From Streptomyces sp. NRRL S-1022 (GTDB lineage Bacteria > Actinomycetota > Actinomycetes > Streptomycetales > Streptomycetaceae): a stretch of DNA of 64,000 bases. Below, piece by piece: positions 1-64,000 of this stretch. Made by a program: the position numbers and the translations under genes. The DNA lies in contig NZ_JOIU01000003.1 in the NCBI RefSeq assembly GCF_000720135.1, positions 62,001-126,000 of the forward strand, in the 5' to 3' direction. Position 1 is the stretch's first letter, and each line of letters opens with the position of its first letter. The notes under the pieces are model-generated. The model saw only the letters and a program-made list of their open reading frames with translations. It was not told where the DNA came from and did no database searches.

Positions 1-33
1 CGATCCCCTGGTAGGCCCGGTACCGGCGCGCGC

Positions 34-996
34 TCAGGCGGCCCGCGGGCCCCGGAACGCGCGCCGGTAGGCGTTCGGGGTCGTGCCCAGCGCCCGCAGG
101 AACTGGTGGCGCAGCGCCGCGGCCGTACCGAACCCGGTGCGCCAGGCGACGGCGTCCATCGTCTCGTCCGTTCTCTCCAGCAACTCCTGTGCCAGCAGCA
201 CCCGTTGGCGCAGGATCCAGCGGTAGGGGGTGGTTCCCGTCTCCTGCTGGAAACGCCGCGCGAAGGTGCGCGGCGCCATGTGGGCGCGGGCGGCGAGCTG
301 CTCGACCGTGACCTCCTGGTCGAGGTGGGCCTCCATCCAGGCCAGCACCTCACCGACCGTGTCGCAGGGTGCCTTCGGCAGCGGCCGCTCGATGAACTGC
401 GCCTGCCCGCCGTCCCGGTGCGGCGGCACCACCATCCGGCGGGCGATCTTGTTGGCCACCTCCGGACCCTGCTCCTTGCGCACGAGGTGCAGACAGGCGT
501 CGATCCCGGCGGCGGTGCCGGCGGAGGTGATGACGGGGTCCTCGTCCACGTACAGCACGTCCGGCTCGACGGTGAGCCGGGGGAAGCGCCGGGAGAGCTG
601 CTCGGCATGGTGCCAGTGCACCGCGCACCGGCGCCCGTCCAGCAGCCCGGCCGCGGCCAGCAGGAACACCCCGGAGCAGACGCTCAGCACCCGTGTGCCG
701 CGGTCCACGGCCCGCCGCAGCGCCGCCAGCAGCTCCGGCGGATACTCGCGCTCCGTATAGGCCTCACCGGCCGGTACGGCGATCAGATCGGCCTCCTCCA
801 GCCGCTCCAGGCCGTACGGCGTGGACACGGTGAACCCGCAGTGCGTGCCCAGCTCGGGGCCCTCCGCCGACACCACGGCGAAGTCGTACCCGGGCAGCCC
901 CTCGTCGCTGCGGTCGATGCCGAACACCTCGCACACGACACCCAGCTCGAAGGGGTGCACCCCGTTCAGCAGCACGGCGGCCACGTTCTTCAGCAT
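34..996 (-). CDS. DJ-1/PfpI-AraC (GlxA-type) transcriptional regulator, possible NrdS
   Basis: A 320-residue regulator with an N-terminal DJ-1/PfpI (class I glutamine amidotransferase-like) domain at about residues 5-165 and two AraC-type helix-turn-helix motifs at about 215-310. The DJ-1 nucleophile-elbow cysteine is present in SVCSGVFLL (C107). The family activates or represses metabolic genes in response to unknown small ligands. It lies downstream of nrdB on the same strand, but a 400-base gap holding a small opposite-strand gene separates them. In S. coelicolor the class Ia reductase operon is described as nrdABS with nrdS encoding an AraC-like protein, so this is a candidate nrdS; that identity is inference. 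Direct and inverted GGCAGT repeats lie just upstream of its ATG. Confidence 0.85.
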   Translation of the reverse strand: MLKNVAAVLLNGVHPFELGVVCEVFGIDRSDEGLPGYDFAVVSAEGPELGTHCGFTVSTPYGLERLEEADLIAVPAGEAYTEREYPPELLAALRRAVDRGTRVLSVCSGVFLLAAAGLLDGRRCAVHWHHAEQLSRRFPRLTVEPDVLYVDEDPVITSAGTAAGIDACLHLVRKEQGPEVANKIARRMVVPPHRDGGQAQFIERPLPKAPCDTVGEVLAWMEAHLDQEVTVEQLAARAHMAPRTFARRFQQETGTTPYRWILRQRVLLAQELLERTDETMDAVAWRTGFGTAAALRHQFLRALGTTPNAYRRAFRGPRAA

Positions 997-997
997 G

Positions 998-1057
998 CTG
1001 CCAGTGTGCCTCCTCGGTGGCAGTAATTCGAGGATCTACGGCAGTCCTGCCACTGCC
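998..1057. promoter_or_regulatory. GGCAGT repeat cluster, candidate AraC-type operator
   Basis: The gap between the AraC-type gene and the divergent small gene holds an inverted pair CTGCCA (998-1003) / TGGCAG (1018-1023). GGCAGT occurs as direct repeats at 1019-1024 and 1040-1045, 21 bp or two helical turns apart. A further palindrome, GGCAGT-N6-ACTGCC, spans 1040-1057. Direct repeats two turns apart are the usual geometry for AraC-family operators. Autoregulation by the neighbouring regulator is inferred. Confidence 0.45.
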
Positions 1058-1080
1058 GGTAAGGAGCGTCCGGCGCGACA

Positions 1081-1299
1081 GTGGTGTCCATGAACGGAAA
1101 CCAGATCGAAGGCCTGATCGGAATGCTCGCCACCCTCGGGATCCTGGTCCTCCTGGTCCTGCCCTCCGCGCTCGGAGTCCTGCGCGACAGGCGCATAGAC
1201 CGGCAGCTCAGGCAGGCCCGGCAGCCGGAGCCGCACACCGGGCCGGCGCCGGAGGCCCGGCACCACGGGAGGCGCCACGGCACGGCCCGCCCCGCCTGA
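1081..1299 (+). CDS. Small single-pass membrane protein, unknown function
   Basis: A 72-residue protein if translation starts at the GTG; an in-frame ATG at 1090 would give 69 residues. One hydrophobic segment (about residues 12-31, GMLATLGILVLLVLPSALGV) is followed by a strongly basic, Arg/His-rich tail, so the tail is probably cytoplasmic. AAGGAG at 1061-1066 precedes the start at a long spacing. Codon third positions look like real Streptomyces coding sequence in the first 45 codons. It is divergent from the AraC-type gene and convergent with nrdB. I do not recognise a family. Small membrane proteins of this layout are common near Streptomyces housekeeping genes. Confidence 0.5.
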   Translation: MVSMNGNQIEGLIGMLATLGILVLLVLPSALGVLRDRRIDRQLRQARQPEPHTGPAPEARHHGRRHGTARPA

Positions 1300-1398
1300 C
1301 GGCGCCGGAGCCCCCGGCACAGCGGACGGCGCCGCCCGGTACCGCACGGTCGAGGCCGTACGGACAGGCGGCGCCGGGAAGCCGGAGGCGGCGGTCGC

Positions 1399-2412
1399 TC
1401 AGAAGTCCTCGTCCAGGTCGACCGTGCCCTCCACGGCGACCTGGTACGCCGACGGACGGCGCTCGAAGAAGTTCGTCAGCTCCTGGACGCCCTGGAGCTC
1501 CATGAAGGAGAAGGGGTTCTCGGAGCCGTAGACGGGCGCGAAGCCGAGGCGGGTGAGGCGCTGGTCGGCGACGCACTCCAGGTACTGCCGCATGGAGTCG
1601 GTGTTCATGCCGGGCAGGCCGTCGCCGCACAGGTCGCGGGCGAACTGCAGCTCGGCCTCGACGGCTTCGGCGAGCATGTCGGTGACCTGCTGCTGGAGCT
1701 GGTCGTCGAAGAGGCCGGGCTCTTCCTTGCGGACCGTGTCGACGACGTCGAAGGCGAAGCTCATGTGCATGGTCTCGTCGCGGAAGACCCAGTTGGTGCC
1801 GGTGGCGAGGCCGTGCAGCAGGCCGCGGCTGCGGAACCAGTAGACGTAGGCGAACGCGCCGTAGAAGAAGAGTCCCTCGATGCAGGCGGCGAAGCAGATG
1901 AGGTTGAGCAGGAAGCGGCGGCGGTCGGCCCTGGACTCCAGCCGGTCGATCTTCTCGACCTCGTTGATCCACTTGAAGCAGAACTCGGCCTTCTCGCGGA
2001 TGGAGGGGATGTTCTCCACGGCGTCGAAGGCGGCGGCACGGTCGTCCGGGTCGGGCAGGTAGGTGTCCAGCAGGGTCAGGTAGAACTGGACGTGGACGGC
2101 TTCCTCGAAGAGCTGCCGGCTGAGGTAGAGCCGGGCCTCGGGGGAGTTGATGTGCTTGTAGAGCGTGAGCACCAGGTTGTTCGCGACGATCGAGTCGCCG
2201 GTGGCGAAGAACGCCACGAGACGGCCGATGAGGTGCTGCTCCTCGGCAGTGAGCTTGGCCAGGTCGGCGACGTCGGAGTGGAGGTCGACCTCCTCGACGG
2301 TCCAGGTGTTCTTGATGGCGTCCCGGTAGCGCTCGTAGAAGTCGGGGTAGCGCATGGGCCGCAGAGTCAACTCGAAGCCGGGGTCGAGCAGGTTGGTGTT
2401 TCGGCTGGTCAT
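1399..2412 (-). CDS. nrdB: Ribonucleoside-diphosphate reductase class Ia, beta subunit
   Basis: The radical-generating R2 subunit: its diferric-tyrosyl cofactor supplies the radical that lets NrdA reduce ribonucleotides to deoxyribonucleotides for DNA synthesis. At 337 residues it has the usual length. All six iron ligands can be placed by spacing against E. coli R2: D73, E104, H107, E179, E213 and H216. The radical tyrosine is Y111, seven residues after E104 as in the E. coli protein. The acidic C-terminus (VDLDEDF) resembles the tail that docks into the alpha subunit. Its ATG overlaps the nrdA TAA by one base (TAATG), so the two are one translationally coupled operon controlled by NrdR and cobalamin. 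Confidence 0.97.
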   Translation of the reverse strand: MTSRNTNLLDPGFELTLRPMRYPDFYERYRDAIKNTWTVEEVDLHSDVADLAKLTAEEQHLIGRLVAFFATGDSIVANNLVLTLYKHINSPEARLYLSRQLFEEAVHVQFYLTLLDTYLPDPDDRAAAFDAVENIPSIREKAEFCFKWINEVEKIDRLESRADRRRFLLNLICFAACIEGLFFYGAFAYVYWFRSRGLLHGLATGTNWVFRDETMHMSFAFDVVDTVRKEEPGLFDDQLQQQVTDMLAEAVEAELQFARDLCGDGLPGMNTDSMRQYLECVADQRLTRLGFAPVYGSENPFSFMELQGVQELTNFFERRPSAYQVAVEGTVDLDEDF

Positions 2413-4781
2413 TACTGGCAGGCCTCGCAGGACTCGGGGTTTTCCAGGGAGCAGGCGATCGCGTCGGGCTCGGCGACCTGCTGCACGGGGATGGGCTTGG
2501 CGGCCTGCGCCTGGCCCTGGGCGGCGCGGGCGATGCGCGTCGCGGGGCGCGAGCGCAGGTAGTACGTCGTCTTCAGGCCGGACTTCCAGGCGTAGGCGTA
2601 CATCGAGGAGAGCTTGCCGATCGTCGGCGTCTCCAGGAACAGGTTCAGGGACTGCGCCTGGTCCAGGAACGGGGTCCGCGCGGCGGCCATGTCGATCAGT
2701 CCGCGCTGGGGGATCTCCCAGGCCGTGCGGTACAGCTCACGCACCTCCTCGGGGATCCAGAGGAAGTCCTGGACGGAGCCGTTGGCGTCACGCAGGGCCT
2801 CGCGGGTGCGGGCGTCCCAGACGCCGAGGTCCTTCAGGTCCTGCACCAGGTAGGAGTTGACCTGGAGGAACTCGCCGGAGAGTGTCTCGCGCTTGAACAG
2901 GTTGGAGACCTGCGGCTCGATGCACTCGTACACGCCCGCGATGGACGCGATGGTGGCCGTCGGCGCGATCGCGAGGAGCAGCGAGTTGCGCATGCCGGTC
3001 TCCGCGATGCGCGCGCGGAGGGCCTCCCAGCGCTCCGGCCAGGCCAGGTCGGTGTCGTAGTGGTCGGGGTGGAGGACTCCGCGGGCGGCACGGGTCTGCT
3101 CCCAGGCGGGCAGGGGGCCGTTGCGTTCGGCGAGGTCGGTGGAGGCCTCGTAGGCGGCGAGCATGATCCGCTCGGCGATCCGCGTGGAGAGGGCCTTGGC
3201 CTGGGGGGAGTCGAAGGGCAGGCGGAGCTTGAAGAAGACGTCCTGCAGGCCCATCGCGCCGAGGCCGACCGGGCGCCACTTGGCGTTGGAGCGGCCCGCC
3301 TGCTCGGTGGGGTAGAAGTTGATGTCCACCACGCGGTCGAGGAAGGTGACGGCCGTGCGGACGGTCTCGTCCAGGCGCTGCCAGTCGATGTCCTCGCCCT
3401 GCACGAAGGCGCCGAGGTTGATGGAGCCGAGGTTGCAGACGGCCGTCTCGCCGTCGTCGGTGACCTCCAGGATCTCGGTGCAGAGGTTGGAGGAGTGGAT
3501 GACGTTGCCGGGCAGGGCGGTCTGGTTGGCGGTGCGGTTGGCGGCGTCCTTGAAGGTCATCCAGCCGTTGCCGGTCTGGGCCAGGGTGCGCATCATCCGG
3601 CCGTACAGCTCCCGCGCGGGCAGCGTCTTCCTGGCCAGTCCGGCGGCCTCGGCCTTGCGGTAGGCGGCGTCGAACTCCTCGCCCCACAGGTCGACCAGCT
3701 CGGGGACGTCGGCGGGGGAGAACAGCGACCACTGCTCGTCGGCGTTGACCCGGCGCATGAACTCGTCCGGGACCCAGTGCGCCAGGTTGAGGTTGTGGGT
3801 GCGGCGGGCGTCCTCGCCGGTGTTGTCCCGCAGCTCCAGGAACTCCTCGATGTCGGAGTGCCAGGTCTCCAGGTAGACCGCGGCCGCGCCCTTGCGCCGG
3901 CCGCCCTGGTTCACCGCGGCCACGGACGCGTCCAGGGTCTTCAGGAACGGCACGATGCCGTTGGAGTGCCCGTTCGTGCCCCGGATCAGCGAACCCCGCG
4001 AACGGATCCGGGAGTACGACAGGCCGATGCCGCCGGCGTGCTTCGACAGCCGGGCCACCTGGTGGTAGCGGTCGTAGATGGAGTCCAGCTCGTCCAGCGG
4101 CGAGTCCAGCAGGTAGCAGGACGACATCTGCGGGTGGCGGGTGCCGGAGTTGAACAGGGTGGGGGAGGACGGCAGGTAGTCCAGGCGGCTCATCAGGCCG
4201 TACAGGGCCGCGACTTCGTCCACCGAGCGGGTCGTGTCGTCCTCGGCGAGGCCGCTCGCCACGCGCAGCATGAAGTGCTGGGGCGTCTCGATCACCTTGC
4301 GGGTGATCGGGTGGCGCAGCAGGTAGCGGCTGTAGAGGGTGCGCAGGCCGAAGTAGCCGAAGCGGTCGTCGGCGGAGGCGTCGACCAGCGCGTCGAGCCG
4401 CTCGGCGTGCAGCCGCGCGAACTCGGCGGTGCGGTCGGCGATGAGACCCTCGCGGTGCCCGACCGTGAGGGAATCGGTGAAGGACGTCACGCCCTGCGAG
4501 GCGGCCTCGTCCCGGATGGTGAGCGTCAGCAGCCGGGCGGCCAGCTTCGAGTAGGCGGGGTCCTCGGAGATCTGGCCGGCGGCCGCCTCCGTGGCCAGTT
4601 CACGCAGCTCCGCCTCGTCGGCCCGGGCGGACCGGCCGCGCAGCGCGGCGGCGGCGATCCGGCCCGGGTCGGCGTCGGGCAGGTCGGCGGTCAGCTCGGT
4701 CAGGGTCCGCAGCAGTGCGGTACCGGGACCGTCGGTCTCCAGCTCGCTGACTGAAGCCGGGTCGGCTGGCGCGATGGTCAC
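2412..4781 (-). CDS. nrdA: Ribonucleoside-diphosphate reductase class Ia, alpha subunit
   Basis: The catalytic R1 subunit of the oxygen-dependent reductase, 789 residues from the GTG at 4781. I chose this start because GAGGGAGAG lies just upstream; an upstream ATG in frame would add 31 residues with no ribosome site and would run into the leader. Diagnostic segments are present: SSCYL with the first redox cysteine, the active-site NLCTE triad (Asn, thiyl Cys, Glu), VCNLGSINL with the second redox cysteine, and the C-terminal CEAC redox pair that accepts electrons from thioredoxin. The first roughly 90 residues are divergent. It is preceded by a cobalamin riboswitch and NrdR boxes, so it should be off when B12 supports the alternative class II enzyme. 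Confidence 0.97.
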   Translation of the reverse strand: MTIAPADPASVSELETDGPGTALLRTLTELTADLPDADPGRIAAAALRGRSARADEAELRELATEAAAGQISEDPAYSKLAARLLTLTIRDEAASQGVTSFTDSLTVGHREGLIADRTAEFARLHAERLDALVDASADDRFGYFGLRTLYSRYLLRHPITRKVIETPQHFMLRVASGLAEDDTTRSVDEVAALYGLMSRLDYLPSSPTLFNSGTRHPQMSSCYLLDSPLDELDSIYDRYHQVARLSKHAGGIGLSYSRIRSRGSLIRGTNGHSNGIVPFLKTLDASVAAVNQGGRRKGAAAVYLETWHSDIEEFLELRDNTGEDARRTHNLNLAHWVPDEFMRRVNADEQWSLFSPADVPELVDLWGEEFDAAYRKAEAAGLARKTLPARELYGRMMRTLAQTGNGWMTFKDAANRTANQTALPGNVIHSSNLCTEILEVTDDGETAVCNLGSINLGAFVQGEDIDWQRLDETVRTAVTFLDRVVDINFYPTEQAGRSNAKWRPVGLGAMGLQDVFFKLRLPFDSPQAKALSTRIAERIMLAAYEASTDLAERNGPLPAWEQTRAARGVLHPDHYDTDLAWPERWEALRARIAETGMRNSLLLAIAPTATIASIAGVYECIEPQVSNLFKRETLSGEFLQVNSYLVQDLKDLGVWDARTREALRDANGSVQDFLWIPEEVRELYRTAWEIPQRGLIDMAAARTPFLDQAQSLNLFLETPTIGKLSSMYAYAWKSGLKTTYYLRSRPATRIARAAQGQAQAAKPIPVQQVAEPDAIACSLENPESCEACQ

Positions 4782-4896
4782 GTGGGGCTCTCCCTCGCTC
4801 GGCACGGGGGCCCCGGCGGAGGGCAGGGGGCAGCCACGAGCGCACACGGCGCCGCGTCCACCGGCCCACTCCACGAGGCCCGGACGTTACAGAACC

Positions 4897-4919
4897 CACC
4901 CGGACCGGACGCCCGGGTG
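4897..4919 (-). terminator. Candidate expression-platform hairpin of the B12 riboswitch
   Basis: Just downstream of the aptamer on the minus strand CACCCGG (4919-4913) can pair with CCGGGTG (4903-4897) across a nine-base loop, followed by a short mixed GGTTCTGTAA run. It could be the hairpin that ends nrdA transcription when adenosylcobalamin binds. Its role is inferred from position only. Confidence 0.35.
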
Positions 4920-5035
4920 CGCTGCCGACAGGTCCTCGGACTCAACAGGCGTGCGGATGCACGCAGGTACACCGTTGCGGGACAGTTCCGGACTCGCACC
5001 GGATTCCCCTGCGGCGACAGCGATCACGAGCATAC
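4915..5035 (-). ncRNA. Cobalamin (adenosylcobalamin) riboswitch in the nrdAB leader
   Basis: The minus-strand leader of nrdA carries the signature of the cobalamin aptamer in order. GGGGAATCCGGTGCGAGTCC (about 5008-4989) is followed by GGAACTGTCCCGCAACGG (4990-4973). Next come a variable GC-rich arm and the B12-box-like segment GTCCGAGGACCTGTCGGC (about 4942-4925). The GGTG/AGTCC and CCCGC-CGG elements are the conserved core that docks the ligand. A B12 riboswitch controlling nrdABS was reported for S. coelicolor. There it lets B12 shut off class Ia reductase in favour of the B12-dependent class II enzyme. The exact 5' and 3' borders are approximate. Confidence 0.93.
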
Positions 5036-5076
5036 ATCTAGTGCCGGGTTCTCGTGGCACCCCCAGATGTTGTGCC
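5030..5076 (-). promoter_or_regulatory. Tandem NrdR boxes upstream of the nrdAB riboswitch
   Basis: Two 16-bp near-palindromes read on the minus strand as GGCACAACATCTGGGG (5076-5061) and GGCACTAGATGTATGC (5045-5030). Their centres are 31 bp apart, exactly three helical turns, which is the classic NrdR box spacing. Both match the CACWA-N-ATNTWGTG-type consensus in their conserved halves. NrdR is the ATP/dATP-sensing repressor of bacterial reductase genes. The proximal box overlaps the probable -10 region (TAGATG/TATGCT). Confidence 0.85.
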
Positions 5077-5393
5077 GGTCCGGTGTCGGAGGCCGCTTGC
5101 CGGGACGCGCGGCGGACGGCGCGTGTTCAGCGGGAGGGGCACCCGGACGAGGCCGAGGAGCGGATGGCCCGGCACCCTTGACCAGCCCCCGCCGGGCAGC
5201 GCCTGCCTGCCCGACCGCTGGTTCCGGCTCTGCCCGTGCCCGCCCCGGGGCGGGATCCGTGAGCCCTGCTGCCGTCAGCAGCAGGCCGTGCCGCCCGGAC
5301 CCGTACGCCGCGAGTTCCCCGGAACCTGCACGGGAAGACACCCTCGTGGGTGAGCATGCGGGTCCGCGAACCGGACGGCTGCCGGGACGCGAA
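5077..5393. other. Gene-free stretch between nrdA promoter and symporter terminator
   Basis: About 320 bases with open frames on both strands but no ribosome site, no recognisable protein and no consistent codon bias. It presumably contains the distal part of the nrdA promoter region; I see no other structured element. Confidence 0.5.
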
Positions 5394-5430
5394 CGGGCGC
5401 CCTCCGGAAGACACTTCCGGAGGGCGCCCG
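5394..5430 (-). terminator. Strong hairpin terminator after the symporter gene
   Basis: A perfect 17-bp inverted repeat, CGGGCGCCCTCCGGAAG (5394-5410) and its complement (5414-5430), with a three-base loop. It lies 14 bases beyond the stop of the minus-strand symporter gene. There is no U-run, which is usual for Streptomyces. Confidence 0.85.
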
Positions 5431-5443
5431 GCCGGGACGTGGG

Positions 5444-7072
5444 CTAGTGCGTGCTGCCCGCGGTGGCCGACGGCAGCTCCACCTGCACCCCGGGGTCGCC
5501 GGCGTCGGCCGTGTAGTCCTCCGGCCTGGTCTCGTCGATGCCGTCGGGGGCCTTCACGGCCCGCAGGACGGCGGTCAGGACCACGGTCACCACGACGTTC
5601 AGGACGAACGCCGTCAGGCCGATGTAGCCGATCTCGCCGATGCCCGGGATCTCCTTGGCGTTGCCGCCGAAGTGCTTCTGGGTGGGCGAGGCGATGCCGT
5701 ACGCGGCGAGAGTGCCGTAGATCATGCCGGCCGCCCAGCCGGCGAGCAGTGCCCAGCGGTGGAACCAGCGGGTGAACAGGCCGCCGACCAGGGCCGGGAA
5801 GGTCTGCAGGATCCAGATGCCGCCCAGCAGCTGGAAGTTGATCGCGACGGTCTTGTCCATGGTGAGGACGAAGACCAGCGCGCCGACCTTCACCAGCAGC
5901 GAGACCAGCTTGGAGACCTTGGTCTCCTGCTCGGCCGTGGCGTCGGGCTTGATGAAGTCCTTGTAGATGTTGCGGGTGAAGAGGTTGGCCGCCGCGATGG
6001 ACATGATCGCCGCCGGGACCAGGGCGCCGATGCCGATCGCCGCGAAGGCCACGCCGGTGAACCAGTCCGGGAACATGTCCTCGAACAGCTGCGGGATGGC
6101 CAGCTGGCCGTTGGTGACCTTCACCCCGGCCGCGATCGCCATGAAGCCCAGCAGGGCCAGCAGACCCAGCATGAGGGAGTACAGCGGCAGGATCGTGGTG
6201 TTGCGGCGGATCACCTCACGGCTCTTGGACGACAGGGTCGCGGTGATCGAGTGCGGGTACATGAACAGCGCCAGCGCGGAGCCGAGGGCCAGCGTGGCGT
6301 ACGTCCACTGGTTCGCGTCCCCCGGCGCCAGCGCGCCGCGCGGTTTGCCGGTGGCCGGATTGACCTGGCTGAACGCGTGGCCCGCCTTGGCGAAGATGTC
6401 GTCGAACCCGCCCAGCTTGATCGGGATGTAGATGATCGCCACCACGATGACGAGGTAGATCAGCGCGTCCTTGACGAACGCGATCAGCGCGGGGGCGCGC
6501 AGGCCGGAGGAGTACGTGTACGCGGCCAGCACGCCGAAGGCGATGAGCAACGGCAGGTCCTTCACGAACCAGTTGGTGTCCTCGCCGCCGCCGATGCCCA
6601 TCACGTCCAGCACCGCCTGGATGCCGACCAGCTGGAGCGCGATGTACGGCATGGTCGCCAGGATGCCGGTCACCGCCACGGCCAGCGACAGGCCCTTCGA
6701 GCCGAACCGGCCGCGCACGAAGTCGGAGGTGGTGACGTACCCGTGCCGGTGCGAGACCGACCACAGGCGCGGCAGGAAGGTGAAGACCAGCGGGTAGACC
6801 AGGATCGTGTACGGCACCGCGAAGAAGCCGGACGCGCCCGCCGCGTAGATCGCCGCCGGTACGGCGACGAAGGTGTACGCCGTGTACAGGTCGCCGCCGA
6901 GCAGGAACCAGGTGATCCAGGTGCCGAAGGACCGGCCGCCCAGACCCCACTCGTCCAGGGACTGATCGTTCTCGGCCCTGCGCCAGCGCGCGGCCAGGAA
7001 GCCCATGACCGTGACGGCCAGGAAGAAGAAGATGAAGACGCCGAGCGCGACGCCGTTGACGCCGTCCTTCAC
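5444..7072 (-). CDS. Sodium:solute symporter, MctP-type monocarboxylate permease
   Basis: A 542-residue polytopic inner-membrane protein of the sodium:solute symporter (SSS) family with about 13 hydrophobic helices beginning at GVALGVFIFFFLAVTVMGF. The early segment with WGLGGRSFGTW and a glycine-rich GDLYTAYTF helix is typical of the MctP branch, which takes up pyruvate, lactate, acetate or related monocarboxylates with a cation. It overlaps the upstream DUF3311 gene by four bases (ATGA). That pairing of a short two-helix protein with an SSS permease is recurrent in actinobacteria. The C-terminal tail is acidic and cytoplasmic. The exact substrate cannot be read from the sequence. The unit ends at the 5394-5430 hairpin. 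Confidence 0.88.
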   Translation of the reverse strand: MKDGVNGVALGVFIFFFLAVTVMGFLAARWRRAENDQSLDEWGLGGRSFGTWITWFLLGGDLYTAYTFVAVPAAIYAAGASGFFAVPYTILVYPLVFTFLPRLWSVSHRHGYVTTSDFVRGRFGSKGLSLAVAVTGILATMPYIALQLVGIQAVLDVMGIGGGEDTNWFVKDLPLLIAFGVLAAYTYSSGLRAPALIAFVKDALIYLVIVVAIIYIPIKLGGFDDIFAKAGHAFSQVNPATGKPRGALAPGDANQWTYATLALGSALALFMYPHSITATLSSKSREVIRRNTTILPLYSLMLGLLALLGFMAIAAGVKVTNGQLAIPQLFEDMFPDWFTGVAFAAIGIGALVPAAIMSIAAANLFTRNIYKDFIKPDATAEQETKVSKLVSLLVKVGALVFVLTMDKTVAINFQLLGGIWILQTFPALVGGLFTRWFHRWALLAGWAAGMIYGTLAAYGIASPTQKHFGGNAKEIPGIGEIGYIGLTAFVLNVVVTVVLTAVLRAVKAPDGIDETRPEDYTADAGDPGVQVELPSATAGSTH

Positions 7073-7332
7073 TTCGCCGCACCCCCGTTCGCGCCCCGGC
7101 GGGAGCGCTGGTCACGCTGCCAGAGCCGGTACGCCAGCATGGTGAGCGCGGTCGAGATCAGCACCCACAGCATCTGGTACCAGTAGAAGAACGGGATCCC
7201 GATGAACGCGGGATCCGTCTTGGCGTACGAGCCGACCCACAGCATCGCCACGAAGGGCGCGACGAGACACAGGGCGATGATCACCCTGACCGGTGTCACC
7301 ACCGGCGGTCTCACTTCAGGCGTTTCGGACAT
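7069..7332 (-). CDS. DUF3311 small membrane partner of the symporter
   Basis: An 87-residue protein with two hydrophobic helices (about residues 15-34 and 47-67), a GIPFFYWYQMLWV motif typical of DUF3311, and a basic C-terminus. It is the first gene of a two-gene operon; its stop overlaps the start of the symporter by four bases. DUF3311 proteins almost always sit beside SSS permeases and are thought to help assembly or function, but no biochemical role is established. Upstream, 86-109 bases from its ATG, lie two direct TATATCG repeats that may be an operator. Confidence 0.85.
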   Translation of the reverse strand: MSETPEVRPPVVTPVRVIIALCLVAPFVAMLWVGSYAKTDPAFIGIPFFYWYQMLWVLISTALTMLAYRLWQRDQRSRRGANGGAAK

Positions 7333-7418
7333 GCCACGGCTCCGTCCCCTCGCTGATCACCTGTGTAATGCGCAGGCAATCTAGGTGACGCCGTCGTGGG
7401 AGTGGAAGACCTCGTCCG

Positions 7419-7433
7419 TATATCGGTATATCG
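7419..7433. promoter_or_regulatory. TATATCG direct repeats upstream of the symporter operon
   Basis: TATATCG occurs at 7419-7425 and 7427-7433, an 8-bp period, in otherwise GC-rich DNA between the end of dasR and the start of the DUF3311/symporter operon. The AT-rich repeat is a candidate regulator site. No known consensus is matched. Confidence 0.4.
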
Positions 7434-7455
7434 ATTCAGCGAACGTGCCCGGCGG

Positions 7456-8274
<819 letters not shown>

Positions 8275-8354
8275 TCACATCGTGGCACGGGTTGTCGTCC
8301 CAGCACTCCACCCCGCACGCTCCGTGATCTCCTCTATATACCGTCGCACCCGCT

Positions 8355-8370
8355 GCTGGTCTAGTCCATA
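8355..8370. promoter_or_regulatory. dre site (DasR box) between nagB and dasR
   Basis: GCTGGTCTAGTCCATA matches the 16-bp DasR consensus A(C/G)TGGTCTAGACCA(G/C)T at most positions, with TGGTCTAG-CCA intact. It lies upstream of dasR. In S. coelicolor the corresponding gap drives the divergent dasABC operon, so this site may be a relic or may autoregulate dasR. Confidence 0.8.
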
Positions 8371-8380
8371 AGGAGGGTGA

Positions 8381-8408
8381 GCGCCACCCGCTCTCCCGCG
8401 GGCGGCGC
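8381..8408 (-). terminator. Hairpin after nagB
   Basis: GCGCCACCCGC (8381-8391) pairs with GCGGGCGGCGC (8398-8408) with a single A-C mismatch and a six-base loop, ten bases past the nagB stop. It is probably the nagB terminator. Confidence 0.6.
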
Positions 8409-8417
8409 CGTCCGGGG

Positions 8418-9203
8418 CTAGATGCCCTGCCACTCCGGCTTGTGCGCGTAGGTGTGGCGGAAGTAGTCGGCCAGCCTCAGCTTGGCCGCGGCGGCCTCGT
8501 CGACGACCACCGTGGCGTGCGGGTGCAGCTGGAGCGCGGAGGCGGGGCAGACGGCGGCGACCGGACCCTCGACGGTCGCGGCGACCGCGTCCGCCTTGCC
8601 CTCGCCGGTCGCCAGCAGCACCAGGTGGCGGGCCTCCAGGATGGTGCCGATGCCCTGGGTGATGACGTGGTGCGGGACCTGCTCGACGTCGCCGTCGAAG
8701 AAGCGGGCGTTGTCGATCCGGGTCTGCTCGGTCAGCGTCTTGATCCGGGTGCGGGAGGCGAGCGAGGAGCACGGCTCGTTGAACCCGATGTGCCCGTCGG
8801 TCCCGATGCCGAGCAGCTGGAGGTCGACCCCGCCGGCCCCGGCGAGCGCCTGGTCGTACGCCGCGCACGCCGCCTGGACGTCCTCGGCCGTCCCGTCCGG
8901 CCCCATGAACGCGTCCATGCCGATCCCGAGCGGTTCCAGTACCTCGCGGCGCAGCACCGAACGGTAGGACTCGGGGTGCTCCGCGGGCAGCCCCACGTAC
9001 TCGTCGAGCTGCGCTATCCGCGCCCGCGAGGCGTCCACGGCACCGGCGCGGACCTTGGCGGTCAGTGCCTGGTAGACGGGCAGCGGGGTGGAGCCGGTGG
9101 CCACGCCGAGCAGGGCGTCGGGCCTGCGTCGCAGCAGCTGGGCCATGGCCTCGGCGATCAGCTCGCCGCCCGCAGCGGCGTCCGGAACGATGACAACTTC
9201 CAC
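8418..9203 (-). CDS. nagB: Glucosamine-6-phosphate deaminase
   Basis: Converts glucosamine-6-phosphate to fructose-6-phosphate and ammonia, the last committed step of N-acetylglucosamine use, and so lowers the DasR effector. It is 261 residues from the GTG at 9203, the family length. Recognisable motifs are the N-terminal EVVIVPDAAAGGE strand, the phosphate loop GVATGSTPLPVY, the catalytic LDEYVGL aspartate and the GIGTDGHIGFNEP histidine segment. The same frame stays open far upstream, but that extension is antisense to pdtaS and has no family similarity. A dre site centred about 50 bp upstream of the start places it under DasR. A terminator hairpin follows the stop. Confidence 0.96.
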   Translation of the reverse strand: MEVVIVPDAAAGGELIAEAMAQLLRRRPDALLGVATGSTPLPVYQALTAKVRAGAVDASRARIAQLDEYVGLPAEHPESYRSVLRREVLEPLGIGMDAFMGPDGTAEDVQAACAAYDQALAGAGGVDLQLLGIGTDGHIGFNEPCSSLASRTRIKTLTEQTRIDNARFFDGDVEQVPHHVITQGIGTILEARHLVLLATGEGKADAVAATVEGPVAAVCPASALQLHPHATVVVDEAAAAKLRLADYFRHTYAHKPEWQGI

Positions 9204-9244
9204 GCTGGGCCTGCCGTTCTGAAGTGGGCTCTGTGCGTCTCCAT

Positions 9245-9260
9245 GTGGTTTAGACCAATC
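9245..9260. promoter_or_regulatory. dre site (DasR box) in the nagB promoter
   Basis: GTGGTTTAGACCAATC carries the near-perfect palindrome TGGTTTAGACCA, a one-base variant of the DasR consensus core. It lies 42-57 bp upstream of the nagB start codon, where repression of nagB is expected. Confidence 0.88.
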
Positions 9261-9736
9261 TAACAGAACCGGCCTTGCGGGAGCGGGGGAATGCACGGGA
9301 AGAGAAAGGGAAGAACGGGGGAACTCCGGGGCCGTGGGAGCCCTCCCGTCGCGTCCGGGCGGTGACGGAGCGTGTCCTCGACGGCGCTCGCGGAATTTGC
9401 CGTGACCATCTGGCCCCATGACTGACCCGGGCGGGCTAGGCTGCGTGGCATCGCGTGCCGTCGCTCCCTGTGCGCGGGACGCCTCCGCACCATGGACACG
9501 CGTTCGTGGTCTAGTCCACAATCGAGTACGACAAGCCTCCGTCTTCCCCGCACAGGAAGACGGATCGAGGAACCGGCGCTCTCTGCCCTGACTGCCCCGG
9601 CTCCTCGACCTTCGGCCGACCGGGACCGCACACCCCGCGGCCGATGATGCTCCGGGCTGCGGTGCCGGGAGGGTTGAGGGTCCCTTCCAGGCGCCGCGGC
9701 CCGCGGGTGTTTTTCGGCCATCCGAGAGGCCCCGGG
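9261..9736. other. Gene-free stretch between nagB and pdtaS
   Basis: About 470 bases without a supportable protein gene. It contains the orphan dre at 9505-9520 and an isolated -10-like TAGGCT near 9437. A transcript of unknown kind could start here, but nothing in the sequence proves one. Confidence 0.45.
9505..9520. promoter_or_regulatory. Orphan dre site (DasR box)
   Basis: CGTGGTCTAGTCCACA contains the core TGGTCTAGTCCA, flanked so that GTGGTC-TAG-TCCAC is nearly symmetric. It is about 300 bp upstream of nagB and 230 bp upstream of pdtaS, so its target is not obvious. Confidence 0.75.
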
Positions 9737-9752
9737 TACGCTCGCAGACGTG
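9737..9752 (+). promoter_or_regulatory. Leaderless promoter of pdtaS
   Basis: A -10 hexamer TACGCT (9737-9742) is followed after seven bases by the GTG start at 9750. No ribosome site precedes the start, so transcription probably begins at the G of GTG. Confidence 0.55.
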
Positions 9753-11225
9753 CCCTCCATGAACGAACTCGTACGCCAGCACACCGCCCTCGACGACTCC
9801 GACCTCGAGTGGCTGCACCTGCTGGTCTCGGAGTGGCAGCTGCTCTCCGACCTGTCCTTCGCCGACCTGGTGCTCTGGGTCCCCACCCGGGACGGCACCC
9901 GGTACGTCTCGGTCGCCCAGATGCGGCCCAACACCGGCCCGACCTCCTACCAGGACGACATGGTCGGCCACCTCGTCCCACGCGGCCGGCGGCCCATGCT
10001 GGACGCGGCCCTGGACGAGGGCCGGATCGTGCGCGAGGGCGATCCGGAGTGGCGCGAAGAGGTCCCCGTACGGGTCGAGTCCATCCCCGTACGGCGTGAG
10101 GGCCGCGTCCTCGGTGTGATCGCCCGGAACACCAACCTGCTCACCGTGCGCACCCCGAGCCGCCTGGAGCTGACCTACCTCCAGAGCGCCTCCGACCTGG
10201 CGCAGATGATCGCGGCCGGCTCCTTCCCGTTCCCGAACCAGCAGGTCGACATGGACGCCTCCCCGCGCGTCGGCGACGGCCTGATCCGGCTGGACGCGGA
10301 CGGCATCGTCCAGTACGCCTCGCCGAACGCCCTGTCCGCCTACCACCGGCTCGGCCTCGCCGCCGACCTGGTCGGCCACCACCTCGGCCGGACCACCGCC
10401 GAACTCGCCCCCACCCGGGGGCCGGTGGACGAGGCGCTCGCCAAGGTGGCCAGCGGCTGGGCGCCGCGCGAGTTCGAGATCGAGGCCCACGACGGCGTCA
10501 TCCAGTTCCGCGCCATCCCGCTCAAGCCCAAGGGGACGCGCATCGGTTCGCTGGTGCTGCTCCGGGACGTCACCGAACTGCGCCGCCGCGAACGCGAGTT
10601 GATCACCAAGGACGCCACCATCCGGGAGATCCACCACCGGGTGAAGAACAACCTCCAGACGGTCGCCGCGCTGCTCCGGCTCCAGGCCCGGCGCATCGAG
10701 TCCGAGCGCGGCCGGGAGGCGCTGGAGGAGGCGGTCCGCCGGGTCGGCTCCATCGCCATCGTCCACGAGACGCTGTCCCAGAACCTGGACGAGCGGGTGG
10801 AATTCGACGACATCGCCGACCGGGTGCTCGCCATGGTCGCCGAGATCTCCCCGGGCAAGGTGGCCGGCCGGCGCAGCGGACGGTTCGGCATACTCGACGC
10901 CGAGGTCGCCACCCCGCTGTCCATGGTCCTCACCGAGATCCTGCAGAACGCCCTGGAGCACGGTTTCCGCGAGGGCGACACCGGGACGGTCGAGGTCTCG
11001 GCGGTCCGGGGCGGCACCACCAAGGAGGCCAGGCTGCTGGTCACCGTCCAGGACGACGGCGTCGGCCTGCCCGCGGACTTCGACCCGCACCGCTCGGGCA
11101 ACCTCGGCCTGCAGATCGTACGGACGCTGGTGGAGGGCGAGTTGGGCGGCACGTTCGACATGGTGCCGGCGCCCGAGCGGGGTACCCGGGTGATCCTCGA
11201 CATCCCGGTGCGCGCCCAGAAGTGA
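9750..11225 (+). CDS. pdtaS: PdtaS-type sensor histidine kinase
   Basis: A 491-residue cytosolic kinase without membrane helices. It has an N-terminal GAF-like domain (about residues 5-155) that begins RQHTALDDSDLEWLHLLVSEW, a PAS domain (about 170-275), and a HisKA_2 dimerisation domain with phospho-accepting histidine in EIHHRVKNNLQTVAALL (about 293). A HATPase domain with NALEHGF and DDGVGLP completes it. This is the architecture of mycobacterial PdtaS, which phosphorylates an ANTAR-domain RNA-binding response regulator and has been linked to metal and nitric-oxide sensing. The neighbourhood supports the call, since in Mycobacterium pdtaS also adjoins whiB1, the wblE orthologue next door. 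No cognate regulator is present here. Start GTG 9750 or ATG 9759. Confidence 0.9.
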   Translation: MPSMNELVRQHTALDDSDLEWLHLLVSEWQLLSDLSFADLVLWVPTRDGTRYVSVAQMRPNTGPTSYQDDMVGHLVPRGRRPMLDAALDEGRIVREGDPEWREEVPVRVESIPVRREGRVLGVIARNTNLLTVRTPSRLELTYLQSASDLAQMIAAGSFPFPNQQVDMDASPRVGDGLIRLDADGIVQYASPNALSAYHRLGLAADLVGHHLGRTTAELAPTRGPVDEALAKVASGWAPREFEIEAHDGVIQFRAIPLKPKGTRIGSLVLLRDVTELRRRERELITKDATIREIHHRVKNNLQTVAALLRLQARRIESERGREALEEAVRRVGSIAIVHETLSQNLDERVEFDDIADRVLAMVAEISPGKVAGRRSGRFGILDAEVATPLSMVLTEILQNALEHGFREGDTGTVEVSAVRGGTTKEARLLVTVQDDGVGLPADFDPHRSGNLGLQIVRTLVEGELGGTFDMVPAPERGTRVILDIPVRAQK

Positions 11226-11260
11226 GCCGCCGCTTCGACGGGGGAGCGGGCACAGCAAAA

Positions 11261-11288
11261 AGCCCCGGACCGCCGTTGGTCCGAGGCT
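11261..11288. terminator. Bidirectional hairpin between pdtaS and wblE
   Basis: AGCCCCGGACC (11261-11271) pairs with GGTCCGAGGCT (11278-11288) with one mismatch. On the minus strand it is followed by TTTTTGC, so it looks like a true intrinsic terminator for wblE transcripts, and it also follows the pdtaS stop. Confidence 0.75.
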
Positions 11289-11386
11289 GATGCTCGTTGA
11301 TGTACTGCGCGCTGCGGCTCGGGGGCGGGAGATGCGTACGTGCTGTGCGCGCCGCCAAGCTCAGGCTGTCAGCAGGGGTGGGTATG

Positions 11387-11644
11387 TCAGGCGGAGGCCT
11401 GACGAGCCCGGTTGCGAGCGGCGCGGCGCTTCATGGCGCGGCGCTCGTCCTCGCTGAGACCACCCCAGACGCCGGAGTCCTGGCCGGACTCAAGCGCCCA
11501 CTGCAGACACTGCTCGATCACCGGGCAGCGACGGCAGACGGCCTTGGCTTCCTCGATCTGCAGCAGCGCAGGACCGGTGTTGCCGATGGGGAAGAAGAGC
11601 TCGGGGTCTTCCTCGCGGCAAACGGCGTTGTGACGCCAGTCCAT
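11387..11644 (-). CDS. wblE: WhiB-family iron-sulfur transcription factor WblE (WhiB1 orthologue)
   Basis: An 85-residue Wbl protein. Four cysteines (C9, C37, C40, C46 in C-x2-C-x5-C spacing) ligate a [4Fe-4S] cluster, followed by the beta-turn GVWGG (about 58-62) and a basic C-terminal DNA-contact helix. The N-terminus MDWRHNAVCREEDPELFFP is almost that of mycobacterial WhiB1, an essential nitric-oxide-sensitive factor that binds the major sigma factor. AAGGAG precedes the ATG. Cluster-dependent regulation of genes by this protein in Streptomyces is little characterised. It is convergent with pdtaS. Confidence 0.95.
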   Translation of the reverse strand: MDWRHNAVCREEDPELFFPIGNTGPALLQIEEAKAVCRRCPVIEQCLQWALESGQDSGVWGGLSEDERRAMKRRAARNRARQASA

Positions 11645-11965
11645 GGCTGCTACCTCTCCTTGGTATTACGTGCAAGTTGCTTGTGAATGTGAACGCTTTC
11701 ACGAATCCCTCAACAAGTGAAGGGCCGACCGCCGAGTCTTCACCCGGCGTGGTCCTGTGTTTGAAGAGGGGTTCCGGTGATCAGTGGAGGCCGGTCTTGC
11801 GGGCCGTCCCGATCGCCACGTAGAGACTCGCAAACCTCAGCGGCGGATACAACCCCTTCCGGAAAGTTTTTTTTGATTCCTCGGTGTCGACTAGGTCACA
11901 GCCGTACTTCCATGGGGTGGATCCTGGCCTAAACGTTCGAGTGAAAGGACTTTCGCCCGTTCCGC
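11645..11965. other. Upstream region of wblE, no gene
   Basis: About 320 bases with lower GC than the surroundings, including an eight-T run near 11868. A 62-codon frame exists on the minus strand, but its AT-rich third positions and lack of a ribosome site argue against a gene. The region must contain the wblE promoter, since wblE is read away from it; no clear -35/-10 pair stands out. Confidence 0.5.
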
Positions 11966-12934
11966 TCACACAATCACACGCAGTGCACGGCGTACGCCTG
12001 TGAACGTCACGCTCGTACGCAGCCCGAGGTGGTCACCGTCCATCTGCAGGGGCAGAGGCACCTTCGAATGCAAGGTGAACTGGTCCAGGTCGTGCAGGGA
12101 GAGGGCGTGCTTGCCCTGCGGGCCCCGCTCGGGGGACGAAGTGAGCAACTGGGTGCCATACCGGGCAACCGCGGCGCTCGACAGGCGGCTGAGACCGAGT
12201 ACGTCGATACCGGTGTCGAACGAGGCCTTAGGCGACGTATACATGGGGCGATTGCCGAGATACGTCCACGGGGACGTGTTCGAGACTATGGCCACGACGA
12301 GATCCTCGACCGGATCCGCGCCGGGCCGTTCGAGCGTGATCGTGCCGTGCCGGCGGTGCTGCTCGCCGAGGAACTGCCGGATCACCTGACGGACGTAGAG
12401 CGCGTGCGTCGACTTCTTCCCGCGCTCGCGCTGCTGTTCGACCCGGCCCACCACGCCCGCGTCGAACCCGAGCCCGGCGTTGAACGTGAACCAGCGGGCC
12501 GGCACCGCCTCGTCCTCGGTGCCCGGCGTGCCCGAGGTCAGCCCCAGGCCGACGACCCGTTCGCTGCCCTCGCGCAGCGCGTCCAGCAGTGCGCCGGTGG
12601 CCTCGACGGGGTCGTTGGGCAGCCCCAGGGCGCGGGCGAAGACGTTCGTGGAGCCGCCGGGGACGACGGCGAGACCGGGGAGGCGGTCCGGGGCGGGACC
12701 GGCGTGCAGGAGGCCGTTGACGACCTCGTTGACCGTGCCGTCGCCGCCGAGGGCCACCACCAGGTCGATGTCGTCGCTCTCCGCCGCCTGCCGGCCGAGG
12801 TCGCGGGCGTGGCCGCGGTACTCGGTGGTGACCGCCTCCAGTTTCACCTCGCTCGCCAGCGCGTGGATGAGCACATCGCGTCTGCGTGCGCTTGTGGTGG
12901 TTGCCGCCGGATTGACCACGAGGAGTGCACGCAT
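11966..12934 (-). CDS. Diacylglycerol/sphingosine kinase-family lipid kinase
   Basis: A 322-residue protein of the DAGK catalytic family. The N-terminal ALLVVNPAATTTSARR strand, the nucleotide-binding GGDGTVNEVVNGLL (about residues 62-75) and the PGGSTNVFARALGLP loop (about 91-105) are diagnostic. The C-terminal half carries the FNAGLGFDAGVV beta-sandwich segment. Such enzymes phosphorylate diacylglycerol or related lipid alcohols at the cytoplasmic membrane face, recycling diacylglycerol to phosphatidic acid; the physiological substrate here is unknown. It is monocistronic and divergent from the 13071 membrane protein. The start ATG lies seven bases after a -10-like TACGCT, so the mRNA is probably leaderless. 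Confidence 0.88.
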   Translation of the reverse strand: MRALLVVNPAATTTSARRRDVLIHALASEVKLEAVTTEYRGHARDLGRQAAESDDIDLVVALGGDGTVNEVVNGLLHAGPAPDRLPGLAVVPGGSTNVFARALGLPNDPVEATGALLDALREGSERVVGLGLTSGTPGTEDEAVPARWFTFNAGLGFDAGVVGRVEQQRERGKKSTHALYVRQVIRQFLGEQHRRHGTITLERPGADPVEDLVVAIVSNTSPWTYLGNRPMYTSPKASFDTGIDVLGLSRLSSAAVARYGTQLLTSSPERGPQGKHALSLHDLDQFTLHSKVPLPLQMDGDHLGLRTSVTFTGVRRALRVIV

Positions 12935-12947
12935 GCATGGCAGCGTA
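12932..12947 (-). promoter_or_regulatory. Leaderless promoter of the lipid kinase gene
   Basis: On the minus strand TACGCT (12947-12942) is followed after seven bases by the ATG at 12934, with no ribosome site between. Confidence 0.5.
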
Positions 12948-13058
12948 CCTACTGGGGGGTATCGGGCCCAGACCGAGGTAGGGATCCGGTAAGAGGCCAG
13001 GGCGTGAGCCTGGACACTCGGGGGCGCGGGGCGCGGCGGCGCGCCCGCGGGGGAGGGC

Positions 13059-13073
13059 TACCCTGCTGGGGTG
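13059..13073 (+). promoter_or_regulatory. Leaderless promoter of the 13071 membrane protein gene
   Basis: TACCCT (13059-13064), then six bases, then GTG at 13071. No Shine-Dalgarno sequence fits in the gap. Confidence 0.55.
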
Positions 13074-13523
13074 AGCAGTCAGCAGACCCCCGCCCCGGAC
13101 ACCGCCGAAGCCGCCGCAGCCGCGGGACCGCGCCCGCGCCGGCTGACGTACGCGGCGGCGCTGGCCGCGCTGGAGGGCACCGCCCTGCTGGCCGGCGGCC
13201 TGTGGGTGCTGGTCCTCGGCCTCACCGGCACCCCGGACGACCGGCAGCAGGCCGTGACCCTCGGGATCACCCTGGCCGTGCTCGCGCTGCTGCCGCTGCT
13301 GGCCGCGCGCGGTCTGCTGCTGCGCCGCGGCTGGAGCCGGGGCCCCGCGGTGATCACCCAGCTCATGGCGCTGCCGGTGGCCTACAACCTGCTCCGGGCC
13401 GACAGCATGGCCATTCCGGCCGGTATCGCCCTCGCGGTGGTCGCCGTGGCGGCGCTGGTGCTCCTCGTCAACGGCGAGACCACCCGGGCCCTCGGGATCA
13501 AGGGACCGGGCCGGGGCGAATAG
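13071..13523 (+). CDS. Four-helix integral membrane protein, unknown function
   Basis: A 150-residue protein with a Pro/Ala-rich cytoplasmic N-terminus of about 25 residues. About four hydrophobic helices follow (approximately residues 27-49, 60-82, 98-112 and 115-137), and the C-terminus is short. This looks like the common actinobacterial membrane protein found beside sigH, with no assigned function. It is read from an apparently leaderless promoter and ends three bases from the converging sigH stop, so the two transcripts must overlap. No catalytic motif is visible. Confidence 0.75.
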   Translation: MSSQQTPAPDTAEAAAAAGPRPRRLTYAAALAALEGTALLAGGLWVLVLGLTGTPDDRQQAVTLGITLAVLALLPLLAARGLLLRRGWSRGPAVITQLMALPVAYNLLRADSMAIPAGIALAVVAVAALVLLVNGETTRALGIKGPGRGE

Positions 13524-13526
13524 GGC

Positions 13527-14660
13527 TCATTCCTCCACGAGCAGCTTCTCCCGCAGCTGGGCCAGTGTGCGGGCCAGCAGCCGGGAGACGTGCATCTGCG
13601 AGATGCCGACCTCCTGCGCGATCTGCGACTGGGTCATGTTCCCGAAGAAGCGCAGCAGCAGGATCCGCTTCTCGCGCGGCGGGAGGTCCTCCAGCAGCGG
13701 CTTGAGGGACTCGCGGTACTCCACGCCCTCCAGCGCCTCGTCCTCGGCGCCCAGGGTGTCGGCGACCGCCGGCGACTCGTCGTCCGTGTCGGGGACGTCC
13801 AGGGACAGCGTGGAGTACGCGTTCGCGGACTCCAGGCCCTCCAGGACCTCCTCCTCGGAGATGGCGAGCTTCTCGGCCAGCTCGTGGACCGTCGGGGAGC
13901 GGCCGTGCAGCTGGGAGAGCTCGGCCGTGGCGGTGGTCAGCGACAGCCGCAGCTCCTGCAGCCGGCGCGGCACCCGGACCGCCCAGCCCTTGTCGCGGAA
14001 GTGGCGCTTGATCTCGCCCACCACGGTCGGGGTGGCGTACGTGGAGAACTCCACCCCGCGCTCGGGGTCGAACCGGTCGACGGACTTGATCAGACCGATC
14101 GTGGCGACCTGGGTGAGGTCGTCCAGCGGCTCGCCGCGGTTGCGGAACCGGCGCGCCAGGTGCTCCACGAGCGGCAGGTGCATACGGACCAGCTGGTTGC
14201 GCAGCTCCGCGTACTCCGCGCTGCCCGTGTCCAGCTTGCGCAGTTCCACGAACTTCGCCCGTGCCCCGCTGCGGTCCTGGGGGCCGTGCTGCACGGCCTG
14301 CACGGCCTCCGCGCCCGGCGCCTCGTCCTCGGCGTACCGCTCGTGCTCGCTCATCGTCCCGCCCGTAGCCCTTCCCCGAGCCGTGGCCCCCGCTCGGACG
14401 CCGGGACCGGCGCCGTCGCGCGCCTCCGGTGGCGTGCCCTCTCCGGCACCGTCACCGTCGACCCGCGCGGAGTCGTCCTCCGGGTGCGGCCTGGCCTGCT
14501 CGGGGATGCCGTCGATGCCGTCCGCCATGCGCCGGGAACCCTCCCGGGGGCCCGCCCCGGAGGTCTCGGCGCTGCTCGACCAGGGGGCACCCCCGTCCCC
14601 GGTCGGCAGCTCGCGCGTGCCGCGCTCTTCGTCCCGCACCGGCCCGTCCCCGTTCCTCAC
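13527..14660 (-). CDS. sigH: SigB/SigF-type stress sigma factor SigH, with nested starts
   Basis: A sigma factor of the stress-response group. The conserved core contains region 2 (FRNRGEPLDDLTQVATIGLIKSVDRFDPERG), region 3 and region 4 (LPPREKRILLLRFFGNMTQSQIAQEVGISQMHVSRLL). The longest product starts at GTG 14660, which overlaps the ushX stop as GTGA and gives 377 residues. In-frame ATGs at 14528 and 14354 would give 333 and 275 residues. S. coelicolor sigH is known to make several protein forms from this N-terminal region and to link osmotic stress with sporulation. The first 100 residues are Gly/Glu/Ala-rich and disordered. The gene follows its anti-sigma gene and is convergent with the 13071 gene. 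Confidence 0.92.
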   Translation of the reverse strand: MRNGDGPVRDEERGTRELPTGDGGAPWSSSAETSGAGPREGSRRMADGIDGIPEQARPHPEDDSARVDGDGAGEGTPPEARDGAGPGVRAGATARGRATGGTMSEHERYAEDEAPGAEAVQAVQHGPQDRSGARAKFVELRKLDTGSAEYAELRNQLVRMHLPLVEHLARRFRNRGEPLDDLTQVATIGLIKSVDRFDPERGVEFSTYATPTVVGEIKRHFRDKGWAVRVPRRLQELRLSLTTATAELSQLHGRSPTVHELAEKLAISEEEVLEGLESANAYSTLSLDVPDTDDESPAVADTLGAEDEALEGVEYRESLKPLLEDLPPREKRILLLRFFGNMTQSQIAQEVGISQMHVSRLLARTLAQLREKLLVEE

Positions 14661-15085
14661 GCCGGCCCGGGGCCGGCGCCACGCTGTTTGTAGAGGCTGA
14701 TCGACACCGTCTTGTCCTCGTCGACGGCGGACGAGACCTTGCCCGCCAGGGCCGACAGCACGGTCCAGGCGAAGGTGTCCCGCGAGGGGGCGTGGCCGTC
14801 CGTGGTCGGCGCCGACACGGTGACTTCCAGCGAGTCGTCGACGAGCCGGAAGACACAGCTGAGCACCGAGCCGGGCACGGCCTGCTGGAGCAGGATCGCG
14901 CAGGCCTCGTCCACGGCGATGCGCAGGTCCTCGATCTCGTCCAGGGTGAAGTCCAAGCGGGCCGCGAGACCGGCCGTGGCCGTCCGCAGCACCGACAGGT
15001 AGGCACCCGCAGCCGGCAGCCGGACTTCCACGAAGTCCTGGTTCGCCGCGGGCTCGCCTGCGATCTGGGACACCCTCACCTCCAT
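14657..15085 (-). CDS. ushX: RsbW-like anti-sigma factor of SigH (UshX/PrsH)
   Basis: A 142-residue HATPase-type anti-sigma factor. The Bergerat-fold N-box can be read in DLRIAVDEACAILLQQAVPGS, followed by beta strands of a compact GHKL fold. RsbW-like proteins bind their partner sigma factor and may phosphorylate an antagonist. Its stop overlaps the sigH GTG by two bases of GTGA, so sigma and anti-sigma synthesis are translationally coupled. In S. coelicolor the gene upstream of sigH is called ushX or prsH, and position and size match. Start ATG 15085; the upstream ribosome site is weak. A BldD-like palindrome lies about 120 bp upstream. Confidence 0.85.
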   Translation of the reverse strand: MEVRVSQIAGEPAANQDFVEVRLPAAGAYLSVLRTATAGLAARLDFTLDEIEDLRIAVDEACAILLQQAVPGSVLSCVFRLVDDSLEVTVSAPTTDGHAPSRDTFAWTVLSALAGKVSSAVDEDKTVSISLYKQRGAGPGPA

Positions 15086-15201
15086 GGTGGTACAAGCTTT
15101 ACGGGGCCGAGGGTCGCCCCCCGGGGTAACGCGTACGTGGTTCAAGCGGTGACGCTATCGCGCTCCGAACGTTCCTGTCCCGGGACCCCAACCCCCTGGC
15201 G

Positions 15202-15214
15202 TCACTCACAGTAA
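15202..15214. promoter_or_regulatory. BldD-like operator upstream of ushX-sigH
   Basis: TCACTCACAGTAA, whose complement TTACTGTGAGTGA matches the BldD palindrome TNACNC(A/T)GNGTNA at all but one position. BldD with cyclic di-GMP is reported to repress a sigH promoter in S. coelicolor, so this is a plausible operator about 120 bp upstream of ushX. Confidence 0.55.
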
Positions 15215-15365
15215 AGCTGTGGATACGCTCCGTGTCTAGAGGGTTTGCGGGCCCAAAAGGGAAGAGCGCGCGCCGGGTTGACGTACCCAGACGTCAAACG
15301 CTCGAACCGTCGTGCGGCAGCCGCCGCATGCAGTGTCACACGAGAACGCGGTCGGACGGGAACAC

Positions 15366-15626
15366 TCAGACGAGCACGTGGTCGACGAAGCACCACCGCC
15401 AGTCCTCGCCGGGCTCGAAGGTCCGCATCACCGGGTGGCCGGTGACCGCGTGGTGCTCCGTCGCGTGCCGCCCCGGCGAGGAGTCGCAGCAGCCGACGTG
15501 GCCGCAGGTCAGGCACAGCCGCAGCTGTACCGGGTGCGTGCCGTCGCGCAGGCACTCCGGGCAGGTCTCGTCGAGGGGCTCCGGGTCCGGGTGCGGCAGC
15601 GCGTCGGCGTGCGTGCACTGTTTCAT
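15366..15626 (-). CDS. UBP-type zinc finger protein
   Basis: An 86-residue protein consisting of one ZnF-UBP domain. Cysteines and histidines occur in family spacing: C4 and H6 at the start, CPEC, CLTCGHVGCCD, then H-x3-H-x5-H in RHATEHHAVTGHP, ending at a conserved tryptophan/cysteine strand. In eukaryotes this fold binds the ubiquitin C-terminus; the role of free-standing actinobacterial copies is unknown. The ATG at 15626 has no ribosome site but lies seven bases after TAATCT, suggesting a leaderless mRNA. It is divergent from the antiporter gene with only 61 bases between the starts. Confidence 0.85.
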   Translation of the reverse strand: MKQCTHADALPHPDPEPLDETCPECLRDGTHPVQLRLCLTCGHVGCCDSSPGRHATEHHAVTGHPVMRTFEPGEDWRWCFVDHVLV

Positions 15627-15639
15627 GATTGCCAGATTA
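15624..15639 (-). promoter_or_regulatory. Leaderless promoter of the UBP zinc finger gene
   Basis: On the minus strand TAATCT (15639-15634), seven bases, then ATG at 15626. Confidence 0.5.
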
Positions 15640-15687
15640 CGACGGGTGTGCGGGTGGCCGCGCGGAACACGAGGGTGGGCGAAGACC

Positions 15688-17271
15688 ATGGACGTGATGC
15701 CCCTGCTGTTGCTGGTGGCGGGCAGTGCCGCGGTGGCCGCCGCGGCCCGGCGCACCCCCGCGCCGGCGCCGCTGCTGCTGGTCGCGGTCGGACTGGCGGT
15801 CTCGTACATCCCCGGGGTGCCGTCGTACACCCTCGATCCGCACGTCGTCCTGCCGCTGCTGCTGCCCCCGCTGCTGTACACCTCGGCCAGCGACAGCTCC
15901 TACCTCGACCTGCGGGCGCAGCTGCGGCCGGTGGCGCTGCTCTCGGTGGGCTACGTACTCTTCGCGACCGTCGTGGTCGGCTGGGCCGCCTATCTGCTGG
16001 TACCCGGGCTGTCGCTGCCCGCGGCGCTGGTGCTGGGCGCGGTGGTGGCCCCGCCCGACGCGGTGGCCGCCACGGCGGTCGCGCGCCGGGTCGGCCTGCC
16101 CTCCCGGATCACCACCATCCTCCAGGGCGAGTCCCTGCTGAACGACGCCACGGCGATCACCGCCTACAAGGTGGCCCTCGGCGCCGCCGTCGGCGAGGGG
16201 GCCACCTGGGCGGGCGGCATCGGCGAGTTCGCGCTCGCAGCGGTCGGCGGTGTCGGCATCGGCCTCGTCCTCATGGCGCCCCTGCACTGGCTGCGCACGC
16301 ACCTGACCGAGCCCCTGCTGCAGAACACGCTCTCGCTGCTGATCCCGTTCGTCGCCTACGGGGTCGCCGAGCAGGCGCACGCCTCCGGGGTGCTCGCGGT
16401 CGTGGTCGTCGCCCTCTACCTCGGCCACCGCGCGTGGGAGGTCGACTTCGCCACCCGGCTCCAGGAGGAGGCGGTGTGGAAGATGGTCGCCTTCGTCCTG
16501 GAGTCCGCGGTGTTCGCGCTGATCGGACTCCAGCTGCCGATCGTCCTCAAGCGGCTCGGCCAGTACGAGGGCGCCTCCGCCGCCTGGTACGCCCTCGCCG
16601 TCTTCCTGGTCGTGGTGGTGGCCCGGTTCGTCTGGGTCTATCCCGCCGCCTTCGTGCCCAGACTGCTCTCCGCGCGCATCCGGGAGCGCGAGGAGAACCC
16701 CACCTGGCGGGGCGCGATGGTCACCGCGTGGGCCGGCATGCGCGGGGTCGTCTCGCTGGCCATCGCCTTCTCCATCCCGTCGAGCATGCCTGACGGCCCC
16801 CGCAACCAGATCCTCTTCCTGACCTTCACCACCGTCATCGGCACCCTCGTCGTCCAGGGCGTGACGCTGCCGCCGCTGATCCGGCTGCTGCGGTTCCCCG
16901 GCCGCGACCGGCAGGCCGAGACGCTCGCCGAGGCCAACGCCCAGGCGCAGGCCTCGCGGGCCGCGGAGGCCCGGCTCGACGAACTCCTCTCCGACGAGCG
17001 CAACGCCCTGCCGCCGCCGCTCGCCGACCGGCTGCGCGACGTCCTGGAGCGCCGCCGCAACGCCGTCTGGGAGCGGCTCGGCCAGGTCAACCCGGTCACC
17101 GGCGAGTCCGTGGACGACACCTACCGCCGGCTGTCCCGCGAGATGATCAGCGCCGAGCGCGAGGTCTTCGTCAAACTGCGCGACCTGCGCCACATCGACG
17201 ACGAGATGCTGCGCGCGCTGCTGCGACGCCTGGACCTGGAGGAGGCGGCGGCCTACCGGGAGGCCGGTTAG
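15688..17271 (+). CDS. Na+/H+ antiporter, CPA1 family
   Basis: A 527-residue transporter with about 12 membrane helices followed by a cytoplasmic helical tail of about 120 residues (AEARLDELLSDERN onward). Conserved features of the CPA1 exchangers are present: the VVAPPDAVAATAVARRVGLP segment with the ion-site aspartates, GESLLNDATAITAYKVAL, and the Arg-containing WAGMRGVVSLAIAF helix. It exports sodium in exchange for protons for pH and salt homeostasis. I chose the ATG at 15688, shortly before the first helix (MPLLLLVAGSAAVAAAA); the frame is open further upstream but overlaps the divergent zinc finger gene. It is convergent with the PLP enzyme gene, 16 bases away. Confidence 0.92.
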   Translation: MDVMPLLLLVAGSAAVAAAARRTPAPAPLLLVAVGLAVSYIPGVPSYTLDPHVVLPLLLPPLLYTSASDSSYLDLRAQLRPVALLSVGYVLFATVVVGWAAYLLVPGLSLPAALVLGAVVAPPDAVAATAVARRVGLPSRITTILQGESLLNDATAITAYKVALGAAVGEGATWAGGIGEFALAAVGGVGIGLVLMAPLHWLRTHLTEPLLQNTLSLLIPFVAYGVAEQAHASGVLAVVVVALYLGHRAWEVDFATRLQEEAVWKMVAFVLESAVFALIGLQLPIVLKRLGQYEGASAAWYALAVFLVVVVARFVWVYPAAFVPRLLSARIREREENPTWRGAMVTAWAGMRGVVSLAIAFSIPSSMPDGPRNQILFLTFTTVIGTLVVQGVTLPPLIRLLRFPGRDRQAETLAEANAQAQASRAAEARLDELLSDERNALPPPLADRLRDVLERRRNAVWERLGQVNPVTGESVDDTYRRLSREMISAEREVFVKLRDLRHIDDEMLRALLRRLDLEEAAAYREAG

Positions 17272-17287
17272 CGTCCCGGGGGGCAGG

Positions 17288-18208
17288 TCAGTGTTCCGGG
17301 GCTGGCGTCCCCGGCTCCGGGAACGGCCGCCCGGTGACGACGGCGGCGATCGTCGTCCCGCGCGCGAAGGCGCCCTCCCGCGCCAGGACGGCGAGCCCGT
17401 ACAGCAACTTGGCGACATAGAGACGTTCCACGGGCAGCCCGTGGAGCTGCTCGAAGTCCTGTGCGAACCGCTCCAGTTCCGGGGTTGTACGGGCGTAACC
17501 CCCGCAGTGGAAGCGGTCGTCCAGGGACCAGGTGCCGCTGCGGGCGCCGAAGGCACGTTCCTGCAGTGCCTGTACGTCGGCTTCCAGGAAGCCGCCCTTC
17601 AGCACCGGTACGCCCAGCGCGCGCTGGCCGGCCGCCAGTCCGGCGGCGAGGCCCGCGAGGGTGCCGCCGGTGCCGCAGGCGACCGCGACGACGTCGGCGT
17701 GGCCGCGCAGTTCCGCGCCGAGGGCGCGGCAGCCGCGGACCGCCTCGGCGTTGCTGCCGCCTTCCGGCACGACGTACGCGCCCTCGGCACCGGCCGCGCG
17801 CAGGATCCGGGCCAGGACCTCCGGCTCGGCCTTGCGCCGGTAGGTCGATCTGTCGACGAAGTGCAGCCGCATGCCGTCGGCCGCGCACCGGGCCAGGGAC
17901 GGGTTCAGCGGGCGGCCGGCCAGCTCCTGGCCGCGGACCACGCCCGTGGTCGGCAGGCCCAGCAGGCGGCCCGCGGCGGCGGTGGCCCGCAGGTGGTTGG
18001 AATAGGCCCCGCCGAAGGTGACCAGCGGGCGGCCGTCGGCGGCCGCGAGGTTCGGGGCGAGCTTGCGCCACTTGTTGCCGACGAGGTCGGGGTGGATGAG
18101 GTCGTCGCGCTTGAGCAGCAGCCGGAGCCCGTGGCGTTCGAACCGGCCGTCCCGCACCTCGTGCAGCGGGGAGGGCAGGCGGGGGTCGAGCGGGTCCGGT
18201 CCGGTCAC
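17288..18208 (-). CDS. PLP-dependent ACC deaminase/D-cysteine desulfhydrase family enzyme
   Basis: A 306-residue fold-type II PLP enzyme. The cofactor lysine lies in DLVGNKWRKL (about residue 46), a serine/asparagine-containing substrate loop in GGAYSNHLRATAAAG, and the phosphate-binding loop in ACGTGGTLAGLAAGL. The family contains 1-aminocyclopropane-1-carboxylate deaminase and D-cysteine desulfhydrase, which cannot be separated from sequence reading alone; most bacterial members of this length act as D-cysteine desulfhydrases. It starts with GTG at 18208; GGAG lies very close to the start. It is convergent with the antiporter gene. Confidence 0.85.
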   Translation of the reverse strand: MTGPDPLDPRLPSPLHEVRDGRFERHGLRLLLKRDDLIHPDLVGNKWRKLAPNLAAADGRPLVTFGGAYSNHLRATAAAGRLLGLPTTGVVRGQELAGRPLNPSLARCAADGMRLHFVDRSTYRRKAEPEVLARILRAAGAEGAYVVPEGGSNAEAVRGCRALGAELRGHADVVAVACGTGGTLAGLAAGLAAGQRALGVPVLKGGFLEADVQALQERAFGARSGTWSLDDRFHCGGYARTTPELERFAQDFEQLHGLPVERLYVAKLLYGLAVLAREGAFARGTTIAAVVTGRPFPEPGTPAPEH

Positions 18209-18275
18209 CGCTCCATTGTCGCCCGGTGGGCGCGCTGGGCCGGCAGCGGACGTACGACGCCCACCCCCGCAGGCG

Positions 18276-18869
18276 CTAGTCCTTCAGCCGCTCCCGCACC
18301 CGTTCCCTCAGCCACGCCATCGTGAAGCCCCGTGGATCCACCTTCCCGGGCTGCCACTCCCGGTGGCCGATGACCGACCGCTCCGTCCACCCGTGGTGCC
18401 GGCACACCGCCGCGGCGACCCGTTCGACCGCCTCCAGCTGCTCCGGCGGCCAGGGGTCCTGCCCGTCGCCGAGGTTCTCGCACTCGAAGCCGTAGAAGTG
18501 CCGGTTGCCGTCGGTGTTCGCCTCGTTGTCCGGGGGCAGCCCCTTCTCCGCGATCACCGCGCGCAGCACCTCGTCGTCGCCGAGCCCGGCGTGGTTGGCC
18601 CGGCCGTAGCCGACCAGGTGAACCGTGCCGTCCTTGGTGATCACACCGTGGCACAGCGGCCCCGGCAGGTCCTCGTAGCCGTCGCGGCACAGCTCCACCG
18701 TCCGCGCGCTGCCCCGGGTCACCGTGTGGTGGATCATCACGCCGTGCACCGGCCCCCAGGGGCCCTTGTGATTGCGGTTGTGGTGCCGCCAGTCGCCGAC
18801 CTCCACGACCGTGACGCCCTCAGCCCTGAGCGCGTCCAGGAATCCGCTCGCCGACATGGGTGCGGCCAT
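18276..18869 (-). CDS. N-acetylmuramoyl-L-alanine amidase (Amidase_2/PGRP fold)
   Basis: A 197-residue zinc amidase that cleaves the lactyl-alanine bond of peptidoglycan. The first zinc ligand is in VMIHHTVTRG (about residue 46), the second near IGHREWQPGKVDPRGF (about 167), with the aspartate of KVDP as third ligand. No signal peptide is visible, so it is either cytosolic (muropeptide recycling) or exported by another route; phage-endolysin origin is also possible because the compact architecture is the same. AAGGAG precedes the ATG at six bases. Upstream, and facing the encapsulin gene, is a 22-bp tandem repeat. Confidence 0.88.
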   Translation of the reverse strand: MAAPMSASGFLDALRAEGVTVVEVGDWRHHNRNHKGPWGPVHGVMIHHTVTRGSARTVELCRDGYEDLPGPLCHGVITKDGTVHLVGYGRANHAGLGDDEVLRAVIAEKGLPPDNEANTDGNRHFYGFECENLGDGQDPWPPEQLEAVERVAAAVCRHHGWTERSVIGHREWQPGKVDPRGFTMAWLRERVRERLKD

Positions 18870-18923
18870 GTCCGACTCCTTCGTGCCGTACCGTCCGGCC
18901 GCTGATCGCGGCCGGGTGTCCTC

Positions 18924-18970
18924 CCCTGTTCAACGAGGCCGGACGTCGCCCTGTTCAACGAGGCCGGACG
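18924..18970. repeat. 22-bp perfect tandem direct repeat
   Basis: CCCTGTTCAACGAGGCCGGA plus CG occurs at 18924-18945 and again at 18949-18970, a 25-bp period, between the divergent amidase and encapsulin genes. It may be a tandem operator or a recent slippage duplication. Confidence 0.7.
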
Positions 18971-19135
18971 CCGGGGGACGCGCCGTTCGTACGGTGTGCG
19001 AGCCGATCCGGACAACCGGAGGGGACCGGGGGCCGGAACGGGATCCCTCTTCGTGCCCAGTAATCCGATGATCCATTCCCGCTCTTTCGGGTTATGGCGC
19101 GCTCACGGTGCGTGCTGGAACGCTCGACGGTGCGA

Positions 19136-19161
19136 CCGGTGCCCGTGCGATCAGGCACCGG
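19136..19161 (+). promoter_or_regulatory. Hairpin in the encapsulin mRNA leader
   Basis: CCGGTGCC (19136-19143) and GGCACCGG (19154-19161) form a perfect eight-base-pair stem with a ten-base loop, 24 bases before the encapsulin ATG and just ahead of its GGGAGG ribosome site (19171-19176). It might stabilise the mRNA or tune translation; this is inference. Confidence 0.4.
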
Positions 19162-19185
19162 GCATACATGGGGAGGCATTTCTTT

Positions 19186-20592
19186 ATGTCGGTAGGCGAA
19201 GAGGTCCGCACGGATCAGGGCAAGCCGCAGCAGTCCCTCGGGACGGCGGCAGCGCGGAACCTGGCCACCACCACCAAGTCCGTTCCGCAGATGCAGGAGA
19301 TCAGCTCCCGCTGGCTGCTGCGCACGCTTCCCTGGGTGGACGTCCAGGGCGGTACCTACCGGGTGAACAGGCGGCTGACCTACGCCGTCGGCGACGGCCG
19401 GATCACCTTCGTGAAGACGGGTGACCAGGTGGAGGTCATCCCGGCCGAACTGGGCGAACTGCCGGTCCTGCGGTCGTACGGGGACGAGGAGGTGCTGACG
19501 GAGCTGGCCCGGCGCTGCCGGCAGCGCGACTTCGCGGCCGGTGAGGTGATCGCCGACTTCGGCAACCGGACGGACGAGGTCTACCTGCTCGCCCACGGCC
19601 GCGTGGAGAAGGTCGGCACGGGGCCCTACGGCGACGACGCGGTGCTCGGCGTCCTCGCGGACGGCGCCTACTTCGGCGACCAGGCGCTGCTCGACCCGGA
19701 GGCCATCTGGGAGTACACCGTCCGCGCGGACACCCCGACCACCGTGCTGATCCTCAGCCGCCAGGACTTCGAGCAGGTCGCCGAGCGCGCCGACTCGCTG
19801 CGCGCCCACCTCGAACAGCTGCGCTCGATCCCCGAGCAGCGGACCAACAAGTACGGCGAGAAGGAGGTCGAGCTGGCGGCCGGCCACTCCGGCGAGCCCG
19901 ACATCCCGCACACCTTCGTGGACTACGAGCCGCGGCCCCGCGAGTACGAACTCAGCATCGCCCAGACCGTGCTCCGCATCCACTCGCGCGTGGCCGACCT
20001 GTACAACCAGCCGATGAACCAGACCGAGCAGCAGCTGCGGCTCACGGTCGAGGCGCTGAAGGAGCGCCAGGAGCACGAGCTGGTCAACAACCCGGAGTTC
20101 GGCCTGCTCAGCAACTGCGAGTACGACCAGCGGATCCAGCCGCACGACGGCGTGCCCAGCCCGGACGACCTGGACGAGCTGCTCAGCCGCCGCCGGGGCA
20201 CCAAGCTGCTCCTGGCCCACCCGCGTGCGATCGCCGCGATCGGGCGGGAGCTGAACAAGCGGGGGCTGGTCCCGGAGACCATCGACATCTCCGGCAACCG
20301 CATCCCCACCTGGCGCGGGGTGCCGATCTACCCGTGCAACAAGATCCCGGTCAGCGAGGCCCGGACGACCTCCATCATCGCGATGCGTACCGGCGAGGCC
20401 GACCAGGGTGTCATCGGCCTCAGGCAGTCCGGCATCCCGGACGAGATCGAGCCGAGCCTTTCGGTCCGCTTCATGGGCATCAACGAACAGGCCATCATCA
20501 AGTACCTGGTGACGGCGTACTACTCGGCCGCCGTCCTGGTGCCCGACGCGCTCGGGGTGCTGGAGAACGTCGAGATCGGCCGGTGGAGGTGA
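19186..20592 (+). CDS. eshA: Family 2B encapsulin shell protein with cyclic-nucleotide-binding-like domain (EshA type)
   Basis: A 468-residue HK97-fold shell subunit that self-assembles into a protein nanocompartment. It has a short N-arm with [25 protein letters not shown], a Crp-like cyclic-nucleotide-binding fold at about residues 98-210 as in family 2B encapsulins, then the shell body ([31 protein letters not shown] to the C-terminus). Streptomyces EshA proteins, implicated in sporulation and ppGpp/antibiotic control, belong here. In the phosphate cassette [22 protein letters not shown], the residues equivalent to E72, R82 and S83 of E. coli CRP are D165, W175 and E176, so canonical cAMP binding is doubtful. 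GGGAGG lies nine bases before the ATG. The next gene encodes a prenyl synthase, the known cargo type. Confidence 0.93.
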
Positions 20593-20704
20593 CGTCTCCG
20601 CACGTACCGGCCGTGTCCCCGCCCGCCGGCACGGGTAGGCCCCTGGGGTATGCGTCCGGCGGGGCCGGCGGCGCCGGCCTCCGCGGACCCGGCGAGGGGG
20701 AGGC

Positions 20705-21847
20705 ATGGCCGAGTTCATGACGGAGACCGAAGAACGTTCCTCCGGTGTGCCGCGTCCCGGCGCGGCGGAGGAACCGCGGGAGAGGACCTCGGAGACCGGC
20801 GGCCCGCTCGACGCCCAGGAGGCGGTGGTACAGCTGGAGCGCACCCGGGCGCTGGTCGACCCGGAACTGCGCGCCGCCGTGGAGTCGCTGCCCGGTGCCA
20901 TGCGCCGGGCCGGGCTGTACCACTTCGGCTGGCAGCACGCCGACGGCAGTCCGGCGGCGGGCAACGCGGGCAAGGCGATCAGGCCGGCGCTGGTGCTGGC
21001 GGCCGCCGCCGCGCTCGGCGGGCCGGCGGCCCGGACGGCGGCCGTCCGGGCGGCAGCGGCGGTCGAGCTGGTCCACAACTTCACGCTGGTGCACGACGAC
21101 GTGATGGACCGGGACACCACCCGCCGGCACCGGTCGACGGTCTGGACCGTGTTCGGCGTACCCGACGCGATCCTCGCCGGTGACGCCCTCCAGGCGCTGG
21201 CCCTCCGGCTGCTGGCCGAGGACCCGCACCCGGCCTCCGCCCCGGCCGCGGCCCGGCTCGCGGCCTGTGTCGTGGAGCTGTGCGAGGGCCAGCACACCGA
21301 CACGGACCTGGAGCGGCGCGCACCGGAGGCGGTCACCCTGGAGGAGGTGCTCGTCATGGCGGAGGCGAAGACCGGCGCCCTGCTGGGCTGCGCCTGCGCG
21401 CTCGGCGCGCTGTACGCGGGCGCGGGCGAGGAGGAGGTGGCCGCGCTGGACGCCTTCGGCCGCCAGGCCGGCCTCGCCTTCCAGCTGATCGACGACGTCA
21501 TCGGCATATGGGGCGACCCGCGGCACACCGGCAAGCCGGCCGGCGCGGATCTCGCCGCCCGCAAGAAGTCCCTGCCGGTGGTGGCGGCGCTGACCTCCGG
21601 CACCCCGGCGGCGGCCGAGCTCGCCGCCCTCTACGGGAGTCCGTACCTACAGGGGGAGGCGGCGGCCGGGGAGATCGCGCGGACCGCGCTGGCGGTCGAG
21701 CGGGCCGGCGGCCGGGACTGGGCGCAGGCCGAGGCGGCCGACCGGATGGCCCGGGCCGTGCAGGAGCTGGCCCGCGCGGTCCCCGAACCCGAGGCGGCGG
21801 GCGGGCTGCTGGCGCTCGCCGAGTTCGTCACCCGACGCACCAGCTGA
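20705..21847 (+). CDS. Polyprenyl diphosphate synthase, encapsulin-associated cargo enzyme
   Basis: A 380-residue all-alpha trans-prenyltransferase that condenses isopentenyl diphosphate with allylic diphosphates. The first aspartate-rich motif is DDVMD (131-135) within NFTLVHDDVMDRDTTRR. The second, at 263-267, reads DDVIG and continues into IWGD, a variant in which the fifth position is Gly rather than Asp, seen in actinobacterial GGPP-synthase-like enzymes. The first 35 or so residues are rich in Glu, Pro, Ser and Thr and probably disordered; in family 2B systems such an N-terminal extension carries the cargo-loading signal. The gene lies 112 bases after the encapsulin gene with a strong GGGGGAGG ribosome site. 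Product chain length is unknown. Confidence 0.9.
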   Translation: MAEFMTETEERSSGVPRPGAAEEPRERTSETGGPLDAQEAVVQLERTRALVDPELRAAVESLPGAMRRAGLYHFGWQHADGSPAAGNAGKAIRPALVLAAAAALGGPAARTAAVRAAAAVELVHNFTLVHDDVMDRDTTRRHRSTVWTVFGVPDAILAGDALQALALRLLAEDPHPASAPAAARLAACVVELCEGQHTDTDLERRAPEAVTLEEVLVMAEAKTGALLGCACALGALYAGAGEEEVAALDAFGRQAGLAFQLIDDVIGIWGDPRHTGKPAGADLAARKKSLPVVAALTSGTPAAAELAALYGSPYLQGEAAAGEIARTALAVERAGGRDWAQAEAADRMARAVQELARAVPEPEAAGGLLALAEFVTRRTS

Positions 21848-21937
21848 GGGCCGCCTCTTCCGGCGGTCGCGCAGACCCCGGAGTCCCCGGCCCGTGCGGC
21901 TCCTGACCCCGCACGGACCCCGGGGCTCCGGTCGGAC

Positions 21938-21968
21938 GGCCCCGCGCATCTCCACGGTGCGCGGGGCC
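21938..21968 (+). terminator. Hairpin terminator after the encapsulin operon
   Basis: GGCCCCGCGCA (21938-21948) and TGCGCGGGGCC (21958-21968) form a perfect 11-bp stem with a nine-base loop, 91 bases after the prenyl synthase stop. Confidence 0.8.
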
Positions 21969-22094
21969 GCGCCCTGTCACGAACCAGTCCCGGCAACGGA
22001 TATCGGCAACGGACCCCGGAGGCAGATCCCGGAGACAGATCTTCGGAAAGAGATCTCGGACAGCTCTTGCACCACGACAGTTGGAGTACTACAA
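21969..22094. repeat. Short-repeat leader region before the reductase-like gene
   Basis: CGGCAACGGA is repeated at 21991-22000 and 22004-22013, and an AGATCT pair flanks TCGGAAAG near 22037. The meaning is unknown; it is probably promoter or leader DNA of the following gene. Confidence 0.35.
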
Positions 22095-22241
22095 ATGAAC
22101 CACTACATGCGGAGCGGTTACCTGGGTGCCTGTCCCGGCCGCTCCCCGCCCCGTCGTCCCGTGGAAAGAGACCCGCTTGCGCAAGCTCTCGTACGTCATC
22201 GCCTGTTCGCTCGACGGATTCATCGGCGACGAGCACGGTGA
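22095..22241 (+). CDS. Possible 48-codon leader ORF overlapping the next gene
   Basis: An ATG with GGAG eight bases upstream opens a 48-residue frame that begins MNHYMRSGYLGACPG and overlaps the first 65 bases of the RibD/DHFR-like gene in another frame. It could be a translated leader that tunes its neighbour, or chance. Only the ribosome site supports it. Confidence 0.25.
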   Translation: MNHYMRSGYLGACPGRSPPRRPVERDPLAQALVRHRLFARRIHRRRAR

Positions 22242-22761
22242 CGCCTCCGCGATGTTCCGCTACCTGGACGAGGAGTACTCGGCCTTCCTCGCGGCGGAAC
22301 TGCCGGAGACCCTGCCCACCCAGGCCCGCAAGGCGCTCGGTGTCGACCACCTGGAGAACAGGCGGTTCGACACGGTCGTCCAGGGCAGGGCCAGCTACGA
22401 GCTGGCCCTGCGGGAGGGCGTCACCAGCCCCTACGGCCACCTGCGCGAGTACGTCGCCTCCCGCAGCCTCGGTGCCTCGCCCGATCCGAACGTCGAGATC
22501 ATCGCCGACGACCTGGCCGGCCGGGTCCGCGCCCTGAAGGCGGAGGACGGCGGGCTCGGCATCTACCTGTGCGGCGGCGCGCAGGTCGCCGGAGAACTGC
22601 TCGACGAGATCGACGAACTCGTCGTCAAGAGCTACCCCCTGGTCTACGGCAAGGGCATGCCGATGTTCGGCACCGGCCCGGACCTCAAGGAGTTCGCCCT
22701 GGAATCCCTGCGCACCTTCGGCAACGGCGTGGTGGTGCGCACCTACGGCAGGAAGCGCTGA
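22177..22761 (+). CDS. Dihydrofolate reductase/RibD C-terminal family protein
   Basis: A 194-residue protein with the RibD-C/DHFR-like NADPH-binding fold: the N-terminal KLSYVIACSLDGFIGDEHGD strand-loop, a mid-domain RASYELALREGVTSPYG region, the IYLCGGAQVAGELLDEIDELVV nucleotide segment and the C-terminal strand GNGVVVRTYGRKR. Proteins of this group are small reductases of mostly unknown substrate, not true DHFR. I chose the TTG at 22177 because GGAAAGAG lies seven bases upstream and the family begins with the R-K-L-x-Y-V strand. It is monocistronic. Confidence 0.85.
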   Translation: MRKLSYVIACSLDGFIGDEHGDASAMFRYLDEEYSAFLAAELPETLPTQARKALGVDHLENRRFDTVVQGRASYELALREGVTSPYGHLREYVASRSLGASPDPNVEIIADDLAGRVRALKAEDGGLGIYLCGGAQVAGELLDEIDELVVKSYPLVYGKGMPMFGTGPDLKEFALESLRTFGNGVVVRTYGRKR

Positions 22762-22775
22762 GGCCGGCACCGGCC

Positions 22776-22790
22776 TACCCTGAGGGCATG
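22776..22790 (+). promoter_or_regulatory. Leaderless promoter of the small zinc-ribbon gene
   Basis: TACCCT (22776-22781), six bases, then ATG at 22788, with no ribosome site. Confidence 0.6.
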
Positions 22791-23063
22791 GACAGCGACG
22801 CACAGGCCTGTCCCGTCTGCGGACAGCCCGTCGACACGGTCGTCAAGCGGCACAAGACCCTGGGCGCCTGGGTGCCGGTCTGGGGCTCCGGCCCGTGCCG
22901 CAACCCCGACTGCGCGAGGTACGACGCAACCGGCCGCCCCGCCCACGACGTCCGGCCCGCTCACGGCGACCGGCCCGCCCATGACGACCGGGCCGCCGGT
23001 GTGCCGGCCCCGCCGGAGCGCAGCGGCCCGGAGAAGCCGCCTGCGGCCGGGAGGACGCCGTAG
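22788..23063 (+). CDS. Small zinc-ribbon-like protein with disordered tail
   Basis: A 91-residue protein. Cysteine pairs CPVC (8-11) and a second pair in GPCRNPDC (36-41) look like a four-cysteine zinc ribbon around a single beta hairpin containing TLGAWVPVWGSG. Residues from about 45 on are a disordered tail with three PAH-D-rich repeats (GRPAHDVRPAHGDRPAHDDR). Function is unknown; such proteins are common in Streptomyces. It starts 27 bases after the preceding stop but seems to have its own leaderless promoter. The DUF952 gene follows nine bases after its stop. Confidence 0.7.
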   Translation: MDSDAQACPVCGQPVDTVVKRHKTLGAWVPVWGSGPCRNPDCARYDATGRPAHDVRPAHGDRPAHDDRAAGVPAPPERSGPEKPPAAGRTP

Positions 23064-23075
23064 CGTGGGCGCATG
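23061..23075 (+). promoter_or_regulatory. Leaderless promoter of the DUF952 gene
   Basis: TAGCGT (23061-23066), six bases, then ATG at 23073. The hexamer overlaps the TAG stop of the preceding gene. Confidence 0.5.
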
Positions 23076-23405
23076 CCGAAACTTCCGTACATCCTCCACA
23101 TCACCGAGCGTTCCCTGTGGGAAGCGGCGCGCGAGCGCGGCACCTATGAGACGTCCACCCGGGGCCGCACCCTCCAGGAGGAGGGCTTCATCCACTTCTC
23201 CACCCGTGACCAGCTCCCGACCGTCGCCGGCTTCCTCTACGGCGGCTACGACGGCCCCGACGAACTGGTCGTCCTGGTGGTGGACCCGGCCCGGGTCGGC
23301 GTGCCGGTGAAGTACGAGTCCGCCGAACCGGGCGGGGAGGAGTTCCCGCACGTGTACGGACCCGTACCGGTCGAGGCCGTGGTGGACGTGGAGAGCTGGG
23401 GGTGA
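23073..23405 (+). CDS. DUF952 family protein
   Basis: A 110-residue single-domain protein. The DUF952 pattern is clear: ILHITERSLWEAARERGTYE at the start, the EEGFIHFSTRDQLPTVAGFLYGG core, and a C-terminal FPHVYGPVPVEAVVDVESW strand. Members resemble glutathione S-transferase-like or ADP-ribosyl-transferase-like folds and have no demonstrated role. It is probably read from its own leaderless promoter as well as with the upstream zinc-ribbon gene. It converges on the VOC gene at 23434. Confidence 0.85.
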   Translation: MPKLPYILHITERSLWEAARERGTYETSTRGRTLQEEGFIHFSTRDQLPTVAGFLYGGYDGPDELVVLVVDPARVGVPVKYESAEPGGEEFPHVYGPVPVEAVVDVESWG

Positions 23406-23433
23406 CCCGGCCGTAGGTCCCCCGGCGCGCGGG

Positions 23434-23919
23434 CTACCCCGCGGTGCGGGCGCCGCCGGCCGGCAGTCCGCCCGTCTCCGGGTCGCGGCCGGTCAGGCAG
23501 TACGTGCCGCCGGCCGGGTCGCGCATCACCGTCCAGTGGGCGCCCTCGCGCACGACCGCGGCGCCCAGCTCCTCGTGCCGGGCGCGGACGGCCGCGATGT
23601 CCGCGCAGGCGAGGTCGAGGCGGGCGGAGGCGGGGCGCTCCTCGCCGAGCCGCTGGAGCAGCAGCCGTACCGGGAGGCCCGCCGGCGGGCGCAGCACGGT
23701 GAACTCCGGCCGGGAGGCGGCCCGTTGCTCCCACCCGGTCAGCCCCGCCCAGAACGCGGACTCGGCGTCGTACCGGGACGGCGGGATGTCGAGGCACACC
23801 TGGTCCAGGCGGCTGCCGGACACCACCGGCGGCCGTACCGCCTCCCCCTGCCAGGGCACGGCACAGAACAACCGCCCTGCGGGCGAGCGCAGTACGGCCC
23901 AGTCGCCGTGGTCCGCCAC
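23434..23919 (-). pseudogene. Two-domain VOC/glyoxalase gene lacking most of its first domain
   Basis: A 161-codon frame. From about residue 30 on it is a normal VOC (glyoxalase/bleomycin-resistance fold) domain beginning SGSRLDQVCLDIPPSRYDAESAFWAGLTGWE and ending DPAGGTYCLTGRDP. The first 25 residues (DHGDWAVLRSPAGRLFCAVP) are the last strand of a preceding VOC domain, whose other 90 or so residues are absent. Upstream the frame reaches the stop of the next VOC gene with no plausible start. The sequence just before (GTCGCCACGCTGGCCCGGCA) looks like the lost domain in another frame. I infer a 5' deletion, possibly with a frameshift; a short functional protein from GTG 23919 cannot be excluded. 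Confidence 0.55.
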
Positions 23920-23985
23920 CAGGCGCCGAACTGCCGGGCCAGCGTGGCGACCTGCCGAGTGCAGGAGGCACTGCGGGAGGGGAGT

Positions 23986-24402
23986 TCAGCCGGTGGGGCG
24001 TTCGATGAAGCGGAGCTGGTTGCCCGCCGGGTCCCGGAAGGCACAGTCGCGGACCCCGTACGGCTGGTCCATCGGCTCCTGGAGGACGTCACCGCCGGAT
24101 TCCCGCACCCGCTCGTACAGCGCGTCGCAGTCCGGCGTGGTGAAGATGACCCCGCGCAGCAGGCCCTTGGCCAGCAGTTCGTTGAGCGCCTGCTTGTCCG
24201 CGGGGGAGGCGTCCGGGCTCGCGTCCGGCGGCTCCAGGACGATCTCGACGTCCGGCTGGAGCGGGGAGCCCAGGGTCACCCAGCGCATGCCCTCGAAGCC
24301 GACGTCGTTGCGGATCTCCAGACCGAGCACGTCGCGGTAGAAGGCGATGGCCTTGTCGTGGTCGTCCACGGCGAGGAAGCACTGCGCGAGTTTCACGTCC
24401 AT
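23986..24402 (-). CDS. VOC family (glyoxalase-like) protein
   Basis: A 138-residue single-domain protein. The paired beta-alpha-beta-beta-beta units are visible as LAQCFLAVDDHDKAIAFYRDVLGLEIRND and GVIFTTPDCDALYERVRESGGDVLQEP, ending DPAGNQLRFIERP. VOC proteins bind divalent metal and act on or sequester small electrophiles; the substrate here is unknown. It lies 34 bases after an AraC-type regulator on the same strand, a frequent arrangement in Streptomyces, but also has its own leaderless promoter (TAGGGT six bases before the ATG). Confidence 0.85.
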   Translation of the reverse strand: MDVKLAQCFLAVDDHDKAIAFYRDVLGLEIRNDVGFEGMRWVTLGSPLQPDVEIVLEPPDASPDASPADKQALNELLAKGLLRGVIFTTPDCDALYERVRESGGDVLQEPMDQPYGVRDCAFRDPAGNQLRFIERPTG

Positions 24403-24414
24403 GGCCTCACCCTA
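24400..24414 (-). promoter_or_regulatory. Leaderless promoter of the VOC gene
   Basis: On the minus strand TAGGGT (24414-24409), six bases, then ATG at 24402. Confidence 0.5.
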
Positions 24415-24436
24415 GAACCGGCGGGCGCACCGCGCC

Positions 24437-24838
24437 TCAGTACGGGCGCCGCCGCGGCCGGGTCAGCCGGCGGGCCACACAGGGCGGGATCACCGCGCTC
24501 TCCGCGTGGTCGCGGGCCCGGTAGGCGCTCGGCGTCTCGCCGACCAGCTCGGTGAAGCGGGAGCTGAAGGAGCCGAGGGAGGTGCAGCCGACGGCGAGGC
24601 ACACCTCGGTCACGCTCAGATCGCCCCGGCGCAGCAGCACCTTGGCCCGCTCCACGCGCCGGGTCATCAGGTAGCCGTACGGCGTCTCCCCGAACGCCTT
24701 GCGGAAGCTGCGCTGGAAGTGGCCCGGGGACATCAGGGCGTCGCGGGCCAGCTCGGTCATGTCGAGCGGCTCGGCGTACTCGCGGTCCATGCGGTCGCGC
24801 ACCCGCAGCAGCCGTCTCAGATCCTCCAGGGCGGTCAC
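24437..24838 (-). CDS. AraC-family regulator (short, HTH domain only)
   Basis: A 133-residue protein that is almost only the AraC DNA-binding domain. First helix-turn-helix in MTELARDALMSPGHFQRSFRKAFGETPYGYLMTRRVERA, second in SVTEVCLAVGCTSLGSFSSRFTELVGETPSAYR, then a basic tail. There is no ligand domain, so activity is probably set by level or a partner. GTG at 24838 is the chosen start; no strong ribosome site is visible. The downstream VOC gene is its likely target and co-transcribed neighbour. Confidence 0.85.
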   Translation of the reverse strand: MTALEDLRRLLRVRDRMDREYAEPLDMTELARDALMSPGHFQRSFRKAFGETPYGYLMTRRVERAKVLLRRGDLSVTEVCLAVGCTSLGSFSSRFTELVGETPSAYRARDHAESAVIPPCVARRLTRPRRRPY

Positions 24839-24950
24839 CGCATCAGCTTCGCACAGCGCCAGGCGCGGGTGCCGGGCGTTCTCCGGGCTCCGCGCCCTCC
24901 TGCGCGGCCGGAGCGGCCGGGCCCACGGCACGTCGGCCGGGGAACGAGAA

Positions 24951-24978
24951 CGGGCCGCCCGGACACCCGGGCGGGCCG
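24951..24978 (-). terminator. Hairpin after sodN
   Basis: GGCCGCCCGG pairs with CCGGGCGGGCC with one bulged base and a short ACAC loop, about 30-60 bases past the sodN stop. Confidence 0.55.
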
Positions 24979-25008
24979 CTCCCGCACTCGAAGCCGCAAG
25001 GCGTCGGG

Positions 25009-25404
25009 TCAGGCCTTCTTGGTCTCCCAGAAGATCTTGTCGATCTGGGCGATGTAGTCCAGCGCCTTCTGGCCCGTCGCCGGGTCGGTGGACGCCTTGG
25101 CGGCCGAGAGGGCCTTCAGGGCGTCGTTGACCAGCTGGTGCAGCTCCGGGTACTTCTCGAAGTGCGGGGCCTTGAAGTAGTCGCTCCAGAGCACGGAGAC
25201 GTGGTGCTTGGCCAGCTCCGCGCGCTGCTCCTTGATAACGGTGGCGCGCGCCTGGAAGTGGGGGTCGTCGTTGCCGGCCATCTTCTCCTGGACGGCCTTC
25301 ACCGACTCCGCCTCGATGCGGGCCTGGGCCGGGTCGTACACGCCGCAGGGCAGGTCGCAGTGGGCGCTGACCTTGACCTTGGGGGCAAACAGGCGGGAAA
25401 GCAT
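25009..25404 (-). CDS. sodN: Nickel superoxide dismutase precursor
   Basis: A 131-residue NiSOD precursor. Fourteen N-terminal residues (MLSRLFAPKVKVSA) form the propeptide; cleavage exposes H15, and the nickel hook HCDLPCGVYDP (H15, C16, C20) supplies all nickel ligands together with the new amino terminus. The remainder is the four-helix hexamer-forming domain. It dismutates superoxide in the cytosol. The cleaving protease gene sodX is divergent, 145 bases away. In S. coelicolor sodN is active when nickel is available and is further controlled by a small RNA from the sodF transcript; no sodF is in this window. A hairpin follows the stop. Confidence 0.98.
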   Translation of the reverse strand: MLSRLFAPKVKVSAHCDLPCGVYDPAQARIEAESVKAVQEKMAGNDDPHFQARATVIKEQRAELAKHHVSVLWSDYFKAPHFEKYPELHQLVNDALKALSAAKASTDPATGQKALDYIAQIDKIFWETKKA

Positions 25405-25549
25405 GGAGCATTCCTTCCTCGTGATCGTCTTCTCAGGTGCGACATTACTCCCTGCGGAAGGCGATTTCTCGGGTGCCCCCTAGGGCTTAGGACAAAAGTC
25501 CAGGGTGAGACTGAGACTGGTGGAGGAACGGACCGGGGAGGTGCCGGGG

Positions 25550-25984
25550 ATGCCGGAGCTGTCGCAGGAGACCGAGCGGGGGAGGGCCGTGGCGCCCTTC
25601 GGGCTGGCCGAGGTGACCGGCCCGTCGATGGTGCCCACGCTGCACCACGGGGACCAGCTGCTGGTGCGGTACGGGGGTGTGGTCAGGCCCGGGGACGTGG
25701 TGGTCCTGCGTCATCCGTTCCAGCAGGACCTGCTGGTGGTCAAGCGGGCCGTGGAACGGCGCGAGGGCGGCTGGTGGGTGCTCGGGGACAACCCCTACGC
25801 CGGCGGCGACAGCACGGACTACGGGGTGGTGCCCGAGGAGCTGATCCTGGGGAAGGCGTGGTTCCGGTTCCGGCCGGTCAAGTCCGGTCAGCGCTCGCCG
25901 CTCGCGCTGGCGCGCTGGGCGTTCTCCGCGGCGAGGCCGCTGCTGCCGGACCGGTCGGCCTCCAGGCGTTTGCGGGCCCGGTAG
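25550..25984 (+). CDS. sodX: Nickel-type superoxide dismutase maturation protease (S26 family)
   Basis: A 144-residue signal-peptidase-like serine protease that removes the SodN propeptide. The catalytic serine is in GPSMVPTL (S26) and the general-base lysine in VVKRAV (K65); the S26 box GDNPYAGGDSTDYG follows. Unlike true signal peptidases it lacks an N-terminal membrane anchor. ATG 25550 has GGGGAGG at good spacing; GTG at 25541 or 25505 could extend it by 3-15 residues. Its last 97 bases overlap the convergent CGNR gene. Linked to sodN across a divergent promoter region, as in other actinomycetes. Confidence 0.93.
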   Translation: MPELSQETERGRAVAPFGLAEVTGPSMVPTLHHGDQLLVRYGGVVRPGDVVVLRHPFQQDLLVVKRAVERREGGWWVLGDNPYAGGDSTDYGVVPEELILGKAWFRFRPVKSGQRSPLALARWAFSAARPLLPDRSASRRLRAR

Positions 25985-26517
25985 GCGGCCACGTTGGCAC
26001 GGGTCGCGCAGCGGTCCGAGCAGTAGCGCCGGGAGCGGTTGGTGGAGGTGTCCAGGTAGGCGTTGCGGCACGGGGGCGCCTGGCACAGGCCGAGTCGGTC
26101 CACGCCGTACTCGGTGAGGTGGAAGGCCAGGCCCATCGCCGCGATCGCCGCGTAGCCGGCGGTGGCGTTGGACGGGTGGTCGGCCAGGTGCATGTGCCAC
26201 AGCGGGCGGCCGTCCTCGTCGCGGTGGTCGTGCCCGGAGATCTGCGGGCTGACCGGGAACTCCAGCAGGAGCGAGTTCAGCAGGTCCACGGCGAGGGTCT
26301 CGTCGCCCTGGTCGGCGGCCTCGAAGACGCCGCGCAGCCGCGCCCGGACCGAGCGGAACCGCGTGACGTCGGCGTCGGTGGCACGGCGGGCCGCCGACGC
26401 GTTGTCGCCGAACAGATCGCGGACGGCCTCGACCGTGGTCAGGATGTCCTTGCCCCGGGCCGGTTCCTCGCTGTTGACGAGACGGACGGCGTAATCCGAG
26501 TAATAGGCCAGTTCCAC
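25888..26517 (-). CDS. CGNR zinc finger/ABATE-domain protein
   Basis: A 209-residue protein with an N-terminal ABATE domain (about residues 1-150) and a C-terminal CGNR-type zinc finger. The finger can be read in LCQAPPCRNAYLDTSTNRSRRYCSDRCATRANVAAYRARKR: C-x4-C, then C-x3-C. The basic helix after the finger suggests nucleic-acid binding, and these proteins are thought to be stress-related regulators. GTG at 26517 with AAGGA just upstream. The 3' end overlaps sodX by 97 bases tail to tail, so the last 32 residues of this protein and of SodX share DNA; the tail beyond the zinc finger is not conserved in the family. Confidence 0.85.
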   Translation of the reverse strand: MELAYYSDYAVRLVNSEEPARGKDILTTVEAVRDLFGDNASAARRATDADVTRFRSVRARLRGVFEAADQGDETLAVDLLNSLLLEFPVSPQISGHDHRDEDGRPLWHMHLADHPSNATAGYAAIAAMGLAFHLTEYGVDRLGLCQAPPCRNAYLDTSTNRSRRYCSDRCATRANVAAYRARKRLEADRSGSSGLAAENAQRASASGER

Positions 26518-26617
26518 TTGTAGTCCTTACGGAGGCGCATTATCGTCGTGTCTGCGGTCGGGTAACAGCCGGTCGTGCTTCCAGGGTATTACGCGAACCG
26601 AGGGGAGTCGGGGTTCC

Positions 26618-27376
26618 ATGACCACAACCGCCGGAACCGACTGGGCAGCGTGGCAGGAGAGCTGGGACCGGCAGCAGGAGTGGTACATGCCGGACCGCGA
26701 GGAACGCTTCCGGGTCATGCTCGACATGGTCGAGGCGCTCGTGGGCACCGCCCCGCGCGTGCTCGACCTCGCCTGCGGCACCGGCAGCATCACCGCCCGG
26801 CTGCTGCGCCGCTTCCCCGGGGCCACCAGCACCGGCGTCGACCTCGACCCGGCGCTGCTCGCCATCGCGGACGGCACCTTCGCGGGCGACGACCGCGTCA
26901 CCCTCGTCACCGCCGACCTCACGGACCCCGACTGGCCGGCGAAGCTGCCGTACGACTCCTACGACGCCGTCCTGACCGCCACGGCCCTCCACTGGCTGCA
27001 CAGCGAACCCCTCGCGGCCCTCTACGGTCAGGTCGCGGGGCTGGTCCGCGACGGCGGTGTCTTCATGAACGCGGACCACATGATCGACGACACCACGCCC
27101 CGGATCAACGCGGCCGAGCGCGCCCAGCGCCACGCCCGCATGGATCAGGCCAAGCTGGGCGGCGCCCTGGACTGGGCCGAGTGGTGGCGGCTGGCGGCCC
27201 AGGACCCGGTCCTCGCCGGGCCGACCGCCCGCCGCTTCGAGATCTACGGCGAACACGCCGACGGGGACACCCCGCCGGCCGCCTGGCACGCGCGCGTGCT
27301 GCGCGAGAAGGGGTTCGCCGAGGCCAGGCCGGTGTGGTGCTCGCCCTCCGACACCCTGCTGCTCGCCCTCAAGTAG
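26618..27376 (+). CDS. Class I SAM-dependent methyltransferase
   Basis: A 252-residue Rossmann-fold methyltransferase. Motif I is VLDLACGTGSITARLL (about residues 47-62), motif II acidic end VDLDPALL (about 74-81), motif post-I to IV region VTADLTDPDWPAKLPYDSYDAVLTATALHWL. It resembles the methyltransf_25/trans-aconitate methyltransferase group; the substrate is unknown. GGGGAG precedes the ATG. It is divergent from the CGNR gene and ends 45 bases before a perfect 20-bp terminator shared with the ABC operon. Confidence 0.85.
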   Translation: MTTTAGTDWAAWQESWDRQQEWYMPDREERFRVMLDMVEALVGTAPRVLDLACGTGSITARLLRRFPGATSTGVDLDPALLAIADGTFAGDDRVTLVTADLTDPDWPAKLPYDSYDAVLTATALHWLHSEPLAALYGQVAGLVRDGGVFMNADHMIDDTTPRINAAERAQRHARMDQAKLGGALDWAEWWRLAAQDPVLAGPTARRFEIYGEHADGDTPPAAWHARVLREKGFAEARPVWCSPSDTLLLALK

Positions 27377-27420
27377 GGGCGCGCAGGCGGGACGGGCGGC
27401 CTCGTCCGGACGGCGCGTGA

Positions 27421-27464
27421 CACGGCGAAGGGCGGTACGGGGAGCCGTACCGCCCTTCGCCGTG
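27421..27464. terminator. Perfect 20-bp bidirectional terminator
   Basis: CACGGCGAAGGGCGGTACGG (27421-27440), loop GGAG, then its exact complement (27445-27464). It lies between the converging methyltransferase and ABC-transporter ATPase genes and can serve both. Confidence 0.92.
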
Positions 27465-27471
27465 CGGAGCG

Positions 27472-28278
27472 TCAGAGCACCTTCGACAGGAAGGACTGCG
27501 TCCGTTCGTGCTGCGGGTTCGTCAGGACGTCCCGCGGGTGGCCGGATTCCACCACCACACCGTCGTCCATGAACACCAGGCTGTCGCCCACCTCGCGGGC
27601 GAAGCCCATCTCGTGGGTGACGACGACCATGGTCATACCGGACTCGGCGAGGTCCCGCATGACGTCCAGGACGTCACCGACCAGCTCCGGGTCCAGGGCC
27701 GAGGTCGGCTCGTCGAACAGCATCAGCTTCGGCTCCATCGCCAGGGCCCGGGCGATCGCCACGCGCTGCTGCTGGCCGCCGGAGAGCTGGGAGGGGTAGT
27801 GCCCGGCCCGGTCGGCCAGGCCCACGCGCTCCAGCAGCTGCATGGCCCGCTCCCGGGCCTGCGCCCGGTTCACGCCCTTGACCTGCACCGGCGCCTCCAT
27901 GACGTTCTCCACGGCCGTCATGTGCGGGAACAGGTTGAAGCGCTGGAAGACCATGCCGATGTCCCGGCGCTTCAGGGCGACCTCGCGGTCGCGCAGCTCG
28001 TACAGCTTCTCGCCCTGCTGGCGGTAACCGACCAGCTCGCCGTCGACGTACAGCCGCCCGGCGTTGATCTTCTCCAGGTGGTTGATGCACCGCAGGAAGG
28101 TCGACTTGCCGGAGCCGGAGGGGCCGATGAGGCAGAACACCTCGCCGGACTTCACCTCCAGGTCGATGCCCTTGAGCACCTCGACGTGGCCGAAGGACTT
28201 GTGGACGCCCTCCGCCTTGACCATCGGGACGGTGCCGTTCGCCGGGGTGGCCTGCGTCTTGCTCAGCTTGTCGGTCAT
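27472..28278 (-). CDS. Polar amino-acid ABC transporter, ATP-binding protein
   Basis: A 268-residue nucleotide-binding subunit of the GlnQ/GluA type. Walker [10 protein letters not shown] (about 56-64), Q-loop in [14 protein letters not shown], signature [15 protein letters not shown], Walker [15 protein letters not shown], and the switch histidine in [12 protein letters not shown]. It energises uptake of a polar amino acid such as glutamate, glutamine or arginine. The ATG overlaps the permease stop (ATGA). Third gene of the binding protein-permease-ATPase operon, followed by a strong terminator. Confidence 0.95.
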
Positions 28279-29213
28279 GCGCCCACCGCTCCCCTCGGGC
28301 GACCCAGCGACAGCATGTTCGCCTTCACCTTCTGCCACGGTGTGGCCGGCAGCTGACGGCTGGAACCGCGGGCGTAGTACCGCTCGATGTAGTACTGGCC
28401 GACGCTCAGCACCGAGGTCATGATCAGGTACCAGGCCGCGGCGAGGAAGTACATCTCCACCGGGGCACCGGAGTTCTGGCCGATGTCCTGGGCGTAGCGG
28501 AACAGCTCGGGATACTGGACGGCCGCCACGAGCGAGGTCGTCTTCAGCATGTTGATCACTTCGTTGCCCGTCGGCGGCACGATCACGCGCATCGCCTGCG
28601 GGATGACCACCCGGAGCAGGGTCTTGCCGTGGCTCATGCCGAGCGCGTGGGCCGCCTCGGTCTGGCCCTCGTCCACCGCGAGCAGACCGGCCCGGCAGAT
28701 CTCGGCCATGTATGCCGCCTCGTTCAGACCCAGGCCGAGCAGCGCCGTCAGCAGCGGCGTCATGAAGTTCGACCAGTAGTCCTTGTAGAACGGCATCAGG
28801 TTGATGTACTCGAAGACCAGGCCCAGGTTGAACCAGAGGAACAGCTGGACCAGGACCGGGGTGCCGCGGAAGAACCAGATGTAGAACCAGGCGATCGACG
28901 AGGTCACCGGGTTCTTCGACAGCCGCATCACCGCCAGGACGATGCCGCCGACGATGCCGATCACCATCGAGAGCACGGTCAGCAGGAGGGTCTTGCCGAC
29001 ACCGGTCATGATCCGGTCGTCGAAGAAGTAGTCCGGTACCGCGTGCCAGTTGATCCTGCCCTGGCCGAACGCGTAGATGATCGCCACGAGGAGCGCGATC
29101 GCGATGACGGCGGAGACGTAGCGTCCGTAGTGCCGGACCGGGATGGCCTTGATGGCCTCCGCGCCGGCCGGGGGCGCGGACTCGGCCCCTGCCGTCTTGT
29201 CGATGTCAGTCAC
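28275..29213 (-). CDS. Polar amino-acid ABC transporter, permease
   Basis: A 312-residue inner-membrane protein of the His/Glu/Gln/Arg/opine permease family. After a hydrophilic N-terminal 30 residues come about six helices. The EAA loop [33 protein letters not shown] contacts the ATPase, and [29 protein letters not shown] sequence precedes it. Since only one permease is encoded, the transporter probably uses a homodimer. Operon member, 37 bases after the binding-protein gene and four-base overlap with the ATPase gene. Confidence 0.94.
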
Positions 29214-29250
29214 GGGTATTGCCTTTCAGTGGCCGCTCGGCTGCCGCGGG

Positions 29251-30210
29251 TCACTTGCCGCCGTTGATCACGGACTGCTTGACGGCGCCGTCCTGGGCGC
29301 CCCACTTCTCAAGGATCTTCTGGTACTCGCCGCTCTTGATGATCGCGTCCATCGCGGCCTGCAGCGCGTCGCGCAGCTGCGTCTCCTGCTTGGACACCGC
29401 GATGCCGTACGGGGCCGCCTCGACCTGGTCGCCGACGATCTCGAAGTCCTTGCCGCCGCCGGACGTCTTCACCGCGTACGCGGCGACCGGGAAGTCGGCG
29501 GACACGGCGTCCGCGCCGCCCGAGCGCAGCCGGGTCTGGGCCTGCTGGTTGTCGTCGAAGGCCTCGATGGCGAGCTTCTTGCCGGACGGACACTTCTTGG
29601 CCTGCTGCTTGGCCAGGTCCTCGGAGGTGGTGCCGCGCTGGACGGCGAGCTTCTTGCCGCAGAGGTCGTCCCAGGTGGTGATGCCCTTGGTGTCGCCCTT
29701 GCGGGTGTAGATCGAGACACCGGCGGTCAGGTAGTCGACGAAGTCGACGCCCTCGCCGACCTTCTTGCCGGTGTCCGGGTCGACGCCCTGCTGACGGTTC
29801 TTGTTGTCCGTCATCGCCGACATCGCGATGTCGTAGCGGTCCGAGCGCAGACCGGTGAGCAGGCCGTCGAAGGTGCCGTTCTGGAAGTCGAACGTCACGC
29901 CGAGCTGCTTGCCCAGGGCCTCCGCCAGGTCCGGGTCGAGTCCGACGACCTTGCCGGCGGAGTCCTTGTACTCGACCGGGGCGTACGCGATGTCCGAGCC
30001 GACCCTGATCGTGCCCTTGCTGCGGATCTCCTGCGGGAGCTTGTCGGCGAGCGGTGCGCTGCTGGTGGACGCGCTGCCGGAGTTCTGGTTCTTGTCCTTC
30101 GTCTGGTCACCGCAGCCGGTGAGCAGCAGGGCCCCTGCGACCGCGATCGCACCGGCCGCGGCCAGACGGGAGCGCGCTGCGGTCGTACGACGGGTGGAGC
30201 TTGCGGTCAT
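29251..30210 (-). CDS. Polar amino-acid ABC transporter, substrate-binding lipoprotein
   Basis: A 319-residue lipoprotein. Signal peptide with lipobox LLLTGC (cysteine near residue 32), then a Ser/Asn/Lys-rich linker and a type-II periplasmic-binding fold of the SBP_bac_3 family: GTIRVGSDIAYAPVEYKDSAGKVVGLDPDLAEALGKQLGV, GLLTGLRSDRYDIAMSAMTDN, and AVQRGTTSEDLAKQQ. The conserved aspartate in GLDPDL and arginine contacts bind the ligand alpha-amino group. GGAGGAACC precedes the ATG at 30210. First gene of the operon. The ligand class is inferred from family only. Confidence 0.95.
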   Translation of the reverse strand: MTASSTRRTTAARSRLAAAGAIAVAGALLLTGCGDQTKDKNQNSGSASTSSAPLADKLPQEIRSKGTIRVGSDIAYAPVEYKDSAGKVVGLDPDLAEALGKQLGVTFDFQNGTFDGLLTGLRSDRYDIAMSAMTDNKNRQQGVDPDTGKKVGEGVDFVDYLTAGVSIYTRKGDTKGITTWDDLCGKKLAVQRGTTSEDLAKQQAKKCPSGKKLAIEAFDDNQQAQTRLRSGGADAVSADFPVAAYAVKTSGGGKDFEIVGDQVEAAPYGIAVSKQETQLRDALQAAMDAIIKSGEYQKILEKWGAQDGAVKQSVINGGK

Positions 30211-30775
30211 CGTGGTTCCTCCGGCGGATGGGAAGAGTTGCCGATGGGTCGACGGAAACACACACCTTCGGGTGTCGCGACCTCGTGGGTTTACGGCATC
30301 TTGCCATTCGGACTACGCCATTCAGGGGCGTCACTATGTCAAAATCGGATAACGGGTGACCCCCGAACCGCATCAGGTCGGTACATCCCTGGTGCGCCAC
30401 CGCCGAACATCTGCGGGAATCCGACGTTCCGGCCGGAAAATCTTCAGTGCGTCTCAGGATGCGGTCATCTCTTCGCCGAGCCCGATGGGCCGCCTTGGGC
30501 GTATTCGCGCCGTTCCGGGCCGTCGCCCGCGCGTCATCCGCGGGTCGCCCGCCCGTTCCCGGATGTGACCTTGCACCTAATGGACTCGTCTCGGGCACCG
30601 TCCGTCCGGTAAGAAGGTTCTTTACACCCCTCATCCGGGGCTCAGGGCGCGTGTGCGGCGCGCCCGTCGCGTATGAGCTCGTACGTATCCGCAATCGAGC
30701 CGTACGCGGTGCCCGCCCACCCCTCACCAGGAGTGGTCGACCCTCAAACCATGCATAGCTAAGGGGTAAAACAAA
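30211..30775. other. Divergent promoter region between the ABC operon and malic enzyme
   Basis: A 565-base region with no supportable gene. On the minus strand a TTGACA -35-like hexamer lies at 30342-30337, but no well-spaced -10 is obvious. A relatively AT-rich stretch (30590-30640) and the last 40 bases with TAGCTAAGGGG carry the malic enzyme leader and ribosome site. Its length suggests complex control or unrecognised RNA. Confidence 0.4.
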
Positions 30776-31999
30776 GTGGCAGCGGAGATCGTCAATCCTC
30801 GCAGCGACAGCGGTACGGACCAGGACGGCGGGGCCGAGCCCCTCGATTCCTTCGATCCGGCGTTCGCGCTGCACCGCGGCGGCAAGATGGCCGTGCAGGC
30901 CACCGTGCCGGTCCGTGACAAGGACGACCTTTCCCTCGCGTACACGCCCGGCGTCGCTCGCGTGTGCACCGCGATCGCGGAACAGCCGGAGCTGGTCAAC
31001 GACTACACGTGGAAGTCCAACGTGGTCGCCGTCGTCACCGACGGTACGGCCGTGCTCGGACTCGGGGACATCGGTCCCCAGGCCTCCCTCCCCGTGATGG
31101 AGGGCAAGGCCATCCTCTTCAAGCAGTTCGGCGGCGTCGACGCGGTGCCGATCGCGCTCGACTGCACCGACGTGGACGACATCGTCGAGACCGTCGTCCG
31201 GCTCGCTCCCTCCTTCGGCGGAGTGAACCTGGAGGACATCTCGGCGCCCCGGTGCTTCGAGATCGAGCGCCGGCTCCAGGAGCGCCTGGACATCCCGGTC
31301 TTCCACGACGACCAGCACGGCACGGCCGTCGTGACGCTGGCGGCGCTGCGGAACGCGGCGCGGCTGAGCCGGCGCGAGATCGGGCAGCTGCGGGCCGTCA
31401 TCTCGGGCGCCGGCGCGGCCGGTGTGGCCATCGCCAAGATGCTGGTCGAGGCCGGCATCGGGGACGTGGCCGTGGCGGACCGCAAGGGCGTCGTCTCCGC
31501 CGACCGGGAGGACCTGACGCCGGTCAAGCGCGAGCTGGCCGGATTCACCAACAAGGCCGGCCTCACCGGCTCGCTGGAGGCCGCCCTCGCGGGCGCGGAC
31601 GTCTTCATCGGCGTCTCCGGCGGTACGGTCGCCGAGGAGGCCGTAGCCTCCATGGCCGAGGGCGCCTTCGTGTTCGCCATGGCCAACCCGAACCCCGAGG
31701 TGCACCCGGACGTCGCGCACAAGTACGCGGCGGTCGTCGCCACCGGGCGCTCGGACTTCCCCAACCAGATCAACAACGTGCTGGCCTTCCCCGGGATCTT
31801 CGCGGGCGCGCTCCAGGTGCGGGCCACGCGGATCACCGAGGGGATGAAGATCGCCGCGGCCGAGGCGCTGGCCTCGGTGGTCGGTGACGACCTCGCCGCC
31901 GACTACGTGATCCCCTCGCCGTTCGACGAGCGCGTCGCTCCCGCGGTCACCGCCGCGGTCGCCGCCGCCGCCCGCGCCGAGGGTGTCGCCCGTCGCTGA
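30776..31999 (+). CDS. NAD(P)-dependent malic enzyme
   Basis: A 407-residue short-form bacterial malic enzyme that decarboxylates malate to pyruvate with production of NAD(P)H. The N-terminal malic domain includes DLSLAYTPGVARVCTAI, the catalytic Lys/Asp region and VFHDDQHGTAVVTLAAL; the Rossmann domain has VISGAGAAGVAIAKMLVEAG and the asparagine-rich AMANPNPEVHPD and FPNQINNVLAFPGIF segments. S. coelicolor has two isoforms with different cofactor preference; the gene at this chromosomal position is the NADP-type as I recall, which would feed lipid and polyketide synthesis. GTG start with AAGGGG upstream. Terminator follows at 32010. Confidence 0.95.
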   Translation: MAAEIVNPRSDSGTDQDGGAEPLDSFDPAFALHRGGKMAVQATVPVRDKDDLSLAYTPGVARVCTAIAEQPELVNDYTWKSNVVAVVTDGTAVLGLGDIGPQASLPVMEGKAILFKQFGGVDAVPIALDCTDVDDIVETVVRLAPSFGGVNLEDISAPRCFEIERRLQERLDIPVFHDDQHGTAVVTLAALRNAARLSRREIGQLRAVISGAGAAGVAIAKMLVEAGIGDVAVADRKGVVSADREDLTPVKRELAGFTNKAGLTGSLEAALAGADVFIGVSGGTVAEEAVASMAEGAFVFAMANPNPEVHPDVAHKYAAVVATGRSDFPNQINNVLAFPGIFAGALQVRATRITEGMKIAAAEALASVVGDDLAADYVIPSPFDERVAPAVTAAVAAAARAEGVARR

Positions 32000-32009
32000 C
32001 GCCGCGCGG

Positions 32010-32039
32010 AAGGGCCCCGTCCGTCAGGGCGGGGCCCTT
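32010..32039 (+). terminator. Hairpin terminator after malic enzyme
   Basis: AAGGGCCCCGTCC (32010-32022), loop GTCA, GGGCGGGGCCCTT (32027-32039), followed by TTCCCTTT. A 13-bp stem with one G-U pair and a pyrimidine tail. Confidence 0.88.
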
Positions 32040-32182
32040 TCCCTTTGCCTGCCCGCCCTGCCCGTCCGTGTGTTCGCCCGTCCGTCCGGGGGCGCCGGGG
32101 CAGTGCTGCGCCGCAAGGGTGCCGTTGCGCAAGAGGGCATGTGTCACAGGGGGCCCTGGTTCCGTCGGCTGCGCCGCGCACC

Positions 32183-32198
32183 TATCGTCGGCACCATG
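32183..32198 (+). promoter_or_regulatory. Leaderless promoter of the zinc-type dehydrogenase gene
   Basis: TATCGT (32183-32188), seven bases, then ATG at 32196; no ribosome site. Confidence 0.55.
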
Positions 32199-33161
32199 TT
32201 CGCTGTCTACGCCGCCCGAATCGACCGCGACCAGCCGCTCACCGGCCTTGAGTTGGGGGAGCGTCCGGCTCCCGAGGCCCGTCCCGGCTGGAGCACCGTC
32301 ACCGTGCGGGCCGCTTCCCTCAACCACCACGACCTCTGGTCCCTGCGGGGCGTCGGCCTCACCGAGGACCGGCTGCCGATGATCCTCGGCTGCGACGCCG
32401 CCGGTGTCGACGCGGACGGCAACGAGGTCGTCCTGCACTCCGTCATCGGCCAGACCGGCCACGGCGTCGGACCCGACGAGCCGCGCTCCATCCTCACCGA
32501 GCGCTACCAGGGCACCTTCGCCGAACAGGTCGCCGTGCCGACCTGGAACATCCTGCCCAAGCCGAAGGAGCTGTCCTTCGCCGAGGCCGCCTGTCTGCCC
32601 ACCGCCTGGCTGACGGCGTACCGGATGCTGTTCACCAACGCCGGGGTACGGCCCGGTGACTCGGTCCTCGTGCAGGGGGCGGGCGGCGGTGTCGCCACGG
32701 CCGCGATCGTCCTCGGCAAGGCGGCCGGGCTGCGGGTCTTCGCCACCAGCCGGGACGAGGCCAAGCGGAAGCGGGCCCTGGAGCTCGGAGCGGTGGAGGC
32801 CGTGGAGCCCGGGGCGCGGCTGCCGCAGCGGGTGGACGCCGTCATCGAGACCGTGGGCGCGGCCACCTGGTCCCACTCGGTGAAGTCCCTGCGGCCCGGG
32901 GGCACGCTCGTCATCTCCGGGGCCACCAGCGGGGACCGGCCCTCGCACGCCGAGCTGACCCGGATCTTCTTCCTGGAGCTGAAGGTGGTCGGCTCCACCA
33001 TGGGCACCAAGGACGAGCTGGAGGACCTGCTCGCCTTCTGCGCCGCGACGGGGGTACGGCCCGTCATCGACGAGGAGCTGCCGCTGGACCGGGCCCGCGA
33101 GGGCTTCGAGCGGCTCGCGTCCGGGGAGCAGTTCGGGAAGATCGTGCTCACCAACTCCTGA
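32196..33161 (+). CDS. Medium-chain dehydrogenase/reductase, quinone-oxidoreductase-like
   Basis: A 321-residue MDR-superfamily enzyme. N-terminal GroES-like domain with ASLNHHDLWSLRGVGL and MILGCDAAGVD, Rossmann domain with VLVQGAGGGVATAAIVLGKAAG (about residues 155-176). It lacks the four-cysteine structural zinc loop and the catalytic Cys/Glu zinc pair of alcohol dehydrogenases, so it belongs to the zinc-independent quinone/enoyl reductase branch and should use NADPH to reduce an activated double bond or quinone. It is probably transcribed as a leaderless mRNA. No obvious pathway partners; malic enzyme upstream is separated by a terminator. Confidence 0.88.
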   Translation: MFAVYAARIDRDQPLTGLELGERPAPEARPGWSTVTVRAASLNHHDLWSLRGVGLTEDRLPMILGCDAAGVDADGNEVVLHSVIGQTGHGVGPDEPRSILTERYQGTFAEQVAVPTWNILPKPKELSFAEAACLPTAWLTAYRMLFTNAGVRPGDSVLVQGAGGGVATAAIVLGKAAGLRVFATSRDEAKRKRALELGAVEAVEPGARLPQRVDAVIETVGAATWSHSVKSLRPGGTLVISGATSGDRPSHAELTRIFFLELKVVGSTMGTKDELEDLLAFCAATGVRPVIDEELPLDRAREGFERLASGEQFGKIVLTNS

Positions 33162-33229
33162 GGCGCCGGCCGGAGGCCGGGACGAGAGGCGGGTCCGGGT
33201 GCCGGGCCCGCCTTTCGCATGGCCTTCTT

Positions 33230-33272
33230 GTCAACTTGGGTTGACTGCCGAGGAGCGTCAACCTACATTGAC
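33230..33272 (+). promoter_or_regulatory. Promoter with paired GTCAAC-N4-GTTGAC operators
   Basis: A consensus-like promoter, TTGACT (33241-33246), 17-base spacer, TACATT (33264-33269), six bases from the ATG of the HTH gene. The perfect palindrome GTCAACTTGGGTTGAC (33230-33245) covers the -35, and the near-copy GTCAACCTACATTGAC (33257-33272) covers the -10. Centres are 27 bp apart. The arrangement is that of a repressible, leaderless promoter; the HTH protein it drives is the obvious candidate repressor. Confidence 0.85.
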
Positions 33273-33275
33273 AGC

Positions 33276-33485
33276 ATGAGTGAGGCAACCGATCTCGCCG
33301 AGCGCGCCGGTGACCGGGATCCCCGGGTCGGACTGCGGGCCGTGGCCGCACTGCGCCGGCTGCTGGAGCAGCTGGAGGCGGTACAGGTGCGCAGCGCGCG
33401 CAATCAGGGCTGGTCGTGGCAGGAGATCGCCGCGGAGCTCGGTGTCAGCAGGCAGGCCGTGCACAAGAAGTACGGGAGGCGTTGA
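33276..33485 (+). CDS. Small helix-turn-helix protein, probable autoregulator
   Basis: A 69-residue protein. Residues 15-40 form a helix (LRAVAALRRLLEQLEAVQVRSAR) and residues 45-66 a typical HTH (SWQEIAAELGVSRQAVHKKYG) like the short sigma-70 region 4/FIS-type motifs found beside Clp-N proteins in actinobacteria. Its own promoter is covered by two copies of a 16-bp palindrome, which suggests dimeric binding and autorepression. The next gene starts inside its stop codon (TGATG). Function beyond DNA binding is not known. Confidence 0.85.
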   Translation: MSEATDLAERAGDRDPRVGLRAVAALRRLLEQLEAVQVRSARNQGWSWQEIAAELGVSRQAVHKKYGRR

Positions 33486-34054
33486 TGTTCGAGCGGTTCA
33501 CGAAGGACGCCCGGGCGGTGGTCGAGGGGGCGTACGCCCACGCGGAGGAGGACGGATCGGACTCGGTGGACACCGAGCACCTGCTGCTCGCGCTCCTCGA
33601 CCGGGAGGGCAGCCGGGGGTCGTCCGCCCTGGCCGCCCTCGGGCTCGCCGGGCCGCCCGAGCGCGAGGCGGTACGGCGGGCCCTGCGCGAGGCGCGGCGA
33701 CGGGCCGGGCTGACCCGGGCCGAGACGGATGCGCTGGCGGAGCTGGGGATCGACGTGTCCCGGATCGTGGCCCGGGTGGAGGAGGTGCACGGCGTCGGGG
33801 CGATGTCCGGTGACCGGAAGGGTGCGGGGCTGCGGCTCCGGCGCCGGCCGAGGTTCAGCCGGGGAGCGAAGGGGGTGCTGGAGCGGTCGCTGCGGGTCGC
33901 TCTCGCCCGGCGGGACCGGAGTATCGGCGACGAGCACCTGCTGCTGGCGCTCACCGTGGTGCCGGGGGTGGCGGGGGAGGTGCTGGCCGACAGCGGTGTG
34001 ACCTTCGCGGGGGTGTCGAGGGTCTGCGGGGAGGGCCGGCCGGCCGAGGGGTGA
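33485..34054 (+). CDS. Stand-alone double Clp-N domain protein
   Basis: A 189-residue protein with two Clp N-terminal repeats and no ATPase. The first reads MFERFTKDARAVVEGAYAHAEEDGSDSVDTEHLLLALLD, with DTEHLLLALL diagnostic. The second reads FSRGAKGVLERSLRVALARRDRSIGDEHLLLALTVVPG. A basic linker GLRLRRRPRF lies between. In ClpC/ClpA this domain binds substrates and adaptors. Fusion-like operon coupling with an HTH protein (one-base overlap) suggests that it senses misfolded or tagged protein, or Clp adaptors, and passes this to the HTH regulator; this is inference. The paired genes are isolated by a 14-bp inverted repeat downstream. Confidence 0.88.
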   Translation: MFERFTKDARAVVEGAYAHAEEDGSDSVDTEHLLLALLDREGSRGSSALAALGLAGPPEREAVRRALREARRRAGLTRAETDALAELGIDVSRIVARVEEVHGVGAMSGDRKGAGLRLRRRPRFSRGAKGVLERSLRVALARRDRSIGDEHLLLALTVVPGVAGEVLADSGVTFAGVSRVCGEGRPAEG

Positions 34055-34152
34055 TCCCTCCGGGCGTTCGGCCGATCCTGCCCACCAGTCCACCCGTGCC
34101 GGTCGGCTGGAGGAGGGGCCCCGGGGCCCCGCCCCGGACCCCGAGGCGCTCG

Positions 34153-34205
34153 CCCACCCGCCCCCTTCCCACCCGGCTCGGTCGGCTGGTGAGGGGGCGG
34201 GTGGG
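34153..34205. terminator. 14-bp inverted repeat between convergent genes
   Basis: CCCACCCGCCCCCT (34153-34166) and its exact complement AGGGGGCGGGTGGG (34192-34205) with a 25-base loop, between the Clp-N gene and the converging PadR gene. Probably a bidirectional terminator. Confidence 0.6.
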
Positions 34206-34234
34206 CTCGGCCGGTCGGCCGGCGGGGCCTGGGG

Positions 34235-35266
34235 TCAGGGGGCGTGGAGGAGTGCTGCGATGCGGGCCGCCGCCGTGGCGAGGTGGTGGCGGGTCTCGTG
34301 GAGCTGGGTGGGGGTGACTCCGTGGTCGCGGGCCGCGTCGCGGATGTCGTCGCGGAAGCGGTCCAGCAGGCGGTCCAGGTCGCGGGCCGGGTCGCCGGTG
34401 GCCTCCTCGTGGGCCCAGGAGGGTTCGTACCCGGCGGCGAAGTCCTCCTGCGGAGCGGTGTAGTGCGGCTCCGCGGAGGCGGCGGACTCGGTGGTGCGGG
34501 GGGAGCCCCAGTCCCGGCCGGCCTCCTTGCCGAACTCGCCGAACTCCTTGGCCAGTTCCGTCAGGCCCTCGCGGACGCCCTTCGGCCAGTCGCCGCGCGT
34601 GAAGTGGTCCTGGACGCGGTCCTGGACCCGGCGCGCGATGCGCTGGACCTCCTCCTGCGCCTGGGCCCGCGCCCGCGCCTGCGCCTCCTGGGCCTGGCGG
34701 CGGGCCCGCTCGGCCTCCTCGCGGGCCCGGCGGCTCTCGTCCTTGGCGCGCCGCGCCTGTTCCTTCCACTCCTGCTTGACCCGGCGCATCTCCTCCTTGG
34801 CGGCCTTCCAGGCCTCGTTGTCGCCCAGCTCGACGTACTCGCCGTAGGGGCTCTCGTCCGCGGAGGTCTTCGCGCCCCGGCGGGCCTCCGAGGCGGCGGC
34901 GCGCATCTCGCGGCGCAGGTCGCCGGCCGCGCCGCGCACGTCGGCCTTCATCTCGGCGGCCAGTTCCGCGACCGACTCGCGGATCTCCAGCTCCAGGTCG
35001 GCCAGCTCGCCGCTGCGGTCGGCCAGTTCGGCGCGGCCGGCGTCCGTGATCGCGTACACCTTGCGACCGCCCTCGGTGGTGTGCCGGACCAGGCCCTCCG
35101 CCTCCAGCTTGGCCAGGCGGGGGTAGACCGTGCCCGCCGACGGGGCGTAGAGGCCCTGGAAGCGTTCCTCAAGGAGCCTGATCACCTCGTAGCCGTGGCG
35201 CGGGGCCTCGTCGAGCAGCTTGAGCAGGTACAGGCGGAGGCGGCCGTGGGCGAAGACGGGAGGCAT
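34235..35266 (-). CDS. PadR-family regulator with long coiled-coil extension
   Basis: A 343-residue protein. The N-terminal PadR winged helix (residues 1-85) reads GRLRLYLLKLLDEAPRHGYEVIRLLEERFQGLYAPSAGTVYPRLAKLEAEGLV, with the wing HTTEGGRKVYAITDAGR. Residues about 90-240 are highly charged Arg/Glu/Ala-rich helices with heptad character (REEAERARRQAQEAQARARAQ) that predict a long coiled coil, far beyond the usual 110-180 residue PadR length. A Tyr/Pro-rich segment and a final helical domain follow (about 290-343). It lies one base after the DUF4097 gene stop in the same operon, whose promoter carries ATATCGCG repeats that it probably binds. Confidence 0.9.
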   Translation of the reverse strand: MPPVFAHGRLRLYLLKLLDEAPRHGYEVIRLLEERFQGLYAPSAGTVYPRLAKLEAEGLVRHTTEGGRKVYAITDAGRAELADRSGELADLELEIRESVAELAAEMKADVRGAAGDLRREMRAAASEARRGAKTSADESPYGEYVELGDNEAWKAAKEEMRRVKQEWKEQARRAKDESRRAREEAERARRQAQEAQARARAQAQEEVQRIARRVQDRVQDHFTRGDWPKGVREGLTELAKEFGEFGKEAGRDWGSPRTTESAASAEPHYTAPQEDFAAGYEPSWAHEEATGDPARDLDRLLDRFRDDIRDAARDHGVTPTQLHETRHHLATAAARIAALLHAP

Positions 35267-35267
35267 G

Positions 35268-36278
35268 TCAGAGCACCTTCTTGTCGGTCGTGCCGTCGGC
35301 CGGGGTGCCGCCGGTACCGGGGGCTTCGGCGGCGGTGGCGTCCTGGCCGGAGACGGCATTCTCCCGCGGGGCGGCCGGGGGACGGTCGCCCGGGTGCGGT
35401 GCGCCGGGGGCGGGGGTCCTCGGGGGCTCGGTCTCCCAGGCGGTGTCGTCCCAGGGGGTGTCGTCCTCGTCGTCCCGCGACGGGCGGCTCAGCAGGGCGA
35501 TCGAGCCGGACACCGTGGTGGCGCGCAGCCTGCCGGTGCCCGCGCCGAGGCGGCCGGTGACCTTGTGCGCGCCCCACTGGCCGTGGACCCGCAGTCCGTC
35601 GAAGGCGTTGGAGATCGTGCCGCTCGCGGTGTTCGCCTCCACCTTGGTGTCCGCCGGGTGCGGCAGGCGGACGGCGATCTCGCCCGAGACACTGGTCAGC
35701 CCGATGTCCGTGGGGCCGTCCGGATCCAGGTCGACGATCATGGAGCCGCTGACGGAGTCGGCCCGCACGGAGGTGCCGGAGCCCTCGACCACGGTGAGGT
35801 CGCCCGAGACCGACTGGAACCGGAGGTCGCCGGTGACCGCCTGGGCCTCCAGGTTGCCCGAGACGGTGTCCGCGCGGACCGGACCGGAGACGCCGACCAG
35901 CGTGGTGTCGCCGGTGACGCCCTTGATCACGGCGGGGCCGCGGATGCCGGAGACGACCGCGGCGGCGCCGACCACGCCGACCTCCACGCGGGTGTCGGCG
36001 GGGACGGCGAGGGAGACGACGGCGCTGCGGCGCCAGCCCTTGCGGTCGAACCACTTGAGGAAACCCCGCCAGGGCAGGTCGTCGTAGGCCACGGTCAGGG
36101 TGGAGCGGGTCCGGGTGACCACCAGGGGTGGGCCTTCGAGCTCCGAGACCTCAAGGCGCGCGACAGGGTCGTCCGTGCCCACCACGTTCACCGTGCCGTT
36201 GACGATGCGGACCCGGAGCTCGCGCACGGGGGCGTCGAAGGTCAGCTTCTGGGATTCGGTGACGGACCACTCCGACAT
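35268..36278 (-). CDS. DUF4097 beta-strand-repeat protein
   Basis: A 336-residue protein dominated by short beta repeats of the DUF4097/adhesin-like right-handed solenoid. Between residues about 95 and 260, G-V/S-G-D/S-L/V motifs recur every 20-25 residues (VTGDTTLVGVSGPVRADTVSGNLEAQ and so on). No signal peptide or membrane helix is seen, so it is probably cytosolic; the C-terminal 80 residues are acidic/Pro-rich and disordered. DUF4097 genes are typically co-transcribed with PadR or membrane-stress regulators, as here (stop one base from the PadR ATG). GAGGAGG precedes the ATG. Function is unknown; a role in cell-envelope stress is commonly suggested. Confidence 0.88.
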   Translation of the reverse strand: MSEWSVTESQKLTFDAPVRELRVRIVNGTVNVVGTDDPVARLEVSELEGPPLVVTRTRSTLTVAYDDLPWRGFLKWFDRKGWRRSAVVSLAVPADTRVEVGVVGAAAVVSGIRGPAVIKGVTGDTTLVGVSGPVRADTVSGNLEAQAVTGDLRFQSVSGDLTVVEGSGTSVRADSVSGSMIVDLDPDGPTDIGLTSVSGEIAVRLPHPADTKVEANTASGTISNAFDGLRVHGQWGAHKVTGRLGAGTGRLRATTVSGSIALLSRPSRDDEDDTPWDDTAWETEPPRTPAPGAPHPGDRPPAAPRENAVSGQDATAAEAPGTGGTPADGTTDKKVL

Positions 36279-36309
36279 GGGGCCTCCTCGGCCGGGCACG
36301 GTCGCGACA

Positions 36310-36363
36310 CGCCATATCGCGTCCTCCTGAGAACACGATATATCGCGGTTCGGAGAAGTCAAG
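36310..36363 (-). promoter_or_regulatory. Promoter and PadR-type operator of the DUF4097-padR operon
   Basis: Minus-strand TTGACT (36363-36358), 16-base spacer, TATCGT (36341-36336). The AT-rich palindrome CGATATATCG (36336-36345) overlaps the -10, and the octamer ATATCGCG recurs at 36314-36321 and 36340-36347, 26 bp apart. In a sequence of over 70 percent GC this is conspicuous. Autoregulation by the PadR product is inferred. Confidence 0.7.
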
Positions 36364-36499
36364 GGACCCGTTCGGGTGGGTGCGCGGGCGCTCCTGCCGG
36401 GTGCGCCGGCGCCGGACGGGGCGGGCACGGGTGCGCCGGCCGGACGCTTACGCTGGTTGTTGTTGTCGGTTGCCGGATGTGTGCAGGAGACGTGGCCCT

Positions 36500-36679
36500 A
36501 TGTACTTCACCGACCGCGGTATCGAGGAGTTGGAGAAGCGGCGTGGCGAGGAGGAGGTCACCTTCGAGTGGCTCGCGGAGCAGCTGCGGACGTTCGTCGA
36601 CCTGAACCCGGACTTCGAGGTGCCGGTGGAGCGCCTGGCCACCTGGCTCGCGCGGCTCGACGACGAGGACGACGACTGA
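36500..36679 (+). CDS. DUF6104 small acidic protein
   Basis: A 59-residue strongly acidic protein (FTDRGIEELEKRRGEEEVTFEWLAEQLRTFVDLNPDFEVPVERLATWLARLDDEDDD) with two predicted amphipathic helices. I recognise it as the DUF6104 family, conserved through Streptomyces next to kgd and of unknown function. GGAG lies eight bases upstream of the ATG, and a -10-like TACGCT lies near 36449. It is divergent from the DUF4097-padR operon. Confidence 0.85.
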   Translation: MYFTDRGIEELEKRRGEEEVTFEWLAEQLRTFVDLNPDFEVPVERLATWLARLDDEDDD

Positions 36680-37216
36680 CGGCGGGCGGACCCCGGAGGT
36701 GATCGTCGGCCGTGACTCCCGGCTGACCCCCTCCTCCGCATCCTCCCCTCCCCACCGGCACGGCCGGGGGCGTCGCACGCTCCCCGTGCCCCGGTCCGGA
36801 CGCACCGGCCCCCAGCGAGCCCGGCGAACGCATCCACGCGGTCCGCGACGCGCCGCCCCGCGCCGCGGCGAACCGGCACGCCAACCGGCCGCTGCTCCTC
36901 GACGGTCGGGAGCGACACCGACGGCGTGACCCCGCTGCTCCCGCAGGGCACCGCGTTCCTGCGCCCCGAGTCCACCGCCCGCCTGATGCGCCGCGCCCCG
37001 AACGCCCTGCCGACCCTCACCGCACCCTGGGCGCCGGCACCCGCGCACCCTGTCGGCCCGCCGGCGGGTGCGGCCGTACCGGAGCTTCCAGGCCGGGCTG
37101 AAGCGCCCCGAAAGGCGCGCGGGGCTTTACCGACCTGCGGCTGCGCCGCGCGGGCGCGAGCGGTCACGGACGGCCCGCGGCCGCGCACCTACTCGGCCGT
37201 CCCGTCGGACAGGCGA
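36680..37216. other. Gene-free, possibly decayed region
   Basis: About 540 bases of very high GC with no supportable gene. Long open frames exist in several phases on both strands, as expected by chance at this composition; none has a ribosome site with a recognisable product. A frame near 37060-37200 (with YRSFQAGLKR and TDLRLRRAGASGH) faintly recalls a tyrosine-recombinase C-terminus split over two frames, but the match is too weak to call. Confidence 0.4.
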
Positions 37217-37253
37217 AGGGCCCGGTGCCGAGCAAGACTCGGCACCGGGCCCT
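37217..37253 (-). terminator. Perfect 16-bp terminator after kgd
   Basis: AGGGCCCGGTGCCGAG (37217-37232), loop CAAGA, then its exact complement (37238-37253), 24 bases beyond the kgd stop on the minus strand. Confidence 0.92.
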
Positions 37254-37276
37254 CACACTGGCGAACCGCCGGAGGC

Positions 37277-40200
37277 TTACGCCTCGAACACCTCACGGAC
37301 CAGCTGCTCCTGCTCCGCCTGGTGGCGCTTGGCGGAGCCCACCGCCGGGGACGAGGAGTGCGGGCGCGAGATGCGCCGCAGCCGCTCGCCGGCCGGGATG
37401 TCCGCGCCGACCGCCAGGTCCAGGTGGTCGATCAGGTTGAGCGCGATGAACGGCCAGGCACCCTGGTTCGCCGGCTCCTCCTGCGCCCACAGGTACTTCT
37501 CGGCGTTCGGGTACTTGTTGACCTCCGCCTGGAGCTCGGCACCCGGCAGCGGGTACAGCCGCTCGATGCGGATGATCGCGGTGTCCGTCAGGCCCCGCTT
37601 CTGCCGCTCGGCCTCCAGGTCGTAGTACAGCTTGCCGGCCACGAACACGACCTTGCGGACCGCGGCCGGGTCCACCGTGGCGTCCCCGATGACGGGACGG
37701 AACTGACCCGAGGTGAACTCCTCCGTCTTCGACGCGGCGGCCTTCAGGCGGAGCATCGACTTCGGGGTGAAGACCACCAGCGGCTTGTGGTGCGGGTTGT
37801 GCACCTGCCACCGCAGGAGGTGGAAGTAGTTCGACGGCAGGGTCGGCATGGCGACCGTCATGTTGTTCTGGGCGCACAGCTGGAGGAACCGCTCGACCCG
37901 GGCCGAGGAGTGGTCCGGGCCCTGGCCCTCGTAGCCGTGCGGCAGCAGCAGGGTGACGCCGGAGGTCTGGCCCCACTTCTGCTCCGCCGCCGAGATGTAC
38001 TCGTCGACCACCGTCTGGGCGCCGTTGACGAAGTCACCGAACTGCGCCTCCCACATCACGAGCGCGTCGGGGCGGGCCAGCGAGTAGCCGTACTCGAAGC
38101 CCATGACCGCGTACTCGGACAGCAGGGAGTTGTAGACGTTGTAGCGCGCCTGCTCCTCGGCGAGGTACTGGAGCGGGGTGTACTCCTCGCCCGTCTCGCG
38201 GTCGATGAGGACCGCGTGGCGCTGGCCGAAGGTGCCGCGCTGGGAGTCCTGGCCGGACAGCCGGACCGGGGTGCCCTCCAGCAGCAGCGAGCCGACCGCG
38301 AGGGTCTCGCCCATGCCCCAGTCGATCGTGCCGTCCTCGACCATCGTCGCCCGGCGCTGCAGCTGGGGCAGCAGACGCGGGTGCACGTGGAAGGAATCCG
38401 GGATGTTGACCTGGGACTCGGCGATGCGCTTGACGACCTCCGAGGAGATCGCGGTGTTCACGGCGACCGGGAACTCGGCCTGCGGGTCCGGCACCGGGCC
38501 GGTGGCCTGCTGGGTCGTGACGGCCTCGCGGACCTCGGTGAAGACCTTCTCCAGCTGGCCCTGGTAGTCCTGCAGGGCCTGCTCGGCCTCTTCCAGGGTG
38601 ATGTCGCCGCGACCGATCAGGGACTCGGTGTAGAGCTTGCGCACCGAGCGCTTCTTGTCGATCAGGTCGTACATCAGCGGCTGGGTGAAGGCCGGGTTGT
38701 CCGACTCGTTGTGACCGCGGCGGCGGTAGCAGATGAGGTCGATCACCACGTCCTTGTTGAACGCCTGGCGGAACTCGAAGGCCAGCCGCGCGACGCGGAC
38801 CACGGCCTCCGGGTCGTCGCCGTTCACGTGGAAGATCGGGGCCTCGATCATGCGGGCCACGTCCGTCGCGTACATGGAGGAACGCGAGGACTCGGGGGCC
38901 GCGGTGAAGCCGACCTGGTTGTTGATGACGATGTGGACCGTGCCGCCGGTGCGGTAGCCGCGCAGCTGCGACATGTTCAGGGTCTCGGCCACCACGCCCT
39001 GGCCCGCGAAGGCCGCGTCGCCGTGCAGCGCGACGGGCAGGACCGTGAAGTCCGTGCCGCCCTTGTTGATGATGTCCTGCTTGGCGCGGGCGATGCCCTC
39101 GATGACCGGGTCGACCGTCTCCAGGTGGGACGGGTTGGCGGCCAGCGAGACCTTGATCTGCTCGCCGTCCAGGCCGGTGAAGGTGCCCTCGGCGCCCAGG
39201 TGGTACTTCACGTCGCCGGAGCCGTGCATCGACTTCGGGTCGAGGTTGCCCTCGAACTCGCGGAAGATCTGCGCGTACGACTTGCCGACGATGTTGGCGA
39301 GGACGTTCAGGCGGCCGCGGTGGGCCATGCCGATGACGACCTCGTCGAGCCGCGATTCGGCGGCGGAGTCGATCACCGCGTCGAGCAGCGGGATGACGGA
39401 CTCGCCGCCCTCCAGCGAGAAGCGCTTCTGGCCGACGTACTTCGTCTGCAGGAAGGTCTCGAAGGCCTCCGCCGCGTTCAGGCGGCGCAGGATGCGCAGC
39501 TGCTCCTCGCGCTCCATCTTGGAGTGCGGGCGCTCCACGCGGTCCTGGATCCACTTGCGCTGCTTGGGGTCCTGGATGTGCATGAACTCGATGCCGGTGG
39601 TGCGGCAGTACGAGTCGCGCAGCACGCCGAGGATGTCGCGCAGCTTCATCATCGACTTGCCGGCGAAGCCGCCGACGGCGAACTCGCGCTCCAGGTCCCA
39701 CAGGGTGAGCCCGTGCTCGGTGATGTCCAGGTCGGGGTGCTTGCGCTGCTTGTACTCCAGCGGGTCGGTGTCGGCCATGACGTGGCCGCGGACCCGGTAG
39801 GAGTGGATCAGCTCGAAGACGCGGGCGGCCTTGGTGACGTCGTCGTCGTGGCTGGCGTCGATGTCCTTGAGCCAGCGGACCGGCTCGTACGGGATCCGCA
39901 GGGCCTCGAAGATGTCGTCGTAGAAGCCGTTCTCGCCGAGCAGCAGGTTCGCGACGGTGCGCAGGAACTCGCCCGAGGCGGCGCCCTGGATGACCCGGTG
40001 GTCGTAGGTCGACGTGAGCGTCATGACCTTGGAGATGCCGAGCTTGTTCAGGGTGTCCTGGCTGGTGCCCTGGAACTCCGCGGGGTAGTCCATGGAACCG
40101 ACGCCCATGATCACCGACTGGCCGGGCATCAGGCGCGGCACGGAGTGGACGGTGCCGAGGCCGCCGGGGTTGGTCAGCGAGACCGTGACACCGGTGAAGT

Positions 40201-41080
40201 CGTCCATCGTCAGCTTGCCCTCGCGGGCGCGGCGGACGATGTCCTCGTAGGCCTGCCAGAACTCGAAGAAGTTCAGCGTCTCGGCCTTCTTGATGGCGGC
40301 CACGACGAGCTGGCGGTCACCGTTCGGCTTGACCAGGTCGATGGCCAAGCCGAGGTTGACGTGCGGCGGCTTGACGAGGGTCGGCTTGCCGTCCTTCTCG
40401 CCGAACGACCAGTTCATCGACGGCATGGCCTTGATGGCCTGCACCATCGCGAAGCCGATCAGGTGCGTGAAGGAGATCTTCCCGCCCCGGGCGCGCTTCA
40501 GGTGGTTGTTGATGACGATGCGGTTGTCGAACAGCAGCTTCACCGGGACGGCGCGGACCGAGGTGGCGGTCGGCAGTTCCAGGGAGGCGTTCATGTTCTT
40601 GGCGACGGCGGCGGCCGGGCCGCGCAGCGTGATCAGCTCCGGGCCCTCGGGGGCCTGCGCCGCGGGAGCGGCCGTCGCCTTGGGCTGAGCGGGCGCCTGT
40701 GCGGGCTGCGCCGGCTTGGCCGGGGCGGGAGCGGCCTTCGCCGCGGGAGCCGGGGCCGGCGCCGGAGCGGCGGCCGCGGGCTGCGCGGGAGCCGGGGCGG
40801 CGGCCTGGGGGGCCGGGGCCGCGGGCTGCGCCTGCGGGGCCGTGGTGGTCTCTGCGGCCCCCGCGGCCGCAGTACCCGCCGGAGCCGGGGTGGCAGGTGC
40901 ACCCGGCTTGTAATCGGCGAAGAAGTCCCACCAGGCACGGTCTACCGAATTCGGGTCCTGGAGGTACTGCTGATAGATCTCGTCGACGAGCCACTCGTTC
41001 GGACCGAACGCGGCAGCGGGGTTCTTCCCGGCTTGGTCGTCGGTGGAGATGCTCGAGTTACTGGGGGACTGTGGCGACAC
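37277..41080 (-). CDS. kgd: Multifunctional 2-oxoglutarate decarboxylase/dehydrogenase (E1-E2 fusion)
   Basis: A 1267-residue TCA-cycle enzyme of the actinobacterial Kgd/OdhA type. The N-terminal KPGA... motif and WWDFFADY helix are followed by a 90-residue Ala/Pro linker, an acyltransferase (E2-like) domain with catalytic histidine in [12 protein letters not shown], and the thiamin-diphosphate E1 domain: [38 protein letters not shown] and [12 protein letters not shown]. It oxidatively decarboxylates 2-oxoglutarate with lipoamide partners supplied by the pyruvate dehydrogenase complex. There is no lipoyl domain, as usual. I prefer GTG 41080 ([10 protein letters not shown]) over GTG 41107, because GGAAGAGGG precedes it and close relatives begin there. 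FHA-domain GarA-type control is known for the family. Confidence 0.95.
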
Positions 41081-41192
41081 GGCGGCAACCGCCCTCTTCC
41101 GCTTCACAAGGTGATGGACAGCGGGAATAAAGGCTACGCCCCCAGGGCGGGGAAGGTCAGGTCGGGCAAGGTCATCGTCGCGTAAGTCACAT

Positions 41193-41232
41193 CAAGAATC
41201 TTGTTTCAGGGCTTGAAATGGCGGGAAACAAG
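41193..41232. promoter_or_regulatory. Nested inverted repeats upstream of kgd
   Basis: Three overlapping palindromes: CAAGA-A-TCTTG (41193-41203), CTTGTTTC-N17-GAAACAAG (41200-41207 with 41225-41232) and TTTCA-N5-TGAAA (41204-41208 with 41214-41218). They lie 113-152 bp upstream of the kgd start and about 160 bp beyond the stop-side of the kinase gene start region, in the only AT-rich patch of the gap. They are candidate regulator sites; the regulator is unknown. Confidence 0.5.
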
Positions 41233-41382
41233 CGTGGTTCCGGCTGTGTGAGGGTGTGCGGGCCCGGGCCCGGCGCGTCTTCGTTCGACGGGTGGCGCGG
41301 GCCTGCCCCGATCACACGTGTCCGGCTGCGCGCGAGCGGCGGCGACCGGCGTGGATCTTGTGCTTCCGGTTCGGACTTTACG

Positions 41383-42507
41383 TCAACTTGGCATGGAAGT
41401 CAGGCCCGGAAGAGTGACGATGATCCGACAGCCCCGCTCGGATTCGGCCACACCGATCCGGCCGCCGTGCAGATCCACCGCCCACCGGGCGATCGCCAGC
41501 CCCAGCCCCGTGCCGCCGTCGCTGCCCGGGCCGTGCGGCCGGGTGACGGCACCCCGGTTGAACCGCTCGAACACCCGGTGCCACTCGGACCGGGGGATGC
41601 CGGGACCCTCGTCCAGGACCTCCAGCTCCAGCGACTCCGGCTGCGGCCCGCGCCGCGCCCGTACGGTGACCCGGCCGTGCGGCGGGCTGTGCTTGACCGC
41701 GTTGTCGATCAGGTTCGCGACGACCTGGTGGATGCGCTCGGGGTCGGCGTGCGCGGTCAGCTCCGGCGGCGAGACGTCGAGATGCAGGTGGACGTCGGTG
41801 CGCGTGTGGCTGCCGGAACCGGTGGCCATGCCCGCGCGCGCGGAGGCCACCATGTTGGCCTCCTTCAGCACGCCCGACAGGTACGGCCACACCTCGAACC
41901 GGCGCAGCTTCAGCGGGACGACGCCGTTGTCCAGCCGGGACAGGTCCAGCAGGGTCTCCACCAGCCGGCCGAGCCGCTCGGTCTGCTTCAGAGCGGTGCG
42001 CATGGTCTCCGGGTCGGCCTGGGTGACCCCGTCGACGATGTTCTCCAGCACCGCGCGCAGTCCGGCGATCGGGGTGCGCAGCTCGTGCGAGACGTTCGCG
42101 ACCAGTTCCTTGCGCTGGTTGTCCTGGGCCTCCAGCTCGTCGGCCATGACGTTGATCGTCTGGGCCAGGTCGCCGAGTTCGTCCCGGCGGTTCTCCAGCA
42201 CCCGGCGCGTGTAGTCGCCCTGGGAGATGGAGCGGGCCACCGCGTTCATCTCGTCCAGCGGCATGGTGAGCGAATGGGCCACGAACTGCGTGATGAGCAG
42301 GGTGGCGATCATCGAGAAGACCGTGATGAAGCGCAGCTCCGTCTTGGTGTGCACCGCGACGATCGACAGACCGGTGGTGATGAGCACCGAGATGACGACC
42401 AGCGCACCCAGCTTGGTCTTGATCGAGAACGGGCGGACGCCGCCCCAGGGTTCCTCGGCGAGGGTCCCGGGGCTCCTCCGTGCGGCCTGGCGCCCGTCGG
42501 TGCTCAC
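41383..42507 (-). CDS. Sensor histidine kinase with a minimal extracellular loop
   Basis: A 374-residue classical kinase. Two hydrophobic helices (about residues 31-50 and 58-77) are separated by only about eight residues (HTKTELRF), so the sensing is probably within the membrane. A HAMP domain (MPLDEMNAVARSISQGDYTRRV) follows, then HisKA with ELVANVSHELRTPIAGL (phospho-histidine about 157) and HATPase with NLIDNAVKHSPP, LDEGPGIP and GGTGLGLAIARW. The GTG start overlaps the response-regulator stop (GTGA), so the pair is translationally coupled. Stimulus is unknown. Confidence 0.93.
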   Translation of the reverse strand: MSTDGRQAARRSPGTLAEEPWGGVRPFSIKTKLGALVVISVLITTGLSIVAVHTKTELRFITVFSMIATLLITQFVAHSLTMPLDEMNAVARSISQGDYTRRVLENRRDELGDLAQTINVMADELEAQDNQRKELVANVSHELRTPIAGLRAVLENIVDGVTQADPETMRTALKQTERLGRLVETLLDLSRLDNGVVPLKLRRFEVWPYLSGVLKEANMVASARAGMATGSGSHTRTDVHLHLDVSPPELTAHADPERIHQVVANLIDNAVKHSPPHGRVTVRARRGPQPESLELEVLDEGPGIPRSEWHRVFERFNRGAVTRPHGPGSDGGTGLGLAIARWAVDLHGGRIGVAESERGCRIIVTLPGLTSMPS

Positions 42508-43244
42508 GGGTTCGGTGTCTCCAGCGCGTAACCCACGCCGTGCACGGTGCGGATCCGCTCGGCGCCGATCTTCCGCCGCAGCGCCTTGATGTGGCTGTCG
42601 ACCGTGCGGGTGCCGGAGGCGTCCGCCCAGTCCCAGACCTCGGCCAGCAGCTGCTCCCGGGAGAGCACCGCGCGCGGGGTGTTCGCCAGGCACACCAGCA
42701 GGTCGAACTCGGTGGGCGTGAGGTGGACGTCCTCGGACTTCACCCGCACCCTGCGCTGCGCGTGGTCGATCTCCAGCTCGCCGAGGCGCAGTATGCCGGA
42801 GCGGGGGGTGGTGGCGGCCAGCGCGGCCCGCTCCACCCGGCGCAGCAGCACGTGCACGCGGGCCGCCAGCTCCCGCATCGAGAACGGCTTGGTCATGTAG
42901 TCGTCGGCACCGACGCCGAGCCCGACCAGCATGTCCGTCTCGTCGTCCCGCGCGGTGAGCATCAGCACCGGCACCGGCCGCTGGGCCTGCACCCGACGGC
43001 AGACCTCCAGCCCGTCGAAGCCGGGCAGCATGATGTCGAGGATCAGCAGGTCGGGCTGCCAGGCCTCGGCCGTGTCGACCGCGGCCGGACCGTCGGCCGC
43101 CGTCTGCACCAGAAATCCCTCGGCACGGAGCCGGGCCGCGATGGCGTCGACGATCGTGGGGTCGTCCTCGACGACCAGCACCCGGCGCTGTGCGCCCGGG
43201 GTGGTCGTCGCCGCGCCGCTCTGGGAGGTGTGTGTCTGCTCCAT
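42504..43244 (-). CDS. OmpR/PhoB-type response regulator
   Basis: A 246-residue regulator with an N-terminal receiver domain (about residues 20-135) and a C-terminal winged-helix DNA-binding domain (about 150-243). The acidic pocket is VVEDDPTIV, the phosphorylation site LLILDIMLPGFDG (D about 68), with T in LMLTARDD and lysine in DDYMTKPF. The winged helix reads LTPTEFDLLVCLANTPRAVLSREQLLAEVW and RTVHGVGYALE. It is the partner of the downstream kinase. Targets are unknown. The N-terminal 18 residues are Ser/Thr/Gln-rich and unstructured. Confidence 0.94.
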   Translation of the reverse strand: MEQTHTSQSGAATTTPGAQRRVLVVEDDPTIVDAIAARLRAEGFLVQTAADGPAAVDTAEAWQPDLLILDIMLPGFDGLEVCRRVQAQRPVPVLMLTARDDETDMLVGLGVGADDYMTKPFSMRELAARVHVLLRRVERAALAATTPRSGILRLGELEIDHAQRRVRVKSEDVHLTPTEFDLLVCLANTPRAVLSREQLLAEVWDWADASGTRTVDSHIKALRRKIGAERIRTVHGVGYALETPNP

Positions 43245-43356
43245 CGCCCGCCCCTGTTGTTGCTTTCCGGAATCAGTGGGGTGATCCCATGTCTGCTATT
43301 GACGCTTGAATGATCGGCGTCAGGGCAGCACATTACGGGGACACACCGCGCTGTCG

Positions 43357-44034
43357 CTATCCAGGTCGGACGCCGAGGTGGACGGCGTCCGGAACGCCCC
43401 GGGCAACGGGCACCTCTTCGGTACGCACCTGCTGGAACCCGGCATTCCGCAAGCTTCCTTCAAATTCCGGAGAGGGTTCGGCCGACCACACCGCGAGTAT
43501 CCCGCCGGGCCTCAACACCCGTGCGCACGCGGCGAGTCCGGCCGGTGTGTAGAGGCTGTCGTTGCCCTCCGTGACGGTCCAGCCGGGGCCGTTGTCGACG
43601 TCGAGGCACAGCGCGTCGAACGTGTCGGATGTCTCATTGACGTACGTCACGAGATCCGCTTCCACGATCGAGGTCCGCGGGTCGGCCGACGCGCCCGCCG
43701 ACACCTCGGCCAGCGGGCCGTCCCGGTGCCAGTCGATGACGGCGGGCTCCCGCTCCACCACGGTGATCCGTCCCCAGCGGGGGTCGGCGGCCGCGTGTGC
43801 GAGCGAGAACCCCACGCCCAGCCCGCCGAGCAGCAGCGCCGGCGCCGGCCGGCCGTCCAGCGCGGCGCCGGCCGCGTCGACCAGCAGCCGCTCCGAGCGG
43901 CCGTCGGAGGTGTCCATCAGGAAACAGCCGTTGGCGATGATCTGCAGCAGCGCTCCGTGCCGGCGCAGCACCACCTCGCCGTACGGGCCGTCACGCCGGT
44001 CCAGGACCACGGGAGTGTCGTACACGGCAGTCAT
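43357..44034 (-). CDS. Spermidine synthase-like (SAM-fold) protein
   Basis: A 225-residue protein with the Rossmann core of the polyamine aminopropyltransferase family. Visible are ERLLVDAAGAAL (edge strand), ALLLGGLGVGFSLAHAAADPRWGRITVVEREPAVIDWH (SAM/dcSAM glycine loop and acidic residue) and YDALCLDVDNGPGW-like FDALCLDVDNGPGWTVT. The aspartate pair of real spermidine synthase that binds the amine is only partly conserved (DVDNGPGW), so it may be a methyltransferase or spermine-synthase-like enzyme of unknown substrate. It converges on nothing upstream; 110 bases separate it from the response regulator gene. Confidence 0.8.
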   Translation of the reverse strand: MTAVYDTPVVLDRRDGPYGEVVLRRHGALLQIIANGCFLMDTSDGRSERLLVDAAGAALDGRPAPALLLGGLGVGFSLAHAAADPRWGRITVVEREPAVIDWHRDGPLAEVSAGASADPRTSIVEADLVTYVNETSDTFDALCLDVDNGPGWTVTEGNDSLYTPAGLAACARVLRPGGILAVWSAEPSPEFEGSLRNAGFQQVRTEEVPVARGVPDAVHLGVRPG

Positions 44035-44230
44035 GAGCCCATCCTGCTGGAACGGGGCCCGGCGTTCACGGGAATTACGGATGAACCCACGGACGTGTGG
44101 TGCCGGCCCGGGCCCGGACGCGGCCCGGGGAGTGAGAGGTTGCCGTGAATCGGCTCCCGCGTGGCGCCGGTCATAGACAGCGGCACGCCGAGGACGAAGG
44201 GTGGGGCGGGAACGGAAGGAGCGCCTCAGC

Positions 44231-45019
44231 GTGGAACGCATCACGACGGGCCCGGCGCCGGACGCCTCCCTCCCGGACGGTACGGCCGCCGCCCCGCCCC
44301 CGGTGCTCGCCGGCCTGCTGGACGGCATGCCCCGCCAGCGCCCCGGCACCCCGGACCCGGCCCCCGCCGCCGTTCCCGCCCCGCCGCCGCTCCGGCTCTT
44401 CCGCCCGTCCCGCCTGTGGCGCCTGCTGCCCACCCCGGCCGGCACCCCGTTCACCTTCGCCTACGCGGCCGTCCTGGCCGTCACCTCCCTGGTCGCGGCG
44501 CTGGCCGACCCCGCCCTGGTGCACGCGCTCCACCAGGCCTCCAGCACGGACGTGGCCCACCTGGTCCACGCCCCCGGCACGGTGCTGGTGGCGAGCGCGC
44601 TGTGGATCGCGGGCGGGATCCTCTCGCCGTACGCGGCCCTGTTCGTGCTGGTGCTGGGCGCGCTGGAGCGGCGGACGGGCGGGGTGCGGGCCGCCGGCGT
44701 CTTCCTGGCCGGGCACGTGCTGGCCACCCTCGCCACCGAGGTTCCGGTGGGCCTCGCCGTCCTCGCCGGCCACCTGCCCGGCACCTCGCTGCACCGCCTC
44801 GACTACGGCATCAGCTTCGGCGTGGCCGCCAGCATCGGCGCCCTGGCGGGCCTGCTGCGCCCCTGGCCCCGCCGGGCCGCCCTGGCGCTGACGGCCGGGG
44901 TCCTGCTGGCCGACCTCCTCGCCTACACGGACCCGCTGACCGACTGGGGCCACCTGATCGCCCTGGTCATAGGCGTCTCGACCTGGCCGTTCCTCCGGCA
45001 CCGGCACCGCCCGGCCTGA
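44231..45019 (+). CDS. Rhomboid-like intramembrane protein
   Basis: A 262-residue polytopic protein. After a Pro/Ala-rich cytoplasmic 70 residues come about six helices. LYGISFGVAASIGALAG-type sequence (DYGISFGVAASIGALAG, about residues 195-211) places a Ser in GIS where rhomboids have the catalytic GxS, and a later histidine in DWGHLIALVIG is at the position of the catalytic His. It therefore could be an active rhomboid-type protease, though some actinobacterial homologues are only called rhomboid-like. GTG 44231 has AAGGAG nine bases upstream. It is 103 bases before lon. Confidence 0.65.
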   Translation: MERITTGPAPDASLPDGTAAAPPPVLAGLLDGMPRQRPGTPDPAPAAVPAPPPLRLFRPSRLWRLLPTPAGTPFTFAYAAVLAVTSLVAALADPALVHALHQASSTDVAHLVHAPGTVLVASALWIAGGILSPYAALFVLVLGALERRTGGVRAAGVFLAGHVLATLATEVPVGLAVLAGHLPGTSLHRLDYGISFGVAASIGALAGLLRPWPRRAALALTAGVLLADLLAYTDPLTDWGHLIALVIGVSTWPFLRHRHRPA

Positions 45020-45080
45020 CGGACACGGAAAGATCGCTCAGGGCGAACATCCCCTGGGGAACATTCGGGCCCGCCAGAAC

Positions 45081-45101
45081 ATTGAGTCGGCATAGCTCAA
45101 G
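45081..45101 (+). promoter_or_regulatory. HAIR element (HspR-binding site) of lon
   Basis: ATTGAGT-CGGCATA-GCTCAAG matches the HspR operator CTTGAGT-N7-ACTCAAG at 12 of 14 arm positions. It lies 21 bp before the lon ATG. HspR control of lon has been reported in Streptomyces. Confidence 0.88.
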
Positions 45102-45122
45102 TTGACTGCCTAAGGGGAGATC

Positions 45123-47543
45123 ATGGCTGCTGAGTCACTGGCGTTCACGCTGACCCTGCCCGTGCTGCCGCTCGACGACGAGGTCGTGCTGCCCGGGATG
45201 GTGGTTCCGCTGGACCTGAGCGACGCCGAGGTACGGGCCGCGGTGGAGGCCGCGCAGGCCGCCGCCCGCTCGGAACCCGGGAAGCCCAAGGTGCTGCTGG
45301 TGCCGCGCATCGACGGCACGTACGCCAGGACCGGCGTCCTCGGCACGGTGGAGCAGGTCGGCCGGCTGGCCGACGGTGACCCGGGGGCCCTGATCCGCGG
45401 CCGGAGCCGGGTGCGCATCGGCGCCGGCACCACCGGCCCGGGCGCCGCGCTCTGGGTCGAGGGCGCCCGCGTCGAGGAGGAGGTCCCGGAGCCGCTGCCG
45501 GGCCAGGTCGCCGAGCTGGTCAAGGAGTACAAGGCGCTCGCCACCACCTGGCTGAAGAAGCGGGGCGCCTGGCAGGTCGTGGACCGCGTCCAGGCCATCG
45601 ACGACGTGCCGGCACTGGCCGACAACTCCGGCTACTCGCCGTTCCTCACCACCGAGCAGAAGGTCGAACTGCTGGAGACCGCCGACCCGGTGGCCCGGCT
45701 CAGGCTCGCCACGCAGCAGCTGCGCGACCACCTCGCGGAGCAGGACGTGGCCGAGACCATCGCCAAGGACGTGCAGGAGGGCGTCGACAAGCAGCAGCGC
45801 GAGTTCCTGCTGCGCCGTCAGCTGGAGGCCGTCCGCAAGGAGTTGCGCGAGCTGAACGGCGAGAAGGAGGGCGAGGAGTCCGACGACTACCGCGCCCGCG
45901 TCGAGGCCGCCGACCTGCCGGAGAAGGTCCGCGAGGCCGCCCTCAAGGAGGTCGACAAGCTGGAGCGCGCCTCCGACCAGTCACCCGAGGGCTCCTGGAT
46001 CCGCACCTGGCTGGACACCGTCCTGGAGATGCCGTGGAACGAGCGCACCGAGGACGCGTACGACATCCGGGGCGCCAAGGCGGTCCTCGACGCCGAGCAC
46101 GCCGGCCTGGAGGACGTGAAGGAGCGCATCACCGAGTACCTGGCCGTGCGCAAGCGGCGCACCGGCCGCGGGCTCGGCGTCATCGGCGGCCGGCGCGGCG
46201 GTGCCGTACTCGCCCTGGTGGGGCCGCCCGGTGTCGGAAAGACCAGTCTGGGGGAGAGTGTCGCGCACGCCATGGGCCGCACGTTCGTCCGGGTCGCTCT
46301 CGGCGGCGTCCGCGACGAGGCCGAGATCCGCGGTCACCGCCGTACGTACGTCGGCGCGCTGCCCGGCCGGATCGTGCGCGCGATCAAGGAGGCCGGGTCG
46401 ATGAACCCGGTGGTCCTGCTGGACGAGATCGACAAGGTGGGCTCGGACTTCCGGGGCGACCCGGCCGCCGCCCTCCTGGAGGTGCTCGACCCGGCGCAGA
46501 ACCACACCTTCCGGGACCACTACCTGGAGGTCGAGCTGGACCTGTCCGACGTGGTCTTCCTCGCCACCGCCAACGTCCTGGAGGCCATCCCGGAGGCACT
46601 CGCCGACCGTATGGAGATCGTCCGCCTGGACGGCTACACCGAGGACGAGAAGGTCGTCATCGCCCGCGACCACCTGCTCCCGCGCCAGCTGGAGCGGGCC
46701 GGCCTGGACAGGGACGAGGTCACGCTCGACGAGAGCGCGCTGCGCAAGCTCGCCGGCGAGTACACCCGCGAGGCGGGCGTGCGCACTCTGGAGCGGTCCA
46801 TCGCGCGACTGCTGCGGAAGATCGCCGCCCAGCACGAACTGGGCGACCGGCAGCTGCCGTTCACCGTCACCGGCGGCGATCTGCGCGCCCTGATCGGCCG
46901 GCCGCACCACGTGCCCGAGTCCGCCCAGGACCCGGCCGAGCGCCGTACGGCCGTGCCCGGTGTGGCGACCGGTCTCGCGGTCACCGGCGCCGGCGGTGAC
47001 GTGCTCTTCGTGGAGGCGTCCCTGGCCGACCCGGAGACGGGCGCGGCGGGCCTGACCCTCACCGGGCAGCTGGGTGACGTGATGAAGGAGTCGGCGCAGA
47101 TCGCGCTGAGCTTCCTGCGCAGCCACGGCGCCGAACTGGAGCTGCCGGTGGCCGACCTGAAGGACCGGGGCGTGCACATCCACTTCCCGGCGGGTGCGGT
47201 GCCCAAGGACGGCCCGAGCGCGGGCGTCACGATGACCACGGCCCTCGCCTCGCTGCTCTCCGGCCGCCTGGTCCGCACGGACGTCGCCATGACCGGCGAG
47301 GTCTCGCTGACCGGCCGGGTGCTGCCGATCGGCGGGCTGAAGCAGAAGCTGCTCGCCGCCCACCGCGCCGGGGTGACCACCGTGATCATCCCCAAGCGCA
47401 ACGAGCCCGACCTGGACGACGTCCCGGCCGAGGTGCTGGACAAGCTGGACGTCCACGCCGTGACCGACGTCCGCCAGGCCCTGGAGCTGGCGCTCACACC
47501 CGCCACGAGCGACGCGGCGCCGGAGGTGCCGGCCGCGGCGTGA
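45123..47543 (+). CDS. lon: ATP-dependent protease La (Lon)
   Basis: An 806-residue cytosolic AAA+ protease that removes damaged proteins and specific regulators. LON substrate domain (about residues 1-215, LPVLPLDDEVVLPGMVVPL), AAA+ module with Walker A GPPGVGKTS (about 366-374), Walker B VVLLDEIDKVG (about 430-440), sensor ATANVLEAIPEALADRMEIV, and C-terminal proteolytic domain with catalytic serine in PKDGPSAGVTM and lysine in GGLKQKLLAAHRAG. Length and order are normal for bacterial LonA. AAGGGGAG precedes the ATG. A HAIR element places it in the HspR heat-shock regulon. A 12-bp terminator follows. Confidence 0.97.
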   Translation: MAAESLAFTLTLPVLPLDDEVVLPGMVVPLDLSDAEVRAAVEAAQAAARSEPGKPKVLLVPRIDGTYARTGVLGTVEQVGRLADGDPGALIRGRSRVRIGAGTTGPGAALWVEGARVEEEVPEPLPGQVAELVKEYKALATTWLKKRGAWQVVDRVQAIDDVPALADNSGYSPFLTTEQKVELLETADPVARLRLATQQLRDHLAEQDVAETIAKDVQEGVDKQQREFLLRRQLEAVRKELRELNGEKEGEESDDYRARVEAADLPEKVREAALKEVDKLERASDQSPEGSWIRTWLDTVLEMPWNERTEDAYDIRGAKAVLDAEHAGLEDVKERITEYLAVRKRRTGRGLGVIGGRRGGAVLALVGPPGVGKTSLGESVAHAMGRTFVRVALGGVRDEAEIRGHRRTYVGALPGRIVRAIKEAGSMNPVVLLDEIDKVGSDFRGDPAAALLEVLDPAQNHTFRDHYLEVELDLSDVVFLATANVLEAIPEALADRMEIVRLDGYTEDEKVVIARDHLLPRQLERAGLDRDEVTLDESALRKLAGEYTREAGVRTLERSIARLLRKIAAQHELGDRQLPFTVTGGDLRALIGRPHHVPESAQDPAERRTAVPGVATGLAVTGAGGDVLFVEASLADPETGAAGLTLTGQLGDVMKESAQIALSFLRSHGAELELPVADLKDRGVHIHFPAGAVPKDGPSAGVTMTTALASLLSGRLVRTDVAMTGEVSLTGRVLPIGGLKQKLLAAHRAGVTTVIIPKRNEPDLDDVPAEVLDKLDVHAVTDVRQALELALTPATSDAAPEVPAAA

Positions 47544-47546
47544 CCG

Positions 47547-47583
47547 CCGTGCCCTGCCGGCGGGCTCCGCGGGCAGGGCACGG
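47547..47583 (+). terminator. Hairpin terminator after lon
   Basis: CCGTGCCCTGCC (47547-47558) and GGCAGGGCACGG (47572-47583) form a perfect 12-bp stem with a 13-base loop, shortly after the lon stop. Confidence 0.85.
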
Positions 47584-47654
47584 CAGGGCGAAGGCCCGGG
47601 TCCCGTGAGGCAGGCCCGGGCCGTCGCCGTACCGCCCGACAGGGGATCACTCGG

Positions 47655-47669
47655 TAGAATTCAGACGTG
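47655..47669 (+). promoter_or_regulatory. Leaderless promoter of the Ser/Thr kinase gene
   Basis: TAGAAT (47655-47660), six bases, then GTG at 47667. A clear -10 with no ribosome site. Confidence 0.65.
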
Positions 47670-48674
47670 AGTCGGCCTGCCGAGCGCGCCTGCGGCCTGA
47701 TCGGGGCCGAGATCGCGGGCTACCGGGTGGAGCGCGAACTCGGCCGCGGCGGCATGGCCGTCGTCTACTGCGCCAAGGACCTGCGGCTGGGCCGCACGGT
47801 GGCACTGAAGCTGCTCGCCCCCGAGTACACCCGCAACGAGGCCTTCCGCAGCCGCTTCGCCCAGGAGTCCCGGGTGGCCGCCGCCATCGACCACCCCAAC
47901 ATCGTGCCCGTCTTCGAGGCCGGCGAGGCCGACGGGATCCTGTACATCGCCATGTGCTTCGTCTGCGGCCTCGACCTGCGCGCCCTGCTCGACCGCGAGG
48001 GCCCGCTCCCGGTGCCGGCCGCGTTGCGCATCGCCGCCCAGCTGGCCTCCGCGCTCGACGCGGCCCACGCCCGCGACCTGGTGCACCGGGACGTCAAACC
48101 CGGCAACGTGCTGGTCGCCAAGGGCATCGACAGCGACCACCCCGAGCACGTCTACCTCACCGACTTCGGGCTGGCGAAGAAGTCGCTGTCGCTCACCGGG
48201 TTCACCACGGCCGGTGAGTTCGTCGGCACGCTGGACTACGTGGCGCCCGAGCGGATCGCCGGCCGCCCGGTGGACGGCCGGTCCGACCAGTACAGCCTCG
48301 CCTGCGTGGTCCACGAGACCCTGTCGGGCGCCCCGCCCTTCCGCCGGACGGACCAGCTGGAGCTGCTCTGGGCCCACCAGTACGACCCGCCGCCCACGGT
48401 GGGCGGCGAGCGGCCGGACGTCCCCGCCGGCGTCGACGAGGTGCTGCACCGGGCCCTGGCGAAGATCCCCGACGACCGCTACGGCACCTGTCTGGAGTTC
48501 GTGGCGGCCCTGCGCGGCGCCGTCGCCGAGGCCGGCCCGCCGGGCCCCGCGCCGGCGCCGGCCGCGCTGCCCGCGGACCCGCGCGCGGAGCTGCGGACGG
48601 GCCCGGCCGAGGCACCCGGGCCCGCGCCCGAGCCGCCCGCCTGGGCCGGTCCCGTGCTCCGCGCGCCCCGCTAG
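47667..48674 (+). CDS. Soluble eukaryotic-type Ser/Thr protein kinase
   Basis: A 335-residue kinase of the PknB family. Glycine loop LGRGGMAVVYCAKD, catalytic lysine in VALKLLAPE, HRDVKPGNVL loop (about residues 147-156), DFGLAKK Mg-binding motif, activation segment with TAGEFVGTLDYVAPE, and SDQYSLACVVHETL. It ends soon after the kinase lobe in a Pro/Ala-rich tail; there is no transmembrane segment or PASTA/sensor domain, so it is cytosolic. The GTG start is six bases after a TAGAAT -10, with no ribosome site. Substrates are unknown. Confidence 0.92.
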   Translation: MSRPAERACGLIGAEIAGYRVERELGRGGMAVVYCAKDLRLGRTVALKLLAPEYTRNEAFRSRFAQESRVAAAIDHPNIVPVFEAGEADGILYIAMCFVCGLDLRALLDREGPLPVPAALRIAAQLASALDAAHARDLVHRDVKPGNVLVAKGIDSDHPEHVYLTDFGLAKKSLSLTGFTTAGEFVGTLDYVAPERIAGRPVDGRSDQYSLACVVHETLSGAPPFRRTDQLELLWAHQYDPPPTVGGERPDVPAGVDEVLHRALAKIPDDRYGTCLEFVAALRGAVAEAGPPGPAPAPAALPADPRAELRTGPAEAPGPAPEPPAWAGPVLRAPR

Positions 48675-48822
48675 CCGGCGCATCCTCCCGCGCCGGGGCC
48701 CTCCGTCAAGTCCCGAGTCCTCGGAACATGACCGCTGTGTGCCGCTCCGGCCTACTGGAAGCACGGGCCGCACCGGAACCACCGGACACCGACAAGGCCC
48801 CGGCAACCAGAAGGAGAAAGCC

Positions 48823-49080
48823 ATGAAGCGCACCAACGACAACCTCGGGAACCGACGCTCGAAGCGGGGCGTGCGACTGGCGGCGCTCGCCGTCTCGGCC
48901 GGTGCGGTCGCCGCCGGTGTGATGCTGCCGGCCGTCTCCGCGAGCGCGGCCCCGATGCCCCGGACGCCGGCGGTCGCCCAGGCCCCGGCACACCACGACC
49001 ATCACCACCACGACGACTACTACGACGACGGTTACCACGACGGCTACTACGACTACTACGTCTACTACTCCTCCTGCTGA
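48823..49080 (+). CDS. Secreted His/Asp/Tyr-rich peptide ending in Cys
   Basis: An 85-residue precursor. Residues 1-41 are a typical Tat/Sec-like Streptomyces signal peptide (RRSKRGVRLAALAVSAGAVA, cleavage likely at SASA-AP). The mature part begins PMPRTPAVAQAPA and ends in residues 57-85, of which 23 of 29 are His, Asp or Tyr (seven His, seven Asp, nine Tyr), followed by SSC with the only cysteine at the extreme C-terminus. The composition suggests metal (Ni, Cu, Zn or Fe) binding at the surface or a Tyr-cross-linked coat; no family is recognised. AAGGAG lies seven bases before the ATG. It follows the Ser/Thr kinase by 148 bases. Confidence 0.8.
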   Translation: MKRTNDNLGNRRSKRGVRLAALAVSAGAVAAGVMLPAVSASAAPMPRTPAVAQAPAHHDHHHHDDYYDDGYHDGYYDYYVYYSSC

Positions 49081-49136
49081 CGGTGTGATGGGCGTGCCGG
49101 GCGTGCCGGACCCACCCGGCCCGCCCGAGGCCCCGG

Positions 49137-49169
49137 CCCCGCCCCGCCGCCGTCCGCGGCGGGGCGGGG
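49137..49169. terminator. GC-only hairpin between convergent genes
   Basis: CCCCGCCCCGCCGC (49137-49150), loop CGTCC, then its exact complement (49156-49169); 14 bp. It lies between the His-rich peptide gene and the converging SpoIIE-type gene. Confidence 0.8.
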
Positions 49170-49192
49170 TGGGGCCGGGCCGGGGTGCCGGG

Positions 49193-51547
49193 TCAGAGCG
49201 CGGTCAGCGACTGCTCCGCCCACACCGTCTTGCCGACCCGGTCGTGCCGGGTGCCCCAGCGCTGGGCGAGCTGGGCGACCAGCAGCAGGCCCCGGCCGCC
49301 CTCGTCGAAGATCCGGGCCCGGCGCATGTGCGGGGTGGTGCCGCTGGAGTCGTAGACCTCGCTGATCAGCTTGGTGCCCTGGTGGATCAGCCGGAGCCGG
49401 ATGGGCGGGCGGCCGTAGCGGATCGCGTTGGTGACCAGCTCGCTGACCATCAGCTCGGTGGTGAACGCGGCCTCGTCCAGTCCCCAGGCGGACAGCTGGT
49501 CGGTGGCGTACCGGCGGGCCAGCGCCACCACGCTGGGCCGGTCGTCCAGCTGCCAGGAGGCGACCAGGTCCTCGTGCAGGGCCCGGGTACGGGCCACCAG
49601 CAGGGCGATGTCGTCGTCGGGGCGGTGGCTGAGCAGCTCGGTGAGGACCCGGTCGCACACCGACTCCAGGGACTGCGCGGGGCGGCCGAGCGCGGCGAAC
49701 ATCTTGTCCAGCGCCACGTCGATGTCGTGGTCGCGGGCCTCCAGCAGCCCGTCGGTGTACAGCGCCAGCAGGCTGCCCTCGGGCAGTTCCGCCTCCAGCG
49801 CCTCGAAGGGCAGCCCGCCGAGCCCGAGCGGGGGCCCCGCGGGCACGTCGAGGAAGCGGACCGTGCCCTCCGGGCTCACCACGGCGGGCGGCGGGTGCCC
49901 GGCCCGGGCCACGGAGCACCGGCGCGAGACCGGGTCGTAGACGGCGTACAGACAGGTGGTGCCGATGCCGCCGGCGGTGTCGGCGCCCGGGTCCGCGCTG
50001 CCCTCGTCGGCGGCCAGCCGCAGCACCAGGTCGTCCAGGTGGGTGAGCAGCTCGTCGGCCGGCAGGTCGACGTCGGCCAGGGTGCGCACGGCGGTGCGCA
50101 GCCGGCCCATGGTCGCGGAGGCCCGGATCCCGTGGCCCACCACATCGCCCACCACGAGTGCCACCCGCGCCCCGGACAGCGGGATCACGTCGAACCAGTC
50201 GCCGCCCACGCCGGCCCGGGTCGCGGCCGGCAGGTAGCGGGTGGCGATCTCCAGCGCCCCCTGCTCGGGCAAGGTGTGCGGCAGCAGGCTGCGCTGGAGG
50301 GCCATGGTGGTGGTGCGGGACCGGGACTGGCCGTGGGCCTGCTCGATGCCGCCGGCCGCCTTCGCGGTGAACTCCTCGGCGAGCCGCAGCTCCTCCGGGC
50401 CGAAGGGCCCCCGCTGCGGGTGCCGGCCGAACAGGGCCACGCCGAGCGTGCCGCCCGGCACGAGCAGCGGCACCGCCAGCAGGGAGCGGGCACCGGACGC
50501 GCGCAGCCACGCGGCGCCCGGGTCCAGCGCCGCCCACTCGGCGATGTCCGGGTCCGCCGTGTCGTACAGCCGCGGGCGGGCCGCCGCCAGGCAGCGGGCG
50601 GCCGGCGAGCCGGCCGGGCAGACGACGGTCTGGCCGACGCCGGTGCCGTGGCCGGGCGGGTCGCCGTCCGGGACCGCGCGCAGGGCGGCCCGGCGCAGCA
50701 CGACCTGCTCCGGGACGGCGGCCCCGGCGGTGGTCCGCGGGGTGTCGAGCAGGTCGACCGCCATGGCGTCGGCCAGCCGGGGGACCGTGACCTCGCCCAG
50801 CTCCTGCGCGGCGCGGGCCTGGTCCGCGAGTGTCCCGGCGGGCGGGCCGGCACCGTCCGGGGGCCGCGGCGGTGCGGTGGTCTCCTGGGACGGCTGCGGC
50901 GCGGACAGGCAGACGGCCCGGACCCGGCCGTCGGCGTCCTTCAGCGGGGTGAGGACGGTGGTCCGGCCGAGCTCCGCGCCGAGCCGGCCCGGCGCCTCCT
51001 GCGGCCGGCCGGACTCCAGCGCCAGCCGCATCGCCCGGTCGGCCTCCTCGCTCGCGCCCCCCGGCACGATGTGGGCGAGGCCCAGCCCGCGCATCGCCGC
51101 CTCGGGCAGGGCGAGGGCGTGCTCCAGCCGGCGGTTGGCGCGCACCAGGCGCAGGTCCGCGTCGAAGATCGCCAGGGGGAAGGGCGACTGGAGGAAGGTC
51201 CACTCCTCCAGCGGTTCGCCGCGGGGCGGCTGGGCGCGGGCCGGCACGGCGCTCACCACCAGCCAGTCGCCGCTCCCGGCCGGCGGGGTCCGGCGGTGGG
51301 CGAGCACGCCCAGTTCCAGCAGCCGGCCGTCCTGGTGGCGCAGCGGCACGGTGCCGTTCCAGCGGGTGCGGCCGGCCAGCGCCCGCCGGACGGCCGCGTG
51401 CTCGGCGGCGAGCAGCGCGGTCGCGGGCCGGCCGACCACCGCCGGGGAGTCGTAGCCGAGCAGCCGCCGCGCGCCCTCGCTCCAGCCGGTCAGGATGCCC
51501 CGCTCATCGATGGTGGCCGTGGCCGTGTACGTCGACTGTCGCTCCAT
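49193..51547 (-). CDS. PAS-PAS-GAF-SpoIIE phosphatase with C-terminal anti-sigma-like kinase domain
   Basis: A 784-residue cytosolic protein. Order: PAS (about 1-100, ATIDERGILTGWSEGARRLLGYDSP), second PAS (about 115-235), GAF (about 255-405), SpoIIE/PP2C serine phosphatase (about 425-640, GVGGDWFDVIPL, GDVVGHGIRASATMG, RAGHPPPAVV, DGLLEARDHDID) and an RsbW-like HATPase (about 655-784, LMVSELVTNAIRYG, DEGGRGLLLVAQLA). Such proteins, numerous in Streptomyces, dephosphorylate anti-anti-sigma factors and may also rephosphorylate them, coupling internal signals to stress sigma factors. Ligands of PAS/GAF are unknown. It overlaps no neighbour; a hairpin lies 24 bases past its stop. Confidence 0.92.
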   Translation of the reverse strand: MERQSTYTATATIDERGILTGWSEGARRLLGYDSPAVVGRPATALLAAEHAAVRRALAGRTRWNGTVPLRHQDGRLLELGVLAHRRTPPAGSGDWLVVSAVPARAQPPRGEPLEEWTFLQSPFPLAIFDADLRLVRANRRLEHALALPEAAMRGLGLAHIVPGGASEEADRAMRLALESGRPQEAPGRLGAELGRTTVLTPLKDADGRVRAVCLSAPQPSQETTAPPRPPDGAGPPAGTLADQARAAQELGEVTVPRLADAMAVDLLDTPRTTAGAAVPEQVVLRRAALRAVPDGDPPGHGTGVGQTVVCPAGSPAARCLAAARPRLYDTADPDIAEWAALDPGAAWLRASGARSLLAVPLLVPGGTLGVALFGRHPQRGPFGPEELRLAEEFTAKAAGGIEQAHGQSRSRTTTMALQRSLLPHTLPEQGALEIATRYLPAATRAGVGGDWFDVIPLSGARVALVVGDVVGHGIRASATMGRLRTAVRTLADVDLPADELLTHLDDLVLRLAADEGSADPGADTAGGIGTTCLYAVYDPVSRRCSVARAGHPPPAVVSPEGTVRFLDVPAGPPLGLGGLPFEALEAELPEGSLLALYTDGLLEARDHDIDVALDKMFAALGRPAQSLESVCDRVLTELLSHRPDDDIALLVARTRALHEDLVASWQLDDRPSVVALARRYATDQLSAWGLDEAAFTTELMVSELVTNAIRYGRPPIRLRLIHQGTKLISEVYDSSGTTPHMRRARIFDEGGRGLLLVAQLAQRWGTRHDRVGKTVWAEQSLTAL

Positions 51548-51630
51548 CGCCGCTCATCTCGCCCTTGCTCGGCAGGCTCTCCTGACCAGCATGATCCCGG
51601 GCGGCGCGGAGCACCAACGCAGCGCCGCGG

Positions 51631-51664
51631 ACCCGGTGGCCCCGGCCGGGCGGGGCCACCGGGT
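51631..51664 (-). terminator. Perfect 14-bp terminator after the lysozyme gene
   Basis: ACCCGGTGGCCCCG (51631-51644), loop GCCGGG, then its complement (51651-51664), six bases beyond the lysozyme stop. Confidence 0.88.
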
Positions 51665-51669
51665 CCGTC

Positions 51670-52494
51670 TCAGCCGAGGGCCAGCGCCTGCACCCGGTCG
51701 AGTGCGCCGTTGAACTTGTCGTGGTCGCCGACGGTCGGGCCGGAGGAGGTGTACTGCCACATCGTGTAGTACGGCCACCCGGCCGGCAGCGTCCCCGGGT
51801 CGGAGGCGTAGCGGGCGATCCACAGCGGGTCGTTCGCCGCGAAGCCGCCGTAGTCGCCGGTGCACTGGGTCCACCAGCTGGTGGCCGTGTAGATCACCGG
51901 GTAGCGGCCGGTGCGGGACCGGTAGGTGTTGACGAAGTCGGTGATCCAGCCGACCGTCTGGCTCGCGGTCTTGCCGTAGCAGGCGGCGCCGTACGGGTTC
52001 CACTCGATGTCGAGGGCGCCGGGCAGGGTCCTGCCGTCGCGGGACCAGCCGCCGCCGTGGTCCACGAAGTAGTTGGCCTGGGTGGCGCCGCTGGTGGTGT
52101 CCGGGGTGGCGAAGTGGTACGCGCCGCGGATCATGCCGACGTTGTAGGAGCCGTTGTACTGCTGGGCGAAGTACGGGTTCGTGTAGTACGTGCCTTCCGT
52201 GGCCTTCGTGTACGCCCAGCGCACCCCGCTGCCCCACAGCGTCGACCAGGCGACGTTGCCCTGGTACGCGGAGACGTCGACGCCCTCGGTCTGGGTGGCG
52301 TCACCGGTGCTGGGCGTGCCGTCCCGGCCGTCGTGGGCGAGGACGCCGATGCCCAGGTACGCGGAGCCGCGGGCGGGTGTGCTCGCGGCCCGGGCCGAGG
52401 TGAGCGGAAGACCGAGGGAGAGCGCCGTGAGCAGCGCCGTGAGGAGGACGGGGAGGGGACGCGGGCGGACGGAGCCGGGTCTGCGCACGGGCAT
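51670..52494 (-). CDS. Secreted GH25 lysozyme (N,O-diacetylmuramidase type)
   Basis: A 274-residue secreted muramidase. A basic N-terminus and hydrophobic core (LPVLLTALLTALSLGLPLTSARAA) form the signal peptide. The catalytic domain is a GH25 barrel: QTEGVDVSAYQGNVAWSTLW with the conserved aspartate, YTKATEGTYYTNPYF, GAYHFATPD, and the catalytic GALDIEWNPYG Asp/Glu pair. It ends MWQYTSSGPTVGDHDKFNG. It hydrolyses beta-1,4 bonds in peptidoglycan, as in Streptomyces lysozymes such as cellosyl. ATG 52494 has GGAGG six bases upstream; two upstream ATG-like starts are less likely. A terminator lies directly downstream. Confidence 0.95.
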   Translation of the reverse strand: MPVRRPGSVRPRPLPVLLTALLTALSLGLPLTSARAASTPARGSAYLGIGVLAHDGRDGTPSTGDATQTEGVDVSAYQGNVAWSTLWGSGVRWAYTKATEGTYYTNPYFAQQYNGSYNVGMIRGAYHFATPDTTSGATQANYFVDHGGGWSRDGRTLPGALDIEWNPYGAACYGKTASQTVGWITDFVNTYRSRTGRYPVIYTATSWWTQCTGDYGGFAANDPLWIARYASDPGTLPAGWPYYTMWQYTSSGPTVGDHDKFNGALDRVQALALG

Positions 52495-52739
52495 GCGTGC
52501 CTCCGGGAGGGGAGTGGGGGGGAGGGAGCGGTGTGGGGGGCTCGTGGCGCGGAACACCGTCCAGTGGGCGTGGGCATGCCATCGACGGCGTGGTAAAGAA
52601 GCTACGCACGTAGACAGGGCGTGGGAAGAGGGTCCGGAGGACGCCGTTGGTCTACGCCTGCGAAATACTGACGGAGCTGCGGCAATGACGGCATTTGACA
52701 GAAACTTTCACCACCACGAAACCGATCAGGGGTGCTGAC

Positions 52740-53231
52740 GTGCACGAGGACGGAAACGGTGGCGCCCACGGCGTCGCCGGCCAGCTGACTCCCAGTGGTG
52801 CAGACCAGGAATTCCTCGCGCTGGAGCGCGAGTTGACCGTGCTGCTCCGGCGCGCCCGCGCCAACCAGGGCGAGATGGCCCGGGAGGTCCACCCCGACCT
52901 GGAGTCCTCCGCCTACGGCCTGCTCATCCGGCTGGACGAACTGGGCGGCCAGCGGGCCACGGCACTCGCCGCCTACATCGGCGTCGGCAAGGCCACCATG
53001 TCCCGCCAGCTGCGCGCCCTGGAGGAGCTGGGCCTGATCGCCCGGGAACCCGACCCCGCCGACGGCCGCGCCTGGCTCGTCACCCTCACCGAGGAGGGCC
53101 GCCGCCGCGTCGGCACGGTCCGCGAGGCCCGCCGCGCCCGCTACGTCCGCCAGCTCGCCCACTGGGACCGCAGCGAGGTCGCCGAGCTGGCCCGGCTGCT
53201 CCACGAGCTGAACGGCGTCATGGCCAGATGA
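52740..53231 (+). CDS. MarR-family transcriptional regulator
   Basis: A 163-residue winged-helix regulator. ALERELTVLLRRARANQGEMAREVHPDLESSAYGLLIRLDELG is the dimerisation helix; RATALAAYIGVGKATMSRQLRALEELGLIAREPDPADGRAWLVTLTEEG is the HTH and wing with the conserved D-x-R of MarR. Ligand and targets are unknown; the divergent GH25 gene and upstream region are candidates. GTG 52740 follows AGGGG; a TTG at 52695 could add 15 residues. It converges on the PP2C gene 34 bases away. Confidence 0.9.
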   Translation: MHEDGNGGAHGVAGQLTPSGADQEFLALERELTVLLRRARANQGEMAREVHPDLESSAYGLLIRLDELGGQRATALAAYIGVGKATMSRQLRALEELGLIAREPDPADGRAWLVTLTEEGRRRVGTVREARRARYVRQLAHWDRSEVAELARLLHELNGVMAR

Positions 53232-53265
53232 CGCCGGTGTGAACGCCCGCCCGGCGCCCCGGACG

Positions 53266-54054
53266 TCACAGCTCCACGTACGCCACCGTCGCGTCGTCGT
53301 GCGTCTTGCCCCGCCCGAGGAACGCCCGCTCCTCGCGGTCCGCCGCCTCCAGCTCCCGCACCCGCTCCACCAGCGACCGGGCGCCCTCCTTGGCGACCAC
53401 GTCGAACAGCGCCGTCCAGTCGCCCTCCCGGAACGTCTCCGTCCAGCGGGTCGCGCCGTCCGTCAGCGCGGCCAGCGCCCGGACCTCGCGCCGGGGCAGG
53501 ACGCCGGTGACCGCCCGGGCGGCCACGGCCGGGTCGGCGGCGGCCGTGAAGAAGCCGCCCTCCTTGTTGCGCAGGTGCGCGTCGACCAGGGCGTCGGTGG
53601 CGAGCGCGGCGCGGGGCAGCCGGGCCAGCCGGTCGTCCAGCACCGGGGTGACCGCGCCGTCGGGCCCCCGCACCAGCAGCGCCGAATCGGACAGCACCAG
53701 GTACTCGACCTCGGCGGCGGACCAGCGGGCGAGGGCGACGGTTGCCTGAGGCGTTCGCGGGTGAGAAAGGTCACAGGTCTCCGCGTGGGCCCCGGCGGTG
53801 CGCCGGATCGCCCGCGCGAGAATCTCCGAGAGCGTCAGATCTCGGTCGGAAACGGTCAGTTCGGTCAGCGCACCGCCCAGTCGCGCGGTGAACCAGGGGA
53901 CGGGATGCAGACAGCCCGTCCCGCCGCCGGGCGGAGTGACGCCGTCCAGGACGATCACGCAACCTCCCTGTCCGGAGGCGGGTAGTCCGACACCGGCGAA
54001 GTCCTCGTTGGGGCGGGTCGCGTCGCCGGGTTCCGAAACGAGATCAGTGCGCAT
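53266..54054 (-). CDS. PP2C-family protein phosphatase-like protein
   Basis: A 262-residue protein of the PP2C fold as in Streptomyces homologues beginning MRTDLVSEPGDxxRPNEDF. Metal-ligand aspartates can be read in NEDFAGVGL, VIVLDGVTPP, LALTDGATRW (RALAALTDGATRW) and KTHDDATVAYVEL. Length is normal for the family. It presumably dephosphorylates Ser/Thr residues in the cytosol. I chose ATG 54054 by similarity of the N-terminus; a GTG at 54069 is possible. The promoter region faces the conservon. Confidence 0.85.
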   Translation of the reverse strand: MRTDLVSEPGDATRPNEDFAGVGLPASGQGGCVIVLDGVTPPGGGTGCLHPVPWFTARLGGALTELTVSDRDLTLSEILARAIRRTAGAHAETCDLSHPRTPQATVALARWSAAEVEYLVLSDSALLVRGPDGAVTPVLDDRLARLPRAALATDALVDAHLRNKEGGFFTAAADPAVAARAVTGVLPRREVRALAALTDGATRWTETFREGDWTALFDVVAKEGARSLVERVRELEAADREERAFLGRGKTHDDATVAYVEL

Positions 54055-54426
54055 CCGGTCAGTCTGCACGAGGCCTTCACACTATGCGCCGAAGGCTGGC
54101 AAGGACCGGCACGTTCGCACGGTGCCGCAGGTCAGGCGCCTGTTTTGGGCGAGAATGATCCACTCCGGGAAGGCGTGCCGGCGAATATTGCCAAAGCCTG
54201 CCGCGTGCGTCCAACCGGCCCGCCGCGCAAGACCCCCGCACACGCCAGGGGAACTTGCCCGTCAACTCCCCTCCGATGTTCACTCCTTCGGGTGGCGGGT
54301 CAGGTGATGCGCGACCACCGCCCACCGGCGCTGGGAGGGTCGGGAACCGTACGAACCGGGTGTACGCACCACTTGGCACCGAGCTGACGGGGCGCCACCC
54401 GGGCCCCTGGGTAGACGAGTTCAGGA

Positions 54427-57300
54427 ATGCGAGCACCGGTGCAGAAGAAGCGGCCTCGGCGCACAGGCAGGCAGACGGCCCCCGAGGGGACCGTTCCCCA
54501 GACCCCCGTGGGCTCCGGCCGCCCCACCCATGTGCGCACCCGGCTGATCGTCGCCGTCGCCGTGGTGGCCGCGGCCGTCGCCGGGGCGGGTGCGCCCGCG
54601 CTGCTGGGCGCCTCCCAGGACGTCGGCGACTCCCAGGACCTGGTGACACTCGCCGGCCGCACCCAGGACGCGCTCACGCTCGCCCACTCCCTCGCCGACG
54701 AACGCGACGAGGTCACCTCCTACGTCGCGGCCGGCCGCCCCAAGTCCAAGGCGCCCTCCGAGGACCGCAGCGCCCGCGTGGACCGGCAGGTGGAGGAGCT
54801 GCGCGCCGACACCGACACCCCGGCGCGCCTGCGCACCGCCCTCGACGGCATCGACGCGCTGCGCCGGTCCGCCCTCACCGGCAAGACCGACGCCCTGCGG
54901 ACCCACCAGGCCTACTCGGCGACCATCACCGAACTGCACCGGCTCGCCGGGCAGCTGGCCGAGCAGATGCCCCCGCGGGCCGGCTCCGGCGCCCACGCCC
55001 TGGCCGAACTGGACTCGGCCGTCCAGCAGTCCGCCGCCGCCCGCGGCCTGCTGCTGGCCGCGCTGAACGTCCCGTCCCGCACCCAGACGGTGATCGACCC
55101 CACTACGGGCCTGCCCAGCACCTCCACCACCGGCACCGACGCCGAGCGCACACAGCGCGACGCGCTCACCGCCGCCGCCCAGCAGGCCCGGCTGCGCGCC
55201 GACGCGGCCCTCGCCGGCTTCCGCGAGACCGCGCCCAAGGCCGCCGTCGACTCCTACGACTCCACGGTCACCGGCCCCGAGGTCAACTCGGCGGACAAGT
55301 ACCTGTCCGCGCTCACCGACCAGCCCACCCTGGCCGACAGCGAGCTGACCACCAGCACCAAGAAGCTGGACGCGGCCCTGTCCGCCCGCGTCGACCTGAT
55401 GCGCGGCGCCGAGTCCGCCCTCTACGACCACCGCACCAAGGACCTCGCCCGCCTCCGGGACGACGACGTCACCGCCCTGGAGATCCGGATCGCCGTCCTC
55501 GGCGTGCTGATGCTGGTCGCGGTCGGGGTCGCCACCGCCATGGCCCGCAGCCTGACCCGCCCCCTGTCGGTGCTGCGCCGCGGCTCCGCCCGCCTCGCCG
55601 GGGCCGAGGACCCGGCCGGCCAGGAGCCGATCGCCTTCACCGGCCGCAACGACGAGTTCGCCCAGGTGGTCCGCTCGGTCAACGCCCTGCACGCCCATGC
55701 CGTCGCGCTGCACGAGCGCGTGGCCACCCTGGAGACCGACCGCAAGCACCTGGTCGGCCAGCGCCAGAAGATGGCCGACGCCCGCGAGGAGCTGCGCGCC
55801 GAACTCGCCGACTCCGCCGCCCAGCTGGAGCGGCTGCGCACCAGCATCGGCACCACCTTCGTCAACCTGGCGCTGCGCACCCTGGGCCTGGTCGAACGCC
55901 AGCTGGCGGTCATCGAGGGCCTGGAGGACCGGGAACAGGACCCCGAGCGCCTCGCCACCCTGTTCAAGCTGGACCACTTCGCCACGGTCATGCGCCGGCA
56001 CAGCGAGAACCTCCTGGTCCTCGCCGGCACCGAGCACGTCCAGCAGCACCCCGGCCCGGTGCCGCTGGTCGACGTGGTCCGGGCGGCGGTCAGCGAGATC
56101 GAACGGTACGAGCGCGTCCGCATCGCCGCCCTGCCGCCGCACGCGCACGTGGCCGGCTTCGCCGCCGACGACCTCTCCCACCTGCTGGCCGAACTCATGG
56201 AGAACGCCACCGCGTTCTCCCCGCCGGACCTGCCGGTCGAGGTCTCCGGCTGGCTGCTGGAGTCGGGCGAGGTCATGCTGTCGGTGCAGGACGAGGGCAT
56301 CGGCGTGGCGGAGGACCGCCTGGGCCGCCTCAACGCCCGCCTCGCCGACTTCGACCCCGAGTCCCTGTACGACCAGGAGGGCGACGACGGCCTCGGTCTC
56401 GGCCTGTACGTCGTCGCCCGCCTCGCCCACCGGCACGGCGTCCGCGTCCAGCTGCGCGAGCAGAAGCAGGGCGGCATAGCGGCGGTGGTGGTGCTCCCGG
56501 CCGGCCTGCTGGTCGAGGCCCCGCCCGCCGCCCTCCCGCCCCGGACCGCCCCCAACGCCACCGGCGCCTTCTCCCTCCCCGGCGCCGACGCGGAGGCCAA
56601 CTCCAACGTCCTGCCCGCCCGCAAGCACCAGGACCCCCTGGTCACCCTGGCGGAACAGGCGGTACGGGAGGCCGCCGGCGAGGCACCGGACCAGCCGTCG
56701 GAGCAGGCCCCGGCCCAGGCCCAGGTTGGGGCACAGGCCCCGGCGCAAGCCCCGGGGCGGGCACCGGAACCGTCGCCGGAGGAGGCCCACGAGCAGGCCG
56801 TCCAGCCCGCCCAGGACACGGAGACCCGCCCGAAGGCCCCGGCGGAGACCTACGCCGAGACGACGATGGAGCTCCTCCTCCCGGACGTACCGGCGGATCC
56901 GGCGCCCGCGGGGCCGGACCGCCCGCACGACCCGGCAGCCGCCGGCGACGCCGAACCGGTGGCCGACACCGAGCCGGAGGCCGACGCCGAGCCGGTGGCC
57001 GAGGCCGACGCCGACGACACCGGGGGCGACGCCGCGGCGGAGGAGCAGCTCACCAGCAAGGGCCTGCCCAAGCGCACACCCAGGATCACCGCACCCACCG
57101 CCCCGCCCCGCCAGCGCAGCACGTCCGTGGACGCGGAAGCCCTGCGCCGCAGGCTCGGCGGCTTCCGCCGCGGTGCCGAGGCCGGCTACCGCGACGTCGA
57201 GGCGGAGATCGCCGAACAGACGGCCAACACCAAGCGGCCGACCAGCCGCGCACATGCCGAAGAAGCCACGGGGGGCACAGCCGAGGAGGCAAGCAGTTGA
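54427..57300 (+). CDS. cvnA: Conservon sensor kinase-like protein CvnA
   Basis: A 957-residue membrane protein, first of a conservon. A basic N-terminus, TM1 (about 38-62), a large extracellular nitrate-sensor-like (NIT) domain (about 63-350), TM2 (about 353-375), HAMP, and a HATPase domain with LLAELMENATAFSPPD, VQDEGIGV and GDDGLGLGLYVVARLA. There is no conserved phospho-histidine domain, as usual for CvnA. The last 260 residues are a low-complexity Ala/Pro/Gln/Glu tail with QAPAQA and ADTEPEADAEP repeats. It signals to a small GTPase complex (CvnB-D) at the membrane. ATG 54427 has a weak ribosome site. Confidence 0.93.
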   Translation: MRAPVQKKRPRRTGRQTAPEGTVPQTPVGSGRPTHVRTRLIVAVAVVAAAVAGAGAPALLGASQDVGDSQDLVTLAGRTQDALTLAHSLADERDEVTSYVAAGRPKSKAPSEDRSARVDRQVEELRADTDTPARLRTALDGIDALRRSALTGKTDALRTHQAYSATITELHRLAGQLAEQMPPRAGSGAHALAELDSAVQQSAAARGLLLAALNVPSRTQTVIDPTTGLPSTSTTGTDAERTQRDALTAAAQQARLRADAALAGFRETAPKAAVDSYDSTVTGPEVNSADKYLSALTDQPTLADSELTTSTKKLDAALSARVDLMRGAESALYDHRTKDLARLRDDDVTALEIRIAVLGVLMLVAVGVATAMARSLTRPLSVLRRGSARLAGAEDPAGQEPIAFTGRNDEFAQVVRSVNALHAHAVALHERVATLETDRKHLVGQRQKMADAREELRAELADSAAQLERLRTSIGTTFVNLALRTLGLVERQLAVIEGLEDREQDPERLATLFKLDHFATVMRRHSENLLVLAGTEHVQQHPGPVPLVDVVRAAVSEIERYERVRIAALPPHAHVAGFAADDLSHLLAELMENATAFSPPDLPVEVSGWLLESGEVMLSVQDEGIGVAEDRLGRLNARLADFDPESLYDQEGDDGLGLGLYVVARLAHRHGVRVQLREQKQGGIAAVVVLPAGLLVEAPPAALPPRTAPNATGAFSLPGADAEANSNVLPARKHQDPLVTLAEQAVREAAGEAPDQPSEQAPAQAQVGAQAPAQAPGRAPEPSPEEAHEQAVQPAQDTETRPKAPAETYAETTMELLLPDVPADPAPAGPDRPHDPAAAGDAEPVADTEPEADAEPVAEADADDTGGDAAAEEQLTSKGLPKRTPRITAPTAPPRQRSTSVDAEALRRRLGGFRRGAEAGYRDVEAEIAEQTANTKRPTSRAHAEEATGGTAEEASS

Positions 57301-57794
57301 CCGCGCCCACTACCTACGGACTGAGCAGTGAAGCCCGCAACCTGCACTGGCTGCTGACCAACCTGGTCGAGGAAGTACCCGGCATCCAGTCCGTCGCCGT
57401 GGTCTCGTCCGACGGCCTGCTGCTGCTCTCGTCCGACCCGGGTCACACCGAGCAGTCCCGCCAGGCCCGCCCGGCGAAGGGCCCCCGGGGCTCCGCCGCC
57501 GACCTCGCCACCATCGTCTCCGGCATCGGCAGCCTCACCGTCGGCGCCGCCAAGCTGATGGACTCCGGTGCGGTCCGGCACACGATGGTCGCGATGGAGG
57601 AGGGCAGCCTGTTCGTGATGTCGATCAGCGACGGCTCGCTGCTCGGCGTCCACGGTTCCGCCGAGTGCGACATGAGCGTCGTGGCGTACCACATGGCGCT
57701 CTTCGTCGGCCGCGCCGGCCACGTGCTGACGCCCGAGCTGCGCAGCGAACTGCGCAAATCCCTGGAGGCCGAGTCGACGGGGAGCAGCCGATGA
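57297..57794 (+). CDS. cvnB: Conservon roadblock/LC7 protein CvnB
   Basis: A 165-residue roadblock/LC7-fold protein: NLHWLLTNLVEEVPGIQSVAVVSSDGLLLLSSDPG followed by GSLTVGAAKLMDSG and HMALFVGRAGHVLTPELRSEL. In conservons it bridges the kinase-like protein and the GTPase. TTG 57297, overlapping the cvnA stop, is preceded by GGAGG seven bases upstream. Downstream cvnC overlaps by four bases. The C-terminus is short and charged. Confidence 0.95.
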   Translation: MTAPTTYGLSSEARNLHWLLTNLVEEVPGIQSVAVVSSDGLLLLSSDPGHTEQSRQARPAKGPRGSAADLATIVSGIGSLTVGAAKLMDSGAVRHTMVAMEEGSLFVMSISDGSLLGVHGSAECDMSVVAYHMALFVGRAGHVLTPELRSELRKSLEAESTGSSR

Positions 57795-58198
57795 GCGGCA
57801 CACCGAAACTGCCCGTCCGGGGCGGCGACCGCAAACCCGCGCGCGTGCGCCCCTACTCGCTCACCGGCGGTCGCACCCGCTTCGGCCACGTCCTCCTGGT
57901 GGAGACGTTCGTGGCCGCGCTGGAGGCCCCCCAGGAGCGCAAGGAACTGACGAACAGCCCGCTCACCACCCGGGTCATGCCGGAGATGCGGGCCATCGTC
58001 GAACTGTGCCGCCGTATGCGCACGGTGGCCGAGATCGCCGCGCTGCTGAAGATGCCGCTCGGCGTGGTCCGCGTGCTCCTGAGCGACCTCGCGGACCAGG
58101 GAAAGATCCGTGTGTACGGCACCGGAACCGGTCACGGCACCGGCCGCCCGGACCGCGCTCTGCTGGAAAGGGTGCTGAGTGGACTCCGCCGTCTCTGA
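57791..58198 (+). CDS. cvnC: Conservon DUF742 protein CvnC
   Basis: A 135-residue DUF742 protein: RVRPYSLTGGRTR at the start is diagnostic, then an HTH-like helical domain with ELCRRMRTVAEIAALLKMPLGVVRVLLSDLADQGKIRVYG. Although HTH-like, CvnC is a membrane-complex component. ATG 57791 overlaps the cvnB stop (ATGA), and cvnD begins 20 bases before its end, so all four genes are coupled. Confidence 0.95.
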   Translation: MSGTPKLPVRGGDRKPARVRPYSLTGGRTRFGHVLLVETFVAALEAPQERKELTNSPLTTRVMPEMRAIVELCRRMRTVAEIAALLKMPLGVVRVLLSDLADQGKIRVYGTGTGHGTGRPDRALLERVLSGLRRL

Positions 58199-58832
58199 CG
58201 CCACCGCCTCCTTGGGGGGTACCCCCCTCGCCGCCTTCACCGAGCCGGACGAGGACCTGAAGTCCTGGCAGACGGACCGAACACGCGCCCCCATCGCGAC
58301 GAAGATCGTGGTGGCGGGCGGCTTCGGCGTCGGCAAGACCACCCTGGTCACCTCCGTCTCGGAGATCACGCCCCTGCAGACCGAGGCGCTGATGACCGAG
58401 GCCAGCGAGGGCACCGACGACCTGTCGGCCACGCCGGGCAAGCTCACCACCACCGTGGCCATGGACTTCGGCCGCATCACGCTCGACGACGACCTGGTGC
58501 TCTACCTGTTCGGCACGCCGGGCCAGCAGCGGTTCTGGTTCATGTGGGACGACCTGGTGCGCGGCGCGATCGGCGCCGTCGTCCTGGCCGACACCCGCCG
58601 CCTGAAGGACTGCTTCCCCGCGCTGGACTACTTCGAGAGCTGCGGGCTGCCGTACGTCGTCGCGGTCAACCACTTCGACGGCAGCGAGCGGTTCGAGCCG
58701 GAGGACGTCAGGGAAGCGCTGACGATACCCGCGCACGTCCCTGTCATGATCATGGACGCGCGGCGGCGGATCTCGGTGATCGAGAGCCTCCTGGCCCTGG
58801 TGGCCCACGCGCTGGACGAAACCCCCGAGTAG
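58179..58832 (+). CDS. cvnD: Conservon small GTPase CvnD
   Basis: A 217-residue Ras-like ATP/GTP-binding protein of the conservon type. P-loop GGFGVGKTTLV (about residues 47-57), switch region ATPGKLTTTVAMDFG, DxxG equivalent LFGTPGQQRFWFMWDDLVRGA, and NHFDGS instead of NKxD for guanine recognition. It is the output of the conservon, which resembles eukaryotic G-protein signalling at the membrane. GTG start with GAAAGG upstream, overlapping the end of cvnC. The next gene, a flavin monooxygenase, begins 41 bases downstream with no terminator, suggesting co-transcription. Confidence 0.94.
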   Translation: MDSAVSDATASLGGTPLAAFTEPDEDLKSWQTDRTRAPIATKIVVAGGFGVGKTTLVTSVSEITPLQTEALMTEASEGTDDLSATPGKLTTTVAMDFGRITLDDDLVLYLFGTPGQQRFWFMWDDLVRGAIGAVVLADTRRLKDCFPALDYFESCGLPYVVAVNHFDGSERFEPEDVREALTIPAHVPVMIMDARRRISVIESLLALVAHALDETPE

Positions 58833-58873
58833 TCCACGAACCGTCCCCAGTCCCCGTAGGAGACACCACCCGC

Positions 58874-60127
58874 ATGCGGAAGATACTCGTCGTCGGAGCC
58901 GGCCAGTCCGGCCTCCAGCTCGCCCTCGGCCTGCAGTCGCACGGCTACGAGGTCACCCTGATGTCGAACCGGACCGCGGACGAGATCCGCTCGGGCCGGG
59001 TCATGTCCACGCAGTGCATGTTCGGCACGGCGCTGCAGCACGAGCGCGACCTCCAGCTGAACTTCTGGGAGTCCCAGGCCCCGAGGATCGAGGGCCTCGG
59101 CGTCTCGGTCGCCGCCCCCGGCTCGCACGACCCGGGCCCCACCCAGCGGGCGATCGACTGGGTGGGCAGGCTCGACGGGTACGCGCAGTCGGTGGACCAG
59201 CGGGTGAAGATGGCCGGCTGGATGGAGACCTTCGCGCAGCGCGGCGGCCAGCTGGTCATCCACGGCGCGGCCGTCGGCGACCTGGACTACTTCTCCCGCG
59301 CCTACGACCTCGTCCTGGTCGCGGCCGGCAAGGGCGAGCTGGTGTCGATGTTCGCCCGGGACCCGGAGCGCTCCCCGTACGCCGAGCCGCAGCGCGCGCT
59401 GGCCGTGGCGTACGTCCACGGGCTCGGCCCGCGCCCGGAGCACCCCGAGTTCGACGCGGTCCGCTGCAACCTGGTCCCCGGCGTCGGCGAGCTGTTCGTG
59501 ATGCCGACCCTGACCACGTCCGGCCGCGCCGACATCCTGTTCTGGGAGGGCATACCCGGCGGCCCGCTCGACGTCTTCAAGGGCGTCAAGGACCCGGCGG
59601 AGCACCTCTCACTGACCCTGGAGCTCATGGAGAAGTTCACGCCCTGGGAGTACGCGCGGGCCACGAAGGCCGAGCTGACCGACGCCGGCGGCACGCTGGC
59701 CGGCCGGTACGCCCCGACCGTCCGCAACCCCGTCGGCCGGCTGCCCGGCGGCGGCCTGGTCCTGGGCGTGGCCGACGTGGTCGTGGCCAACGACCCGATC
59801 ACCGGGCAGGGCTCCAACTCGGCGGCCAAGTGCGCGGCCGCGTACCTCGCCTCGATCCTGGAGCGCGGGGACCAGCCGTTCGACGAGGACTGGATGCGGC
59901 AGACCTTCGACCGGTACTGGGCCACCGCGCGGCACGTCACCAAGTGGACCAACGCCATGCTGGCGCCGCCTCCGGAGCACGTGCTGAACCTCATCGGCGC
60001 GGCCGGCCAGCTCCAGCCGGTGGCGGATCGATTCGCCAACGCCTTCGACAACCCGGCCGACTTCGAGGACTTCTTCTACGACCCCGAGAAGACCTCCGCC
60101 TACCTGGGCTCGGTCGCCGGGGCCTGA
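58874..60127 (+). CDS. StyA/SMO-type FAD-dependent monooxygenase
   Basis: A 417-residue flavoprotein similar to styrene/indole monooxygenase oxygenase components. FAD-binding GAGQSGLQLALGLQSHGYEV at residues 8-27, LVLVAAGKGELVSMFARDP, and a second conserved flavin segment NDPITGQGSNSAAKCAAAYLASIL, which corresponds to the D-x6-G region. Such enzymes take reduced FAD from a separate reductase, absent here, and epoxidise alkenes or indole. GGAG precedes the ATG. The position right behind cvnD, at 41 bases, suggests that its level or activity is tied to the conservon; other conservons are followed by a cytochrome P450 instead. Confidence 0.9.
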   Translation: MRKILVVGAGQSGLQLALGLQSHGYEVTLMSNRTADEIRSGRVMSTQCMFGTALQHERDLQLNFWESQAPRIEGLGVSVAAPGSHDPGPTQRAIDWVGRLDGYAQSVDQRVKMAGWMETFAQRGGQLVIHGAAVGDLDYFSRAYDLVLVAAGKGELVSMFARDPERSPYAEPQRALAVAYVHGLGPRPEHPEFDAVRCNLVPGVGELFVMPTLTTSGRADILFWEGIPGGPLDVFKGVKDPAEHLSLTLELMEKFTPWEYARATKAELTDAGGTLAGRYAPTVRNPVGRLPGGGLVLGVADVVVANDPITGQGSNSAAKCAAAYLASILERGDQPFDEDWMRQTFDRYWATARHVTKWTNAMLAPPPEHVLNLIGAAGQLQPVADRFANAFDNPADFEDFFYDPEKTSAYLGSVAGA

Positions 60128-60216
60128 CGGGACCGTCCCCCTTTTGACACCTCCCACCGGCGGAGAGACGCTGGAGGGCAGGGGCCGGAAGGGGGACGAG
60201 CCACGTAGGAGTTCCC

Positions 60217-60723
60217 ATGAACGGTCGACGCGTACGCCTGGCGGTGCTGACGCCCCTCACGGTGTCGGCGTTGGCCGCGGGGACGGTGGCGCTCGCCGCC
60301 CCCCCGGCCGCTGCGGCGTCGTCGCCCACCTGCGCTGTCTCGCGGGCCGACGGCCCGGCGCACCTGGAGGTCGTCGGCGAGGACTTCCGGCCGGACAAGG
60401 CCGTGTTCGTCGATTCCGCCCACGGGGCCCACGCCACCGTGCGCACCGACGCCGACGGCGCCTTCGCCGCGACGGTGAGCCAGGCGGCCGGCACCGTCAC
60501 CGCCCGGCAGGCCGGCGGCCCCGAGGCCAGGTGCGGCACGGCCGAGCAGGGCGCGCGCATGAACGCCCGGGAGCAGTACGCGGCGGGCTACAAGGCCGGT
60601 TACGCGGCCATGAAGAACGACTGCGACGTCCGGGACCTCAAGCGCGTGCCGGTCAACGACAACTTCCGCAACGGCTTCAGGGACGGCGCGGCCGCGGCGG
60701 CGAAGAAGTTCTGCGCGGGCTAG
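60217..60723 (+). CDS. Secreted protein of unknown function with two C-terminal cysteines
   Basis: A 168-residue exported protein with signal peptide (RRVRLAVLTPLTVSALAAGTVALAAPPAAAASS). The mature part has a beta-rich middle (AHLEVVGEDFRPDKAVFVDSAHGAHATV) and a C-terminal helical segment rich in A, N, G, F: GYKAGYAAMKNDCDVRDLKRVPVNDNFRNGFRDGAAAAAKKFC. Cysteines C39, C107, C135 and C166 probably form disulfides. The family looks Streptomyces-specific; no function is known. The stop overlaps the converging NlpC/P60 gene by four bases. ATG with AGGAG upstream. Confidence 0.75.
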   Translation: MNGRRVRLAVLTPLTVSALAAGTVALAAPPAAAASSPTCAVSRADGPAHLEVVGEDFRPDKAVFVDSAHGAHATVRTDADGAFAATVSQAAGTVTARQAGGPEARCGTAEQGARMNAREQYAAGYKAGYAAMKNDCDVRDLKRVPVNDNFRNGFRDGAAAAAKKFCAG

Positions 60724-61760
60724 CTCCGTCGTGCGGGGCCGGGACGCACCGCGCCGAGGATCGGCCGGCCGGCGATCGGGGAGACCGTGACCTTCCCGCC
60801 CGGCCTCGGCGCCTGGACGACCTTCCCGCCGCCGACGTACATCGCCACGTGGGTCGCCTCGGGGAAGTACACGACCAGGTCGCCCGGCCGGAGTTCCTTC
60901 AGCGGCACCCGCTGCAGCCGCTCCCACTGCTCCTGGCTGGTGCGCGGGATCGGGGTCCCCGCGTGGGACCACGCGTCCGAGGTGAGGCCCGAGCAGTCGT
61001 ACGCCCGCGGGCCCCGCGCCCCCCAGGCGTACGGCTTGCCGATCTGGTCCAGGGCGTAGTGGACCGCGCGTTCGCCCTCCGGTGAGGCGGCGCGGTCGGC
61101 CGGGAGGGCACCGGCGGTGGCGAGGGTGCGCTGGGCCTCGGCGGCCCCCTGCTGTTCGAGCCGGGCGATCGCGGCGAGCTGCTGGGGGGTGAGGCCGGCC
61201 AGCAGGCGTTCCACGCCGGCGAGCCGGCTGTGGACGTCGTCGCGCTGGGTCTTCTGCCGGGCGGCCAGGGTGAGCTGGGTGTCGAGGGCCTTGCGGGCCG
61301 CGCGGGCCAGCGCGTCCTTGCGCTTCTCCGCCGCGGCCAGCCGGCCCACCGTACGGGCGCGTGCGCGGGCCAGCTCGCCGATGACATGGCCCTCGTCCAG
61401 CGCGTGCTGCGGATCGGGCGCGAGGAGCAGCCGCACGTACGGGCCGAGACCGCCGCTGTTCTGGTACTGCTGCCGGGCCAGGCGCCCGGCGTCGGTCCGG
61501 CTGTCCTGCAACGCCAGTCGGGCGCGGGCCAGTTCACCGTCGAGCCGGGCGACCTCGGCGCGCTGCCGCTCCAGCTGCTCCGTGGTGGCGTTGTAGGTCT
61601 CGGTGGCCTGTTCGGTGTGCCGGTACAGCTGCTGGAGATCCGTCAGCAGCTCGGCCACCGACCGCTGCGGTTCCGGCGCGGCCACGGCGGGTGCGGGCGC
61701 GAGGACGGCCTGGGCCGCCACCGCGGCCGTACCGGCCAGACGCAGAAGCCGTGCTGACAC
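60720..61760 (-). CDS. Secreted NlpC/P60 cell-wall hydrolase with coiled-coil domain
   Basis: A 346-residue exported endopeptidase. Signal peptide to APAVAAPEPQ, then a long coiled coil (about residues 30-205, with LERQRAEVARLDGELARARLALQ) and a C-terminal NlpC/P60 domain (about 225-340). The catalytic cysteine is in RAYDCSGLTSDAW, histidine in THVAMYVGGGKVV, and the third polar residue in VVQAPRPG. This is the RipA/CwlO-like architecture that cleaves peptide cross-links, and coiled coils usually keep the enzyme inactive until a partner acts. GTG 61760 has a near-perfect GGAGGTGAT ribosome site. Confidence 0.93.
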   Translation of the reverse strand: MSARLLRLAGTAAVAAQAVLAPAPAVAAPEPQRSVAELLTDLQQLYRHTEQATETYNATTEQLERQRAEVARLDGELARARLALQDSRTDAGRLARQQYQNSGGLGPYVRLLLAPDPQHALDEGHVIGELARARARTVGRLAAAEKRKDALARAARKALDTQLTLAARQKTQRDDVHSRLAGVERLLAGLTPQQLAAIARLEQQGAAEAQRTLATAGALPADRAASPEGERAVHYALDQIGKPYAWGARGPRAYDCSGLTSDAWSHAGTPIPRTSQEQWERLQRVPLKELRPGDLVVYFPEATHVAMYVGGGKVVQAPRPGGKVTVSPIAGRPILGAVRPGPARRS

Positions 61761-61848
61761 GTCATCACCTCCGGGGCGGGGAGAGCGGAATCTCCGCCTC
61801 CTGTCGCAACCCGATAATCAGACGTGTCGGTGCGGGGGATGGGGGAAG

Positions 61849-61868
61849 GCTGCGCGGTTCGGCGCAGC
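61849..61868 (-). terminator. Short hairpin after the 61873 gene
   Basis: GCTGCGC and GCGCAGC on either side of a six-base loop, just beyond the stop of the small gene at 61873, in the leader of the NlpC/P60 gene. A weak terminator or leader structure. Confidence 0.4.
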
Positions 61869-61872
61869 GGAA

Positions 61873-62193
61873 TCACCCGTTCGTGTCATCCGGCTTGCCG
61901 GACGGCCTGGTGTCCGGCTTGGACCAGGGCCAGCGGAGCCTTCCGCCGGACCTGTCGTCCGGGTCGTACGTGTACTTCCACCCCTGGATCAGCCCGAGCC
62001 GCCGGCTGTGCCCGCGCGGCACCCGGCGGTAGACCAGCACCGTGGGCGGGCCGCCCGCCGGGTCGGGGACGGGGATGCGGTACGTCTTCGGGGGGTGCCC
62101 GGTGGGGCCGAGCAGGACGGGCAGCACGCGCCCGTCCATGGGGCCGCCCTCGAAGGGGGTGTCGTGGCTCTTCACCAGCTCAGTCTCGGTCAT
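61873..62193 (-). CDS. Small basic protein of unknown function
   Basis: A 106-residue protein: HDTPFEGGPMDGRVLPVLLGPTGHPPKTYRIPVPDPAGGPPTVLVYRRVPRGHSRRLGLIQGWKYTYDPD then a Arg/Lys/Pro-rich tail. The YRRVPRG and WKYTYDPD-type ending is typical of a family of short Streptomyces proteins of unknown role. The start overlaps the TetR stop by 14 bases in another frame, so the two are co-transcribed and translation is coupled. No signal peptide. Confidence 0.65.
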   Translation of the reverse strand: MTETELVKSHDTPFEGGPMDGRVLPVLLGPTGHPPKTYRIPVPDPAGGPPTVLVYRRVPRGHSRRLGLIQGWKYTYDPDDRSGGRLRWPWSKPDTRPSGKPDDTNG

Positions 62194-62836
62194 CCCCGGC
62201 GAGCGCGGCGACGAGGCCGGCGGTCTGCGGGTCCCGGGCCGCGGTGACCGTGAGCGCGGCCACGAACTGCTCCACCAGCCAGTCGCGCAGCTCCGCGGCC
62301 GGGGGCTGCTTGTCCTCGTCCAGCCACATCAGGGAGGCCGCCTCCACGGCCGTGATCCACATCCGGACCGTCATGCGCAGCCAGGGGCCCGGACCGGTGA
62401 CGCCGAGGTGCCGGTAGATGTGCTCGGCGGCGGACCGGCGCACCCCGTCCACGATGGCGCCGGTGCGGGAGGTCTCCACCACGCTGCCGCCCTGGAGCAG
62501 CGCGCTGAACCCGGTGTCGTGCCCGTCCACGAAGGCCAGGTAGCGGTCCAGGGCGCGGGACAGGCGGGGCAGCGGCGCCCCCTGGCGGGGCTCGTCGAAG
62601 CAGTGCCTCAGCTCCTCGGCGGCGGAGCGCAGCGCGGCCTCGTACAGCTGCTGCTTGCCGCCGGGGAAGTACCGGTACACCAGCGGCCGCGAGACCCCGG
62701 CCGCCTCCGCCACGTCGTCCAGGGAGACGTCCTCGGGGGCGCGGTGCGCGAAGAGGCTCAGGGCGGTGTCGAGGAGCTGGCTGCGCCGTTCCTCGACGCT
62801 CAGCCGGCGGTACGCGGGGGTGGCCGACGGGGTCAT
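62180..62836 (-). CDS. TetR-family regulator
   Basis: A 218-residue TetR-type repressor. N-terminal HTH: RRSQLLDTALSLFAHRAPEDVSLDDVAEAAGVSRPLVYRYFPGGKQQLYEAAL; the C-terminal ligand domain is all alpha with ADLD-like AASLMWLDEDKQPPAAEL. It lies 78 bases downstream of the diiron oxygenase on the same strand and probably represses it through palindromes at 63890-63915. The ATG at 62836 has a TAGGCT -10 seven bases upstream and no ribosome site, so it probably also has a leaderless transcript of its own. Confidence 0.9.
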   Translation of the reverse strand: MTPSATPAYRRLSVEERRSQLLDTALSLFAHRAPEDVSLDDVAEAAGVSRPLVYRYFPGGKQQLYEAALRSAAEELRHCFDEPRQGAPLPRLSRALDRYLAFVDGHDTGFSALLQGGSVVETSRTGAIVDGVRRSAAEHIYRHLGVTGPGPWLRMTVRMWITAVEAASLMWLDEDKQPPAAELRDWLVEQFVAALTVTAARDPQTAGLVAALAGDDRD

Positions 62837-62849
62837 GGCCAGCAGCCTA
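62834..62849 (-). promoter_or_regulatory. Leaderless promoter of the tetR gene
   Basis: On the minus strand TAGGCT (62849-62844), seven bases, then ATG at 62836. Confidence 0.5.
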
Positions 62850-62914
62850 ATCGCCGCCCCGGCCCGCCGTTCTCCCGTTGCCGGCAAGGGCCGACAGGGG
62901 CCGGCCGCCCACGG

Positions 62915-63853
62915 CTACGCCAGCAGGCCCGACGACCTCCACAGCCGCCGGCCGACGCCCCGCAGCACCCCGATGTCGTCCAGGAAGTCCGTCAGCCGCT
63001 TCGCGCCCGACTGCATGACCTCCCGGCGGTGCCCGCTCGCCTTCACCTGAGCCATCGCCTCCCGCTTGTCCAGGCCGACGTTGGTGTAGACGTCCGGGTT
63101 GACGAAGGCGACCGAGAAGACGCGGGCGAACTCGCCCGAGGTGACCCGGGTGAACTCCTGGGACCACTTCGGCGCGGTCGCCATCTGGCGCCGCAGCTCC
63201 TCGCGGGCGTACCGCACGTGCCGGGCCTCCTCGACCACGTGGATGCGGGTGACGCCCCGGATCAGCGTCTGGACCCGCTCGTCCGGGAAGGTCAGCCGCT
63301 GCATCCAGTCCAGGACCTCCTCGCCGAGCAGCGTGGCGGTGAAGGAACCGGGGGTGGTGGAGATCGTCTTGAACAGCCGGCCCAGGTTCTGGTGGGCGCG
63401 GCTGACCGGGTACCAGGGCGTGCCGCCGTGCGATATCAGCCGCGCGAACATCTTGGAGTGCCGGCACTCGTCCTCGATCTCGGTGAGCGCGTAGCGCACG
63501 TGGGCGCTCGTCGCCGCCTTGTCGTAGATGTGCCGGACCAGCAGCTGCATCAGGATGATCTCGAACCAGATGCCGAGCGAGGCCAGTGCGGCGGCCTCGT
63601 GCTGCGAGAGCAGGATCCGCTGCTCCTCGCTCATCCGCTTCCACATCGGGGTGTCGTACAGCGAGACCAGTTCCGGCGGCCAGAACCACTTGCCCTCCTC
63701 GAAGGGCGCGTCCCAGTCCAGCTCCTTGTCCGGGTCGAAGGAGTGCTTGGCGGAAGAGACCAGCAGCCGTTCGGCCACCTGCTCCCGGTCCTTGAGCAGG
63801 CCGAGCGCGTCGCGCAGCCCGTCCAGCGCGTCCTCTTCCGTCAGGGTCGTCAT
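62915..63853 (-). CDS. AurF-like diiron oxygenase
   Basis: A 312-residue protein of the AurF/p-aminobenzoate N-oxygenase diiron family. Iron ligands can be placed in helix pairs: EQRILLSQHEAAAL (E, H), IEDECRHSKMF (E-x2-H), and VVEEARHVRYAREE (E-x2-H). AurF oxidises an arylamine to a nitro group; the role in lipid or siderophore metabolism of this group is not known. ATG 63853, with GAGGTGAGG upstream. Two palindromes lie 37-62 bases upstream of the start. Linked to a tetR gene downstream. Confidence 0.88.
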   Translation of the reverse strand: MTTLTEEDALDGLRDALGLLKDREQVAERLLVSSAKHSFDPDKELDWDAPFEEGKWFWPPELVSLYDTPMWKRMSEEQRILLSQHEAAALASLGIWFEIILMQLLVRHIYDKAATSAHVRYALTEIEDECRHSKMFARLISHGGTPWYPVSRAHQNLGRLFKTISTTPGSFTATLLGEEVLDWMQRLTFPDERVQTLIRGVTRIHVVEEARHVRYAREELRRQMATAPKWSQEFTRVTSGEFARVFSVAFVNPDVYTNVGLDKREAMAQVKASGHRREVMQSGAKRLTDFLDDIGVLRGVGRRLWRSSGLLA

Positions 63854-63889
63854 GGCTCCCTCACCTCGTTACCCGGGGGTAGTCGTCCT

Positions 63890-63915
63890 GTCTTATAAGA
63901 CTGCTTGTCAGCAAG
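63890..63915. promoter_or_regulatory. Paired palindromes in the diiron oxygenase promoter
   Basis: GTCTTATAAGAC (63890-63901) is a perfect 12-bp palindrome, and CTTG-TCAG-CAAG (63904-63915) is a second inverted repeat, centres 14 bp apart. The first contains TATAAG, a -10-like hexamer. Candidate TetR operator. Confidence 0.6.
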
Positions 63916-63974
63916 GTCGTCAATCCCTCGCGCGCAACTTGTTGGCGCCGCGTCCGCGTGTGAGCCTGCCGGGT

Positions 63975-64000
63975 ATGCCGACCCACGACCTCTACGCCGT
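63975..64000 (+). CDS. Start of a further gene, cut by the window end
   Basis: An ATG at 63975 opens a frame (MPTHDLYAV) that runs off the end. It is divergent from the diiron oxygenase gene. Only nine codons are visible, so no identity can be given, and the start is uncertain. Confidence 0.3.

Follow-up and report, generated by a model that had tools for sequence, protein, structure and literature searches.

A Streptomyces family 2B encapsulin operon with a prenyl synthase as predicted cargo and a probable loss of cyclic-nucleotide binding in its shell

The shell gene of this Streptomyces locus raises the question of whether the cyclic-nucleotide-binding-fold domain (CNBD) inserted in a family 2B encapsulin can still bind cyclic nucleotides, and what such a domain would do if it cannot. 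The window, that is, the whole stretch of 64,000 nucleotides analyzed here, holds the shell gene and, 112 bases further on the same strand, a polyprenyl diphosphate synthase gene (Table 1). We consider it likely that the pair encodes a family 2B compartment with a prenyl synthase as cargo and that cyclic-nucleotide binding has been lost from its shell. By analogy with the family, in which relatives have been solved as shells, the shell protein would assemble into an HK97-fold compartment, and the synthase would be loaded into it through a flexible N-terminus.

Table 1. Features of the encapsulin locus, in window coordinates
Feature	Position	Strand	Basis and remarks
Conserved 29-nt upstream element, candidate promoter or operator	19069..19097	+	Consensus TGATCCATTCCCGCTCTTTCGGGTAATGG; TTATGG at the end in the window; about -117 from shell start
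Family 2B encapsulin shell gene	19186..20592	+	468 aa; NF041163, PF19307, PF00027, alignment to solved 2B shells
Cyclic-nucleotide-binding-fold insertion domain	19465..19830	+	Residues about 94-215
Former phosphate-binding cassette	19672..19728	+	Residues 163-181, W175 in the place of Arg; family alignment
Polyprenyl (probably geranylgeranyl) diphosphate synthase gene, predicted cargo	20705..21847	+	380 aa; NF041169, PF00348
Disordered N-terminal tail of synthase, putative loading tail	20705..20809	+	Residues 1-35, begins MAEFMTET; pLDDT and alignment
GC-rich hairpin 3' of synthase, probable transcript end	21937..21969	+	12-nt perfect inverted repeat; fold z-score

The gene pair, its distribution and its flanks

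The initial annotation had read here a 468-residue family 2B encapsulin, a 112-base gap, and then a polyprenyl synthase, and the open reading frames together with the NCBIfam models NF041163 and NF041169 bear this out. The shell scores 769.9 bits against NF041163 (family 2B; cut-off, 400) and stays below the cut-off of the family 2A model (355.3 bits; cut-off, 380). Its residues 114 to 201 match PF00027 (cNMP_binding), and residues 216 to 466 match PF19307 (SrpI-like shell). The CNBD interrupts the HK97 fold: in the alignment to 9bhu, shell residues of the N-terminus come before the insert, and the model contains both domains. The solved 2B shells 9bhu, 9bix, and 9bje align with the window shell over nearly the whole length. 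For the CNBD of the predicted structure, pLDDT values are mostly 82 to 92, with lower ones (65 and 74) at residues 141 to 160. A purine-rich stretch that reads like a ribosome site lies directly 5' of both the shell and the synthase starts, and, judged from the sequence, chance is no issue for the two as genes.

The synthase passes NF041169 ("family 2 encapsulin nanocompartment cargo protein polyprenyl transferase") with 484.5 bits (cut-off, 450) and matches PF00348 with 196.2 bits. Its Asp-rich motifs are DDVMD at residues 131 to 135 and DDVIGIWGD at residues 263 to 271, the nearest solved chain is 3nf2, and a Phe stands five residues before the first of these motifs. Under the chain-length rules of such enzymes, a Phe at this place points to geranylgeranyl diphosphate (GGPP), which is probably the product; the family also suggests that the loaded enzyme would be a short-chain prenyl diphosphate synthase of this product length. 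The IdsB GGPP-synthase model gives 358.9 bits, below its cut-off of 475.

A disordered N-terminus of about 35 residues had been described for the synthase, and the predicted structure agrees, with a pLDDT below 50 for residues 1 to 35. This tail is shorter than the 50 to 100 residues given for the disordered N-termini of prenyltransferases (PTs) in the accessible part of PMC8346489, which reports that no targeting motif was found. Among the window synthase and its 120 best listed relatives, the start MAEFMTET (20705 to 20728) is largely conserved and followed by a variable linker, and it decays in remoter synthases; it could serve as a loading motif at the terminus. The case for the tail as a general signal for loading is weakened by the very short tails of some remoter synthases (at L109 and L177). 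The range from long to very short tails would also suit a synthase that is a mere neighbor of the shell and is not packaged. We regard this as unlikely, since the synteny of the pair in 79/80 relatives' loci, the disordered tail of the model, and the naming of NF041169 as an encapsulin cargo family all argue against it.

The locus had further been presented as a special compartment, and its prenyltransferase without a terpene cyclase (TC) as a distinctive trait, and neither view survived the comparison with relatives. A synthase match lies downstream of the shell in 79 of the 80 loci, the exception being a MAG contig (L038), and this match is partial or split in four of the 79 (L022, L050, L063, and L064; below 450 bits). 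Flanks of up to 8 kb were fetched for the 80 loci, and none contains a match to a terpene cyclase or a second shell, so that a PT without a TC is the norm of the ortholog group; PMC8346489, in the part covered here, counts 900 PT operons and 165 with both TC and PT. The PT-only operon was consequently rejected as something unusual, and the sequence comparison identifies the locus as an ordinary representative of the two-gene family 2B encapsulin operon of Streptomyces. Protein searches returned at least 8000 shell relatives (of 8000 scored) and at least 6919 synthase relatives (of 7997 scored); among the best 120 relatives listed for each, most named entries bear the same two family names. Genomes with a 2B shell over the cut-off number 143 of 147 in the same order, 78 of 296 across the class, and 14 of 296 across the phylum, the last count including the own genome and those of the same genus. 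A search for relatives in viral contigs found none. No family was excluded on the basis of the Foldseek and VIA rows.

The own genome carries a second 2B shell, 58% identical to the first, on another contig (G000:C4), where it adjoins a terpene cyclase and a GPP methyltransferase. The genome has six polyprenyl-synthase matches and four terpene-synthase-domain matches in total. One terpene synthase domain, at G000:C3:59820-60404, is found some 1.6 kb before the window begins, with the shell gene about 21 kb further downstream, and gives no sign of membership in the shell operon.

With up to 9 mismatches allowed, the 29-nt element is present upstream of the shell in 74/74 regions (one from the window, 73 from close relatives), and its start lies at -110 to -125 from the ATG. 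Many of its columns are invariant, 73 of the 74 regions have it at up to 6 mismatches, and the own genome holds a single copy at up to 3. Its GGGTAA (in the window, GGGTTA) may belong to a promoter. The divergent gene upstream (18276 to 18869) encodes an N-acetylmuramoyl-alanine amidase (PF01510); in 49/73 loci, a match to it lies no more than 1.2 kb from the shell start. Between it and the shell gene lies a 25-nt direct repeat of the CCCTGTTCAACGAGGCCGGACG type (18924 to 18973). The 17-nt core of this repeat was present in 0/73 other upstream regions at up to 3 mismatches, and the repeat was rejected as a second conserved block. At the other end of the operon, the proposed terminator stood in part: the hairpin is strong, with a perfect 12-bp stem and a fold z-score of -4.9 for 21845 to 21985, but it has no T run, and a scan for T-requiring terminators gave no site there.

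The former phosphate cassette and W175

Within the cassette (residues 163 to 181), D165, W175, and E176 of the window shell occupy the positions first assigned to them; in the initial gap-free alignment to E. coli CRP over 22 residues, they stand opposite E72, R82, and S83. In the model, the cassette forms a short helix (166 to 169) and then a loop before the strand at 178 to 181. The HMMER alignment to a PKG domain opens a one-residue gap opposite W175 and places the PKG Arg opposite I174, and an Arg is absent from the cassette of the window shell in both alignment registers. A working cassette has Glu and Arg, and the window shell has Asp165 and Trp175 instead, which supports the original view of a cassette unfit for cAMP. 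The insertion domain keeps the CNBD fold, but in this clade Trp stands almost without exception where Arg had anchored the phosphate, and the remaining phosphate contacts have drifted. Thus, the CNBD most likely binds no cyclic nucleotides. Non-canonical binding of cAMP or cGMP is very improbable: it would have to proceed with no Arg in either register and with a nearly fixed Trp, and it runs against the non-binding of the 2B insertion domain that PMC12407261, in its accessible part, cites from an earlier paper. The same source describes divergent binding-site residues and a position of the domain over the two-fold pore, and both the non-binding and this position are already stated there for 2B shells.

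Conservation was followed in an alignment of the locus shells, which comprised 172 distinct shells plus the window and, after further loci were added, 221 rows including the window, 212 of them distinct. Trp holds position 175 in 207 of the 221 rows and in 198 of the 212 distinct shells. When the distinct shells are sorted by neighbors, with labels that are matches within 4 kb and with many loci short, it is found in 115/115 shells with a PT, 3/3 with a PT and two shells, 34/37 with a TC (the remaining 3 have His), 5/8 with a TC and two shells, 36/38 from two-shell loci, and 5/6 unlabeled ones, while it is found in 0/5 shells linked to a cysteine desulfurase (CD; L202, L203, L204, L213, and L217). 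The three solved 2B shells all have Trp in this column. The conservation check suggested by the initial annotation consequently led us to reject W175 as a peculiarity of the window protein. The reading of D165 as a clean loss of Glu was also rejected, as the 112 PT-type shells (109 labeled and 3 added by score) have Asp in 66 cases and keep Glu in 46.

Among the 112 CNBD positions, ranked by conservation over 214 sequences (CD-linked shells and L164 left out), position 175 is 22nd, 165 is 70th, and 176 is 81st, a ranking that fits a structural Trp and would be unexpected if the phosphate site had been kept. The conservation of a Trp rather than of the former phosphate contacts leans towards a structural role of the CNBD. 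On balance, we favor, with modest confidence, a structural role for the domain at its place over the two-fold pore, in which W175 would fill the former phosphate pocket. The His that replaces Trp in 3/37 TC-linked shells and the loss of the cassette from some partner shells of two-shell loci both speak against a reading based on the conserved Trp.

The initial annotation had offered two alternatives for the domain, the binding of another ligand or a structural gate. The strongest rival is a different ligand; a conserved Trp could equally stack on one. The CNBD would then still be a sensor, with a Trp-bearing site for some other small molecule, be it a nucleoside, an isoprenoid intermediate, or a different metabolite, whose binding changes the opening of the two-fold pore. 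Besides W175, positions A136, H137, G138, and T183 are strongly conserved in the 214 sequences, and T178 is conserved too; as far as the alignment tells, A136, H137, G138, and T183 are not explained by a pure plug, and A136-H137-G138 and T183 count mildly for a sensor. A precedent, by its title, is the regulatory subunit of the Trypanosoma brucei "cAMP-independent protein kinase A" (6flo and 6h4g), a Foldseek match over two domains with an rmsd above 20, and PMC12407261, in the part at hand, itself proposes an unidentified ligand for the 2B insertion domain. On the other side, variability in the cassette is close to that of the remaining CNBD (entropy, 0.71 versus 0.78 in the PT group and 1.62 versus 1.50 in all groups), the CNBD varies much more than the HK97 parts do (0.78 versus 0.27 and 0.32 in the PT group), and the drift of the phosphate contacts counts mildly against a sensor. 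A sensor of another ligand is, in our judgment, possible but doubtful, and the structural element over the pore is kept as the preferred role.

At three two-shell TC loci (L210, L215, and L219), one shell has a shrunken cassette without Trp and its partner keeps the Trp (3/3). The loss from one member of the pair hints at different roles for the two domains.

Two kinds of 2B cassette

A distant set was assembled from the best 120 listed matches to one query, the divergent actinobacterial shell L164, and is biased by that query. Under a strict pattern, the full canonical cassette FGE..L......R.A occurs in 32/120 of these distant 2B-like shells versus 0/221 locus rows; a pattern of middle strictness gives 32/120 and 1/221, the one row being L150, with an Arg just before the Trp. 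Five locus shells flagged as Glu/Arg by a loose pattern were rejected as chance matches; all five have W175. In the distant rows, Trp holds position 175 in 1/120. Ten shells were compared with NCBIfam (six distant, five of these canonical, and four locus shells), and all pass NF041163; on the strength of the shell part, all ten exceed the family 2A cut-off as well, at lower scores than for NF041163.

The history of the cassette was read from a tree of the shell domain alone, with 194 rows and rooted on one family 2A protein. Its rows are the window, the 120 distant shells, the 2A outgroup, 14 random shells of the 109 PT-labeled, the TC and two-shell rows, and one of the six unlabeled shells; late-fetched loci were left out. 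Two changes are needed for the W state on this tree (a single gain plus a single loss would do), and all three cassette states together need eight, with a shuffled mean of 81.9. By parsimony, the backbone leading up to the W branch is canonical over much of its length, the nodes directly below that branch are "other" or undecided, and the root is "other"; several backbone branches have low support, so that the ancestral state is tentative. Most simply, W would be one derived change in an actinobacterial clade.

The intact cassettes in 32/120 distant shells, the gain of W that is most simply a single one on the tree, and the CD-linked shells without W caution against carrying the published non-binding over to every 2B shell. 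As a tentative proposal, 2B shells may be of two kinds. The Glu/Arg lineages would be true cyclic-nucleotide-gated compartments, and the actinobacterial terpenoid clade, to which the window shell belongs, would have lost sensing once through the change from Arg to Trp, keeping the Trp as a plug or as a new ligand site; the published negative tests would then have been made on the wrong branch. The cassette comparison makes the role of the CNBD in family 2B encapsulins testable, as shells with an intact cassette, such as P0252, P0260, and P0318, are the ones expected to bind cyclic nucleotides if such binding exists among encapsulins at all, and the W-type shells offer a natural negative control. 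In the accessible parts of the searched, mainly open-access literature, we found no sorting of 2B shells by cassette type; within the same scope, no text combined "encapsulin" with "phosphate-binding cassette".

Comparison with known systems

The closest system is the PT-type family 2B encapsulin, which shares with the window locus a CNBD-bearing shell, an adjacent polyprenyl synthase, the lack of a terpene cyclase, and a single shell gene; no difference between them was found. We take SCO5249 of S. coelicolor to be the ortholog of the window shell and presumably of PT type. In the parts of these sources covered here, SCO5249 is named eshB, with a promoter up-regulated during development (PMC3878966), is given as a possible AtrA target (PMC13170358), and appears in a transcriptome table (PMC3610822). 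For SCO5250, nothing relevant was found in the searched literature.

The 2-methylisoborneol-type 2B shell (EshA-like), of which we assume 9bhu of S. griseus to be an example, shares the shell architecture, and 9bhu has Trp at the Arg place. Unlike the window locus, its neighbors are a terpene cyclase and a GPP methyltransferase, and eshA is described next to 2-methylisoborneol genes in the accessible parts of PMC6428758 and PMC5839063. The two-component 2B shell of S. lydicus (9bix and 9bje; PMC12407261, as far as its accessible part goes) has the same fold and Trp at the Arg place, but it consists of two shell proteins and belongs to a putative xylulose-kinase system. Finally, the distant 2B shells with an intact cassette, such as P0252, P0260, and P0318, score above the cut-off of NF041163, as the window shell does; in contrast with the window shell, which does neither, they carry the canonical FGE..L......R.A cassette and pass the family 2A cut-off.
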